Shown: piece after piece, positions 1 to 46,348 of the stretch
Layout of the letters: the number at the start of each line of letters is the position of its first letter
How positions within the stretch are numbered: position 1 is the stretch's first letter
NCBI GenBank assembly: GCA_913031625.1
Contig: CAJWGB010000014.1
Coordinates: 1 to 46,348 of the forward strand
DNA from: an uncultured Planctomycetaceae bacterium
Lineage (GTDB): Bacteria; Planctomycetota; Planctomycetia; Planctomycetales; Planctomycetaceae
Length of the DNA stretch: 46,348 nucleotides
Direction of reading: 5' to 3'
Notes under the pieces: model-generated
Seen by the model: only the letters and a program-made list of their open reading frames with translations
Database searches by the model: none
Told to the model about the DNA's origin: nothing
Translations under genes and position numbers: made by a program

Positions 1-728
1 TCATCAAACTGAGCATGCTGCTGAGCTCGGCGAAACGCCATCAGCGTCTGCTCATTCGAGAAGTCGCCATCTTCATCTGTATCAATAGCCGCCCTCCACT
101 GACCACCATCGTGAAACACGATGCAGTCATAGACGGGCCCGGGGTCGCTGTACGCTTTCATGGCATGCTGTACCGCCGCCAGTCGATCGCGCAGCTCGGC
201 AGTGGAAACGCCTTTGGCCTGCACTCGACCGTCAATCGCTTCGCGGAGTTCCACTTCCAGCTGACGGTGCTTCTTCAGGAAGTGTTTGCGATTGTGTCGT
301 TTCATTCTTCCCACCACTTCGCGAGGGAAGAGTTCGTAGCCAGGCTTCATTCCGATGCGGATTCGTCCGTTCCTGATCTTCCAGTCCGGATTCAGTTTCA
401 GCGTCCGGCCACTGAGGCCCTTAACTTCACCGTTCTCCGGAGCTGCATCCAACATTCGCACATCGCCAGAGCCTGTCGCGTCAACAATGTCCACCACCTT
501 GGGGCGACCGTCAGATGTCTTCTGCAATGCCGGGGCGGACGGGTCCACTCCGCTGTCAAAGATAGCCACAGTGATTCCTCGCCCATCCCATTCGGGATGC
601 TGGCGAAGAAACTCCAGGGCACCAGTTTCTGCCTTCGGCATCAGACCCGGATCGGAAGGCGCGTCCTGAGCAGAAGTCACGGTCAACGTAAGGCAGCAAC
701 ACAGCAGTGCACGAAGCATGGCATTCAT
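1..728 (-). CDS. Tripeptidyl-peptidase II (subtilisin-like S8), N-terminal part, cut by window edge
   Basis: The minus-strand frame from about 728 to the left edge encodes a signal-peptide-like start followed by the N-terminal catalytic region of a tripeptidyl-peptidase II, a large serine exopeptidase that removes tripeptides from N-termini. The catalytic Asp lies in IFDSGVDP (about residue 58), followed by SDGRPKVVDIVDATGSGDV. Further on, GLSGRTLK, KYSDPGPVYDC-like (AYSDPGPVYDC) and IDTDEDGDFS match the known order in eukaryotic TPP II. About 242 codons are visible; the His and Ser of the triad would lie beyond the edge. Two in-frame ATGs are possible, at 728 and 719; neither has a clear Shine-Dalgarno sequence. 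The hydrophobic start suggests export, unlike the cytosolic eukaryotic enzyme. Family assignment is from recognised motifs. Confidence 0.9.
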   Translation of the reverse strand, partial: MNAMLRALLCCCLTLTVTSAQDAPSDPGLMPKAETGALEFLRQHPEWDGRGITVAIFDSGVDPSAPALQKTSDGRPKVVDIVDATGSGDVRMLDAAPENGEVKGLSGRTLKLNPDWKIRNGRIRIGMKPGYELFPREVVGRMKRHNRKHFLKKHRQLEVELREAIDGRVQAKGVSTAELRDRLAAVQHAMKAYSDPGPVYDCIVFHDGGQWRAAIDTDEDGDFSNEQTLMAFRRAQQHAQFD

Positions 729-875
729 CCGCGGAGAAAACAGTCACAGCTATCCTACTTCCCATGCAACTTCAGGCAACAGGCTCGTGATGGGATGCAC
801 GATGGACGAGTGGTCTCAGGCGGCACAACCCGTCCAGACGTTGAATCAGGATTCGCGAGGCCGCACGAAGGCTAA

Positions 876-932
876 CACTGGCGGAGCCAGTGCCCCCTTT
901 GCAACACCATCTTTCGGGTGGGCATCGCCCAC
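876..932. repeat. Two adjacent short hairpins downstream of the Nudix gene
   Basis: Two perfect inverted repeats sit in the gap between the TPP II start and the Nudix stop. The first has arms 876-882 and 886-892 (CACTGGC/GCCAGTG, 3-nt loop). The second has arms 918-923 and 927-932 (GTGGGC/GCCCAC, 3-nt loop). Read on the minus strand they lie just after the Nudix stop codon, so they could act as a terminator, but no T-run follows. They may instead be REP-like dispersed elements. Confidence 0.5.
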
Positions 933-988
933 ATATAAATGGACCACTGCCGAGGTTCGTCCGGGACCGTCCGTTCAGTCCGTCGAAT

Positions 989-1414
989 TCAGGCAGATCG
1001 AGCCTGCTCGCCAACCCAGCGTCCGAAGTCTTCAAGGACGGGCTGCAGCACAGGTTTCACCATTTGAGCGGCTTCGGACAATGGAACGATCTGGCGTTCC
1101 CGCCAGTCCTTCTCATCCCAGTCCTCAAGCAGTGTGGAGACCGCGAGCGGAAACACCTTCACATGGCAAACTCCGCCCCACTTGTTGTAGTCGTAGGTAC
1201 TCAGCAACACCGGCTCGGCGTTCCCCAGAACGCCTGCTTCTTCCAGCGCCTCCTTGGCGGCCGATTCAATCGGAGTGATTTCGGGCTCTACGAGCCCTTT
1301 GGGGACAATCCAGTTGCCCGATTGAGAGGTAATCAGGACAACTGAAACCTCGTCGTCCTCCTTCAGCCAGGGGACGACAGACGATTGCTGATAGACTCTG
1401 TCTTTCTTGCTCAT
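989..1414 (-). CDS. Nudix hydrolase with atypical Nudix box
   Basis: A 141-residue Nudix-fold pyrophosphohydrolase, probably acting on nucleoside or inositol diphosphate-linked substrates. The Nudix box spans residues 40-62, from G40 in VPKGLVEPE to KEALEEAGV. Compared with the consensus Gx5Ex7REUxEExGU, the first Glu (box position 7) is Ile and the Arg is Lys, while the metal-binding EE pair is kept. The overall layout (NWIVPKG before the box, WGGVCHVKVFPL after it) resembles the diphosphoinositol-polyphosphate/diadenosine-polyphosphate branch. Transcribed leftward toward TPP II and divergently from the PSCyt2/PSD1 gene at 1617. The substrate cannot be read from the sequence. Confidence 0.85.
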   Translation of the reverse strand: MSKKDRVYQQSSVVPWLKEDDEVSVVLITSQSGNWIVPKGLVEPEITPIESAAKEALEEAGVLGNAEPVLLSTYDYNKWGGVCHVKVFPLAVSTLLEDWDEKDWRERQIVPLSEAAQMVKPVLQPVLEDFGRWVGEQARSA

Positions 1415-1445
1415 GAATCCACTCGCTCCTTCGACCGCAGATTCA

Positions 1446-1546
1446 CAGAAACCACAGTGTTTCTGTCTTCTGCTATCGTCTCAGATATCTCGATTTAGGG
1501 CGAGGTGCACCTGATATTCCACGGGCCAAAACCAGAACAATTCTGG
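1446..1546. promoter_or_regulatory. Two inverted repeats in the divergent promoter region
   Basis: The 202-bp gap between the divergent Nudix and PSCyt2/PSD1 genes holds two perfect inverted repeats: arms 1446-1452/1459-1465 (CAGAAAC/GTTTCTG) and arms 1532-1537/1541-1546 (CCAGAA/TTCTGG). The second, with its 3-nt spacer, has the form of an operator. Function is inferred only from position. Confidence 0.3.
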
Positions 1547-1616
1547 ACAAATTGAGTCTGTTCGGTGATCCTGTCTGAGTGTCAAAGCGTCAGGACTTTT
1601 CCACAGGAAAGCTCTC

Positions 1617-3209
1617 GTGAATCGTGTTGTTCTAACTTTTGTGCTGGCCGCTGTTTGCGGCCCTGTTGTAAGTGCACAGCAGGCGCTCCGGCCACGTGCT
1701 GAAGTGGTGGCTGCCATCAATTCCGCCTTCCGGGCATCATGGGCGGCGGAAAAAGTCACCCGGGCGGCTCCCGCGACGGACACTGAATTCCTCCGACGTC
1801 TGTATCTCGATCTCGCCGGCCGCATCCCCGCCGTTTCAGAGGTCCGCCAGTTTCGGGCTGATGATTCAGACGATCGCCGCGAACGAGTGGTTGAGGAATT
1901 GCTCGACAGCCCGGCCTCCGTCCGCCACTTCACCACAGTCTGGAGAAACGCTCTGCTCCCGCAGGCCGCCAGTCAGCCTCAGTTTCGCGGGCTCATTCCC
2001 GGGTTTGAAGCATGGCTCTGGAAACATCTTTCTGAAGGCAGTCGCTACAACACCATCGTCCGCGACATCATCACCGCGGACCTGAATCTCACCAACGCAA
2101 ATGCTTTGGCTTCCACTACCAGCCCGGATGCCTTTTTCGTTGTTCGCGAATTAAAACCCGAAAGTCTGGCAGCCGGAACCGCGCGAGCGTTTCTGGGAGT
2201 TCGCCTGGACTGTGCTCAGTGCCACGATCATCCGTTCGACAAATGGAGCCAGAAGCAATTCTGGAACATGGCCGCATTCTACTCTGGGTTCAGCCGACCT
2301 GAGGACACAGAAGACGATCCGGCCACCATGATGGCGGTTGTGGAAGACCAGGAATCCCGGTCGATCAAAGTGCCTTCCACCGGGGAGACTGTACCGGCCG
2401 TTTTTCTTACCGGAATCAAACCGGACTGGTCAGAGAGTGATTCGCGCAGTCCACGCGATGTACTCGCGGACTGGATTGTCTCCGATGAGAATCCGTACTT
2501 CGCCAAAATGGCCGTCAATCGCATGTGGGCTGCGTTCTTTGGACGCGGCATCGTTGATCCGGTCGACGACTTTTCTGAGGCCAACCCTCCGGCACATCCG
2601 AAGGTCCTGAACATTCTTGCCGATGACTTTGTTGCCAGCGGTTATGACATGCAGCGACTGGTGCGAATCATCGCGGCAACGGAGGTGTATCAGCTGAGCA
2701 GCCATCAGTCGCACGCTTCCCAGGAAGATCCGTCGCATTTCGCGCGAGCCGCCCTGCGAGGTCTGACGCCCGAGCAACTGTTCGACAGTCTGGCCGAAGC
2801 CATTGGTTTCTATCAGCCGTTCCGGGCGGACAACCCGTTTGTGATCGACACGGACTCCCCACGAGCCCGGTTCCTGGAACTGTTTCGTAATTCAGCCGAG
2901 TCTCCGCTCGACCGCGAAACCACAATTCTCCAGGCACTTGCGATGATGAACGGACAATTCGTGGGTAATGCAACGGACCTTGAACGCAGTCGGACACTAC
3001 GAGCCGTCGTGGAGTTCCCCAAAATGACGGACGAACAGAAACTGGAAACGCTGTTTTTTGCCACTCTGAGCAGAGAACCCAGTGCCGCTGAGCGAGAGCG
3101 ATTTGAGAAGTATCTGAAAACCGGCGGTGCAACCGGAAAGAAAAATGAAGCACTGGCAGACATCTTCTGGGTGCTGCTGAACACCAGCGAGTTCCTGTTG
3201 AATCACTAA
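1617..3209 (+). CDS. Secreted PSCyt2 (DUF1549) + PSD1 (DUF1553) protein, copy 1
   Basis: A 530-residue exported protein of the planctomycete PSCyt2/PSD1 type. It starts with GTG at 1617 behind AGGAAAG (5-nt spacer). Residues 1-20 form a signal peptide. The DUF1549 part carries the RRLYLDLAGRIP motif and a CAQCH sequence at 199-203 followed by DHPFDKW, a c-type haem-binding signature; whether haem is really bound is not proven for the family. The DUF1553 part follows, with NPYFAKMAVNRMWAAFFGRG and RAALRGLTPEQLFDS-like segments, and ends in LLNTSEFLLNH. At 530 residues it is short for the family and lacks the N-terminal PSCyt1 domain that some members carry. The DUF1501 gene follows within 72 nt, the usual partner arrangement, so they are probably co-transcribed. 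The biochemical role is unknown; a link to extracellular polysaccharide use is inferred from context in the phylum. Confidence 0.92.
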   Translation: MNRVVLTFVLAAVCGPVVSAQQALRPRAEVVAAINSAFRASWAAEKVTRAAPATDTEFLRRLYLDLAGRIPAVSEVRQFRADDSDDRRERVVEELLDSPASVRHFTTVWRNALLPQAASQPQFRGLIPGFEAWLWKHLSEGSRYNTIVRDIITADLNLTNANALASTTSPDAFFVVRELKPESLAAGTARAFLGVRLDCAQCHDHPFDKWSQKQFWNMAAFYSGFSRPEDTEDDPATMMAVVEDQESRSIKVPSTGETVPAVFLTGIKPDWSESDSRSPRDVLADWIVSDENPYFAKMAVNRMWAAFFGRGIVDPVDDFSEANPPAHPKVLNILADDFVASGYDMQRLVRIIAATEVYQLSSHQSHASQEDPSHFARAALRGLTPEQLFDSLAEAIGFYQPFRADNPFVIDTDSPRARFLELFRNSAESPLDRETTILQALAMMNGQFVGNATDLERSRTLRAVVEFPKMTDEQKLETLFFATLSREPSAAERERFEKYLKTGGATGKKNEALADIFWVLLNTSEFLLNH

Positions 3210-3280
3210 GCGTGCTGTGCCTGCGAGGCAGCTCATTCCAACGATGGGAATTTCGGCGAATTCCACGACACGGTGAAATC

Positions 3281-4603
3281 ATGAAACTGACACGACGACA
3301 CTTTGCACAATACTCAGGACTCAGCCTGCTGGGTGCATCCGCGTCCGGCTGGCTGGCTCCGCTTGCTCAGGCAGCCGAGAATCAGACTCACCGAAAATGT
3401 ATCCTGCTGTGGATGTCTGGTGGCCCCAGTCAGATGGAGACCTTCGACCCCAAGCCGGGCGAAGAAAACGGAGGGCCAACAAAGGCCATTGAAACCAGCG
3501 TGCCCGGTGTGAAGATCAGCGAACACCTGCCCGAGGTCGCGAAGGTGATGCAGCACCTTGCCCCCATTCGATCCATGTCCACAAAGGAAGGGGACCACAC
3601 GCGTGCGACTTATTACCTGCACACCGGGTATCTTCCTCAGGGCCCAATCCGATATCCGACCGTCGGCTCCTTTCTCAGCAAGGAACTGATCGACAAGAAA
3701 TGTGATCTGCCATCGTTTGTCAGCGTCAATCCATTCCGCGCTTTTTCTCCAGCCGCATACGGACCAGGCTTCCTGGGACCGTCATGGTCACCTCTGGTCG
3801 TCAACTCTCAGATGACGGGAGGAGAAGAGAATCCGGATGTCTCGTTTGAGGTCCAGAATCTGCAGCGGACCGGAAGCGTGACCGAGAAGCAGGCTGATGC
3901 ACGGCTTCAGCTTCTGACATCGCTGGAGCACGATTTTCTCGCCACACGCCCAGACGGGCCAGGTCGGAGCCACCTTGAGTCCTATCAGCAGGCGGTGCGG
4001 ATGATGAAGTCTCAGGCAGTGGGGGCCTTCAATCTGGAGAAAGAAGATGATGCCCTGCGCGACGCTTACGGGCGCAATCCGTTCGGACAGGGCTGCCTGC
4101 TGGCACGCCGCCTGATTGAGAGTGGCGTCTCCTTCGTGGAAGTGAATCTGAGCGGACCGGATGGCGCAGGAAACGGCCCAGGCTGGGATACCCATCAGGA
4201 TAACTTCGATGCCGTCGCCAGCCTGTGCGGTGTCCTCGATCCCGCCTACGCCACTCTCATCAATGACCTCGAGCAACGCGGCCTGCTCAGGGACACGCTG
4301 GTGGTCTGGATGGGCGAATTTGGACGAACTCCGATCATCAATGAAAACACGGGGCGTGACCACTGGCCAAAAAGCTGGAGCACTGTGTTGGCAGGTGCAG
4401 GAGTCAAGACCGGACAGGCATACGGCAGCACGACAAAAGATGGCATGGATATCAAAGACGACCCAATGACAGTGCAGAACCTGATGGCTACGGTATGCGG
4501 AGCACTCGGAATCAGTCACGAGTCAACAAACCTGAGCAACGTCGGCCGCCCAATTCCGCTGTCAGATCACGGCTCCGAACCGGTCGAGCAGTTGCTTTCG
4601 TAG
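3281..4603 (+). CDS. DUF1501 family protein with Tat leader, copy 1
   Basis: A 440-residue DUF1501 protein (alkaline-phosphatase-like superfamily). The ATG at 3281 is chosen over an in-frame GTG at 3212 because it opens the twin-arginine leader (KLTRRHFAQYSG, then a hydrophobic stretch ending near AQAAE). That implies export in folded form by the Tat system. Conserved segments include LLWMSGGPSQMETFDPKPG near the mature N-terminus, GWDTHQDN, and GEFGRTPIINENTGRDHWP, which supplies likely metal- or substrate-binding Asp/His residues. It is the second gene of a pair with the PSCyt2/PSD1 gene. The reaction catalysed by DUF1501 proteins is not established. Confidence 0.92.
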   Translation: MKLTRRHFAQYSGLSLLGASASGWLAPLAQAAENQTHRKCILLWMSGGPSQMETFDPKPGEENGGPTKAIETSVPGVKISEHLPEVAKVMQHLAPIRSMSTKEGDHTRATYYLHTGYLPQGPIRYPTVGSFLSKELIDKKCDLPSFVSVNPFRAFSPAAYGPGFLGPSWSPLVVNSQMTGGEENPDVSFEVQNLQRTGSVTEKQADARLQLLTSLEHDFLATRPDGPGRSHLESYQQAVRMMKSQAVGAFNLEKEDDALRDAYGRNPFGQGCLLARRLIESGVSFVEVNLSGPDGAGNGPGWDTHQDNFDAVASLCGVLDPAYATLINDLEQRGLLRDTLVVWMGEFGRTPIINENTGRDHWPKSWSTVLAGAGVKTGQAYGSTTKDGMDIKDDPMTVQNLMATVCGALGISHESTNLSNVGRPIPLSDHGSEPVEQLLS

Positions 4604-4662
4604 CAGTTCCGGCGCCTCAAAAACCTGCTTTTGACGCCCTGAAACTACGTAAATCTCTGAAC

Positions 4663-4690
4663 TTGCTTCCGAACTTTTACCGACTATAGT
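4663..4690 (+). promoter_or_regulatory. Probable sigma-70 promoter of the tRNA-Ser gene
   Basis: A -35 box TTGCTT (4663-4668) and a -10 box TATAGT (4685-4690) are separated by 16 nt. The expected start lies near 4697, about 20 nt before the mature tRNA 5' end at 4717. Confidence 0.55.
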
Positions 4691-4716
4691 GTGTCGACTT
4701 CGGCGAGCACGCCGAC

Positions 4717-4805
4717 GGAGAGATGGCAGAGTGGCCGAATGCGCATCATTGCTAATGATGTGTCCGGGTCAAACTGGACCGCGGGTTCGAATCCCGCTCT
4801 CTCCG
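4717..4805 (+). tRNA. tRNA-Ser (anticodon GCU)
   Basis: An 89-nt class II tRNA. The acceptor stem GGAGAGA (4717-4723) pairs with TCTCTCC (4798-4804), with discriminator G at 4805. The anticodon stem CATCA/TGATG encloses the loop TTGCTAA with anticodon GCT, reading AGC/AGU serine codons. A long variable arm (GTCC/GGAC) and the T-arm GCGGG-TTCGAAT-CCCGC are present, as expected for tRNA-Ser. The 3' CCA is not encoded: CAT follows the discriminator. It has its own promoter and a strong terminator. Confidence 0.96.
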
Positions 4806-4836
4806 CATCGCACCAGCGATTCTGGTGACCAAACTT

Positions 4837-4872
4837 AGCAGGCCCTGTCTTCTGACAGGGCCTGCTTCTTTT
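4837..4872 (+). terminator. Rho-independent terminator after tRNA-Ser
   Basis: A perfect 13-bp stem (4837-4849 with 4854-4866) with the 4-nt loop TTCT is followed by TCTTTT. It lies 31 nt past the tRNA 3' end. Confidence 0.9.
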
Positions 4873-5038
4873 GTCACCCGGGACAAACAACGCGAGGGTC
4901 GGCAGAGCCTGAATGTCGCGCGACTCTCAAGAGTCGGCTGAATCATGCAGGGCATCTTCAAGTGATTACGATCTGGACAATCGCCTGTTGTTGTTCACCA
5001 AATGGCGGACTTCCTCACTCCGGCCTGCAGTCGTCCAT

Positions 5039-5752
5039 CTATTCTTCACTGACGTGATACAAAATCCGTCCACATGACCGGCACAGAACGAACTCGGCGA
5101 GGTTTAGCCGGACGGAGTCCTGCGGCGTCACCTGAGTATTGCATTCAGAGCAGTATCCGTCTTCCACGCGGGCCAGAGCGGATGGGCCCTGGGCTAACCT
5201 GAGCCGTTTCCATGCAGACACGGCATCACCACCGCGAATGATTTTTTCAGCCTCTTTGATCTCACCATTCAGACGATCGACTTCTTCCAGCAGACCTGGC
5301 TCCTTGGCGGCAACTTCCTGTTTGATGCTGGCGAGATTCTCTTCCAGTTCTGATTGAGCACCCTCTTTCTGGCTGAGTTCTGCTTCCGCCTCGTCCACAT
5401 CTCCGAGGATTTCGAGGATCTGGTCTTCCAGTTCTGCGCTGCTGGCCTGCTGCGTCTCGATACCGCCGCGAATGATGTCGTACTCTTTGTTGGTTTTGGC
5501 GAGGTTCAGCTGTCCGTTGAGTTTTTCGATTTCCGCTTCTGAGGTCTTCAGATCAAGATTGCGCTGGTCGGCCGACTTCTTCAGATCTTTGATCGCCGCT
5601 TTTTGGGCTTCACAGTCCTGCCCTGCTGCCGCGACTTTCTTTTCAGCAAGTGCGATTCGCTTCGGCCCGTGGCTCAAAAGGTACTCGGCATCATGAAGCT
5701 GCTGCAGAAGAGTGTGCAGGTGCTGGTAACCTTCTGAGGTAGCGGTCGACAT
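5039..5752 (-). CDS. Coiled-coil protein with C-terminal C4 zinc ribbon (zf-RING_7/CT398-like)
   Basis: A 237-residue soluble protein. Residues about 15-180 are strongly predicted coiled coil (heptads rich in Glu, Lys, Leu and Ala). The C-terminus holds a zinc ribbon with C201-x2-C204 and C224-x2-C227, ending CGRILYHVSEE. This is the architecture of the DUF164/zf-RING_7 family, of which Chlamydia CT398 is a member; some members have been linked to sigma-54 or export machinery, but the role here is unknown. The start at 5752 is preferred over an upstream ATG at 5794 because GGAG lies 6 nt before it. It is divergent from the cobA-hemD gene. The CxxCGRILY ending is family-typical. Confidence 0.85.
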   Translation of the reverse strand: MSTATSEGYQHLHTLLQQLHDAEYLLSHGPKRIALAEKKVAAAGQDCEAQKAAIKDLKKSADQRNLDLKTSEAEIEKLNGQLNLAKTNKEYDIIRGGIETQQASSAELEDQILEILGDVDEAEAELSQKEGAQSELEENLASIKQEVAAKEPGLLEEVDRLNGEIKEAEKIIRGGDAVSAWKRLRLAQGPSALARVEDGYCSECNTQVTPQDSVRLNLAEFVLCRSCGRILYHVSEE

Positions 5753-5882
5753 ATTGACTCCGATAGACAGGGATTTTCGGCGACGGGCCGGCATGTCCGG
5801 GACGCACGCCGTGTTTCACGGTATCTTAGACTTCTGCATTCAGAAGAGAAGTTATCAGTTTCCGCCACCGGCCAGACAACGG

Positions 5883-7421
5883 ATGAAGAACGAAAACGGA
5901 ATGGTTTACCTCGTCGGCGCAGGACCCGGGGATCCCGGGTTAATCACGCTGCGCGGGGCTCAGCTGCTGAGTGAGGCAGATCTGGTGCTGTACGACGGAC
6001 TGACAAATCCTCTGTTGCTGCACCTGACCAGCGGAATCTGTGAGCGGACTGCGCGGACTCGAATCGGCGATGGCCGAATCATGCCTCAAATCGACGTCAA
6101 TCAAAGGCTGGTGGAAGAGGCGCGCGCAGGGCGGACGGTTGTTCGGCTGAAGGGGGGCGACCCATGCATCTTTGGTCGCGGAGGAGAGGAAGCCCGTGCG
6201 CTGGAAGAAGCGGGCATCAACTATGAAATTGTACCGGGGATCACTGCAGCAACGGCCGCTGGAGCATACGCAGGATTCTCGTTCACAGACCGCGAAGCAT
6301 CCTCAGCGGTCGCGTTTGTCACCGGACATGAAGATCCGGCCAAATTACAGAGCCAGCTTGATTATGAAGCGCTGGCGAAGTTTCCCGGCACACTCGTGTT
6401 CTACATGGGTCTTGGAAACATCGAACGTATCTGCGCGCAGCTGATTGAGGCCGGCAGCTTCGCTGACACTCCGGCCGCGGTTGTCACACAGGCATCCTTG
6501 CCACGACAGCGGGTCGTCACGGCAACGCTGAAGGATCTGCCCGCAGTCGTCGCAGCACACACGCTCACACCACCATCGTTGATCGTTGTTGGAGAATGCA
6601 TCGATCTGAAGACGGCTGTGTCATGGTTTGACCAGCGTCCACTCGCTGGCCAGCGTATTGGAATTACGAGACCGGCCGACCAGTGCCTCGATGCTGCAGC
6701 GCTGATCAGTCAGATGCGCGGTGAACCGGTCATCATGCCGCTGATTCAGATTCTGCCCGTGGAACACGATTCTGTGAGTCCTGTTCTGAATGAGCTGACG
6801 ACTTTTGACTGGCTCGTTTTTACCAGCGTTAATGGCGTGAATGAGTTTTTCACGCATCTGTGGGAATCCGGCCGAGACTGTCGGGCGCTTGGGCATCTGA
6901 AGACTGCTGCCATCGGTTCTTCGACAGCCAGTGCGCTTAAGGAACACGGCCTGAATGCGGATATCGTTCCCGAGAAATTTCGTGCGGAGGAACTGGCCAC
7001 CGCACTGGCGCCCCATGCTGGTGGTCAGCGCGTACTTTGGGCCCGCGCAAACCGCGGCCGCGACGTCCTTCCAACGATGCTGAAAGAAGCGGGCGCAGAC
7101 GTGACTGAGTGCGTCGTTTATCGCAACGAGGATGTCACTGAATTTGATACGGTGACAGCGGCAGGGCTGACGAACGGAAGTCTGTCGTGGGTCGGGCTCA
7201 GCAGCCCATCAATTGCGGCTCAGTTTGCACGGCTGCTGAATCACCACGGGATCGCGCCGGATCAGCTAACCACTCGGCTGGTCTGCATTAGCCCGGTGAC
7301 GGCCGAAGCGGCTCGGGAGCAGGGCCTGCCCGTTTCAGCAGAGGCGACAACCTATACGTGGCATGGTATCGTGGAAGCCATTGTGGCGGCAGAGTCTGCC
7401 AATGAACCTTCAGGAAGCTGA
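5883..7421 (+). CDS. cobA-hemD: Fused uroporphyrinogen-III C-methyltransferase / uroporphyrinogen-III synthase
   Basis: A 512-residue bifunctional tetrapyrrole enzyme. The N-terminal half (to about residue 245) is a SUMT: VGAGPGDPGLITLRG at 11-25, RLKGGDPCIFGRGGEEA in the middle, and VPGITAATAAGAYAG. It would methylate uroporphyrinogen III with S-adenosylmethionine to precorrin-2, toward sirohaem or cobalamin. The C-terminal half (LAGQRIGITRP, WLVFTSVNGV, VLWARANRGRDVLPTML) matches uroporphyrinogen-III synthase, which closes the tetrapyrrole ring. Fusions of this order are known in several bacterial phyla. The ATG at 5883 is a compromise; MVYLVGAG at 5901 is an alternative, and neither has a strong ribosome-binding site. 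The beta-propeller gene begins 1 nt after its stop, so the two are probably translated in coupling. Confidence 0.93.
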   Translation: MKNENGMVYLVGAGPGDPGLITLRGAQLLSEADLVLYDGLTNPLLLHLTSGICERTARTRIGDGRIMPQIDVNQRLVEEARAGRTVVRLKGGDPCIFGRGGEEARALEEAGINYEIVPGITAATAAGAYAGFSFTDREASSAVAFVTGHEDPAKLQSQLDYEALAKFPGTLVFYMGLGNIERICAQLIEAGSFADTPAAVVTQASLPRQRVVTATLKDLPAVVAAHTLTPPSLIVVGECIDLKTAVSWFDQRPLAGQRIGITRPADQCLDAAALISQMRGEPVIMPLIQILPVEHDSVSPVLNELTTFDWLVFTSVNGVNEFFTHLWESGRDCRALGHLKTAAIGSSTASALKEHGLNADIVPEKFRAEELATALAPHAGGQRVLWARANRGRDVLPTMLKEAGADVTECVVYRNEDVTEFDTVTAAGLTNGSLSWVGLSSPSIAAQFARLLNHHGIAPDQLTTRLVCISPVTAEAAREQGLPVSAEATTYTWHGIVEAIVAAESANEPSGS

Positions 7422-7422
7422 T

Positions 7423-8730
7423 ATGCTCAGGAAATACTCTTTCGTCCTCACCTGCCTTGTGGCATTGCATGTCGCGGCCGCCGAAGAGACTCGCGCACCC
7501 CTTGCATGGCCTTTTCGTGCCGGACCAACCCTAAATGGCCATTCCTCCGCAGCGGAAGCGAAGGGAGTTCCCGTTGAATTTGATGTGGCATCCGGAAAGA
7601 ACGTGCGCTGGGCAAAGCCTCTGGAGGGGCATGGTCACTCAACGCCCACTGTAGCCAACGGAAAAATCTGGCTGACGTCAGCAACGAAAGATGGCAGGAA
7701 ACAATACGTCTGGGCACTGGATGCCACGACGGGCAGGACGATCTTTCACCGTCTGCTCTGGGAGAACAACAACCCGGAATCTCTGAACAACGACATTAAC
7801 ACCTACGCTTCTCCTTCGTGTGCCCTCGAAGACGATGCTGTGTATGTGCATTTCGGCTCCTACGGAACCGCACGACTTGACCCGGAGACATGTGAAACGG
7901 TCTGGGAACGGCGAGACATTAGCTGTCGCCATTATCGCGGACCGGGATCATCTCCGATCATTCATGAACATGTGTTGCTGCTGACGTTTGATGGCGTCGA
8001 CCAGCAGTTCCTCATGGGACTCGACAAACGGACCGGAAAGACAGTCTGGAGAACCGAGCGTTCCACGGACTACGGGGACCTTGACGACAATGGTGTCCCC
8101 AAACGTGACGGAGATATGCGGAAGGCTTACAGCACTCCGGGACTGATCGAGCTCGGTGGGCGAACTCAAATGTTCTCAATGGGCTCCCGTGCCGGATTTG
8201 CGTACGACGCGTTGACGGGGGAAGAGATCTGGGGAATTCGCCACGATGACTACAACGCCGCGGCTCCTCCCTGTTTCTATAAGAACTTCGCCATCCTGAA
8301 CACAGGTTCCAGCCGTGCCAATCTGTTAAGTGTCCGCCTGGACGAAACAACAAAAGGCGATGTGACAGAATCTCACGTTGTCTGGGATCGCCCAAAAGGG
8401 AATTCGCGACTGAGCTCACCAATTCTTGTTGGAAACCTGGTCTTCATGGTGACTCATACAGGAGTTGCCACGTGCGTAAATGCAGATACCGGTGAGGAAG
8501 TCTGGAAGGATCGACTGGGGGGCACCTACATTGCTTCTCCGGTTGCAGCCAACGGCAACCTGTATTTCTGCAGTGACGACGGGGCAGTTACGGTGATTCG
8601 CGCAGGTGATAAGTTTGAAGTCGTCGCGCGAAACAGCCTTCCTGCAGGAATTCGCTCCTCACCATCAATTGCCGGTGGTAACCTGTACGTTCGCACGTTT
8701 ACTCATCTGTACTGCCTTGGTGAGGAATAA
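7423..8730 (+). CDS. Exported PQQ-repeat (BamB-like) beta-propeller protein
   Basis: A 435-residue protein with a signal peptide (residues 1-20, MLRKYSF...HVAAA). The rest consists of PQQ/quinoprotein-type blades: repeated patterns such as WALDATTGRTIF, ARLDPETCETVWE, MGLDKRTGKTVWR, YDALTGEEIWG and VNADTGEEVWKDRL, each ending in a Trp-containing strand. Such eight-bladed propellers serve either as enzymes with PQQ or as protein-binding scaffolds. No PQQ-enzyme Cys-Cys signature is seen, so a binding role is more likely. The start ATG follows AGGAAG and lies 1 nt past the cobA-hemD stop, although no functional link is obvious. Related propellers are abundant in planctomycetes. Confidence 0.88.
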   Translation: MLRKYSFVLTCLVALHVAAAEETRAPLAWPFRAGPTLNGHSSAAEAKGVPVEFDVASGKNVRWAKPLEGHGHSTPTVANGKIWLTSATKDGRKQYVWALDATTGRTIFHRLLWENNNPESLNNDINTYASPSCALEDDAVYVHFGSYGTARLDPETCETVWERRDISCRHYRGPGSSPIIHEHVLLLTFDGVDQQFLMGLDKRTGKTVWRTERSTDYGDLDDNGVPKRDGDMRKAYSTPGLIELGGRTQMFSMGSRAGFAYDALTGEEIWGIRHDDYNAAAPPCFYKNFAILNTGSSRANLLSVRLDETTKGDVTESHVVWDRPKGNSRLSSPILVGNLVFMVTHTGVATCVNADTGEEVWKDRLGGTYIASPVAANGNLYFCSDDGAVTVIRAGDKFEVVARNSLPAGIRSSPSIAGGNLYVRTFTHLYCLGEE

Positions 8731-8763
8731 CTGCGTTCAGTTTTTGGTTGACGAGGAGCTGAG

Positions 8764-8991
8764 ATGAAAACCGTCCTGAACATGTTGCTCATCAGCATCT
8801 GTGCCGGCCCGGTTTTCGCAGACGTCCCTGCTGACCTCATCGAGAAAGCCGAACCTTCGTGCGTTCGGATCGACGTACAATTAAAGGACGGCGGCCAAAG
8901 GACTGGTAGCGGATTCGTTGTAGATCCCGTTCGCAAATGGGTCGTCACGAACTACCACGTGGTTGCAGACTCAAAGGCGACGACATATTGA
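8764..8991 (+). pseudogene. Truncated trypsin-like (HtrA-type) serine protease, N-terminal remnant
   Basis: A 75-codon frame starts with a good signal peptide (MKTVLNMLLI...PVFA) behind GAGGAG. It then runs into the N-terminal part of a trypsin-like protease: SGFVVDPVRKWVVTNYHVV, where H65 would be the catalytic His. It stops at 8989-8991, before the Asp and Ser of the triad. Full-length relatives are several hundred residues. After the stop, the +1 frame stays open for about 30 codons (IECLKELASRITTGTFFEGR...) and then ends. This suggests a deletion or frameshift rather than a natural short protein. The kinase gene starts about 140 nt later. A cleaved signal-peptide microprotein cannot be excluded. 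Confidence 0.7.
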
Positions 8992-9131
8992 GTGCCTGAA
9001 AGAACTCGCGAGCCGGATTACGACGGGAACATTCTTTGAGGGCAGGCTGCACATCAAGCAGGACGGCGACAGGAAATAACGAACCAGCGCAACCAGAGTT
9101 CAATTGGGACCCTTCAGCCGCAGAAGAAAAT

Positions 9132-10838
9132 ATGCATCCAGACAGGATTGGCCCATGGATCATCAATCGTAAGGTTGGTGCCGGAGGTATGGGAAACGTT
9201 TATCACGGCACTCACGAATCAAGCGGTGAGGTTGCTGCCGTCAAAGTGCTGCCCGCATCCATGGCGCGCGAAGAGGGTTTTGTCCATCGATTCTCGCGCG
9301 AGATTGACGCCCTGCGCAAAGTCACCAGCCCTAATATTGTTCAGATTTTCGATGATGGCCAGACTGATGACGGGAGCCTGTACTTCAGCATGGAGTACGT
9401 GGACGGCGAAACACTGACGAAACTCATCTCACGTCGTCGCCGACTGCCATGGGCGGAAGTGATCGAAATCTCGATTCAGATTGCCAATGCGCTTAAGGCG
9501 GCTCACAACACGGGCATTATTCATCGGGACCTCAAGCCTTCCAATCTCATGATTACGGGAGAGGGCGAAGTCAAACTGGCGGACTTTGGAGTAGCCCACG
9601 TCTTTGCGTCGACCCGGCTGACAAGGACAGGTGGGATTGTCGGGACTGCTGAGTATATGTCACCGGAGCAGGCGCGCGGGCACCGGGCCACCAAACTGAG
9701 TGACCTGTACTCCCTGGGTGCCGTCATGTATGTGATGCTGACCGGCAAACCGCCGTTCAGCGGAAACGCGATTGCCGACATCATGCATAAGCATCAGTTT
9801 GGCCAGTTTGACAAGCCCAGTCATTACGCGCCTGACCTGCCCCGACAGCTTGAGGACTTTGTCTGCAAACTGCTTGAGAAACGGCCGGAGCGCAGAATCC
9901 CGGATGCACTGGTTGTTGGTCGTCAGCTGACAAACATCAGGAACCTTATTCAATACGAGCAGGAACAGAAGGAGCAGGAACAGAAGGAAAAAGAACAGAC
10001 ACAAGTTGCTGACCGAACGGTGGGTGCGGCTGCTGGCCAGACTGCCGGCGTGCTTGTCGATCGCCCCGACATGTCTCGAGGACCGGCGACCATCGTTCGC
10101 GATGCTGTCCGCCAGGAAATCGCCGACTCTCAGAAGAAGTCACCCGTCGCCGCATTTTTTGACAACACGTACGTCCTGATTGCGATGCTGGCACTGGTGA
10201 TTGCGGCCGGATTCTATCTGTCCAGACAAAACAAAACGACTCCGGAAGACATCCGCGCTGAAGCCGAAGCTCTGATGAAGAAACCGGCAGGTCATGGATG
10301 GCTGCGGGCACGCGACGATCTGTTGCGGCCGCTGGTTGAATCATCTGAAGAGGCCGCCTACGATCAGGAGGTCCGCGACTGGATTCACAAAGCAGATCAG
10401 TATGAATTTGCCCGAGGCCTGCGAAAACGCAGTTTCTCGGACGGCTCAACACAGTCCGAAGTGCAAAGACTGATTTCGCAGGCATTTCAGACATGGAATG
10501 ACGGCGACGTCGGGGCGGCTCGGGCACGTCTGCTGGATGTTGAACGGTTGTTGACCGATCGGGACGCTTACCTTCGGTCCTTCATTCGCCAGACCCTTGA
10601 TGAATGGCGAGAAGATCCCCGAATCGCGGGCCGAAAGGAAATGCTTCGGGAAATCCTGCGGGAAGCGCGAAGCAGCCAGCAGGACGAACAGGAGATTGAC
10701 CGCACTGCAGAGCGTTTGCGTTCCCTGATCAACATTTATGGAGAAGATCAGACGGTCGCCATCGAAGTGCACAAATGCCGCGAATTACTCACCCAACTGG
10801 ATCAACAGAGTGCCGAATCGAGCAACGGCAAAAATTGA
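9132..10838 (+). CDS. Membrane-anchored Ser/Thr protein kinase (PknB-type)
   Basis: A 568-residue kinase. The catalytic domain covers about residues 9-270: glycine loop VGAGGMGNVY, K38 in AAVKVL, HRDLKPSN at 131-138, DFG at 151-153 and SPEQ at 177-180, all consistent with activity. A charged Gln/Glu/Lys segment (276-291; EQEQKEQEQKEKEQ) follows, then one transmembrane helix at about 347-364. The remaining 200 residues would lie outside the cytoplasm and are rich in helix, with no recognised domain. This is the usual receptor-kinase layout of planctomycetes and actinobacteria. The ATG at 9132 sits directly before the domain; the frame stays open upstream to 9036, so a longer N-terminus is possible. 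Its 3' end overlaps the promoter of the following Fur-family gene. Confidence 0.92.
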   Translation: MHPDRIGPWIINRKVGAGGMGNVYHGTHESSGEVAAVKVLPASMAREEGFVHRFSREIDALRKVTSPNIVQIFDDGQTDDGSLYFSMEYVDGETLTKLISRRRRLPWAEVIEISIQIANALKAAHNTGIIHRDLKPSNLMITGEGEVKLADFGVAHVFASTRLTRTGGIVGTAEYMSPEQARGHRATKLSDLYSLGAVMYVMLTGKPPFSGNAIADIMHKHQFGQFDKPSHYAPDLPRQLEDFVCKLLEKRPERRIPDALVVGRQLTNIRNLIQYEQEQKEQEQKEKEQTQVADRTVGAAAGQTAGVLVDRPDMSRGPATIVRDAVRQEIADSQKKSPVAAFFDNTYVLIAMLALVIAAGFYLSRQNKTTPEDIRAEAEALMKKPAGHGWLRARDDLLRPLVESSEEAAYDQEVRDWIHKADQYEFARGLRKRSFSDGSTQSEVQRLISQAFQTWNDGDVGAARARLLDVERLLTDRDAYLRSFIRQTLDEWREDPRIAGRKEMLREILREARSSQQDEQEIDRTAERLRSLINIYGEDQTVAIEVHKCRELLTQLDQQSAESSNGKN

Positions 10839-10864
10839 CACTTGAAAACAACTGGCGGTATACT
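10835..10864 (+). promoter_or_regulatory. Strong sigma-70 promoter of the Fur-family gene
   Basis: A consensus -35 box TTGACA (10835-10840) and a near-consensus -10 box TATACT (10859-10864) are separated by 18 nt. The -35 box overlaps the kinase stop codon TGA (10836-10838). The predicted transcript starts near 10871, upstream of the TTG start at 10908. Confidence 0.7.
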
Positions 10865-10907
10865 CCCCGATTGCTCCCATCATTTTGAATTCCGTTCTGA
10901 GGTCCTC

Positions 10908-11402
10908 TTGGACGAACTGACTCCCAACAATGTGGCCGCGTCCCCGGTCGAACGCTTTCGCGAGTTCCTTGCAACCCGCAGTATGCGGCTGACCCAGGAA
11001 CGCGAGACCATCATCAGCGAGATCTTTGCGGCTCACGAGCACTTTGACGTCGATGAAATCGTGGCCCGGCTCACGCGCCCCGGTGAAAAACGAGTCAGCC
11101 GAGCGACCGTTTACCGGACCGTAAAGTCACTGGAAGAAGCCGGCCTCATCCGCAAGGTTGCTCGCAGCAACGATCGCGACGTTTACGAACACGATTACGG
11201 TTACCCGCAGCACGATCATCTGATCTGCAGCAAATGCGAAAAACTGATTGAGTTTCAAAATGAAGCCATCAGTGAGATTCTGGAAAAGGTTGCCATGGAG
11301 CTTGGGTTCCGACTCAGTGGCCACCGGTTGGAAGGACACGGCATCTGCGATGCGTGCGCGCGTCCACCGTCTCGCCGGCATCGCAAACTGGATATGATCT
11401 GA
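10908..11402 (+). CDS. Fur-family metal- or peroxide-responsive transcriptional repressor
   Basis: A 164-residue Fur/PerR/Zur-family regulator. A winged-helix DNA-binding domain lies in residues about 15-90 (MRLTQERETIISEIF, RVSRATVYRTVKSLEEAGLI). The dimerisation/metal domain has H102-D-H104-L-I-C107-S-K-C110 and a second pair C147-x2-C150, which together form the structural Zn(Cys)4 site. The regulatory metal (Fe, Mn or Zn) cannot be told from sequence. The TTG at 10908 is chosen because GAGG lies 5 nt upstream and a consensus promoter just before it would start RNA after the alternative TTG at 10842. The leucine-rich-repeat gene begins 1 nt past the stop, implying coupled translation. Confidence 0.9.
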   Translation: MDELTPNNVAASPVERFREFLATRSMRLTQERETIISEIFAAHEHFDVDEIVARLTRPGEKRVSRATVYRTVKSLEEAGLIRKVARSNDRDVYEHDYGYPQHDHLICSKCEKLIEFQNEAISEILEKVAMELGFRLSGHRLEGHGICDACARPPSRRHRKLDMI

Positions 11403-11403
11403 A

Positions 11404-13635
11404 ATGCCCGCGGGCAGACCCTTTGCCGTTCTTGCGTCTGTTGCAGCGCTTGCAGTCACCGGCCTGACACTGTTTGTTCAATCACAGCCACCGCCGGCGC
11501 CCCGGCAGGCTTCTCTGGAAGAGATAGAGCCCATCTTTCAAAGGCTCCGCGAGGAAATTGCAAAACACCCTCGTGAAAGCGTGACCCATCTGGAAATCAC
11601 GTCCTTCGCCGAACAGGACCGTAAACATGTTGTCCAGCGCCCGGAATGGGGATTCGACAACGACATGCCTCTGTCACAACTCAGGCACCTGAGTCATGAT
11701 TCCGGGTGCGCCGTCGAGGTCGCTCCCATCCTGGTATTGAGTTGTGGCTGCTGTGAAGACACTCCGTACAACGTCGATTTTGGGGATGAAGACCTTGAGG
11801 TGCTTGCGCGGCTCCCTGACATTCGCTGGTTTCGAATACAGCGCGTCCAGGCATCGATGAACAACCTTGACCTGCTTGCCCATCAGCCAAACCTTGAAGT
11901 CCTCGACGTGCGCGAAAACAAACTGACGGACGACGCGCTCAGCGCAATCGGAGAACTCACTCATCTGAAACACCTTGATCTGTCTGAGAACAAGGTTCAG
12001 GGCCAGGGCCTCCAGTATCTTTCAAAGCTGACCCGGCTGGAAACCCTCATTCTTTCCAACAATCCACTTACCGATGAAGGACTTCGCAGTCTGCCGCGCC
12101 TTCCAGCGCTGAAGAATCTGGTACTGGATCGAGTGCCACTGCGAGGCGCAAGTCTCAATGTTCTGAGCCGCTGCCCGGCTCTGCAGACATTGCGAATGGA
12201 GGGAACACCTGTGACGGGTTCCGGCCTTTGCCGACTACCAGACCTGAAACACCTTAAAGAATTAGTTCTGTCAGGTTCACGAGCATCCAGCGTTTGCGCT
12301 AAACGACTGGCCAGCCTTCCCGCACTGAAGACGCTCAACCTTTATCAGACCCGCATGAGTGACAGCGGTCTTGCTGATCTGAGTGCAGCAGGCGAACTCA
12401 AGCGGCTTGACCTGGGACTGACCCGCGTAACAGACAACGGAATGCAACACATCACAAAGATACCGAAGCTGCAATCGCTCTCACTGTACGGTTCGGCTGT
12501 CACTGGAGCAGGCATGCATCAGCTGACTGCATCGGCGACGTTGAGGCATGTGGACCTGCTGTCCATGCTCGATACACCGCGTCGAGTTACCAGCCAACAA
12601 CTGGATCAGCTGCTCAGGAAATTCAGGAACCAGGCACAACTCAGCATTGTGCTGGACGCGGAATCGGATGGCTCGTCTGAGGTTATCATTGAAGGAATGC
12701 CAAAGCTGCGGTCGCTGGACATTCAACTTTCCGATGATGTCAGCAGCATCACTTTGCGCGATCTGCCTGTGCTCCAGGACATTCGCATTCGTGGACTGGG
12801 TGACGATTCATGGTTCGACTTTGAGTCATCCCCTGCCCCGCCTCGCGTGAAACTGCTTCGCTTTGAACGGGTGCGGAATCGACTCGATAATGTTTGGCTC
12901 ACGGCGACGCGACTGGAAACAGATCAGAAGATCAGAGCTGGCCGCTGGTGCGCCACTGTGCATTCCGGTGAGTCATTTGAGGAGTACCGGGACAGGATTG
13001 AACCCGGGTACCAGATCCGTGTACGCACGACTGAGGTGGGCTCGCCGCAGGGGCTCAGTGAAATGCTGGCCGGCACTAAACCAGGGGGCTACTTCTCGTT
13101 ATTCTGCGAGACTCCCGAGTGGACGGCCGCATGGACCGATGTGCTGAATGCTTATCAGGGAAAGACCTTTCAGGCACACATCCGCTGCAACAGGTTTGCC
13201 GGCCCTGATCCGCTAAACATAACTGGCAGGATTCAGCACATGCACATCGAGAATACGGTCGCGGAGGAGCTAACCCTGGTTGATGCGCCCGAGGTGATGG
13301 ACGAGCTACGACTAACAAATGTCGGTTTCGGTACACTGCGAATGGTTGGACGGCACGTCACACTGAATCTCAACAAAGTCCAGCGATTCGACGAGCTCCA
13401 CGTTGTTGACCTCAAAGAAACCTACAGTGTGGACATTTTCGATTCTGTGTCAGCGCCTGCGTATCGCCCAAATACCGTTCGCCTGACAAATTGCTCCCAG
13501 GTCTCAAAGATTCGATTCCGCAATGCGCGTCAGGTCAAAGAAGTGATCATCGAAGGAGATGCGCCACCAAAGCGGGCTCTGGACGACATGCCTCGCGACA
13601 TAGAAGTGCGGTACGAACAATCTGAAACAAAATAA
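11404..13635 (+). CDS. Exported or membrane-anchored leucine-rich-repeat protein
   Basis: A 743-residue protein. A hydrophobic N-terminus (residues 7-24) acts as signal peptide or anchor, followed by a Pro-rich joint. From about residue 135 to 380 come around ten leucine-rich repeats of the RNI/GALA-like type, each about 24 residues, e.g. LEVLDVRENKLTDDALSAIG and LKRLDLGLTRVTDNGMQHI. The C-terminal half keeps a weaker beta-strand periodicity (LRSLDIQLSDDVSSITLRDL, VKLLRFERVRNRLDNVWL) without recognisable catalytic motifs. Such proteins usually bind other proteins or surface polymers. Translation is probably coupled to the Fur-family gene (1-nt gap). The ligand is unknown. Confidence 0.85.
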   Translation: MPAGRPFAVLASVAALAVTGLTLFVQSQPPPAPRQASLEEIEPIFQRLREEIAKHPRESVTHLEITSFAEQDRKHVVQRPEWGFDNDMPLSQLRHLSHDSGCAVEVAPILVLSCGCCEDTPYNVDFGDEDLEVLARLPDIRWFRIQRVQASMNNLDLLAHQPNLEVLDVRENKLTDDALSAIGELTHLKHLDLSENKVQGQGLQYLSKLTRLETLILSNNPLTDEGLRSLPRLPALKNLVLDRVPLRGASLNVLSRCPALQTLRMEGTPVTGSGLCRLPDLKHLKELVLSGSRASSVCAKRLASLPALKTLNLYQTRMSDSGLADLSAAGELKRLDLGLTRVTDNGMQHITKIPKLQSLSLYGSAVTGAGMHQLTASATLRHVDLLSMLDTPRRVTSQQLDQLLRKFRNQAQLSIVLDAESDGSSEVIIEGMPKLRSLDIQLSDDVSSITLRDLPVLQDIRIRGLGDDSWFDFESSPAPPRVKLLRFERVRNRLDNVWLTATRLETDQKIRAGRWCATVHSGESFEEYRDRIEPGYQIRVRTTEVGSPQGLSEMLAGTKPGGYFSLFCETPEWTAAWTDVLNAYQGKTFQAHIRCNRFAGPDPLNITGRIQHMHIENTVAEELTLVDAPEVMDELRLTNVGFGTLRMVGRHVTLNLNKVQRFDELHVVDLKETYSVDIFDSVSAPAYRPNTVRLTNCSQVSKIRFRNARQVKEVIIEGDAPPKRALDDMPRDIEVRYEQSETK

Positions 13636-13700
13636 GATCCAAGCGCAGTTGCGGAACGTCTGTAGTCGTCCATTCCGGCTCTGTCTTTACGCAGCACAAA

Positions 13701-13720
13701 GTGGAATTCGCCAGGATTGG
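13701..13720. repeat. Palindromic repeat, copy 1
   Basis: This 20-bp segment, preceded by GCACAAA, matches copy 2 at 13931 at most positions. The ideal unit is the interrupted palindrome GGAATTC-GCCA-GAATTCC; this copy keeps the left arm and a degenerate right arm. Confidence 0.5.
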
Positions 13721-13774
13721 GGCTGTAGTGAACCAGCAGTTCGGGACGAATCGTTGCCGGAAACCGGGGTGGTC

Positions 13775-13960
13775 ATGGCCAATTCGAAAGAGCTGCGGAA
13801 AAGACTCGCACAGCTGGACCGCAAATGGGAAGAAGAACAGCAGGCATACATGCTGGCGGGCAGGCTGGATGGTGCTCCGCAGCCGGCCACTCGAACCAAA
13901 GCGATCGTTGGCGGTGTTCTGGTCGGCAAAGTGGGATTCGCCAGAATTCCCGGCCACTGA
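13775..13960 (+). pseudogene. Small protein gene, apparently truncated by a palindromic repeat
   Basis: A 61-codon frame starts at ATG 13775 behind GGGGT. It begins MANSKELRKRLAQLDRKWEE, a charged helix, continues with a Tyr-Met-x-x-Gly-Arg segment and a Thr/Lys stretch, and turns to IVGGVLVG, as at the start of a membrane helix. From memory this order resembles small planctomycete proteins with an N-terminal helix, a YMxxxRxG motif and one or more membrane helices after GGxxxG. Here the frame then reads KVGFARIPGH and stops, and those last residues are encoded by repeat copy 2. So the gene seems to have lost its 3' part when the repeat arrived. Homology is inferred, not tested. Confidence 0.5.
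13931..13950. repeat. Palindromic repeat, copy 2
   Basis: This copy has arms 13933-13939 (GGGATTC, one mismatch) and 13944-13950 (GAATTCC) around GCCA. It lies exactly 230 bp from copy 1 and is preceded, like copy 1, by GCA(A/C)AAA-type sequence. It forms the 3' end of the small frame at 13775. Confidence 0.55.
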
Positions 13961-14031
13961 CACAGATCTCCTGCTCCCTCTGTGGCCTCTGTGGTAAAGC
14001 AAATCAGCCACTCAATCAGTAGCTCACAGGC

Positions 14032-15546
14032 TCATTGCCCGTCGCCCCCTGAGTCAGTGCCGGCTGCCACGATGATTGGTATGTCGTCCCTCACAACGAG
14101 CACTCCAATGATGTCTCCGGACTCCGCTGCGATCACCGGCGCTCCGGACCACTCTTCAAGATCGCCCAGTTCATCTGAGACAATCCAGCCCTCTTCAGTG
14201 ACACTCAGGAACCGCTGATCAACGGGGAGTGGATTAGGAACACGCTGGCCATCAGGCCGCGCGCCCCATCGGACAATCAGACTCCCCTGTCGATCCGGTA
14301 ATTGAGCCGAGGCCAGTTTCTCGACGGCAATATCCTTCAGATTGAGCGGTATTCTGAGCGTACCATTCACCGATCGGATGCAGTCGGACTTACCGATTCC
14401 CCTGAGTACCACTGAATCTTTGTCCGGAATCTCCAGAGTCAAATCAATATCCCTGGATTCCTCTTCGTAGATCCCTTCCGGAAGGTCAGCGGTCAGGACA
14501 AACGTCTGAGCTCCTTCATTAATGAGGATACCAGTTCGAACAATCGTTCGTTTGCGGCTGAAGATGCCCGGATCCCATTCCCCCGTCAGGCGAACGGTCT
14601 GCGGCAGACCGCCCCCATAAAGTGGAACATTCCCAAACTCTGCCTTCGTGTCCTGATCCGGCTCCTCCTGAAGGTCAAAGACCTGACCCGTATGCACAGG
14701 TGCATCGTCAGAGGCATCCGGTGTCAGAAACGAAATGCCGCCGCGTGCGATGGTTGTCAGTGAATCAGTATTGAGTTTGAGCCCTTGAAACAGCCCTGCA
14801 TCCACACGGATTCCGCTGGTGACCCAGAAGACCGAATTGTTGCGCACGAGTCGCTGATACATGCGGTCGATGCGAATGTTGTGGTGGACGTGCCGCGCGT
14901 CGGCGGACAGCCCGGACGACAACACGCGGCCCACTTCGATTCCCCGCCAGCGAACCGGCGCGCCCGGTGTCACACCCTGAGATTCGTCTCCCTGCAGCAC
15001 AAGCTGCAGCCCTTCATCCGGGGAATCGTCGACAGGAGGTGCTGGCAGACCCTCAAACTCCGTTGTCACCCCTTCGGCTACGTCCCCCGGAAGCAGCGTG
15101 ATGTACTTTGCACCAACCGCAGTTTCCAGGCCTGTGACACCACTCAGCCCAAACTGCGGCCGGACGATCCAGAATCGAGTTTTTTGCGAGAGAAGCTCGT
15201 TCGTGTCCGGCTTCATTTCCACCCGGGCAATGACTCCGGAGCCATAGAGGGCGACCTGTGTGACACTCCCGACTTCTATTCCCAGGTATTGAACCGAATC
15301 GCCCGCCTTGAGGCCGTGTCCGTCGTCAAATCGAATTGTGATCTGAGTTCCGGAAGCAGGAATCGCCTGCCATGCAAGACCAACAGCAAGCACGAGGCAC
15401 ACGATGGTGATCCACCACATCTTTGACCCGCGAAGCAGTTCCATGATCCCTCCGCCTGCTGTTTTGATATCAGCAACGGGAAATCCGCTCTCCGGCTGCT
15501 GTGAGGCTCCGGAAGACTCAACACTTTCAGACTTCTCTTCGCTCAT
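14032..15546 (-). CDS. pqiB: PqiB-type protein with MCE (MlaD) domains
   Basis: A 504-residue inner-membrane-anchored protein of the PqiB/YebT family, which forms rings or tubes for lipid transport across the envelope. There is one transmembrane helix at about residues 43-61 (SKMWWITIVCLVLAVGLAW). Then comes a first MCE domain (TQITIRFDDGHGLKAGDSVQ, YLGIEVGSV), and a second (LQLVLQGDESQGVTPGAPV, WRGIEVGRV). A further 200-residue region follows with a beta-rich pattern that may be a degenerate third domain. The start at 15546 overlaps the PqiA stop in an ATGA arrangement, showing translational coupling. Membrane partner: the PqiA protein upstream. Substrate presumed to be phospholipid, by family. 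Confidence 0.88.
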   Translation of the reverse strand: MSEEKSESVESSGASQQPESGFPVADIKTAGGGIMELLRGSKMWWITIVCLVLAVGLAWQAIPASGTQITIRFDDGHGLKAGDSVQYLGIEVGSVTQVALYGSGVIARVEMKPDTNELLSQKTRFWIVRPQFGLSGVTGLETAVGAKYITLLPGDVAEGVTTEFEGLPAPPVDDSPDEGLQLVLQGDESQGVTPGAPVRWRGIEVGRVLSSGLSADARHVHHNIRIDRMYQRLVRNNSVFWVTSGIRVDAGLFQGLKLNTDSLTTIARGGISFLTPDASDDAPVHTGQVFDLQEEPDQDTKAEFGNVPLYGGGLPQTVRLTGEWDPGIFSRKRTIVRTGILINEGAQTFVLTADLPEGIYEEESRDIDLTLEIPDKDSVVLRGIGKSDCIRSVNGTLRIPLNLKDIAVEKLASAQLPDRQGSLIVRWGARPDGQRVPNPLPVDQRFLSVTEEGWIVSDELGDLEEWSGAPVIAAESGDIIGVLVVRDDIPIIVAAGTDSGGDGQ

Positions 15547-16142
15547 TCGTCTTCCCAGATGGCATGGGGGTCGAAACACAGGGACGCGATCATGCTCATG
15601 ACAACGCAGGCCACAAACGCCACGACGGCGGGGCCGAAGTGAAACTCGACAAGGTTGCCAAGCTTGACCAGCATCACCAGGAACGCGAGCAGCATGACAT
15701 CCATCATGCTCCACTTGCCCACATGTTCCATCACGCGCAGGGTAAACGCCTTGTGACGGCGATGCAGGACTTCAAGCAGACTGAGTTCCAGCAGAAGGAC
15801 GATCTTGGTCAGAGGAAAGATCACTGAGAACAGCAGAACAATCCCACCGACCAGCCAGTTGCCATGTGAAAGCAGTTCGATGGTTCCACCGAGGATGCTG
15901 GATTCCTGCTGATGCCCCAGCTTTTCGATCTGCAGGATCGGACAGAGAACGGCAGGCCAGAAAAGAACGAAAGCAGCCACTGCTGGGGCTGCTGTTCGAC
16001 TTGCTGACTGAGCTCGGGATCCTGGAACAGCGATTCCGCTGCCACATCGAGTACATGCAGCGGACTGACCCGATTGCAATTCGGGAAGAATGTGAATCCG
16101 GCCGCAGCAGTGACAGGCACGATACGTGTCTGGAGTTGTCAT
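15543..16142 (-). CDS. pqiA: PqiA-family integral membrane protein
   Basis: A 199-residue single PqiA domain. The N-terminus is a zinc-ribbon-like cysteine cluster (CHCC near residue 10, CTRC near 31). About four transmembrane helices follow (AAFVLFWPAVLCPILQIEKLG, then LVGGIVLLFSVIFPLTKIVL, the MMDVMLLAFLVML region, and VVAFVACVVMSMIA). The G-x-L-E-L-L-S-like and FPLTK segments are typical. Family role: partner of PqiB in envelope lipid handling; E. coli PqiA has two such domains, this protein has one. The stop overlaps the PqiB start by ATGA. It is the middle gene of a leftward cluster beginning with the exported protein at 17006, 24 nt upstream. Confidence 0.88.
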   Translation of the reverse strand: MTTPDTYRACHCCGRIHILPELQSGQSAACTRCGSGIAVPGSRAQSASRTAAPAVAAFVLFWPAVLCPILQIEKLGHQQESSILGGTIELLSHGNWLVGGIVLLFSVIFPLTKIVLLLELSLLEVLHRRHKAFTLRVMEHVGKWSMMDVMLLAFLVMLVKLGNLVEFHFGPAVVAFVACVVMSMIASLCFDPHAIWEDE

Positions 16143-16166
16143 TCAGTATCCCTGCCGTGGAATGTG

Positions 16167-17006
16167 TCACTGACTCAGTGAAGGCTCCGGAAAGTCCTCG
16201 AAACCGGACACACGACGAATCTCGATCATGCTCTCTTCGTTGTCTTCAGCGACAGCGCGTTGGCTTCCCTCAGTCCGAACCTTTCTAACACCGGTGTCTT
16301 TTTCACCACTCAGATATCGACCGACTTCCTGAAATCTTTGTTTTGCCTGTTCTTCTTCTGCGTCAGGCTGCGAATCACTGTAGGCGGCAATCATCGCCCG
16401 GGCCTGTTTCGCTGCCAGCGTACCGGGATACTTGTGGTCTATCTCCGCCAGAATGGCGATGGCTTCGGAGACTCCTTTTCTGGCCTTGAGCTCGACGATC
16501 TGCAATTCAGTCTTTTCGACCTCAGCCGCAATCTCGTCAGTGTTCATCAGTGACGCACGTTCGGCTGCCAGCTGCAGGTATTTCTCGCGGATCAGATCCG
16601 ATTCCGCCCCTGGAGCGGCTGAGATCTGTGCAGGTTCTGACACCGCCCCAAATTGACTCAGGTCGTCGCCTCCTGTACCGATCGCGAGACCATCGTCAGC
16701 AGCCTCCGCTGCTGGAAAATGCTCTGCTTCCTCAGCCACGGGCACGGGCTTACGGAACACGGGGACTTTGTCTGATTGAAGGTCCTCACCACTCAAAATG
16801 AGCTGCTCCTCTTTCTGAGCCCTGGGCTCTTCAAACAGAGGAAGCTCTTCTTCCTGAACAGGTGCCCGTTTAAATGTGTTGGCTTCGTCCTGAGTCGGTT
16901 CGTCGAATAGCGGCAAGGAACCATCCTGTTGGGACAATCCGCTGGCTGCAAACAATCCGAACGCCGCGAAGAGCAGGATAACGGGCGGAAGGTGGCGGGA
17001 TTTCAT
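16167..17006 (-). CDS. Exported protein of unknown function upstream of pqiAB
   Basis: A 279-residue protein with a signal peptide (MKSRHLPPVILLFAAFGLFA, mature start near SQQDG). After it come several short acidic repeats of the form LPLFDEPTQDE and LPLFEEPRAQKEE, also VPVFRKPVPVAEE, so a degenerate [LV]P[LV]F-x-[EK]P motif recurs three times in residues about 30-90. The middle (about 135-235) is helical and TPR-like (YLQLAAERASLMNTDEIAAE, IAILAEIDHKYPGTLAAKQA). No catalytic motif is seen. The start at 17006 is favoured over 17054 because GGAG lies about 9 nt upstream and the leader begins there. It is 24 nt from pqiA, so it is likely in the same transcript and may assist the MCE system; this is inference. 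Confidence 0.75.
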   Translation of the reverse strand: MKSRHLPPVILLFAAFGLFAASGLSQQDGSLPLFDEPTQDEANTFKRAPVQEEELPLFEEPRAQKEEQLILSGEDLQSDKVPVFRKPVPVAEEAEHFPAAEAADDGLAIGTGGDDLSQFGAVSEPAQISAAPGAESDLIREKYLQLAAERASLMNTDEIAAEVEKTELQIVELKARKGVSEAIAILAEIDHKYPGTLAAKQARAMIAAYSDSQPDAEEEQAKQRFQEVGRYLSGEKDTGVRKVRTEGSQRAVAEDNEESMIEIRRVSGFEDFPEPSLSQ

Positions 17007-17070
17007 TGGGGGACTCCGTTTCCTACCCAACTGCTGGAATTGAAACAGGATCAAAAAAGATTGTCGTTAT

Positions 17071-17102
17071 GAAAAAGGACGGCGGAGAAAGCCTCCGCCG
17101 TC
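17071..17102 (-). terminator. Rho-independent terminator for the leftward gene at 17115
   Basis: Read on the minus strand, a perfect 10-bp stem (17102-17093 with 17087-17078, loop GCTTT) is followed by CCTTTTTC. It separates the 17115-18701 gene from the pqi cluster. Confidence 0.85.
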
Positions 17103-17114
17103 GCACTCCGTTCA

Positions 17115-18701
17115 TCAGATCTGCAACGGTGCACGCAGCCGATAGATCGTCCGGCTGATGTCCTGTGAAAGAATCCGCAGGTGCTCCCGCTGACTTGTGT
17201 TACAGCGACCAAGATACTGGTAGATGTTTCGCCAGTCCTCGATCAGGTCATCGACCTCCGCTCGCAGCTGCTGGTCAGTCGGTCGACGTGACAGCAGGTC
17301 ATACATTCCACGGGAACGAGCCACAAATCGGCTGGATGCCTGCAGTGCCTGGCTGCGGAATGACTGCCGGTCTGAGGCCAGCCATGCCGTGACGTCATCA
17401 TTGAGATGATCAGCAAGGTTCTCAAGAGACGCAGCCAGCGGAACCATGGCAGCTGTATCGATATTTGAACTGCCGGCAAGGTGCAGCTCATTTCGCAGTG
17501 ACACAATGTCGTCTTCAATTTCCTTGAGGACCACTCGTCCGGCCTGGCTGCGAAGCGAAGCAAATTTCCGGACGAACACGACACCATACTCTTCCACATA
17601 CTGATAGCAGTTCAGGAGAGTCTGATCATCTTCGTCGCGGTCAATACAGTCTTCCAGATTCTGCACGGCTCCATAAAACGCATCAGATGTTTCGAGAATC
17701 TGAACCACGTCTTTGAATCGAAGCAGCAGTTTCAGCGGAACCCGATTGAAGAATTCGTCGACGTCGCGGGTCAGTGCCTGACTGAGAATCTTGAGCTGCG
17801 CTCGGCTGGTCTTGTGCTCAAGTCGCAGCAGATTATGAATCCGCGTGTCGGACAAATGCACAGTTCGCAGACTTCGTTCCACGTAGCGGTTGTTGAGCTG
17901 ACGCAGTCGAGGTGTCACATTCGACCACTGGGCCTTAAACCGCTGATACTCATTAGCAATCGATGAGTAGGCATACTGATCCAGAATCATGTCCTGAACG
18001 CGATTGGCTTCCTGATTGAGCTTTCGAACGTCATGAATCAGCTGATAGAGCCGATCGCCACCTGTAGGATCCAGTTCCAGCTCCTGAACAATGTGATATA
18101 GCTGGCTCGTCAGCTGCGACATTTCCACGAGCAGGGCGCGTCGATCCAGCTGAGGTTCCATCTGGAACAGCTTTTCGAGACTCGCCTGTAGTCGGTCAAT
18201 TCGTTCTGTCTTGTCTTTCGATGCTGCACTGATGTGCCACGCACGCTTCACCCGGTGAGAGAACACCTGCCAGTCACTGTCGAGTTGACGGAGCTGACCG
18301 TGTACCCGCGTCATCGGCATGTTGTCCTGCAGGTCACGAGAAACCTGGTTTGCCGACGAACGAATGCTTCGCAGAGCCGTCAGCAGGCTGCGGACTTCGG
18401 GATACCGCCGGTAGTCAGTTGTGAGCAATTTATAGAGGTCATCCGACTGCGTCAGTGACTCTGCCAGCAGGTTCTGAAGCTGTCGCTTGTCGATCCGGGA
18501 GTAGTCGATTGCCGGCAGCTGATGCTCCAGGTGACGACGACTTCCGGAAAACGAGCCATCCTGCATCATACGATTCACATCACTGAAGTCAGTGTTGCGA
18601 TTACTGATTCGTTCATCCTGGCCGACGGCTGTCACGGTGAGCGCCGTCATGAGAATTGCTACGGTGGCTGAACGCCACCCCTCCATCCGTTGAGTCCACA
18701 T
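17115..18701 (-). CDS. Large exported all-helical protein of unknown function
   Basis: A 528-residue protein with a signal peptide (residues about 8-26, SATVAILMTALTVTAVGQ). The start at 18701 is chosen because AGGAAA precedes it at the right spacing and the leader follows; the frame is open further upstream. The mature part is almost entirely helical and rich in Leu, Arg, Asp and Gln, with repeated blocks resembling one another (LLTTDYRRYPEVRSLLTAL, LRQLDSDWQVFSHRVKRAW, LIHDVRKLNQEANRVQDMIL). These suggest duplicated helical bundles. No known domain or active site is recognised. It has its own terminator and so is a single-gene unit. A structural or adaptor role in the periplasm is possible but unproven. 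Confidence 0.75.
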   Translation of the reverse strand: MWTQRMEGWRSATVAILMTALTVTAVGQDERISNRNTDFSDVNRMMQDGSFSGSRRHLEHQLPAIDYSRIDKRQLQNLLAESLTQSDDLYKLLTTDYRRYPEVRSLLTALRSIRSSANQVSRDLQDNMPMTRVHGQLRQLDSDWQVFSHRVKRAWHISAASKDKTERIDRLQASLEKLFQMEPQLDRRALLVEMSQLTSQLYHIVQELELDPTGGDRLYQLIHDVRKLNQEANRVQDMILDQYAYSSIANEYQRFKAQWSNVTPRLRQLNNRYVERSLRTVHLSDTRIHNLLRLEHKTSRAQLKILSQALTRDVDEFFNRVPLKLLLRFKDVVQILETSDAFYGAVQNLEDCIDRDEDDQTLLNCYQYVEEYGVVFVRKFASLRSQAGRVVLKEIEDDIVSLRNELHLAGSSNIDTAAMVPLAASLENLADHLNDDVTAWLASDRQSFRSQALQASSRFVARSRGMYDLLSRRPTDQQLRAEVDDLIEDWRNIYQYLGRCNTSQREHLRILSQDISRTIYRLRAPLQI

Positions 18702-19448
18702 TAGGTTTCCTTTCCCTGAACCCGCAGTGATCCTGCGGTTGAGTCTGAATCGCCGCCCGTCAGAAGATTCTGTGTGTAGCGTCCCTGTTGCTCTGACACA
18801 GCCCGCCAGAAACACGCGGGACAGAACCGGGTATGGGCGGAAGTTTAGGCCAGGAATGCAATTTGCCGGAATACGTGTTTTTGAGTTTGGCAACTCGCTG
18901 ACATCCGGCCAATTTCGCCGGATCTGACCCCATTCAGCCATGTCCACAGAAGCCCCCGTGATGACCGCTGAATTGGCGCTTGTCGTCCGCCTGAAGCATG
19001 CCCCCGGCGGTCAGTAACCAACTGTCTCGAAACTGCCTGCCCCTACTCAGACCCGCAACATGAGTTTCCGTAACTCATTACTCAACATGCATTTAGTGCG
19101 AACAAATGCATTTCGAAACGAATTTATTTTTCTGGCAAAATGCGGCGAACTTTTTGCGAACTGCCGATGTCATAGGGACATACATGGGATTCTCCCGACA
19201 GGGAGCCGGTTCCATGCGAATTCAAGACGACTCTGTCGTATACTGTGTTCATACCAAATCCGTGTTCACTATGGGGTTTATCGAGCCTGTTGCTCTCCCC
19301 GCAAAGCCCTCATCCAGCTTTGATTTTTGATGGATGAATCAGTCGGTTTTCTTTTCAACTGACCGTTACGCGTCGCTCAGGGCGACGCAGCTTAATGGAC
19401 CGTAACAGCCCACATCGGGCGCGGGACTCTTTAGAGGAAGGCAGAACA
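18702..19448. other. Long intergenic region with small inverted repeats
   Basis: This 747-bp stretch has no convincing gene. It contains several short hairpins: ATGAGTT/AACTCAT (near 19060-19078), GCATTT/AAATGC just after it, and GCGTCGC/GCGACGC (arms 19370-19376 and 19382-19388). The segment from 19050 to 19340 is more AT-rich than its surroundings and may be promoter DNA for the following genes. I see no tRNA or recognised ncRNA. Confidence 0.4.
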
Positions 19449-19769
19449 ATGCTGCTTACAAACACGATCAATACTCAGGTAATTTCCAGCACCGTTGCCG
19501 GCGGCAACTCAGTCGTGCGTGGTACCGAGTTTCGTGGATGTTCTGCCTGTCCCGCACATACGGCAAACCGGCTATCCGCGAAACCGGCCACCCATCGCAT
19601 AAGCCAACGCATGGTTGCCCGCGGTTGCAGAGTGATGTCGGCCATATATTCGGATCATACAGCATGGCAATTAGCCTGGCATGATTCGAAGGCCATCTCC
19701 AAGGCAATGTCGCCGGCATCAGCCACTGGGAAGCTCTCGGAGAGCCCCTCTGGTCTCAGTCTCAGCTGA
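19449..19769 (+). CDS. Possible small hypothetical protein
   Basis: A 106-codon frame starts at ATG 19449 behind the very good ribosome-binding site AGAGGAAGG (19433-19441, 7-nt spacer). The product begins MLLTNTINTQVISSTVAGGN and is rich in Ser, Thr, Ala and Arg, with three cysteines (FRGCSACPAH, ARGCRV). It shows no membrane segment or recognised motif, and the composition is not strongly protein-like. The ECF sigma gene begins 230 nt downstream, so it could be a leader frame in that transcript. The strong start signal is the main support; the rest of the frame may be chance. Confidence 0.3.
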   Translation: MLLTNTINTQVISSTVAGGNSVVRGTEFRGCSACPAHTANRLSAKPATHRISQRMVARGCRVMSAIYSDHTAWQLAWHDSKAISKAMSPASATGKLSESPSGLSLS

Positions 19770-19999
19770 AGCCCTGTCAGGCACCCGTCACTCTGACGAA
19801 ATCTGATTGCTTCGACCTGACCGAGACCAGTTGACCGGCCAAAGCCGATCACGCTGGCTTTCTCAGTTTGCTGCTTTTCGGCAAATCTCTCTGCAGGTTT
19901 TTGTTCCCGTGCCGGCTTTGTTTGCCGCTCTTCACGGGATTCCTTACACGGTTTAATCGCGGCCCTTCCTGGCCGCTTCCAGACATGGAGTCTGTTATT

Positions 20000-20551
20000 A
20001 TGTCTGCTGATACTCTTGCGAAAATCGTTGTTCGCTCTCAGTCTGGCGACGCCGAAGCGTTCGGTCAGCTGTACGAACAGTTCTACTCCCGGGTCTTTGG
20101 AATCGTTATGCAGCGATTACGAAACACGGCTGAAGCGGACGAAATCACTCAGGAGGTTTTCCTGCGTGCTTACCGAAAGCTTGAGCAGCTGAAGGAAGCG
20201 GCCGCATTCCCTGGCTGGATCTGCCAGATCGCTGTCCGTCTTTCCATCAATCGAGCTGTTCGTCGGCCACCCGAAACAGCATGTGAACCATCTTCCTTCG
20301 AAGTCATGCAGGAAGCTCCGGGCAGCCCGGACGCTGAACTCATGCAGGTGGAAGATGCCGAGCAGCTGCGAGACGGTATCGATCGTCTGGGTGAGCTCGA
20401 CCGCCGAACGTTACTGGCTTTCTACTTTGATGGTCAGTCTCTGAAGGAAATGAGCGTTTCGTTCGACAGCCCGATCGGTACGATCAAGCGCCGACTGCAC
20501 ACGGCTCGACACCGACTGCACGATGTGCTTTCCGGTATGCAGACGGCATGA
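20000..20551 (+). CDS. ECF-type RNA polymerase sigma factor
   Basis: A 183-residue group IV sigma factor. Region 2 covers about residues 20-90 (FGQLYEQFYSRVFGIVMQRL, EADEITQEVFLRAYRKL, FPGWICQIAVRLSINRAVRR). Region 4 covers about 125-175 (LRDGIDRLGELDRRTLLAFY, SPIGTIKRRLHTARHRL). ATG 20000 is chosen (GGAG 10 nt upstream); ATG 19985 is also in frame. No anti-sigma gene follows: a strong terminator comes 47 nt after the stop, so its regulator, if any, is encoded elsewhere. Target genes cannot be told from here. Confidence 0.92.
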   Translation: MSADTLAKIVVRSQSGDAEAFGQLYEQFYSRVFGIVMQRLRNTAEADEITQEVFLRAYRKLEQLKEAAAFPGWICQIAVRLSINRAVRRPPETACEPSSFEVMQEAPGSPDAELMQVEDAEQLRDGIDRLGELDRRTLLAFYFDGQSLKEMSVSFDSPIGTIKRRLHTARHRLHDVLSGMQTA

Positions 20552-20597
20552 TGGGTCGCCAGCATAGTGCCGGGCAGCGCTACACAACTATGAACCG

Positions 20598-20630
20598 GGC
20601 GTGACAGGCTTCCTGTCACGCCTTTTTCTT
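20598..20630 (+). terminator. Rho-independent terminator after the ECF sigma gene
   Basis: A perfect 11-bp stem (20598-20608 with 20612-20622, loop CTT) is followed by TTTTTCTT. Confidence 0.9.
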
Positions 20631-20712
20631 TGGCCGCCGGGAACTAATGCTCAGGACCGGACTTTGGTCTGCTCATTCCGGCCTGCAACTGATGCACCGT
20701 CGGGAAGCCTGC

Positions 20713-23304
20713 TCACGCCGGCGACAGGTCGCCGTCCGCCGCGTGTCCCAGCGTATGGATCGTCAGCCCCGTGAGATCACGTGGTCCGTCCTTTAACACC
20801 ATGCTTGCAGCCAGCCCGACAATCACACACGTCGAAATGCCGCATGTGGTGTAGAGGTAGCCGTTGATGGATGTCTTCTGCCACATCAGGAACATCACTC
20901 CGGCTCCGACAAGCGCACCGACCAGTGCGCCACCAGCGCTGGCTCGCTTCGAAAGAGCCCCGAGCACAAACAGCCCGCCAAGAACCCCCATAAACAGCCC
21001 AATCACTTTCAGGAACGCGTCAAACAGTGACTTAATCTCGGGGTTCACAAAAATCAGGCCGATGACCGTGCCCAGAATCCCACACAGCAAAGTGGTTACA
21101 CGAGCAGCTTTCAACAGCTGCTCTTCGCTCAGCGACTCTCGCGGCTTGAGGAAGTCGGTCACAATCGTCGTGGAGATGGAGTTCATACTCGTGGACACAG
21201 TCGACTGAGCCGCAGCAAAAACACCAGCCACAATCAAACCTGCCAACCCTACCGGCATCTCACGCGCGATGAAGAGCGGAAAAATCTGATCCGTGGTGAT
21301 AGTGGGATCCAGACGTTCGGGGTGGCTGCGATAGAACGCGAACAGCGCTGTCCCCAGCCCCAGAAACAACAGGGTCGATGGAATGGTCAGGAATCCATTC
21401 ATCCAGATCGATCGCGCCGCAAGCTTCTGGTCTGCGGTTGTCATGTACCGCTGAACGACCGCCTGGTCGGCTGTGTACGACGACAGGTTCTGGCCGATGC
21501 CACCGACGATAATCACCCATAATGCAATCTGACTGCTGGTGGGATCCGTCAGCAGATTCGCAATCCGAAATTTACCTGCGGCCGCTGAGTCATTGAGAAA
21601 GCCACTGAAACCGCCATCGACACCAGCAATCAGCAGGCAGAACGCCAGGAGTGCTCCCCCCATCAACACCACCGTCTGGACGGTGTCAGTCCAGATGACG
21701 GCTTCTACACCTCCCATTGTGCAGTACACAATGCTCAGGACCCCCATCAGCAGGACCGACTGCACCCCAGTCAGCGGCGTCGCAACCGCCAGCGCAAGTC
21801 CGGTCAGAGACATGACGACAGCCATTCGAAACACATGGAACAGCGTAAAACTGACGCTGCCAAACAGTCGCACCCTGCGGCTGAACCGTCGCTCGAGATA
21901 CTCATAAGCACTCGTCGCGTCAATCCGCCGAAAAAACGGCAATGCGACAAAGACCGCAATCACTGCGACCACCGGAATCATGAAATTGCCAACCATGTAC
22001 ACCCAGTCCTGCGCGTACGACTTTGCAGGGAGCCCGGTAAAGGTCAGCGAACTCAGCATGGTGGCGAAGATGCTGCAACCTGCCGCCCACCATGGAATTT
22101 TTCCACCTCCGCGAAAATACTGCTCTGTGTTGCGGTTCTTTCGCGCGAAGTAAAATCCGACTCCAACGATGCCCAACAGGTACACCCCCAGCACCAGATA
22201 GTTAACCGCGCCAAAGTCCGGCTTCTCACTGGCAACTGACACTCGCCAGACCTTTGCCGATCGAACTCGAGGCCGCACTTCCCCGCTGGGAATAATGATG
22301 TCGTCATGCCATTTCACCGCGATGGTGGTCACATGGTTCTGCAGCGTACTGCCTGCGGACGTCCACTGATTGGTAATCGTGTGGTACGCCCAGGCTTTCT
22401 TTGGGAACCCCGGGTGCCTGTCTCGGAGTTCATCCGTGCGATGAAAGAGGCTTCCGTCCGCTCCACTCAGAGCAATAACGTGACTCTGGCCGACGCCGAT
22501 TCCGGTCCCCGCCATGATGGAAACCGGAGCGTCTGCACGCTTCCGCCATTTGCCGGTTCGAGGAGTAAACTCCCAGACATCCTTCAGGAACTCCGGATCA
22601 TCTCCTTCCTGCCGGCGGCCGCTCATCACGTAGATGCAGTCGTCATATCCGTTATGCTGGCGGATGGTCAGATTGAGTGCTCGAGTTGGCCATGGTGGAG
22701 CAGGCAGTTCTTCCCATCCAAAGCCATCCCTGCCGCGGTTCGACAGATCCAGCTTCCAGAGATTGGCCATCGCAGAGTCAAGACCCATTCCACTCTGCCC
22801 GCCCGCCAGATAAATCGTTGAACCAACGAGGGCCGCGTATCCGAAGGCACACGGCTTTGGCAGCGAAGGAAGGGGTGTGGAAGTGATCTTCTTTGTGCCC
22901 CGATTCCATGCGAGTTCGAAGACATCCGCATAGACGTTTTCCGCATCATTGCCTCCCATGCAAATCACACCGTCTCGTGTCGAGACAGCAGCTCCGTAAG
23001 CCAGAGGATGAGGCAGCTTACCGCCCTCATGCCATTCGAAGGATTCGTTTCCGTCGTCGACTGTCCGCTCAAGCACATAGATCTGACCGTGCCATGCCTT
23101 GTCGTTTTCCCAGACTGGTTTGGGAAAGTTCGCGCCTCCGGCGACGATCAGTGCGTCTTCGTGTATGCCGGCAAACGGTCCAGCCACACCCAGCTGGTCT
23201 GGCAGATCCGGAAGTGCTTCGAATCTGAGTAGATCGCGGTCCTCTTCTTCCGCGCGAACGGAGGTACAGACAGTCAGCAGCAGGGTCGCAGTCAGCAGGC
23301 GCAT
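20713..23304 (-). CDS. Kelch/NanM-like mutarotase fused to a sodium:solute symporter
   Basis: An 863-residue fusion. Residues 1-18 are a signal peptide. Residues about 25-357 form a Kelch propeller like the cyclically permuted sialate mutarotase family (NanM/YjhT): paired-Gly strands as in [38 protein letters not shown] and [12 protein letters not shown]. From about 365 onward is a sodium:solute symporter (SSS family) with about 13-14 membrane helices ([60 protein letters not shown]). The propeller would sit outside and the transporter in the inner membrane, together converting and importing a sugar such as N-acetylneuraminate or another amino sugar. The substrate is inferred from the propeller family. 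Transcribed leftward and convergent with the ECF gene. Confidence 0.88.
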
Positions 23305-23455
23305 GGCGTGATTTTCAGCAGGAATGGCAGCGGCAAAGTTGTCTGCAGCTGATTATTCCAAAGTCTGAGCAGTGAACCAAGTGGCTCGCTGCCCGGAGTA
23401 ATTCATCGTTGCGAACGGCCTGTCCAGGGAGGCTCATCGATGTTATTGGAATTTT

Positions 23456-24229
23456 GTGAGTCACACCCGTCTCAGAGATCGATTCAGGAAGTTGCTGAAA
23501 GCGTTTGTGCCCGGCCTGATCGTGTTGGTGGTGGTCCTTGTCCTGCTGCGCGGAGTTGGCGGCACGATTGATGCTCTTCGCCTGCAGCTGGTCACACTGG
23601 CAAACAGTTTTCTCGGGACGGGCGACGGACTGGTCCCCGTTTTGTTGCAGACACTGCCACTCGCCCTGGCCGCTGGCTGCTGCATGTTTCTTATCGCGCG
23701 AAGAATCCTGACATTTGAGTCGTTTGGGTCAGTCGTGGGAATGGCAGTCATCATTCTGACAGGAGCCTCAACAGGCGGCGTCCTCATCGACCTGCTGCCT
23801 GCAACATCAAATGTAGATCCGCAGATCTATGATGTCGCCTTGAACCCGTTGCGTGAGGCTGCGAACCAGCCAACTCGGAATCCAAAGTCACCGATCACAT
23901 TATCGATCGCCAGCCCACTCAGCTCACAATCGCAAATTGCTGTTGCAAAGCCGCAATCTCAGCCGCAGGGTCAGTTGGCCGCGATCGACTGGTGGGCCGA
24001 ACCTGACATCTCCCGAATCCCCAAAGGCACAGTGGAACCGCTGGACGTGATTCCGGAGGTGAATGGTGTCATGGGGCTGGTAGTGCAGGCCCTTAATCAG
24101 CTGATGGGATATCTTGTTGCCTATCAGCCTCGACTGTTTCTGGCGGCCATTGTCGCCGGCTCATGGAGCGGCTGGTCACTGCACCGCAGGTTAAAGAGCC
24201 TCGCTGAAGAGAGCCCATCGTCGAGATAG
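23456..24229 (+). CDS. Membrane protein of unknown function
   Basis: A 257-residue protein starting with GTG 23456. Membrane helices are apparent at about residues 17-34, 62-82 and 90-115, with a last hydrophobic stretch near 225-242. Between the third and last lies a 100-residue hydrophilic segment rich in Ser, Gln, Pro and Asn (SPLSSQSQIAVAKPQSQPQG), likely outside the cytoplasm. No family is recognised. It is divergent from the Kelch-symporter gene, with 151 nt between the starts, and is followed by a 239-nt gap before the menaquinone methyltransferase. The start codon is uncertain, because an overlapping ATG at 23440 is in another frame. Confidence 0.65.
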   Translation: MSHTRLRDRFRKLLKAFVPGLIVLVVVLVLLRGVGGTIDALRLQLVTLANSFLGTGDGLVPVLLQTLPLALAAGCCMFLIARRILTFESFGSVVGMAVIILTGASTGGVLIDLLPATSNVDPQIYDVALNPLREAANQPTRNPKSPITLSIASPLSSQSQIAVAKPQSQPQGQLAAIDWWAEPDISRIPKGTVEPLDVIPEVNGVMGLVVQALNQLMGYLVAYQPRLFLAAIVAGSWSGWSLHRRLKSLAEESPSSR

Positions 24230-24382
24230 CGACGTCAGGCGAGCAGCAGCGCGGGGGACTATAGCGACGTAGTCTGACACCTTCGAGTCGAGCGTCTCGC
24301 TGTTTCTGCGAATGAGCTGATTCCCGAATGACGTGGGAATGCATGCGAATCTGTCCCAGTTTACAGGGAAATGGAATCGTGA

Positions 24383-24410
24383 TTGGAGACCCGCAAAGTC
24401 GTGTTAAACT
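24383..24410 (+). promoter_or_regulatory. Candidate promoter for the menaquinone methyltransferase gene
   Basis: TTGGAG (24383-24388) and TAAACT (24405-24410) are separated by 16 nt, about 60 nt before the start codon. The match to consensus is only moderate. Confidence 0.3.
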
Positions 24411-24468
24411 CGGTGTCGTTTAGCGGTAAAAACGCTCAACCGCAGTCCCCCGTAGCCCGCACCGTCCC

Positions 24469-25182
24469 ATGCCAGTCGATAAGTCAGGAAATCGTATTCG
24501 TCAGATGTTCGGTGACATCGCCGGGCGTTATGACTTCATGAATCACTTCCTGTCCGGTGGAACTGATATCTACTGGCGATGGAAGACGGTCCGCCTGGCG
24601 CGTCCGGACGGTGAGGATCCGATCCTTGATGTGTGCACAGGCACTGGAGATCTCGCGTTCGCGTGGCGGAAAGCGGCATCGGCATCGACACGCGTCATGG
24701 GCACTGACTTTACTCACGGCATGCTCAAGCTCGCGGAACAGAAAAAGCGTACCCGTTCCGTCAGCTTTATGGAGGCCGACACACAGCACCTTCCATTTCC
24801 CAATGACACGTTTCAGCTGGTGTCTGTGGCATTCGGCCTGCGAAATGTGTCGAGCACAATTGGCGGCCTGGAAGAAATGACACGTGTCTGCCGGCCCGGC
24901 GGGCGAGTAGTTGTGCTGGAGTTTTCGTTGCCGGATAATCGACTGATCAGCCGAATGTACCAATGGTACTTTCGCAACATTCTGCCCATGCTGGGACAGA
25001 TGCTGGTGCGAAATCGTCATGCGGCTTACGAGTACCTGCCGCAATCAGTCTCAGAGTTCCCGTGCGGTCCCCGATTAACCGAAATCATGGAAGAAGCGGG
25101 GCTTGAGCAGACTTCCTTCCACAAACTGACGGGCGGAATTGCCACGGTGTACATTGGCTACAAGCCCGAACAACCCGAATGA
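24469..25182 (+). CDS. ubiE: Demethylmenaquinone / ubiquinone-type C-methyltransferase (UbiE/MenG)
   Basis: A 237-residue class I SAM-dependent methyltransferase of the UbiE/MenG family, catalysing the last C-methylation in menaquinone synthesis. Signature segments in order: MFGDIAGRYDFMNHFLSGG (N-terminal family motif), ILDVCTGTGDLAF (SAM-binding motif I), MEADTQHLPFPNDTFQ, VSVAFGLRNV, and GGRVVVLEFSLP. Length is normal for the family. Planctomycetes use menaquinone, so a MenG role is more likely than ubiquinone synthesis; that is inference. The ATG at 24469 lacks a clear Shine-Dalgarno sequence, but the protein begins at the usual point. Confidence 0.95.
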   Translation: MPVDKSGNRIRQMFGDIAGRYDFMNHFLSGGTDIYWRWKTVRLARPDGEDPILDVCTGTGDLAFAWRKAASASTRVMGTDFTHGMLKLAEQKKRTRSVSFMEADTQHLPFPNDTFQLVSVAFGLRNVSSTIGGLEEMTRVCRPGGRVVVLEFSLPDNRLISRMYQWYFRNILPMLGQMLVRNRHAAYEYLPQSVSEFPCGPRLTEIMEEAGLEQTSFHKLTGGIATVYIGYKPEQPE

Positions 25183-25332
25183 CAATTGGGGCCATCAGCA
25201 GGACGGCCATCAAGTCGACCAGGATCTAATTCGGGATCTAGAGTGTTGACACAGGGTCTGCCACCCCGCCATTCTCAGCTTAGCACGCCAATCCAATGTC
25301 TGGTCGGCGTGATACCTTCAGCGGGGAGTGTC

Positions 25333-25773
25333 ATGAAAATCAAAATGCTGCCAGGTCTGCTGACCTGCATGGCCTGCATCACAGCAAACGCAGACGAAAA
25401 ATGGACCATCGAGATCACACCCACAAACAAAGTCGTGGACGACGCATCACAGGTGGTAAAGACACGTGACGGCAAAGAAGTCAATCTGGCCGACTATCAG
25501 CGCGTCTACAGATCGATTCCGTTCAATCGCGTGGAATACAACGTAAACCGAGGTTATCGTCATGATGCCGCAATGGAGCTGCTGACAGGCAATTCACGGC
25601 ACGTCACAGTTGTCCGTCACGGTGCCGCACCTCAGGCTGCCGCTCCTCGGCGACCCGGCAACACCATCATTCCTTACGGGTTTGTTCGGCCATCAGTTCG
25701 TTTGAACTACTACCGACATTTCCCGTCATTGAATCCATACTGGAGCCTGTGGCACTTCAACGGAATCTATTGA
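25333..25773 (+). CDS. Small secreted protein of unknown function
   Basis: A 146-residue protein starting at ATG 25333 behind GGGGAG. A signal peptide ends near residue 20 (MKIKMLPGLLTCMACITANA). The mature part begins DEKWTIEITPTNKVVDDASQ. It later has a Pro/Ala-rich joint (AAPQAAAPRRPG) and a Tyr/Trp/Pro-rich C-terminus (RLNYYRHFPSLNPYWSLWHF). No catalytic motif and no known family is recognised. It is a single-gene unit ending at a strong terminator 24 nt past the stop. Confidence 0.7.
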   Translation: MKIKMLPGLLTCMACITANADEKWTIEITPTNKVVDDASQVVKTRDGKEVNLADYQRVYRSIPFNRVEYNVNRGYRHDAAMELLTGNSRHVTVVRHGAAPQAAAPRRPGNTIIPYGFVRPSVRLNYYRHFPSLNPYWSLWHFNGIY

Positions 25774-25796
25774 TCCCGTTGACGACAGAACAAATC

Positions 25797-25843
25797 GGGC
25801 GTCTGCCGGCTTAACCCCTGAGTCAGCAGACGCCCTTTTTATT
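25797..25843 (+). terminator. Rho-independent terminator after the small secreted protein gene
   Basis: A perfect 10-bp stem (GGGCGTCTGC at 25797-25806 with GCAGACGCCC at 25826-25835) with a 19-nt loop is followed by TTTTTATTT. Confidence 0.8.
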
Positions 25844-25873
25844 TGTCCATAAATTCGTCGTTGTTAACGCCAC

Positions 25874-25965
25874 TGGTCCGAGACCAAAGACCACCTTGAT
25901 ACCAGGTATCTTTGAAAGTATGGGGTTACCATACGGTCCCTGGATTCGAATGATTCGTTCGAATC
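25874..25965. promoter_or_regulatory. Cluster of four inverted repeats upstream of the M28 peptidase
   Basis: Four perfect inverted repeats lie in 92 bp: TGGTC/GACCA (25874-25886), GATACC/GGTATC (25898-25910), GTATGG/CCATAC (25918-25934, 5-nt loop) and GATTCGAA/TTCGAATC (arms 25943-25950 and 25958-25965). They fill the space between the upstream terminator and the peptidase start. Their regular spacing suggests operator sites or a folded leader RNA. Confidence 0.5.
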
Positions 25966-25994
25966 AAACGTAAGAGTGCGGCTGGAGAACTGCG

Positions 25995-26873
25995 ATGCAG
26001 ACGTCCATCGATCGAATCTGGAATGACCTTGAATGGCTGGCCTCCTGCCCAAGATTTGCAGAAACCGAACGGCTGGAGGAATGTCGCAGTTACTGTGAAC
26101 GATCACTCAGCGAGTCGGGCTGGCAGGTGAACCGGGTACACTTTCAAAGCCGCGGCAAAGATCGGCTGTGGCAGGGAGTGAATCTTGTCTGCCCGCCGCA
26201 GACAGCAGATAAACCTGTCCTGATCATCGGTGCGCACCTCGATTCGAGGGAGGAAACCCCGGGAGCAGATGACAATGCTTCGGCAGTCGCAGTTCTGCTG
26301 GAGTGTGCGCGACTGTTTTCATCGTGGCCCGCAGATGCTGCAGTGGGCCTTGAGCTGGTTGTGTTTGACCTCGAAGAACTTGGGATGCTTGGTGGTGAGC
26401 ATCACGCCGTTTTGTGTCGCCAGAATGATCGTGACGTGGCCGGAATGGTCTCACTGGAAATGCTTGGCTATTGCAGTCACGAACCGGGCAGCCAGCAGTT
26501 TCCTCCTGAGATTGCGGACCGCTATCCCAGTGTGGGTAACTTCATTGGGATCGTGGGAAACCAAAACTCAGGTGCCATGATCGATTCGTTCGTGACGGCG
26601 TTCGGGACTGTTCCTGCGCTCCGGACGGAGTCACTGCAGGTTCCGGAGAACGGCCATCTGTTTCCTCCGACCCGGTTGAGCGACCACAGCCCGTTTTGGG
26701 ATCACGGTTATCCGGCTTTGATGGTGACTGATACGAGCTGGATGCGAAATCCGCACTATCATGAACCGTCGGATACTCCAGAGACGCTCGATCGTGAGTT
26801 TCTCCACAAAGTCGCAGAAGGCGTCGTGGCAGCGATTGATGCCGCAGCACGCACTCGGAACGCTTTCCGATAA
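25995..26873 (+). CDS. M28-family zinc aminopeptidase
   Basis: A 292-residue metallopeptidase. The two-zinc site is visible: H81 and D83 in GAHLDSREETPGADDNASAV (bridging D92), the catalytic Glu pair in FDLEELGMLGG (127-128), the Asp/Glu at MVSLEMLGY, and the final His in NPHYHEPSDTPETLD. The order and spacing fit the M28 family (aminopeptidase Y / glutaminyl-cyclase-like). There is no signal peptide, so it is probably cytoplasmic. GGAG lies 7 nt before the ATG at 25995, which supports the start. It sits alone between terminator-bounded units, preceded by an unusual cluster of inverted repeats that may control it. Substrate specificity is not deducible. Confidence 0.92.
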   Translation: MQTSIDRIWNDLEWLASCPRFAETERLEECRSYCERSLSESGWQVNRVHFQSRGKDRLWQGVNLVCPPQTADKPVLIIGAHLDSREETPGADDNASAVAVLLECARLFSSWPADAAVGLELVVFDLEELGMLGGEHHAVLCRQNDRDVAGMVSLEMLGYCSHEPGSQQFPPEIADRYPSVGNFIGIVGNQNSGAMIDSFVTAFGTVPALRTESLQVPENGHLFPPTRLSDHSPFWDHGYPALMVTDTSWMRNPHYHEPSDTPETLDREFLHKVAEGVVAAIDAAARTRNAFR

Positions 26874-26904
26874 TCATCCCGTCACAGCTGACACCAGGCC
26901 ACAG

Positions 26905-26921
26905 CGTGGGGCGAGCCCACG
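26905..26921. repeat. Short hairpin in the gap after the M28 peptidase
   Basis: Arms CGTGGG (26905-26910) and CCCACG (26916-26921) surround a 5-nt loop. It resembles the GTGGGC/GCCCAC hairpin at 918-932 and may be a dispersed element or a weak terminator. The rest of the 224-bp gap to 27097 shows nothing I recognise. Confidence 0.35.
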
Positions 26922-27097
26922 ACCACCCATGGTGTGATCCTGCCGCCCTAAAACGGCCCTCTCCCTCCAGAAATCGTGTGGGATCTCACAGACAGGTTGC
27001 AACCCGCGGAATCTGTGGAAACAATATGGGAGTACACTCGTACGTCACTTTTTGTGGACCGCCATTCGGCAACTGACCTTCACTAACAGGATTTCGC

Positions 27098-29029
27098 ATG
27101 CGCAGAATCTTCGCCCTTCTTGTGTTGGTGTGTGTTTTGGGAGATGGCCTGCAGGCTCAGACCCGCACACCTCGCCCCGGCAGCGGACAGCAACAAAAAA
27201 AACCTGCCAGTAAAGTTCCTCGAGGATCAGGCAGCGTCGACTGGGGGCCCGTCACTCCTGTCGACAAAGCAACGAGTTCTCAGGTCATGTCTTCGGCGAA
27301 GAAGATCGACGGATTTCTGCATCGTGCCTATGGCGAACATCAGATTCAGCCAAATGCAAATCTATCTGACTCGCTCTTCTGCCGCCGCGTATACCTTGAG
27401 CTCGGAGGGCGCATTCCTCGACTGCAGGAAATCGGCGACTTCGTGCAGAGTAAGGACCGATTGAAGCGGCAGAAACTGATCGACAAGCTGCTGAGCTCTC
27501 ATGACTACGTCAGTCACATGTTTAACTACTGGGCTGACATCCTGCGACTCAAAGATAACCCGGTCAACAATAACCAGATTGCTCAACCGTATCACGAATG
27601 GATTAAGGACAGCATCCGCACCAACAAGCCGTATGACAGCTGGGTGAAGGAAATGCTGACAGCAGAAGGGCGCATCTGGGAAAATCCGGCCGTTGGTTTC
27701 TCGATGCGGGACTCCAATATGGAGCTGGATGCCGTGGACAACATGATCGAAGTCTTTCTTGGGACTCAGATCGGTTGTGCTCAGTGTCACGACCACCCGT
27801 TCGATCGATGGACTCAGCGGGAATACTACCAGATGGCTGCCTACTGGTACGGAACTCGCAGTCGAGTTGGTGGTGGAGACAAGTCACGGTTCCCAAAAGG
27901 AAACCCGCTGGCTCGCCTGAGAAATGACCTGAAGAAGATGGACCCGAATGCCAACACCGGAGGAATCTTCAGTCGCGTGATCAACGCAAATATGTTCCAG
28001 GTATATGAAATTCCAAGAGCACTCAAGCTTCCTCACGACTATCAGTACGACAACGGCAAACCTCACCAGGTCGTTCAGCGGAAGCCCATTTTCGGTTCTG
28101 CAGAGCAGTACGCGAAAGGAAAGTCGTCGCGAGAGATTCTGGCAAACTGGATGGCCAGCTCGGGCAATCCACGGTTTGCCAAGAGCGTTGTAAATCGCAT
28201 GTGGAAGAAGGCCTTTGGTATCGGCCTGATCGAACCTGTGAATGACATCAAGGACGACAGCATCGCTTCCAATCCGGAAGTCCTCGACTTTCTGACGGAT
28301 GAGTTGATTCGAACAAACTTCAACCTGCGAGAGATTCAGCGAATCATTTACAACACCAAGGCGTGGCAACGGGAAGCGACAACCGCGGATGTGGACCTGT
28401 CAGAGCCATATTACTTCCAGGGACCCATCCTGCGACGGATGACAGCTGAACAGATCTGGGACTCACTGCTGACGCTTGCCGTCTACAACCCGCAGTCGTT
28501 CACGCGGCCTAACATGGATAGCCTCGCCGGCACCATCAACATGGACCTGAACTCTGTGAGTGCGTCTCAGGTTCAGAAAGTTGCGACTGAATTCAACGAC
28601 AAGTTCAGTTCGGGTGCTCAGCGAAAAATCACACGTGCAAGGAACTCCTACAAGGGGATGACGCTCGCACGTGCGTCCGAACTTCCAGCGCCACTGCCTC
28701 CGGAACATTTCCTGAGGCAGTTTGGACAGAGTGACCGCGAACTGATTGAAGGCAGCGGTCGTCAGGGAAGCGTCAGCCAGATCCTGACCATGTTCAACGG
28801 CGAGATTACTCACATGATGCTGGAGAAAGGCAGTGTGATTTTCGACACCGTGATGCAGGCTCCGACCCGACAGAAGATTGATGCAATCTTCTACATGGTT
28901 CTGGCGCGAGCACCTCGAACGCCCGAAAAATCAGTCGCCCAACGTGAAATTACGGCCGCCGGAAACGCAGGTTACGGAAACGTCATCTGGGCCCTGATTA
29001 ACACCAAAGAATTCCTGTTTATTCAGTAG
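27098..29029 (+). CDS. Secreted PSCyt2 (DUF1549) + PSD1 (DUF1553) protein, copy 2
   Basis: A 643-residue exported protein paralogous to the one at 1617. Signal peptide residues 1-20 (MRRIFALLVLVCVLGDGLQA) are followed by a basic, Gln/Pro-rich linker. The DUF1549 part has FCRRVYLELGGRIPRLQEI, and CAQCH at 227-231 followed by DHPFDRW, the same c-haem-like signature as in copy 1. The DUF1553 part has GNPRFAKSVVNRMWKKAFGI and LRRMTAEQIWDSLLTLA and ends INTKEFLFIQ. It is 113 residues longer than copy 1 because of insertions after the CxxCH region and in the C-terminal part. The start ATG follows AGGA with a 7-nt spacer. The DUF1501 partner begins 68 nt downstream, so the two form one unit ending at the terminator at 30421. 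Confidence 0.93.
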   Translation: MRRIFALLVLVCVLGDGLQAQTRTPRPGSGQQQKKPASKVPRGSGSVDWGPVTPVDKATSSQVMSSAKKIDGFLHRAYGEHQIQPNANLSDSLFCRRVYLELGGRIPRLQEIGDFVQSKDRLKRQKLIDKLLSSHDYVSHMFNYWADILRLKDNPVNNNQIAQPYHEWIKDSIRTNKPYDSWVKEMLTAEGRIWENPAVGFSMRDSNMELDAVDNMIEVFLGTQIGCAQCHDHPFDRWTQREYYQMAAYWYGTRSRVGGGDKSRFPKGNPLARLRNDLKKMDPNANTGGIFSRVINANMFQVYEIPRALKLPHDYQYDNGKPHQVVQRKPIFGSAEQYAKGKSSREILANWMASSGNPRFAKSVVNRMWKKAFGIGLIEPVNDIKDDSIASNPEVLDFLTDELIRTNFNLREIQRIIYNTKAWQREATTADVDLSEPYYFQGPILRRMTAEQIWDSLLTLAVYNPQSFTRPNMDSLAGTINMDLNSVSASQVQKVATEFNDKFSSGAQRKITRARNSYKGMTLARASELPAPLPPEHFLRQFGQSDRELIEGSGRQGSVSQILTMFNGEITHMMLEKGSVIFDTVMQAPTRQKIDAIFYMVLARAPRTPEKSVAQREITAAGNAGYGNVIWALINTKEFLFIQ

Positions 29030-29097
29030 TTCATCCCCTCTTTCAATGGGTCACACTGACCCGCGCGCTCTGCGAATACACTCTTTGGAGATTCAAT

Positions 29098-30399
29098 ATG
29101 AACAGTTCAATTCAGAAGATGGATGATGTGAGTCGCCGCCACTTTGTGGAAACACTGGCGAAGACTGCGTTTGGCGTGTCCGTGCTGCCTGCCGCGGACG
29201 CACTGTTTGGCAACTCGGCTCAGGCCGCGAATGTGATCGCTCAGGCAAAGAAAGCCGAGCACGTCGTGTATCTGTTCATGAATGGGGCAATGAGCCACAT
29301 TGATACATGGGATCCAAAACCGGGTAAGGATGAAGGTGGTGAAACGAAAGCCATCCAGACGTCTGTGTCCGGCATCAAGATTGGCGAGCATTTGCCGAAA
29401 CTGGCTCAGCGGATGAACCAGCTGGCTGTAATCCGCTCCATGACGACCGAAACCGGTGCTCACGAGCAGGGCCGTTATCTGATGCGGACCAGCTACAAGA
29501 TGATCGGCTCAATTCGTCACCCATTCCTGGGAGCATGGCTTACCAAGTACGAAGGCAAAAAGAACCGTGACCTGCCAGGCAGTGTGGTTATCGGTGGCGG
29601 CAATCGCCATCCGGGGCAGGGATACCTGTCCGCTGAACTGGCGCCTGCACCTGTCGGCAATCCCGCAACGGGACTGCAGAACACAAAGCCGCCGAAATAT
29701 CTCACCGAGAAGAACTTCGAAAAGCGGCGTCGGCTGATTACTCAGTTCGAAAACGGATTCCGCCGCAAGTACGACACGACTGAAGTGAAGGCATACGCGG
29801 ATTACTACACGGAAGCTGTTCGCCTGCTGAAGAGTCCGGACCTCGAAGCGTTCGACATCAGCAAGGAGAACGACAAGATGAAAGAAGCCTATGGAACAGG
29901 ACGAATCGGTCAGGGCTGCCTCCTGGCTCGTCGCCTAATCGAAAAAGGGGTTCGGTGGGTTGAAGTCGAACACGGTGGCTGGGACAACCATCGTGACATC
30001 TACACGACATTCAACGACCGAGCCGGCCAGCTGGATACAGCCATCAACATGCTGATGACGGATCTCAGCAATCGTGGTCTGCTCAGCAAGACCATGATCA
30101 TCCTCGGCAGTGAATTTGGCCGCACACCAAAGATCAATGCCAACGCCGGTCGCGACCATCATCCGGGTGCTTACAGCGTGATGCTGGCAGGGGCCGGAGT
30201 CAAAGGTGGCCAGATCATCGGAGAGACCGATGAGATCGGACGTTCCGTCGAAGACGGGCACTGCTATCCACAGGACCTGAATGCGACAATTGCATACGGT
30301 TGTGGCCTGCCGATCGATGAGGAAGTCTTTTCCCCAAGCGGGCGGCCTTTCCGCATCGCGAACGAAGGCACGCCGATCACAGAGATCTTCGGCGCGTAG
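29098..30399 (+). CDS. DUF1501 family protein with Tat leader, copy 2
   Basis: A 433-residue DUF1501 protein. The leader has a twin-arginine motif at residues 13-14 (DVSRRHFVETLAKTAFG) and a cleavage-like AQAAN. Family segments are present: VVYLFMNGAMSHIDTWDPKPG, GGWDNHRDIY and SEFGRTPKINANAGRDHHPG. It is closest in layout to the protein at 3281 and, like it, follows a PSCyt2/PSD1 gene. GGAG precedes the ATG by 8 nt. In place of the usual DHWP in the C-terminal metal-site motif it has DHHP. The enzymatic role is unknown; export by Tat implies folding and perhaps metal loading in the cytoplasm. Confidence 0.93.
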   Translation: MNSSIQKMDDVSRRHFVETLAKTAFGVSVLPAADALFGNSAQAANVIAQAKKAEHVVYLFMNGAMSHIDTWDPKPGKDEGGETKAIQTSVSGIKIGEHLPKLAQRMNQLAVIRSMTTETGAHEQGRYLMRTSYKMIGSIRHPFLGAWLTKYEGKKNRDLPGSVVIGGGNRHPGQGYLSAELAPAPVGNPATGLQNTKPPKYLTEKNFEKRRRLITQFENGFRRKYDTTEVKAYADYYTEAVRLLKSPDLEAFDISKENDKMKEAYGTGRIGQGCLLARRLIEKGVRWVEVEHGGWDNHRDIYTTFNDRAGQLDTAINMLMTDLSNRGLLSKTMIILGSEFGRTPKINANAGRDHHPGAYSVMLAGAGVKGGQIIGETDEIGRSVEDGHCYPQDLNATIAYGCGLPIDEEVFSPSGRPFRIANEGTPITEIFGA

Positions 30400-30420
30400 G
30401 TTCGTTCAAATCAGATCAGA

Positions 30421-30452
30421 GAGGCGGCCCAGATGGGTCGCCTCTTTTTTTT
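30421..30452 (+). terminator. Rho-independent terminator after the second PSD1-DUF1501 pair
   Basis: A 10-bp stem (30421-30430 with 30435-30444, one G-T wobble, loop AGAT) is followed by eight T residues. Confidence 0.92.
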
Positions 30453-30621
30453 GCCGCCGCCAGCCTTTCGGCGAGCCGTCGATCAACTTCGACTCTCCTC
30501 CAGTTCGCTGGTCGGAGGAGAACAGCGCCGCGGGAGAGCTCGCGGACCCATATTCCCGGAGAATGCCGTTTTGGCTACAACTTCCGGCATGACTTCGAGT
30601 GAATCAGGCGGAAATCGAACG

Positions 30622-30891
30622 ATGAGCTACAAGCAGCTGTTTCTTTTGATTTTGACTATCTGGTCGGTGGGTCTGTTTACTCAGATTCCATTCGAAACCG
30701 TGCTGCCGCCGGAAATCGAATTCCGGACCTATTACCTTGAAAAAGCCCCCGGCCAGGGGCGATTCCTCGGACGCAGCCTCGAAGACTTCGGCCGTCGCGG
30801 CTGGAAAATCGCTGCCGTTCAGCAGGATCCCGACAACCGGGATCAGCTGATTATCTTTCTGCAGCGTCGCCGCGTGATGAATCTCGATTAG
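30622..30891 (+). CDS. Small DUF4177-like protein with N-terminal membrane segment
   Basis: An 89-residue protein. Residues 5-22 form one hydrophobic helix (QLFLLILTIWSVGLFTQ). The rest follows the pattern of DUF4177-type domains: a strand with EFRTYYLEK, then LEDFGRRGWKIAAVQQDPDN (helix with the GWxxxxV core), then QLIIFLQRR. Such small alpha/beta domains are found alone or attached to membrane helices; no biochemical function is established. ATG 30622 is used; ATG 30589 is an in-frame alternative. It sits alone between a strong terminator and a 353-nt intergenic region. Confidence 0.65.
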   Translation: MSYKQLFLLILTIWSVGLFTQIPFETVLPPEIEFRTYYLEKAPGQGRFLGRSLEDFGRRGWKIAAVQQDPDNRDQLIIFLQRRRVMNLD

Positions 30892-31244
30892 CGGGAGCAA
30901 TCCGCAGTGCTGTTGCGCGTGTAGCCGGCCTCCGTGAGTCCGGAGGATCTGGCTGTCTGAGCGCTCCGGGCTCACGGAGCCCAGCTAGAGTCTGGCAGGC
31001 TTTGAGACACATCTTTCCTGAATGCGAATTCCGAGGCCGGTCACGTTTTCCTAACCGTCGAAAGCGTTGCAAAAACGAAACGAAGCTGCAGAACGCCCGG
31101 TTTTTGGCCGCCCGACAGGGTGCAATGGGTATAATTCCAGTCCGGGGTCGGGAGAATGTGTCATAGTCGCTTCACCGAGAACCCAAACGGAAAAACCCAA
31201 CAAATCGGGCTTCCCCCGCGTATCTGAGGGGGAAGGTCTGTGAA
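30892..31244. other. Intergenic region with a REP-like hairpin and the ECF promoter
   Basis: This 353-bp gap holds an imperfect long inverted repeat (arms 30922-30938 and 30971-30987, 15 of 17 pairs) whose left arm begins TAGCCGGCCTCCGTGAG. It also holds a TATAAT box at 31130-31135, with a weak TTGGCC 20 nt upstream, about 110 nt before the ECF start. No gene is seen. Confidence 0.5.
30922..30987. repeat. REP-like inverted repeat, copy A
   Basis: Arms 30922-30938 and 30971-30987 pair at 15 of 17 positions. The left end (TGTAGCCGGCCTCCGTG) resembles the element at 38698, which starts TGTAGCCCGCCTCTGTG, so the two are probably the same family. Confidence 0.55.
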
Positions 31245-31892
31245 ATGCTGTCAATGACTGAGACAAATGCTGACTTCGGAACGACCAGCGAGATGACAGA
31301 ATCCGACGATTCGGTCATCTCGCAGGCTACCGACGCGCGGCTGGTCGACGAAGCCCGGCGTGGAAATACGGACTCATTTGGCCAGTTGGCTCAGCGATAT
31401 GAGCGGCGGGTGCTGAAAGTGATCCGTCGATTCATGCCGGACCAGGAACTGGCCATGGATCTCGCTCAGGACGCATTTCTGAAAGCCTTCGATCGACTGG
31501 AACAGTTCGATCCCTCGCGTCGATTCGGCCCCTGGCTGTTTCGGATTGCTGTCAACACAACCTACGACTACCTGCGAAAAATCAAACGCAAGGGGAAGTG
31601 GGCCCTGTTCAGCGAAGCCGGAGAAGACAGGATCCCGGATCCAGAAGCGGTTGACCCCCGCAAAGACCTCGACCTCTCCCACGAAGTGCGGACTGTGCTC
31701 GAAGAACTGCCGGAGTCCTACCGAACCGTGATGGTGCTGCGAGATCTGGAAGGATTCAGCACCTCTGAGGTAGCCGCAGTTACTGAACGCAGCGAAGCAA
31801 CGATTCGCTGGCGGCTGGCAGAAGCTCGCCGCATGTTCAAAGACGCATGGGAGCGACGACAGCGCAAGATTGAAGAAGAGCAACTGGGTTAG
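31245..31892 (+). CDS. ECF sigma factor (RpoE-like) paired with a zinc anti-sigma factor
   Basis: A 215-residue ECF sigma factor. After an acidic Thr/Ser/Asp-rich N-terminus (residues 1-28), region 2 runs about 30-110: LVDEARRGNTDSFGQLAQRY, MDLAQDAFLKAFDRLEQFDP, FGPWLFRIAVNTTYDYLRKI. Region 4 runs about 145-200: RTVLEELPESYRTVMVLRDL, EGFSTSEVAAVTERSEATIR. The anti-sigma gene starts 3 nt after its stop, the standard pair arrangement, so the sigma factor is likely held at the membrane until a signal arrives. The downstream zinc-ribbon protein, sulfatase and DUF1501 genes may be in the same transcript or regulon. ATG 31254 is a second possible start. Confidence 0.93.
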   Translation: MLSMTETNADFGTTSEMTESDDSVISQATDARLVDEARRGNTDSFGQLAQRYERRVLKVIRRFMPDQELAMDLAQDAFLKAFDRLEQFDPSRRFGPWLFRIAVNTTYDYLRKIKRKGKWALFSEAGEDRIPDPEAVDPRKDLDLSHEVRTVLEELPESYRTVMVLRDLEGFSTSEVAAVTERSEATIRWRLAEARRMFKDAWERRQRKIEEEQLG

Positions 31893-31895
31893 ACA

Positions 31896-32471
31896 ATGAG
31901 TGACCAGCAACGGGAACCCCTGAAGTGCGCTGATGCGCGGCATTTGATACATTTGTCTGTCGGCGATGACACACTGCCAGACGAAGAGCTGCGACTTTCA
32001 GAACACCTCCACACCTGCTCCGACTGTCGCGCTTATCACGCGGGCACTGTCGATGTAATGCAGGTTTTGGAGCGAGTCCGCGACGACGACAGTGTTGATA
32101 TTCCCACTGGTGGCGTCTGGGCTGCGATCGCGGACTCCGTGAAGACTCGCCGGGAGCAGTCAGCTCCGGCGAAGCCACGTCGTAGCTTCAATGGTGCCGT
32201 TGCTGCTCTGTGTGCCTGTTCATTGAGCCTGGCACTCATCACCGTTGTGCAGCACCTGCCGACTACAGATCCGGAAGAGCAGCTTTATGCTCCTCAGGCC
32301 ATCAGTGTCAGCAATGGAGGATTCTCACAGCAGGACGGCGACGAACCGGCCTTTTTGGCGATTCCTCAGGAAGACGGAAGCTTCATTTTTGTCGATCGCA
32401 GAACTGGGCAGAAGTACACTCCGCAGGTCTTTGCGCCATCGTCCGGTGAGTACCAGAAGGTCAACTTCTGA
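31896..32471 (+). CDS. Zinc-binding anti-sigma factor (zf-HC2/ZAS)
   Basis: A 191-residue membrane anti-sigma factor. The cytoplasmic ZAS domain has C11, then H37-x3-C41-x2-C44 (EHLHTCSDCRAY), giving C-x25-H-x3-C-x2-C. A single transmembrane helix lies at about 100-119 (GAVAALCACSLSLALITVVQ). The 70-residue outer part ends IFVDRRTGQKYTPQVFAPSS and would be the sensor. It starts 3 nt after the ECF sigma stop and is presumably its inhibitor. The inducing signal is unknown. Confidence 0.9.
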   Translation: MSDQQREPLKCADARHLIHLSVGDDTLPDEELRLSEHLHTCSDCRAYHAGTVDVMQVLERVRDDDSVDIPTGGVWAAIADSVKTRREQSAPAKPRRSFNGAVAALCACSLSLALITVVQHLPTTDPEEQLYAPQAISVSNGGFSQQDGDEPAFLAIPQEDGSFIFVDRRTGQKYTPQVFAPSSGEYQKVNF

Positions 32472-32527
32472 TCCGACAGGCACTTCTGGTCAGCAGACAC
32501 TTCTGATCGACTGCGACCGGTCGTAAT

Positions 32528-33313
32528 ATGGGTGATAACCCTGTACCTGAGGTTCACCCTCTCGCCTTCATCAAGTCTCAGCCTGTGTCTCAGCGGATCA
32601 AAATCAAGTGCCCGGGCTGCAGCAAGCAACTGGACCTGCCGGCTTCCGTACACGGAAAAAAAATTGCCTGCCCATCCTGTGGTCGACACCTCCAGGTCGG
32701 TCAGCCGGGAGCCGGCAGACCGTCTTCGCCTGCCGCCTCTGGTGACTCTGCCTCAGCGGGCAGAAGTGCCTCCAAACCAAAACAGCGGCAACGAAGCACC
32801 TCTGCTGCCGGCCCTGCGGCTAACAAGCAAACACGCCGGCCCAGACAGCGACCGAAGCCGGAAGAGGAAGAATACGACGTCGTTGAATATGTGGAGGACG
32901 ATGAGGAAGAGGCATACGACGAGTACGATGAGTATGAAGAGTACGATGAGTATGAAGAGTATGGCGACTACGAAGAGGAAGATATATTTGATCATGGCCC
33001 CAGCCCCGGTGCGGCACTGCCCAGTCGTCGGCGCTCATCAAGGGCCAGGAAAAACGGTCGTTCCTCCGGAAAAGCCTCAAAAGATGGTCACTACGTGCAG
33101 TTCTCCTATGCGATCTCCATCGTGGTGCTGAGTTTTGAAAACTACTCAAAACCTGTCTTCATTCCTCGCGGGCACAGCACACTGGGCCATGCCCTCCCCT
33201 ACATTTTCATTTCACTGTTCTTTGGCTGGTGGGGACTCCCGTGGGGACCAATCTTTACCATCAAGTCACTGATTACGAATTTAAGTGGCGGTGCGAAAGT
33301 CAAAATGCGGTAA
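32528..33313 (+). CDS. Zinc-ribbon membrane protein with acidic Tyr/Glu repeat
   Basis: A 261-residue protein of typical planctomycete make-up. The N-terminal zinc ribbon has two CxxC pairs (IKCPGCSKQLDLPASVHGKK, then ACPSCGRHL). A disordered Ser/Ala/Pro/Lys/Arg linker follows, then a strongly acidic tract of about 45 residues built from repeats of D-E-Y, E-E-Y and D-Y. A second basic patch (SRRRSSRARKNGRSSGKA) comes next, and the C-terminus has a hydrophobic domain (LPYIFISLFFGWWGLPWGPI) ending in FTIKSLITNLSGGAKVKMR. The function is unknown. It lies 57 nt after the anti-sigma gene and 6 nt before the sulfatase, suggesting joint transcription. The acidic tract is coded by near-repeats at DNA level. 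Confidence 0.78.
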   Translation: MGDNPVPEVHPLAFIKSQPVSQRIKIKCPGCSKQLDLPASVHGKKIACPSCGRHLQVGQPGAGRPSSPAASGDSASAGRSASKPKQRQRSTSAAGPAANKQTRRPRQRPKPEEEEYDVVEYVEDDEEEAYDEYDEYEEYDEYEEYGDYEEEDIFDHGPSPGAALPSRRRSSRARKNGRSSGKASKDGHYVQFSYAISIVVLSFENYSKPVFIPRGHSTLGHALPYIFISLFFGWWGLPWGPIFTIKSLITNLSGGAKVKMR

Positions 33314-33319
33314 CCCACT

Positions 33320-34900
33320 ATGAAACTTCTGTCGACAATCCTGCTTTGTGTTGCAGCAACACTGCCCGCTGTCGCTGAGCGACCCAATATCCTGTTCATC
33401 ATGTCGGACGACCATGCGTGCAACGCCATCAGCGCTTACGGTGGACGCCTGTCAGGAGTCGCTCCCACTCCAAACATTGACCGGATCGGCAATGAGGGCG
33501 TCCGGCTGAATCGCTGCTACGTGACGAATTCGATCTGCACACCCAGTCGAGCAGTCATCCTGTCGGGACAGCATTCTCATGTGAATACAGTTCGCACACT
33601 GAACGATGCATTCCCCGGACCGGAATCAGGGACGCCCAACGTTGCCGACATACTGCGCAGATCCGGATACCTGACCGCGCTGATCGGCAAGTGGCACCTG
33701 CGGTCCGAACCGTGGGGATTCGACTACTGGAAGGTTGGGCCGGGACAGGGCAAATACTACAATCCGGCCTTCATAAGTTCACATGACAATGTTCGTTATA
33801 CCAGCCGTGACCGCGGAGTAAAATCGGTGAAAGGCTATTACACCGACCTGATTACAGACTTCGCGCTTGACTGGCTTGAGAATCGAGACGCCTCAAAGCC
33901 GTTTTTCCTGATGCTGCATCACAAGGCTCCCCATGGAAAATGGGAGCCCGCGCCGCGACATAAGAAGTACCTCGCGGAAGTGACAATACCGGAGCCACCA
34001 ACTCTGTGGGAAGACTTTTCGCACCGGTCTCCGGCCACCCGCCGGATGGGAACTTCTATCACCAGTCGCCTCGCCCCTCGACGCACCATGGTGGAAGACG
34101 TGCAAAAACCGAGTTGGCCGGCCGGATCGATCGACCTCTCGGGAATGAATTCAAAGGAACAGGGAAAGGCGGCCTACCAGAAGTATCTTCATGACTATCT
34201 GGGATGCGTGAAAGCTGTTGATGAAAACGTGGGCCGGGTTCTTGACTACCTGGACAGGAGCGGGCTCTCAGAGAACACACTGGTTATTTACACGGCCGAT
34301 CAGGGCATGTTTCTGGGTGAACATGACTATTTCGACAAGCGCTGGATTTACGAAGAATGTTTCCGCATGCCATTCTTTGCTCGGTTCCCGGGAGCAATCC
34401 CAGAGGGGTCCGTGATTGACTCCCAACTCTGCTCCAATCTTGATTTCGCTCAGACGTTTCTGGATTTCGCAGAAGTCAATGATGCGGCAGAGATCAGCAG
34501 CATGCAGGGTCACAGCCTGCGACCCATCCTTCAGGGCAAACGACCGAAGGAATGGCGGAAGGACGTGTACTACCGATATTGGATGCATAAGGCTCATCAT
34601 TACATTCCGGGCCATTACGGTGTCCGGGATGAACGCTACAAGCTGGCGTTCTTCTACGGGTTGCCTCTGGACGCGAACCTTGGCAGTCGCGGGGAGTTGG
34701 GGCCGTCGACGCCTGGCTGGGAGTTTTACGACCTGAAAAAGGACCCCCACGAAACCAGAAATGCCTATAATGACCCACAATATGCACAGGAGATTCAGCG
34801 CCTGAAACGCCGACTGCTGGAATTGAAGGCGGAGTTTGGCGATACAGATGATAAGTACCCTGCCCTGATGAAAGTCAGGCAGGAACACTGGGACAGGTAA
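33320..34900 (+). CDS. Exported arylsulfatase-type sulfatase (S1), copy 1
   Basis: A 526-residue sulfatase. Signal peptide residues 1-19 (MKLLSTILLCVAATLPAVA). The metal-binding Asp pair is in RPNILFIMSDDHACNAIS. The active-site motif CTPSR at 73-77 carries the Cys that a sulfatase-modifying enzyme converts to formylglycine. LIGKWHLR follows as the second signature, and YTADQGMFLGEHDYFDKRW supplies the C-terminal metal and substrate residues. Family: cleaves sulfate esters from polysaccharides or other sulfated compounds; the substrate is not predictable from sequence alone. It starts 6 nt after the zinc-ribbon gene and precedes a DUF1501 gene, so sulfatase and DUF1501 protein may act on the same material. 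Confidence 0.94.
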   Translation: MKLLSTILLCVAATLPAVAERPNILFIMSDDHACNAISAYGGRLSGVAPTPNIDRIGNEGVRLNRCYVTNSICTPSRAVILSGQHSHVNTVRTLNDAFPGPESGTPNVADILRRSGYLTALIGKWHLRSEPWGFDYWKVGPGQGKYYNPAFISSHDNVRYTSRDRGVKSVKGYYTDLITDFALDWLENRDASKPFFLMLHHKAPHGKWEPAPRHKKYLAEVTIPEPPTLWEDFSHRSPATRRMGTSITSRLAPRRTMVEDVQKPSWPAGSIDLSGMNSKEQGKAAYQKYLHDYLGCVKAVDENVGRVLDYLDRSGLSENTLVIYTADQGMFLGEHDYFDKRWIYEECFRMPFFARFPGAIPEGSVIDSQLCSNLDFAQTFLDFAEVNDAAEISSMQGHSLRPILQGKRPKEWRKDVYYRYWMHKAHHYIPGHYGVRDERYKLAFFYGLPLDANLGSRGELGPSTPGWEFYDLKKDPHETRNAYNDPQYAQEIQRLKRRLLELKAEFGDTDDKYPALMKVRQEHWDR

Positions 34901-35050
34901 GTTGCCCATCACGTGGCCTCTCTTTCGGCGTGTATTGCGGGGTGGCAGCAGTTGTGGGAGTTGACAACCACTGGAACAGTCAGTTCCACGCAAATCGACC
35001 TGGACGGAAGAAGGAAAACTCAGCAGGAACAGCGGCAAGAGGTGAACTCT

Positions 35051-36358
35051 ATGCATCGGCGTGAACTGATTCGACTCGGCGGCCTCAGCCTGTTTGCGCC
35101 GCTGCTGAGAAACGAAACCGCTACTGCCAGCAGTTCCACGACGTCCGAGAATGCCTGCATCTTCATGATGTTGCAGGGCGGTCTGAGTCAGCTGGATACG
35201 TGGGACCCAAAGCCGGATGCCGTCCCTGAGATCCGCGGAACCTTCAGGACATCCGCGACCGGCACGCCCGGGGTTCAATTCACAGAACTCATGCAGCGTT
35301 CCGCTCAGGTCAGTGAGCATCTGTGTGTCATCCGCTCCATGACGCACAAGTTCACTAACCACATTGCCGGTACCTATATCACACTGACAGGCAGCACAGA
35401 TCAGCAGGATCGAGATCGTGAAGCGCACGGTGACGACTTCCCCGGACCCGCCGCCGTGCTGAATTATCTCAGTCCCCGCGAACAGAGGCGGGTTCCGCGC
35501 AGCGTGTCGTTACCCAACTGGCTGAGTATCCCTGGGCCCTCCAATCGGATGCCCGGACAGTATGCTGGTTTTCTGGGAAGTGTACATGATCCCTTTCTGG
35601 TCGAAGGAGACCCATCGCGCAAAGACTACCGTCCATTGGCCCTGTCACTTCCGGTCGGCGTCACGGGTCAGCGAATGGGGTCTCGACTCTCACTCATGCA
35701 GCAACTCGACAGTTCCGCACGCCTGCTGGAATCTGAACTCCGACAGCGCTACGACCATCTTCAAAACTCCGCCTATGAGATGGTGGTCAGCGGAACAATC
35801 CGGCAGGCACTGGACCTGAGTGCTGAGCCTGATGCACTCAGGGACCGTTACGGTCGAAATCGAGTCGGTCAGTCGTTGCTGGTTGCCCGCAGATTGATTG
35901 AAGCGGGCGTCCAGTTCGTTGGCTTCAATGAGTTCAACCAGAAGTGGGACACTCACGGTGGACTTGTGGGGCGCTACCGAGGAATCGTTCCGGCGATGGA
36001 AGCTGGATTTGCTACCCTCGTGGAAGACCTCGCGGATCGCGGTTTGCTCGACCGCACCCTTGTCATCAACACGGGAGAATTCGGCCGGACACCCAAGATC
36101 AACAGTGGTGCCGGACGGGACCATTGGCCAAATGTGTATTCGACGGTCCTTGCAGGTGGGGGAGTGCAGGGAGGATCAGTTTTCGGCTCCAGCGATTCTC
36201 GCGGCGCAGAAGTCCTTTCAGCTCCCGTCTCTCCCGCTGACGTGCTCGCGACGATGTATGAGATCCTTGGCGTTGACCCCGCCACCGAACTTCGGGATCG
36301 ACTCGATCGACCAATCCAGTTGTCCGGAGGCAGGGTGCTCAGGCAGATACTTTCGTAG
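35051..36358 (+). CDS. DUF1501 family protein with Tat-like leader, copy 3
   Basis: A 435-residue DUF1501 protein starting at ATG 35051 behind AGAGGTGA. The leader has MHRRELIRLGGLSLFAPLL, a short twin-arginine motif at residues 3-4. Family segments: CIFMMLQGGLSQLDTWDPKP, KWDTHGGLVGRYRGIV, GEFGRTPKINSGAGRDHWPN and YSTVLAGGGVQGG. Unlike the other two copies it is not next to a PSCyt2/PSD1 gene but follows a sulfatase by 150 nt. That pairing suggests a different branch of the family tied to sulfated substrates. The catalytic activity of DUF1501 is unproven. Confidence 0.92.
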   Translation: MHRRELIRLGGLSLFAPLLRNETATASSSTTSENACIFMMLQGGLSQLDTWDPKPDAVPEIRGTFRTSATGTPGVQFTELMQRSAQVSEHLCVIRSMTHKFTNHIAGTYITLTGSTDQQDRDREAHGDDFPGPAAVLNYLSPREQRRVPRSVSLPNWLSIPGPSNRMPGQYAGFLGSVHDPFLVEGDPSRKDYRPLALSLPVGVTGQRMGSRLSLMQQLDSSARLLESELRQRYDHLQNSAYEMVVSGTIRQALDLSAEPDALRDRYGRNRVGQSLLVARRLIEAGVQFVGFNEFNQKWDTHGGLVGRYRGIVPAMEAGFATLVEDLADRGLLDRTLVINTGEFGRTPKINSGAGRDHWPNVYSTVLAGGGVQGGSVFGSSDSRGAEVLSAPVSPADVLATMYEILGVDPATELRDRLDRPIQLSGGRVLRQILS

Positions 36359-36563
36359 AGACAATCCGAAAAGGAGGCCGACTTTCGTAAGCAGGCACAC
36401 AACTGAGCCAGGGAAACATGGTTCCAATTGTGGCCGCGTGAGGCGTCTTACATACTCTCGGATCTGTGATGAGCAATAATGTGCGAGTTAATCAGGGGCA
36501 CTGTCAGCAGGGAGCACCGAACGGACCTCCTGTGTTGCGACTGAATTCCTTGTGGACAGAGCG

Positions 36564-36887
36564 ATGAATGAGGACAAATCGTGGGAACCCTGCCCGCCTG
36601 GCACGATCAGCGAGGTCATTGAAAGACAGGCTCAACAGGAGCGAATCTGGCGGATGTCGCGCCGATCCGTCATTGGGGGAACTCTGGCAACAGCCGCCGG
36701 AGCGATCCTGATTATCGCCGATCGACTACAGCCCGGAGCAGAATACCGGTGTGCGGACGTGATGGCCCTCGCGGATGACTATGTCTCCGGACGACTGGAA
36801 TCCGGCAAAGTGGAGCTTATTGATCAGCATCGCGGGAAGTGTCAGTCCTGCGATGAGGAGCTGACCCGGATGATGTCGCAGGCCTGA
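36564..36887 (+). CDS. Small anti-sigma-like protein with C-terminal zinc motif behind a membrane segment
   Basis: A 107-residue protein. Residues 1-30 are polar. Residues 33-53 hold a twin-arginine-like start and a hydrophobic helix (RRSVIGGTLATAAGAILIIA). The C-terminal part has C63, then H89-x3-C93-x2-C96, the exact C-x25-H-x3-C-x2-C spacing of the ZAS anti-sigma at 31896 (with DDYVSGRLESG, a common anti-sigma string). In ordinary anti-sigmas this domain precedes the membrane helix; here it follows, so it may face outward, or the hydrophobic part may be a leader. No sigma gene is adjacent: an exported DUF1501 protein lies upstream and a CxxCH protein downstream. An in-frame GTG at 36552 is an alternative start. 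Confidence 0.6.
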   Translation: MNEDKSWEPCPPGTISEVIERQAQQERIWRMSRRSVIGGTLATAAGAILIIADRLQPGAEYRCADVMALADDYVSGRLESGKVELIDQHRGKCQSCDEELTRMMSQA

Positions 36888-36994
36888 GCAATCCGGGTCG
36901 TGCGTCGCTACTGCACTCTCCCGCGCGTAGCTACATGTGAGAATCAGCACCTGCGCACACGACACAGGGTGCTCGGTGCCGGATAATCTCAGAC

Positions 36995-38323
36995 ATGAGC
37001 CGTCTGCCTCGCAGCTTGTTTCTCTTCCCGCTGCTGTTGTCTGCGACAAACGTCTGCGCACAGCTGGATTTCGAACAGCCTCCCATCAGCTACAGTGAAA
37101 CACGGCCGACCGACCGAGTCACGCGGCTGACTGACGAGCTTCGTGACGGCACCCGGAAACTGCAATGGGATAAAGAAAACGGGTACCTCCGCTCAGTGCT
37201 TCAGGCACTGGACGTTTCACCGACAACACAGACGCTTGTGTTTTCAAAGACCAGCCTGCAGGTCGGTCAGATTTCTCCAGCGCGCCCACGAGCGATTTAC
37301 TTCAGCGATGATGTGTACGTCGGGTGGGTTCAGGGTGGCCGTGAGCTGGAAATCTCAGCTTCGGATCCTCTGTTGGGTGGCACCTTTTATTCATTGCGAC
37401 AGACGCCTGGCAACGCCCGCATTGTTCGCGAGACATCTCGCTGTCTTCAGTGCCATGGCTCAACTCACACGCGACGAATTCCCGGCCACATCGTGCGCAG
37501 TGTGTTTACTGAGCGCAGCGGTCAGCCCGTATTTCGACTGGGTACTGAACTGACGGATGATTCAACGCCGTTCGATCATCGCTGGGGCGGATGGTACGTC
37601 ACCGGGAAGCATGGTGATGCGGGTCATCGGGGTAACTCATGGCTGAGTGACCGAGAGGCTGACGCGGGTTCATTGTCGCAGAATGGGAACGTCACCGATC
37701 TGTCAGGCCTGTTTGACGTGTCACCCTATTTGACAGACAAGAGTGATATCGTTGCACTCATGGTGCTGCAGCATCAGGTGCATGTGCACAATGTCCTGAC
37801 ACGCGCCGGCCATAATGGCCACCGGACATTGCGAGATGCCGTAATCATGAATCGAGCCCTTGAGCGGGCCGAAAACTTTCAGTCGGATAGTACTCAGCGG
37901 CGTTACCTTTCCGCAGCCGAGCAGATCGTGGCGGCAATCCTTTTTGCCGATGAGTTTCAGCTGACGGCTCCCGTCGATGGCACCTCCGGCTTCCGGGAGT
38001 ACTTCCAGAAACTCGGTCCGTTCGACGACAAAGGACGCAGCCTGAGGGAGTTCGATCTGAAGACTCGCCTGCTCCGCTGGCCGTGCAGCTTCCTCGTCTA
38101 TTCAGACGCATTCCGAAGTCTCCCACAGGGAGTCATGAGCAAGGTTGAGCAACGATTGCGTCAGGTTCTGGGAGGAGAATCAATCACAGAAGCTGAGGCG
38201 TCCCTCTTCAGTCCTCGACAACTCTCCGATCGAATAAAGAAATACGAACATCTGACTCCGGCTCAGCGGCTGGAAATCCTCCAGATCCTCAGGGACACCA
38301 CAGAACTAAATCTGGGCAAGTAG
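36995..38323 (+). CDS. Exported CxxCH (c-type cytochrome-like) protein of unknown function
   Basis: A 442-residue protein with a signal peptide (residues 1-22, MSRLPRSLFLFPLLLSATNV). It has one CLQCH motif at 150-154 in ETSRCLQCHGSTHTRR, the c-haem attachment signature. The C-terminal half is helical and His-rich (IVALMVLQHQVHVHNVLTRA) and ends in FSPRQLSDRIKKYEHLTPAQ. It lacks the usual small-cytochrome length, so the motif is embedded in a larger unknown domain. The FDKENGYL-like start (KLQWDKENGYLRSVLQALDV) and VFSKTSLQ segments recur, from memory, in planctomycete proteins without assigned role. It is a single-gene unit convergent with the sulfatase at 38832. Confidence 0.75.
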   Translation: MSRLPRSLFLFPLLLSATNVCAQLDFEQPPISYSETRPTDRVTRLTDELRDGTRKLQWDKENGYLRSVLQALDVSPTTQTLVFSKTSLQVGQISPARPRAIYFSDDVYVGWVQGGRELEISASDPLLGGTFYSLRQTPGNARIVRETSRCLQCHGSTHTRRIPGHIVRSVFTERSGQPVFRLGTELTDDSTPFDHRWGGWYVTGKHGDAGHRGNSWLSDREADAGSLSQNGNVTDLSGLFDVSPYLTDKSDIVALMVLQHQVHVHNVLTRAGHNGHRTLRDAVIMNRALERAENFQSDSTQRRYLSAAEQIVAAILFADEFQLTAPVDGTSGFREYFQKLGPFDDKGRSLREFDLKTRLLRWPCSFLVYSDAFRSLPQGVMSKVEQRLRQVLGGESITEAEASLFSPRQLSDRIKKYEHLTPAQRLEILQILRDTTELNLGK

Positions 38324-38831
38324 ACCGAAGCGAGGGCCGGCGCTGGTCGTGCAGGGCCGGCTATCTATTTACAGCTTCATAGCGGAGCGGCGCGAGCCGC
38401 CCGGCCGAGTGTGCCTACGAGTTGGCTGCCGGATTGGTCAATTCGAACTCGGAAGGCGGTTCGGCCGGAGTGCCTGCGCACTTCCGCTAATGAACGGGAC
38501 TTCCTGCTGCAAAGCCAATCGCTGCAACCAGTGACCACGATGGGTGCAATTTCCTGATCAGCGAGGGACAACGTTGCATCTGCGATCAGATCCCCTGCTC
38601 ACCCTTCGGGTTTCTATTCAGGCAGACGCCAAACTCAAATTGAATGCGCTTTAGTGCGCCGTTGCATCATACAAGCCCGCAACACAGGCAAAGCGTCTGT
38701 AGCCCGCCTCTGTGGGGCCGGGATAATCGAATCGACGAGCCTGCACTGGCACAATAAGCCCCGCGCTCACAGAGCTCGGCTACAAATTGCCCCGACCGTC
38801 TGGCGACGGTAGCTACATCTATTCACGGCTT
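38324..38831. other. Intergenic region with REP-like hairpins between convergent genes
   Basis: This 508-bp gap has no gene. It holds a GCGGC/GCCGC hairpin near 38390-38405 and the long inverted repeat at 38698-38784. It also holds a short CCGTC/GACGG hairpin near 38797-38815, just before the end of the leftward sulfatase, which could help to terminate transcripts from either side. Confidence 0.5.
38698..38784. repeat. REP-like inverted repeat, copy B
   Basis: Arms 38698-38714 (TGTAGCCCGCCTCTGTG) and 38768-38784 (CACAGAGCTCGGCTACA) pair at 14 of 17 positions, about 53 bp apart. The ends match the element at 30920-30987, which supports a dispersed family. Confidence 0.6.
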
Positions 38832-40178
38832 TCAAGGCCTCAGTTCCTCGATACGTTTCCGGGCGGCATCACGCAGCTGCTTCAGTTGCTGCGGTCGGGA
38901 TTGAGACAGGTCTTTCGCTTCATTCGGATCTGCCTTGAGGTCAAACAGATACTCTGTTCCGTTGGAGTCCTGCAGATACTTGAGCGGTCCACGTCGGAAT
39001 GCCGTCCACTGACCTCGATTGAGTTCAGCATGTGAGCCCGTCTGCCAGAGCAGATCTCTGGGTGGCACGTTTGATCGACCCTGAAGATGGGACACAAGAC
39101 TGGTTCCGTCGGTTGAGCCTGAATCAGCTCCAGCCAGTTCGCAGAAGGTCGCACAGAGGTCCAGCGAACACACCACGTCATCGCTGACAGACCCGGCCCT
39201 GATCTTCCCCGGCCACCGCATTACACAGGGCACCTTCAACCCACCTTCAAACAGCGTTGCCTTGTTTCCGCGGAGGGGCGTGTTGCTGCCTCCGTAGACT
39301 GGATCTCCTCCATGATCGGTCAGAAAGATCAGCAGGGTGTCTTCTGCCAGTTCGGTCTCCTCAAGCGTGGCAAGAATGCGACCGACACCATCATCCAGTG
39401 AAACGGCCATCGCAGCGAACTCTCGCCGAATCTTGTCTTCGATGAACGAGACACGTTTCAGGTCCGAGGCCTGAGCCTGCATGATGTTGACCGTTTCGTT
39501 CTTTGATGGGTTCCACCCTTTGCCAAAATGGGGCGCGTTGTAGGGCAGGTAGAGGAAGAAGGGTCGGTCTGATTTCTTTTGTCGCCTGAGATAGCTAACT
39601 GCTTCATCGGTGATCAGTTCCGTCGCATATCCGTTGTGCGGCACGATCTTCGTATTGTGATACCAATCGTTGGTACGGCCGTAGGTCATGGTGAAGTAAT
39701 CGATACACCCACCAGTGTGGCCCCGAAACAGCTCAAAGCCATGATGCACCGGCAGAAACTTGGCGTCGCCATGGCCAAGGTGCCATTTGCCAAGCAACGC
39801 TGTTTGGTAGCCTGCTTTGGCAAGCTGAGCGGCAACCGTGGTTTCATGAGACCGCAGACCACGCTGCTTATGCTCGTCTGCCAGAAACATCAGGGCAGAC
39901 AACAGCTGGTCCTGGGACCGAATCGGGTTTCTTCCCGTCAACAGGCCGTATCGCGATGGAGTGCAGATGGATGATGCGGAATACCAGTTGTTGAACTTCA
40001 GCCCTTCCTGTGCAATTCGATCGATGTTCGGTGTGGGAATTTCACTCCCGTAGCAACCAACATCATTGACTCCCTGATCGTCGCTGAAGATCAGAACAAT
40101 GTTGGGACGCTCCGCTGAAACTGTGACAGTGGAAAGAAACAGCAGTGCGGCAGACAGGGAAGCGAATGAGCGGTTCAT
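38832..40178 (-). CDS. Exported sulfatase (S1), copy 2
   Basis: A 448-residue sulfatase. The signal peptide ends near residue 22 (LFLSTVTVSA). The metal-binding DD is in RPNIVLIFSDDQGVNDVGCY. CTPSR at 72-76 is the formylglycine motif. LLGKWHLGH is the second signature, and FLTDHGGDPVYGGSNTPLRG carries the C-terminal Asp/His and Lys-equivalent sites. The NYYRxxL-like and RWPGKIRAGSVSDDVVCSLD segments are typical of planctomycete sulfatases. Its ATG overlaps the stop of the upstream repeat-motif gene as ATGA, so the two are translated in coupling. The two sulfatases of this window are only distantly alike (526 vs 448 residues). Confidence 0.94.
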   Translation of the reverse strand: MNRSFASLSAALLFLSTVTVSAERPNIVLIFSDDQGVNDVGCYGSEIPTPNIDRIAQEGLKFNNWYSASSICTPSRYGLLTGRNPIRSQDQLLSALMFLADEHKQRGLRSHETTVAAQLAKAGYQTALLGKWHLGHGDAKFLPVHHGFELFRGHTGGCIDYFTMTYGRTNDWYHNTKIVPHNGYATELITDEAVSYLRRQKKSDRPFFLYLPYNAPHFGKGWNPSKNETVNIMQAQASDLKRVSFIEDKIRREFAAMAVSLDDGVGRILATLEETELAEDTLLIFLTDHGGDPVYGGSNTPLRGNKATLFEGGLKVPCVMRWPGKIRAGSVSDDVVCSLDLCATFCELAGADSGSTDGTSLVSHLQGRSNVPPRDLLWQTGSHAELNRGQWTAFRRGPLKYLQDSNGTEYLFDLKADPNEAKDLSQSRPQQLKQLRDAARKRIEELRP

Positions 40179-40981
40179 GAATTGCTTTCTACCTGGTTTC
40201 GAACCTGCTGAAACACGTTGGGCGCTGGTGGAGCATCCTCAGCCGTCAATCCTGCCTGTTGATAAATCTGATCGAAGATCGTCGGTGTGCTGTCGCCACT
40301 CCCATAGTCAGGCAGCGTCTTCGGTGTGACGCTGTACGTGTTCTCCGGCTGGGTGACTGCTTCCGTAGTTTCGGCGGCGTCCGGCTCTGATGGTTCAGCA
40401 TCCGAGTCCGATCCATGCTGACTCTGAGAAGGCCTGGCAGGAGGTGCAGCTCCGCCGGAGGAAGCGCGTATCTGTTCAAGTGGACTCAGGCCGCTGGTTG
40501 CCCTGGCTGTCTTCGGTTCGGACGCTTTGGGCTGCTCAGCTGCCTGCGGTTGCGCGGGGGGTCGCGCGGGACCCCCGGCACTCTGCCGAATCTGGTCCAG
40601 AGGAGACAGTCCAGCTGACTTCCTGCCGGGAGCTTCAGGAGCCGTTTTGCCAGTAGCCTGAGCTCGAATCTGGTCCAGCGGACTTGCGCCAGTCGGTGCC
40701 GTGCCTGCTGGTTTAACGGAAGGAGCCTCTGCCTTAACCTCAGGGGCCTCAACAGCCTCGGTCTTCTGTACCTGAACAACTGTCAGATACTGAGGGTCAA
40801 TATCGTACCAGCCGATATCGGCAAGCCCGTCAAACTCAACCAGTGCCCGGCAGTTCATATTGACCGTTCGGACGAGCCCGGTGAGCCCTTCGAAGCGTCT
40901 CAGCTCCGGCACTCCGGTGGCCACCTTGACATGACGGTCAGTGAGTTCACGTTTCAGTTGTTCAGCGCGTTCAATCGACAT
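40175..40981 (-). CDS. Protein with repeated SPLDQIR motifs, coupled to the sulfatase
   Basis: A 268-residue protein without signal peptide. Residues 1-72 form a small folded domain (RHVKVATGVPELRRFEGLTG, VNMNCRALVEFDGLADIGWY) resembling an SH3/KOW-type barrel. The rest is disordered and rich in Pro, Ala, Ser and Glu. Three clear short repeats occur: SPLDQIR at 100-106, SPLDQIR at 126-132 and SPLEQIR at 167-173, each followed by a small-residue run; TIFDQIY (234-240) and NVFQQVR (255-261) are degenerate copies. The start at 40981 is the first ATG before the folded domain. Its stop and the sulfatase start share ATGA. The repeats may be short linear motifs that each bind the same partner. Function unknown. 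Confidence 0.75.
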   Translation of the reverse strand: MSIERAEQLKRELTDRHVKVATGVPELRRFEGLTGLVRTVNMNCRALVEFDGLADIGWYDIDPQYLTVVQVQKTEAVEAPEVKAEAPSVKPAGTAPTGASPLDQIRAQATGKTAPEAPGRKSAGLSPLDQIRQSAGGPARPPAQPQAAEQPKASEPKTARATSGLSPLEQIRASSGGAAPPARPSQSQHGSDSDAEPSEPDAAETTEAVTQPENTYSVTPKTLPDYGSGDSTPTIFDQIYQQAGLTAEDAPPAPNVFQQVRNQVESNS

Positions 40982-41278
40982 GGCAGGATTCTGGCCGGAC
41001 GGATCCGGGGATTCAATCGCATTGGCAGCATCCTCGGCGACGGCACGGTTAATGCCTCCCTGTGTCAGTAATTTCCGGCTCTGAGAGTGCCGGAGCTGGT
41101 CACTTCGCTGGTCACTCCGGCCGACAGGCGTCATTCTCACGTTTTGAAAGCTGGCTGCTTCGCGCCCGAAGTTATGGCAATCAGACACTGGGTGACATAC
41201 TATTATGTCTCTGAGCCGAACCGGCACCGCAGGATTTCGAGACGCTTTTCCGCGTTCCTGTTTATTTGTGGTCACAAA

Positions 41279-42070
41279 ATGCTTGCCCGTCGAGAACTGT
41301 TCCCAAACGTTCTGGAACTGAACTTCCAGGCACGTCGCCGCTTTGGCTGCTGTGTGTACCTGCTGTATTCGGGCGATGACTGGGCTCTGGTCGACATCGG
41401 CTACGAAGACACGGTCCAGGAAATCATTGATCTCATCCGCGACATGGACTTCCCGCTGTCCAACTGTCGCTACCTGATCGCCACTCACGCAGATGCTGAT
41501 CATGTGCAGGGGCTGAAACGAGCCGCCGAACTGCTGCCGCACGCCGAAACAGTCGCCCACCCCGATGCCAAATCGATTTTGGAACAGGGTGACCGAATCG
41601 CAAGTTATGCAGAGATCCCTGCCCAGCAGATCTCAATCGACATGCCGGTTTTTGAGATTCAGAAAACTGCCAGTGAAGGTGACCTGCTGCCACTGGGTGA
41701 GAAGCAGATCGAAGTCTGGGACACGCCCGGACATGCCACCGGTCAGCTTTCGTTTCGCTTCGATAATCTCCTGCTTTCCGGCGATAACATTTTCCGCGAC
41801 GGCTGCGTGGGAGGGATCGATGCTCATCACGGATCTGACATTCCGGACTTCATCGAATCACTGAAACGAATTCAGGCGAGTGACATTGAGTGGCTGCTGC
41901 CGAGCCATGGTCCGGCCTTTCGGAACGAACATGCGCTGCTGCAGTCGACCATCAATCGGCTCGATGGGTACCAGCACATGGCTGACTTTGGCACGTGTGC
42001 AGTCGACTGGCCCCTGATGGACGAATGGGACGACGAACTCGCCCGCGGGACTGCTCCGACTGACAACTGA
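41279..42070 (+). CDS. Metallo-beta-lactamase-fold hydrolase with variant HxDxDH motif
   Basis: A 263-residue MBL-fold protein. The first metal motif is H70-A-D72-A-D74-H75 in [11 protein letters not shown]; the usual second His of HxHxDH is Asp. H152 ([13 protein letters not shown]), D169 (LLSGDNIF) and H210 (LLPSHGPAF) complete the site. Glyoxalase II-like and related hydrolases share the layout. The start at 41279 is uncertain: no strong Shine-Dalgarno is present and the frame stays open upstream. It is followed 9 nt later by the sigma-kinase fusion gene, so the two are probably co-transcribed. The substrate is not predictable, and the changed ligand may alter the metal or reaction. Confidence 0.88.
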
Positions 42071-42079
42071 CAGAGGCGG

Positions 42080-43582
42080 ATGATGCCTGGAGATCCGTCA
42101 TCCCTTCGTATGTTCGCCAGCTTCGCGGCCGGCAGTGAATCCGCTGCTGACCGTATCTTTCAACGATATGTAAAGCGATTGAGCCGCCTCGCGCGCACGC
42201 GACTCACCCCTCGGGTTGCCGCTCGCGTTGACCCCGAAGATATCGTTATGTCCGCCTGGCGCAGTTTCTTTGTGGGGTCCAGACAGAATCAGTTTGACGT
42301 TGATCGCTCGGGTGATCTGTGGGCACTGCTGGCGCGAATCACACTCCTCAAACTCTATCGAGCAGTGGAACGACACACGGCACAGAAACGGTCCGTCGAT
42401 CAGGAAGCTCCGCTGGCTCCTGAAGACAGGGAACTCGGCTTCGGCGACGATCGTGAGCCCACTCCGGAAGAAGCAGTTGCTCTGTCAGACTACGTCGAAC
42501 ATCTCCTGCAGAGCCTGACCCCGCGCGATCAACGGATCGCAGAACTGCGGCTCCAGGGTGAACTGATCGAAGATATTGCCATCGCAGTCCAGTGTTCAGA
42601 AAAGACTGTCCGCCGAAGTCTCCAGGCCCTGCGGGGCAAACTTACGGAAGCTGCCGGCGAATCCCCACTGCCGATGGCGGATCAATCGGAAACACAGCGG
42701 ACTCCCGTCCAGCACAGTCCATCCGTAACGACGACTTCTGAAATCGTCTGTTCGCTTCCACAGGTCAGTTTCGCCAGTCTGACACTGACTCGCCTGATTG
42801 GTCAGGGAGGAATGGGAAAGGTCTATCATGCCGACCTTGATGGAGCGGACTCTGCCGTTGCCGTGAAGTTTCTCCATCGTTCGTTTCAGCAGAACCAGGA
42901 GGCCGTACAGCGTCTGTTGAGGGAAGCAGAAATCATTCATCAGCTGGACCATCCGGGAATCGTAGGTCTGCGGGGGATCGGCCGTACGGCGGCAGGCGTC
43001 TACTTTGTGGTGATGGATCTGCTCGAAGGAAAAACGCTCCAGACAACCGCTGAGCATCCTGCTCCGGAACACACTGTTGACTGGATCATTCAGCTCGCCG
43101 ATGCTCTCGAACATGCGCACAACGCGGGAGTCATTCACTGTGATCTGAAGCCGTCTAATGTGGTCGTTACGTCCGACCGAGCTGTTTTGACAGATTTTGG
43201 GCTGGCCCATCTCCAAAGCTCTCAGCGCAATCGAATCCTGTCCGGCACTGCTCCATGGATGGCTCCGGAACAGGTTGATGAGTGGTTTGGACCAGTCACC
43301 AGAGCAACGGATGTCTACGGACTGGGCGCCCTCCTCTATACGCTGCTCTCCGGCCGACCACCATTCGTATCGGAGTTCGAAGTCGCGCACAGTTCGGCTC
43401 GCACTCCGGACATCCTCTGCCGAGTCGTATCTCTGGAGCGCCCAAAGATCCCTTCCGGACTGTCGGCAACCGCTGAAGAATTGTTCAACATCAGTCTGTC
43501 CTGCCTTGCACGGGAGCCCGATCGGCGCCCTGAATCTGTTGCCGTTATTCGCCAACAACTCAGGAATCTGCGATTGGTCTGA
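42080..43582 (+). CDS. Single-chain fusion of an ECF sigma factor and a Ser/Thr protein kinase
   Basis: A 500-residue protein in one uninterrupted frame. Residues about 10-190 form an ECF sigma factor: region 2 has RVDPEDIVMSAWRSFFVG and DLWALLARITLLKLYRAV; region 4 has LLQSLTPRDQRIAELRLQGE and DIAIAVQCSEKTVRRSLQAL. A polar linker covers about 191-230. Residues 235-497 form a kinase: glycine loop IGQGGMGKVY, K263 in VAVKFL, HCDLKPSN at 353-360, DFG at 372-374 and APE at 395-397. The HRD Arg is Cys, so it is a non-RD kinase, likely not needing activation-loop phosphorylation. There is no membrane helix. Separate sigma and kinase genes side by side are common in planctomycetes; the fusion would put both in one soluble chain. 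No internal start with a ribosome-binding site is seen at the linker. Confidence 0.93.
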   Translation: MMPGDPSSLRMFASFAAGSESAADRIFQRYVKRLSRLARTRLTPRVAARVDPEDIVMSAWRSFFVGSRQNQFDVDRSGDLWALLARITLLKLYRAVERHTAQKRSVDQEAPLAPEDRELGFGDDREPTPEEAVALSDYVEHLLQSLTPRDQRIAELRLQGELIEDIAIAVQCSEKTVRRSLQALRGKLTEAAGESPLPMADQSETQRTPVQHSPSVTTTSEIVCSLPQVSFASLTLTRLIGQGGMGKVYHADLDGADSAVAVKFLHRSFQQNQEAVQRLLREAEIIHQLDHPGIVGLRGIGRTAAGVYFVVMDLLEGKTLQTTAEHPAPEHTVDWIIQLADALEHAHNAGVIHCDLKPSNVVVTSDRAVLTDFGLAHLQSSQRNRILSGTAPWMAPEQVDEWFGPVTRATDVYGLGALLYTLLSGRPPFVSEFEVAHSSARTPDILCRVVSLERPKIPSGLSATAEELFNISLSCLAREPDRRPESVAVIRQQLRNLRLV

Positions 43583-43648
43583 TGGCAGCAAAGTCGGTAC
43601 GCTGCACGTTCACGGATTCACTGTTGTTTGACTTCAGGATTAGCCGTC

Positions 43649-44530
43649 GTGGGTAACCGCGTGGTGATTCAGCGCAACCCGACTTCCGGAAGCGGACGGG
43701 GTGCCCGGCAATTGAAAGTTCTGATCGCAGATTTGCGGCAGGCCGGATTTCGCGTGCGCCTGTTTGCCAGCCGGGAACGAATGGACGCATTTCTTGCGCA
43801 GGAAGAAGTCCGCGCTGAAATCCACTGCCTGGTTGCTGCCGGTGGCGATGGAACTGTCGCAAGCGTGGCGCAACGACACCCTGAGTTCCCCGTCGCCGTG
43901 ATGCCCCTCGGCACGGAGAATCTTGTTGCTCGCCATCTGAGGATTCCAAAATGCGGTCGTACCGCAGCCGCCGTGATTCGTGACGGGAAGACGAAGATCT
44001 ACGACACAGCGTTTGTGAATGACCAGCGGTGTCTCCTGATGGTGAGCGTCGGAATGGACGGCGATGTGGTACGCCGCCTTAGCATGGTGCGCAGCGGGAA
44101 CATCAGCCATCTCTCATACGCCCGCCCTATTCTCGGCAGTCTGTTGAAATATGATTTTCCTGTCGTGTCTGTCCATGACGACGATGGAACACTGCTGGCA
44201 CAGGGCACTCACGTCATTGTGACAAACATTCCGGAGTATGGATTTCGGATGCAGTTTTCACCCAACGCAAACCCGCACGATGGCCAACTGGACGTTCGTG
44301 TGTTCCATCGAACCGGACCAATCCGGACACTGATGCACATCATTCGGACGCGGTTGGGAATGGCTGATCGACAAGGCGACGTGACCCGCATAACTCGATC
44401 AGGTGTTGAGCTACGGTGTGAGACTGACGCGCCCGTTCAATTCGACGGAGACCCGGCAGGAAGCTGCCCAGTCCGTGTTCGCATCGAACCGGCGTCCATG
44501 ACTCTGATGGTTCGAAGCACAGAACAATAG
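43649..44530 (+). CDS. Diacylglycerol/sphingosine-kinase-like lipid kinase (DAGK_cat)
   Basis: A 293-residue lipid kinase of the DagK/YegS type. The N-terminal catalytic part has VVIQRNPTSGSGRGARQLKV and GGDGT at 65-69 in VAAGGDGTVASVA, then VAVMPLGTENLVARHLRIPK. The C-terminal beta-domain has HVIVTNIPEYGFRMQFSPNA and VQFDGDPAG. It would phosphorylate diacylglycerol or a related lipid on the inner membrane. GTG 43649 is taken as start because AGGA lies 9 nt upstream and the fold begins there; TTG 43628 is an alternative. It is 66 nt after the sigma-kinase stop and convergent with an acyltransferase, so lipid metabolism may link the two. Confidence 0.88.
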   Translation: MGNRVVIQRNPTSGSGRGARQLKVLIADLRQAGFRVRLFASRERMDAFLAQEEVRAEIHCLVAAGGDGTVASVAQRHPEFPVAVMPLGTENLVARHLRIPKCGRTAAAVIRDGKTKIYDTAFVNDQRCLLMVSVGMDGDVVRRLSMVRSGNISHLSYARPILGSLLKYDFPVVSVHDDDGTLLAQGTHVIVTNIPEYGFRMQFSPNANPHDGQLDVRVFHRTGPIRTLMHIIRTRLGMADRQGDVTRITRSGVELRCETDAPVQFDGDPAGSCPVRVRIEPASMTLMVRSTEQ

Positions 44531-44611
44531 AAGAACCGGATCGCTGCCCGTTCCGGTGAAGGCGCGTACGCCTGCGGCTGACGGTTAAGCGACATGTGCA
44601 GGGGAAGGCAA

Positions 44612-45847
44612 CTATTTACCGGCCCACGGTTCAGCGGGCGCGGGAGCCGTCGCCGCAAGCATCGAAACGAGTTGATCTTCAATATGCTGCAGAACAGGAT
44701 CGGTCGTTGCCGAACGGTCTCTTTTTGCAGGGACTGCCATCGGTTCACCAATCTGCAGGATTACCTTCATCGGACCATGAACCTGCTCTTCCCCGGAAAT
44801 AGCTTCGGCCACACGCTCAACCGTCTCAAGGATTCGATCCGGTGTTGGATTGGAGGCCACATACTCTCTCGGAAACAGGCTGAGAGCCTGAGCCAGCGCC
44901 ATGTCTTCCAGTTGGTTCCAGCGCCGTTCAATCTCATCAACGGAGAGCGTCTCGCTCTCGTCGGATTCAATCATGTCAGGCACGATTGCCTTCCTCAGTT
45001 CTTTGACGCGATTGATGACGGATGAATCGCTTCGTCCATTCAGCCATTCTTCTTCCAGAGGCTTCAGCAACCCGTCAATGAGTCGGCTCAGCCGCTCATT
45101 AATGTCGCCGGTCTGAGGTTTCCCGAGAAACTCAGTTTCCTTCAGGCCGAGCAGACCGTTCCCCAGCCGCATGAGTCGACTGACAGGGTCACCGTCTTCA
45201 TCCGGGCGCCATGTCAGTCGTTGTTCAATCTTCGTGAGCATCGGTCCGACGGTGCGATGCAGGTCGCCGGTAAACAGATAACGAATGGCGATCGGGACGA
45301 CATACACCTGTCGTGACGTACCTTCCTGTTTGCTTAGTTTTCGCGCTGCGGAACGAGCAATAAACGAGACACCTTCCATAAGCGCATTCAGCCGGTCGTT
45401 TGCGTGGCTCAAGGCGCCTTCGGGAAAAATGACAAGTGGCCGGCGGCCGTGCTCCAGAATACCTGTCGCGGTATCGAGTGCCTTGCGATCCATTCCTTCA
45501 CGATAGACGCTGAAGGCTCCAATGCGGCGCAGCGCCCACTTCAGCAGCCTGCCACCACGAAACAGGTGAGAGCTCGCCATCACAAAAAAGGGTTGTCGCA
45601 AGTCCGCAGACAGGGACTGCAGGACCATTGCATCCGCCATCCGGCAATGGTTCGGAGTGAGCAGGATTCCGTCCCGATTCGCCAGCAGGGGCTTCAGGGC
45701 TTCTGCATTGCGAATTTCGACATCTGTAATCTGGCAGTGTGATTTGAGCTGACTGAGGACAAATCGCGACAGCACTTTCGGCCACAGATTGCCTTCGTGC
45801 GGCGGAACGAATTCGTAGGCGGAGTCAGTGACAATGAGCTTCGGCAT
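44612..45847 (-). CDS. PlsC-type acyltransferase with long C-terminal extension
   Basis: A 411-residue lysophospholipid-acyltransferase-like protein. The acyltransferase motifs are in order: NHCRMAD at 66-72 (the NHx4D box), GAFSVYREG at 110-118, FPEGALS at 141-147 and the YVVPIAIRY segment. The family transfers acyl groups to lysophosphatidic acid or similar acceptors. After about residue 235 comes a 175-residue mostly helical extension without recognised domain (SRLIDGLLKPLEEEWLNGRS, LEDMALAQALSLFPREYV), longer than a plain PlsC. The start at 45847 is supported by GGGGA 6 nt upstream; the frame continues upstream. It is convergent with the DAGK-like gene, separated by 81 nt. Confidence 0.88.
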   Translation of the reverse strand: MPKLIVTDSAYEFVPPHEGNLWPKVLSRFVLSQLKSHCQITDVEIRNAEALKPLLANRDGILLTPNHCRMADAMVLQSLSADLRQPFFVMASSHLFRGGRLLKWALRRIGAFSVYREGMDRKALDTATGILEHGRRPLVIFPEGALSHANDRLNALMEGVSFIARSAARKLSKQEGTSRQVYVVPIAIRYLFTGDLHRTVGPMLTKIEQRLTWRPDEDGDPVSRLMRLGNGLLGLKETEFLGKPQTGDINERLSRLIDGLLKPLEEEWLNGRSDSSVINRVKELRKAIVPDMIESDESETLSVDEIERRWNQLEDMALAQALSLFPREYVASNPTPDRILETVERVAEAISGEEQVHGPMKVILQIGEPMAVPAKRDRSATTDPVLQHIEDQLVSMLAATAPAPAEPWAGK

Positions 45848-46281
45848 ATGAGTCCCCGGTAAATGGAATTCAACAGAGTATCTTGACAAAGATTTGAGCG
45901 GGAGTCTTGTGCACCTATCGCCGGCGTGACCTGCGGGCCCCATACCGCGGATGAGTACCGCGTCTGCTGATCCACGTCAGGTACTTTGCCAATGAAGGAT
46001 CTGCTTTCTGCTTTCTGCTTTCTGCTTTCTGTTCTTTGCGCTTTGCAGTTTTTATTTTTGTTGGATTGCTGCTCTCGTTTATGTTTTTCGTCGGTAGCTT
46101 TTTTCTCTATCCATTCCTAGCTACCTTCTTCCTAACTGTCTTCTTTCTGGCTGCCGGCTTACCGCAACGCTTTTTCTTCCTTTCGCTTCAGGGCTTCTCG
46201 TTAGAGCCACTGCTATCCTTAAGGCCCGTCTCAGCGCACGTGAGTGAACGCTTTTCTTAATGCGATGCGTTTAAAGCCCTC
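45848..46281. other. Pyrimidine-rich intergenic region with a heptamer tandem repeat
   Basis: This 434-bp region carries four head-to-tail copies of CTGCTTT (46001-46028) and then a T- and C-rich tract to about 46250. On the minus strand the tract reads as a Lys/Arg-rich frame with stops (KKKRCGKPAARKKTVRKKVA), which could be a decayed Lys-rich tail. No intact gene is seen. Confidence 0.5.
46001..46028. repeat. Tandem heptamer repeat (CTGCTTT)x4
   Basis: Four perfect copies, then a partial one (CTGTTCT). Length variation between strains is likely, because such repeats slip easily. Confidence 0.85.
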
Positions 46282-46348
46282 TCAGTGTTCAATCGGCGCA
46301 AGGCGTGCCCGCAACTCGGCTTTAGCAACCTTTTCCAGCGTCGACCTT
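46282..46348 (-). CDS. Possible C-terminal end of a gene cut by the window edge
   Basis: The minus-strand frame open to the window edge ends STLEKVAKAELRARLAPIEH and stops at 46284-46282. The composition is protein-like, but only 21 full codons are visible and no family can be named. Confidence 0.35.
   Translation of the reverse strand, partial: RSTLEKVAKAELRARLAPIEH

Follow-up and report, generated by a model that had tools for sequence, protein, structure and literature searches.

A planctomycete ECF sigma factor and a non-RD Hanks-type kinase on one soluble chain, with a ferredoxin neighbour conserved in relatives and a candidate serine switch

In the stretch of DNA analysed here (the window, 46,348 nucleotides from an uncultured Planctomycetaceae bacterium; GenBank assembly GCA_913031625.1, contig CAJWGB010000014.1), one gene joins an ECF sigma factor to a Hanks-type Ser/Thr kinase. 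The fusion, and its linkage in related genomes to an FdxA-type ferredoxin gene, are firm, and a switch at Ser58, a conserved serine in the polymerase-binding region of the sigma part, is a good prediction from the alignments. With a probability of about 0.5, the kinase would phosphorylate Ser58 on its own chain, enabling the sigma factor to bind core RNA polymerase and to transcribe fdxA and its own gene. What can be read from the DNA of the clade is a fusion with intact catalytic residues, a conserved serine, a linkage to FdxA, and a shared intergenic element; among ECF sigma factors under kinase control, this is a widespread variant that apparently has not been described before. The features of the gene are the following.

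42080..43582, + strand: fused ECF sigma factor and non-RD Hanks Ser/Thr kinase, 500 aa (ORF, Pfam, homologues)
42119..42649, + strand: ECF sigma regions 2 and 4, residues 14-190 (Pfam Sigma70_ECF)
42251..42253, + strand: Ser58 codon, eighth position of the motif DPEDIVMS (region 2.2, core-binding), candidate phosphosite (Ser in 78/78)
42263..42265, + strand: Ser62 codon (RSFF), second candidate phosphosite (Ser in 77/78)
42650..42784, + strand: flexible linker, residues 191-235 (188-221 with pLDDT <50)
42785..43549, + strand: Hanks-type kinase domain, residues 236-490 (Pfam Pkinase)
43136..43144, + strand: HCD catalytic-loop motif, residues 353-355, non-RD (clade alignment, 78 loci)
43193..43201, + strand: DFG motif, residues 372-374 (sequence, clade alignment)

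The reading frame begins with ATG and runs through 500 residues without interruption, matching Sigma70_ECF over its first part (E 1.5e-18, 67.8 bits against a curated cut-off of 21.1) and Pkinase over its second (E 2.8e-42, above the curated cut-off), which confirms the original prediction of a single 500-codon frame joining sigma regions 2 and 4 to a complete kinase. The kinase residues are also as claimed there: K263, E282, H353-C354-D355, N360, and DFG at 372-374 are in place, providing the Lys, Glu, catalytic Asp, Asn, and DFG of Hanks-type kinases, and HCD replaces HRD, so that the Arg of RD kinases does not precede the catalytic Asp. No membrane helix is expected because the top 19-residue Kyte-Doolittle mean, a simple score, is 1.38, in agreement with the soluble chain proposed earlier. 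An AlphaFold2 model from 13 rows (mean pLDDT 74.5) has two folded parts joined by a disordered linker (residues 188-221); the kinase blocks mostly exceed 85, sigma region 2 is mostly at about 70-80 and region 4 at about 50-60, and the placement of sigma part and kinase relative to each other is unreliable in this model. The closest solved structures to the kinase part are bacterial kinases of the PknA/PknB type. The domain matches in the chain are those of sigma and kinase and no sensor domain was found, which does not favour the earlier idea that the kinase senses a signal directly.

Among 21 Sigma70_ECF matches in the same genome, the window frame is the only one that also holds a kinase, and elsewhere in this genome sigma and kinase genes adjoin unfused, for instance on contigs C38, C22, and C104. 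That the two commonly are separate neighbours, as had been anticipated, is borne out by a survey of five genomes, in which 34 of 53 unfused Sigma70_ECF genes lie within 1.6 kb of a kinase on the same strand. The 53 do not include a G005 match with an internal TGA or five own-genome matches that are weak or partial, two of which (C381 and C226) stand beside kinases.

The fusion is genuine, and the search of other planctomycete genomes called for earlier recovered the same two-domain order in the window's family and in eight more families. Full-length homologues in other genomes, with 39-51% identity from end to end, rule out a sequencing error or two misjoined genes, and likewise chance or misassembly, as its origin. 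A profile of eight fused proteins, applied at E 1e-75 to 170 genomes of the window's family, matched 63; three of these (G092, G100, and G113) have RD kinases outside the clade, leaving 60 carriers, a count that is our own reading of the search output and includes remnants, fragments, and unfetched loci. The profile also matched 88/397 genomes in a sample of the class and 11/343 in a sample of the phylum, both including RD kinases. Absences in these searches are soft because the best few candidates per genome were scored. In eight families beyond the window's, the fusion and FdxA lie within the same fetched stretch. Within the window's genus the distribution is patchy, with matches in three of the seven other genomes (G003, G005, and G006) and none in the other four.

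The clade was defined by 78 loci with both halves, from 77 genomes, excluding two loci that have lost the sigma part (G158 and G134), three cut by contig ends (G099, G104, and G133), RD-kinase relatives, and matching genomes whose loci were unfetched or not included, such as G155. K263, E282, D355, N360, D372, and G374 are identical in all 78, and the residue preceding the catalytic Asp is Cys in 46, Gly in 26, Ala in 5, Ser in 1, and Arg in none. HCD is thus a trait of the clade and not a local defect, as HRD occurs in 0/78 members, and a dead or decaying kinase is ruled out by this absence together with the kept catalytic residues; other kinases of the window's genome have HRD in 28 of the 29 checked. 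A kinase-domain tree groups 40 fused with three split members (99/96), separate from 32 rows of the window's genome that include a few duplicates. Eight HRD-kinase loci obtained from the class search have no FdxA in the fetched stretch. Three fused relatives (L057, L066, and L085) have one in-frame TAG each, due to a nonsense change or a sequencing error, and an apparent central deletion in L191 (G158) and L192 (G134) has removed the sigma part, sparing the kinase and, wholly or in part, FdxA.

Eleven of the 78 loci encode sigma factor and kinase in two genes whose frames overlap, and at the three junctions read (L189, L190, and L196) stop and start overlap. The split kinases possess an additional N-terminal region of about 110-165 residues, with a motif like EEYRxRxRWGDxP (L189, L190, L196, and L372-L379); each of these regions is related to most of the others and bears a weaker likeness to that of a paired kinase on contig C38 of the window's genome. 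Pfam scans of two split kinases yielded kinase-type families alone and no match for the N-terminal region. In a concatenated tree, fused and split members are sisters in two cases, L095 with L190 (100/99) and L048 with L377 (96/87), and the fused/split label needs six changes, four of them forced by starred branches. With the backbone of the tree unresolved, this suggests that the fusion arose repeatedly, provided that the lost N-terminal region was not regained. The two outgroup rows fall inside an unresolved part, so that the tree does not root the clade, and a clean count of fusion events was given up.

Of the 78 loci, 73 have an FdxA-type gene in divergent orientation no more than 400 bp from the sigma start, and there the gap between sigma and FdxA domain matches is 93-349 bp (median 153). 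The remaining five are the window, G166 (1,527 bp off), G559 (2,245 bp off), G049 (none in 3,485 bp), and G613 (at a contig edge). When the neighbouring genes of the window and 20 relatives were clustered, no other family approached this frequency: the next recurring one (cl1) is found in 8/21, and clusters cl2 and cl3, with 8 each, correspond to the ferredoxin gene or to the frame antisense to it. This ferredoxin matches Fer4 and DUF3470 and resembles the 7Fe-type FdxA in scoring 117-124 bits on NF045490; it differs in that these scores fall below the cut-off of 135 and that the planctomycete set comprises two paralogues, either of which may face an ECF gene in divergent orientation. Of 27 further FdxA loci, 14 have a divergent kinase-less ECF, the window's own genome among them (contig C62), and 13 have no ECF in the fetched stretch, at least two of these being cut by contig ends. 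The locus on C62 (L208) holds the only FdxA gene of this genome (1507-1776, - strand) and an ECF frame (2035-2865, + strand) whose eighth motif residue is Asp. A tree of FdxA paralogues was set aside, being weakly resolved on 90 columns, with five fusion-linked FdxA falling beside the others.

The region between the two divergent genes carries a bipartite site, TGAATGCA-N-CGGACACG, in 43 training loci, with a gap of 16 in 31 of them. The TGAATGCA-N16-CGGACACG matrix reaches at least 12 bits in 37 of the 43 loci that trained it; the control rates at this score are 3% for shuffles (129), 9% for reverse strands (43), and 5% for random pieces (172), with one random piece at 21.3 bits. An unguided Gibbs search on the training loci reached 596-606 bits, compared with 238-267 for shuffles, and chose CGGACACGA and the T-rich block that follows. 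Out of sample, on 28 loci mostly from other families, the element is weak: 13 score at least 10 bits (random pieces 3/140, shuffles 7/140, reverse strands 0/28), and 7 at least 12 bits (random pieces 0/140). The spacing of the element fits a sigma-dependent promoter in either direction. A genome-wide regulon based on TGAATGC-N17-CGGACA was abandoned: the pattern matched 63/170 genomes, only some of the listed places were at FdxA, and the reversed pattern was no fair control for codon bias. In G049, whose fusion lies elsewhere, contig C11 ends beside a second FdxA with an element of 21.8 bits (L239), and a second sigma-kinase module may have been cut off by this contig end.

The sigma part keeps the acidic DxED of the core-binding motif (DPED in the window protein), and in the region 2.2 motif the alignment has Ser as the eighth residue (Ser58) in 78/78 clade members and as residue 12 (Ser62) in 77/78. 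At the other FdxA paralogue, all 14 divergent ECFs without a kinase have an acid at the eighth position, Glu in 8 and Asp in 6, the alignment of one of them (L242) being uncertain. In the survey of 53 unfused genes, a nearby same-strand kinase accompanies 16/20 ECFs with Ser or Ala at position 8, 16/18 with a QPTA-like motif that retains Glu there, 1/13 with the acids intact, and 1/2 with Gln. From these counts, a nearby kinase goes with the loss of one acidic contact, in two forms, the associations of neighbours and residues being non-independent across related genomes. L275-L290 and L299 represent a large kinase-paired ECF group with a QPTA-like motif in place of DAED, similar to the QTTA described for ECF43 in the accessible text on that group.

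According to the preferred reading, the gene would encode a soluble ECF sigma factor that carries its own activating kinase on one chain. The sigma part retains the acidic DxED contact to RNA polymerase and has Ser58 where the core-binding motif DxxDxxQE ends, at its eighth residue, which is mostly Glu or Asp in kinase-less sigma factors. The tethered non-RD kinase would act within its own chain or on a second one, phosphorylating Ser58 and perhaps Ser62 too; the missing charge would then be supplied by the phosphate, allowing core RNA polymerase to be bound. At an ordinary locus, the active sigma factor would read a promoter between its own gene and the divergent FdxA gene, making both products. 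We infer the phosphorylation, the direction of its effect, and the role of the element as the promoter of this sigma factor. Phosphorylation of the sigma part by its own kinase, raised in the original prediction, is plausible, and a specific candidate residue, Ser58 in region 2.2, can now be named. A precedent is provided by EcfP and EcfK, which are described in the accessible text of two reports as switched on by phosphorylation in the same region (PMC13147305, PMC8999054). Against the reading stand the Ser/Ala-class ECFs of the survey, 3/20 of which are kinase-paired with Ala at position 8 and could not be phosphorylated there, while 4/20 have no same-strand kinase nearby, and the several clade members, including the window's, without an adjoining FdxA. 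Moreover, since DxED is kept, the sigma factor may bind core polymerase without the phosphate.

A more tentative reading adds FdxA as a possible redox input: the ferredoxin would sense the redox or Fe-S state, contact and control the non-RD kinase, and thereby turn on the sigma factor, which would transcribe fdxA. If true, this would amount to a circuit of sensor, kinase, and sigma factor without a membrane protein or an anti-sigma factor. It is unlikely that phosphorylation of Ser58/Ser62 turns the sigma factor off, with the kinase as a built-in anti-sigma factor; the retained DxED could allow the unphosphorylated sigma factor to bind core polymerase already, but kinase-free relatives have acids and not neutral residues at position 8, and the ECF43 kinases studied activate, as far as the accessible text of PMC8999054 goes. 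The kinase fold could instead be a regulatory domain that binds a nucleotide or a partner, with catalysis in second place, like other C-terminal extensions of ECFs. Non-RD kinases are often regulated in other ways, and the non-RD loop of all 78 members would suit this reading, but the invariant Lys, Glu, Asp, Asn, and DFG, in contrast to typical pseudokinases, make it rather improbable. It is also quite doubtful that the kinase does not regulate its own sigma factor and is merely delivered by it to RNA polymerase, with the polymerase or another transcription factor as substrate: the fusion indicates proximity and not the substrate, and every catalytic residue is kept, implying that some substrate exists, but an invariant Ser58 in the polymerase contact, acidic in the kinase-less FdxA-linked ECFs, points to the sigma part. 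Least probable is an FdxA linkage fixed by descent through a shared divergent promoter region with no functional tie. In its favour, the members are all related, and close linkage is missing from the window, G166, G049, and G559; against it, the linkage lasts across nine families as other neighbours change, and at least two FdxA matches occur in 56/60 carriers of the family against 9/110 others, by hand count across related genomes.

The phosphorylation of a sigma factor has been demonstrated for the ECF43 group (PMC8999054, accessible text), represented by EcfP/PknT of Vibrio parahaemolyticus and EcfK/PknS of Xanthomonas citri, which shares with the clade an ECF sigma factor and a Hanks kinase encoded together, here on the same chain, and a Ser/Thr switch in region 2.2 at the polymerase contact, known in ECF43 and predicted here. 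ECF43 lacks the DAED acids, with uncharged residues and Thr instead, and has a separate kinase, PknS being a membrane receptor (PMC13147305, accessible text); in contrast, DPED is present in the window protein and the clade keeps DxED, with serine at position 8 and a soluble, non-RD kinase on the same chain. The groups ECF59, ECF61, ECF62, and ECF217, with mostly planctomycete representatives, are presented in the accessible text of PMC8999054 as phosphorylation-regulated with a DAED-like motif, in or near which some have Ser/Thr, and DPEDIVMS agrees with this pattern when compared by description. That text describes these groups through neighbouring kinase genes and mentions no fusion or ferredoxin partner. 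Ser is the phosphorylated residue in ECF59 and in the original ECF60, according to the accessible part of PMC8103513. ECF41 and others with C-terminal extensions are likewise regulated by a domain fused behind region 4, which is SnoaL-like or similar and not a kinase. In the titles and abstract beginnings of open-licence literature, neither a fusion of an ECF sigma factor and a Hanks kinase nor a ferredoxin link to one was found; the 105 accessory domain groups reported for kinases of this phylum in the accessible portion of PMC11032199 might include such a sigma fusion.

In the clade, kinase and sigma factor are one molecule with one candidate residue, there is a natural contrast set (Ser in kinase-linked members, Glu or Asp at the kinase-less FdxA paralogue locus), and a candidate promoter lies beside the ferredoxin gene. 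To test how planctomycete ECFs are switched when they are associated with a kinase but retain DAED, one purified protein and a single DNA fragment would now suffice.

The window itself is an exception. Its sigma-kinase gene lies 9 bp 3' of an MBL-fold gene; no ferredoxin gene was found in the window, one FdxA lies elsewhere in the genome, and the element is absent directly upstream of the gene, the best + strand match nearby, upstream of the MBL gene, scoring 11.7 with a gap of the wrong size. The MBL-fold and lipid-kinase genes, suggested earlier as parts of the unit, were both rejected: neither adjoins the fusions of G003, G005, or G006 in the stretches fetched, and the MBL-fold gene is conserved independently (35/39 relatives) and is some 0.9 Mb away from the fusion in G005. 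Judged by its surroundings, the window gene is an orphaned member, the ferredoxin and the element having probably gone from the locus and the gene now standing behind a housekeeping MBL-fold gene, and its control must differ from that of its relatives. The protein looks functional because its catalytic residues and Ser58 are intact. Elsewhere in the window, another kinase and two more ECF sigma matches occur at 9162-9899, 20015-20530, and 31335-31853, mutually unlinked.
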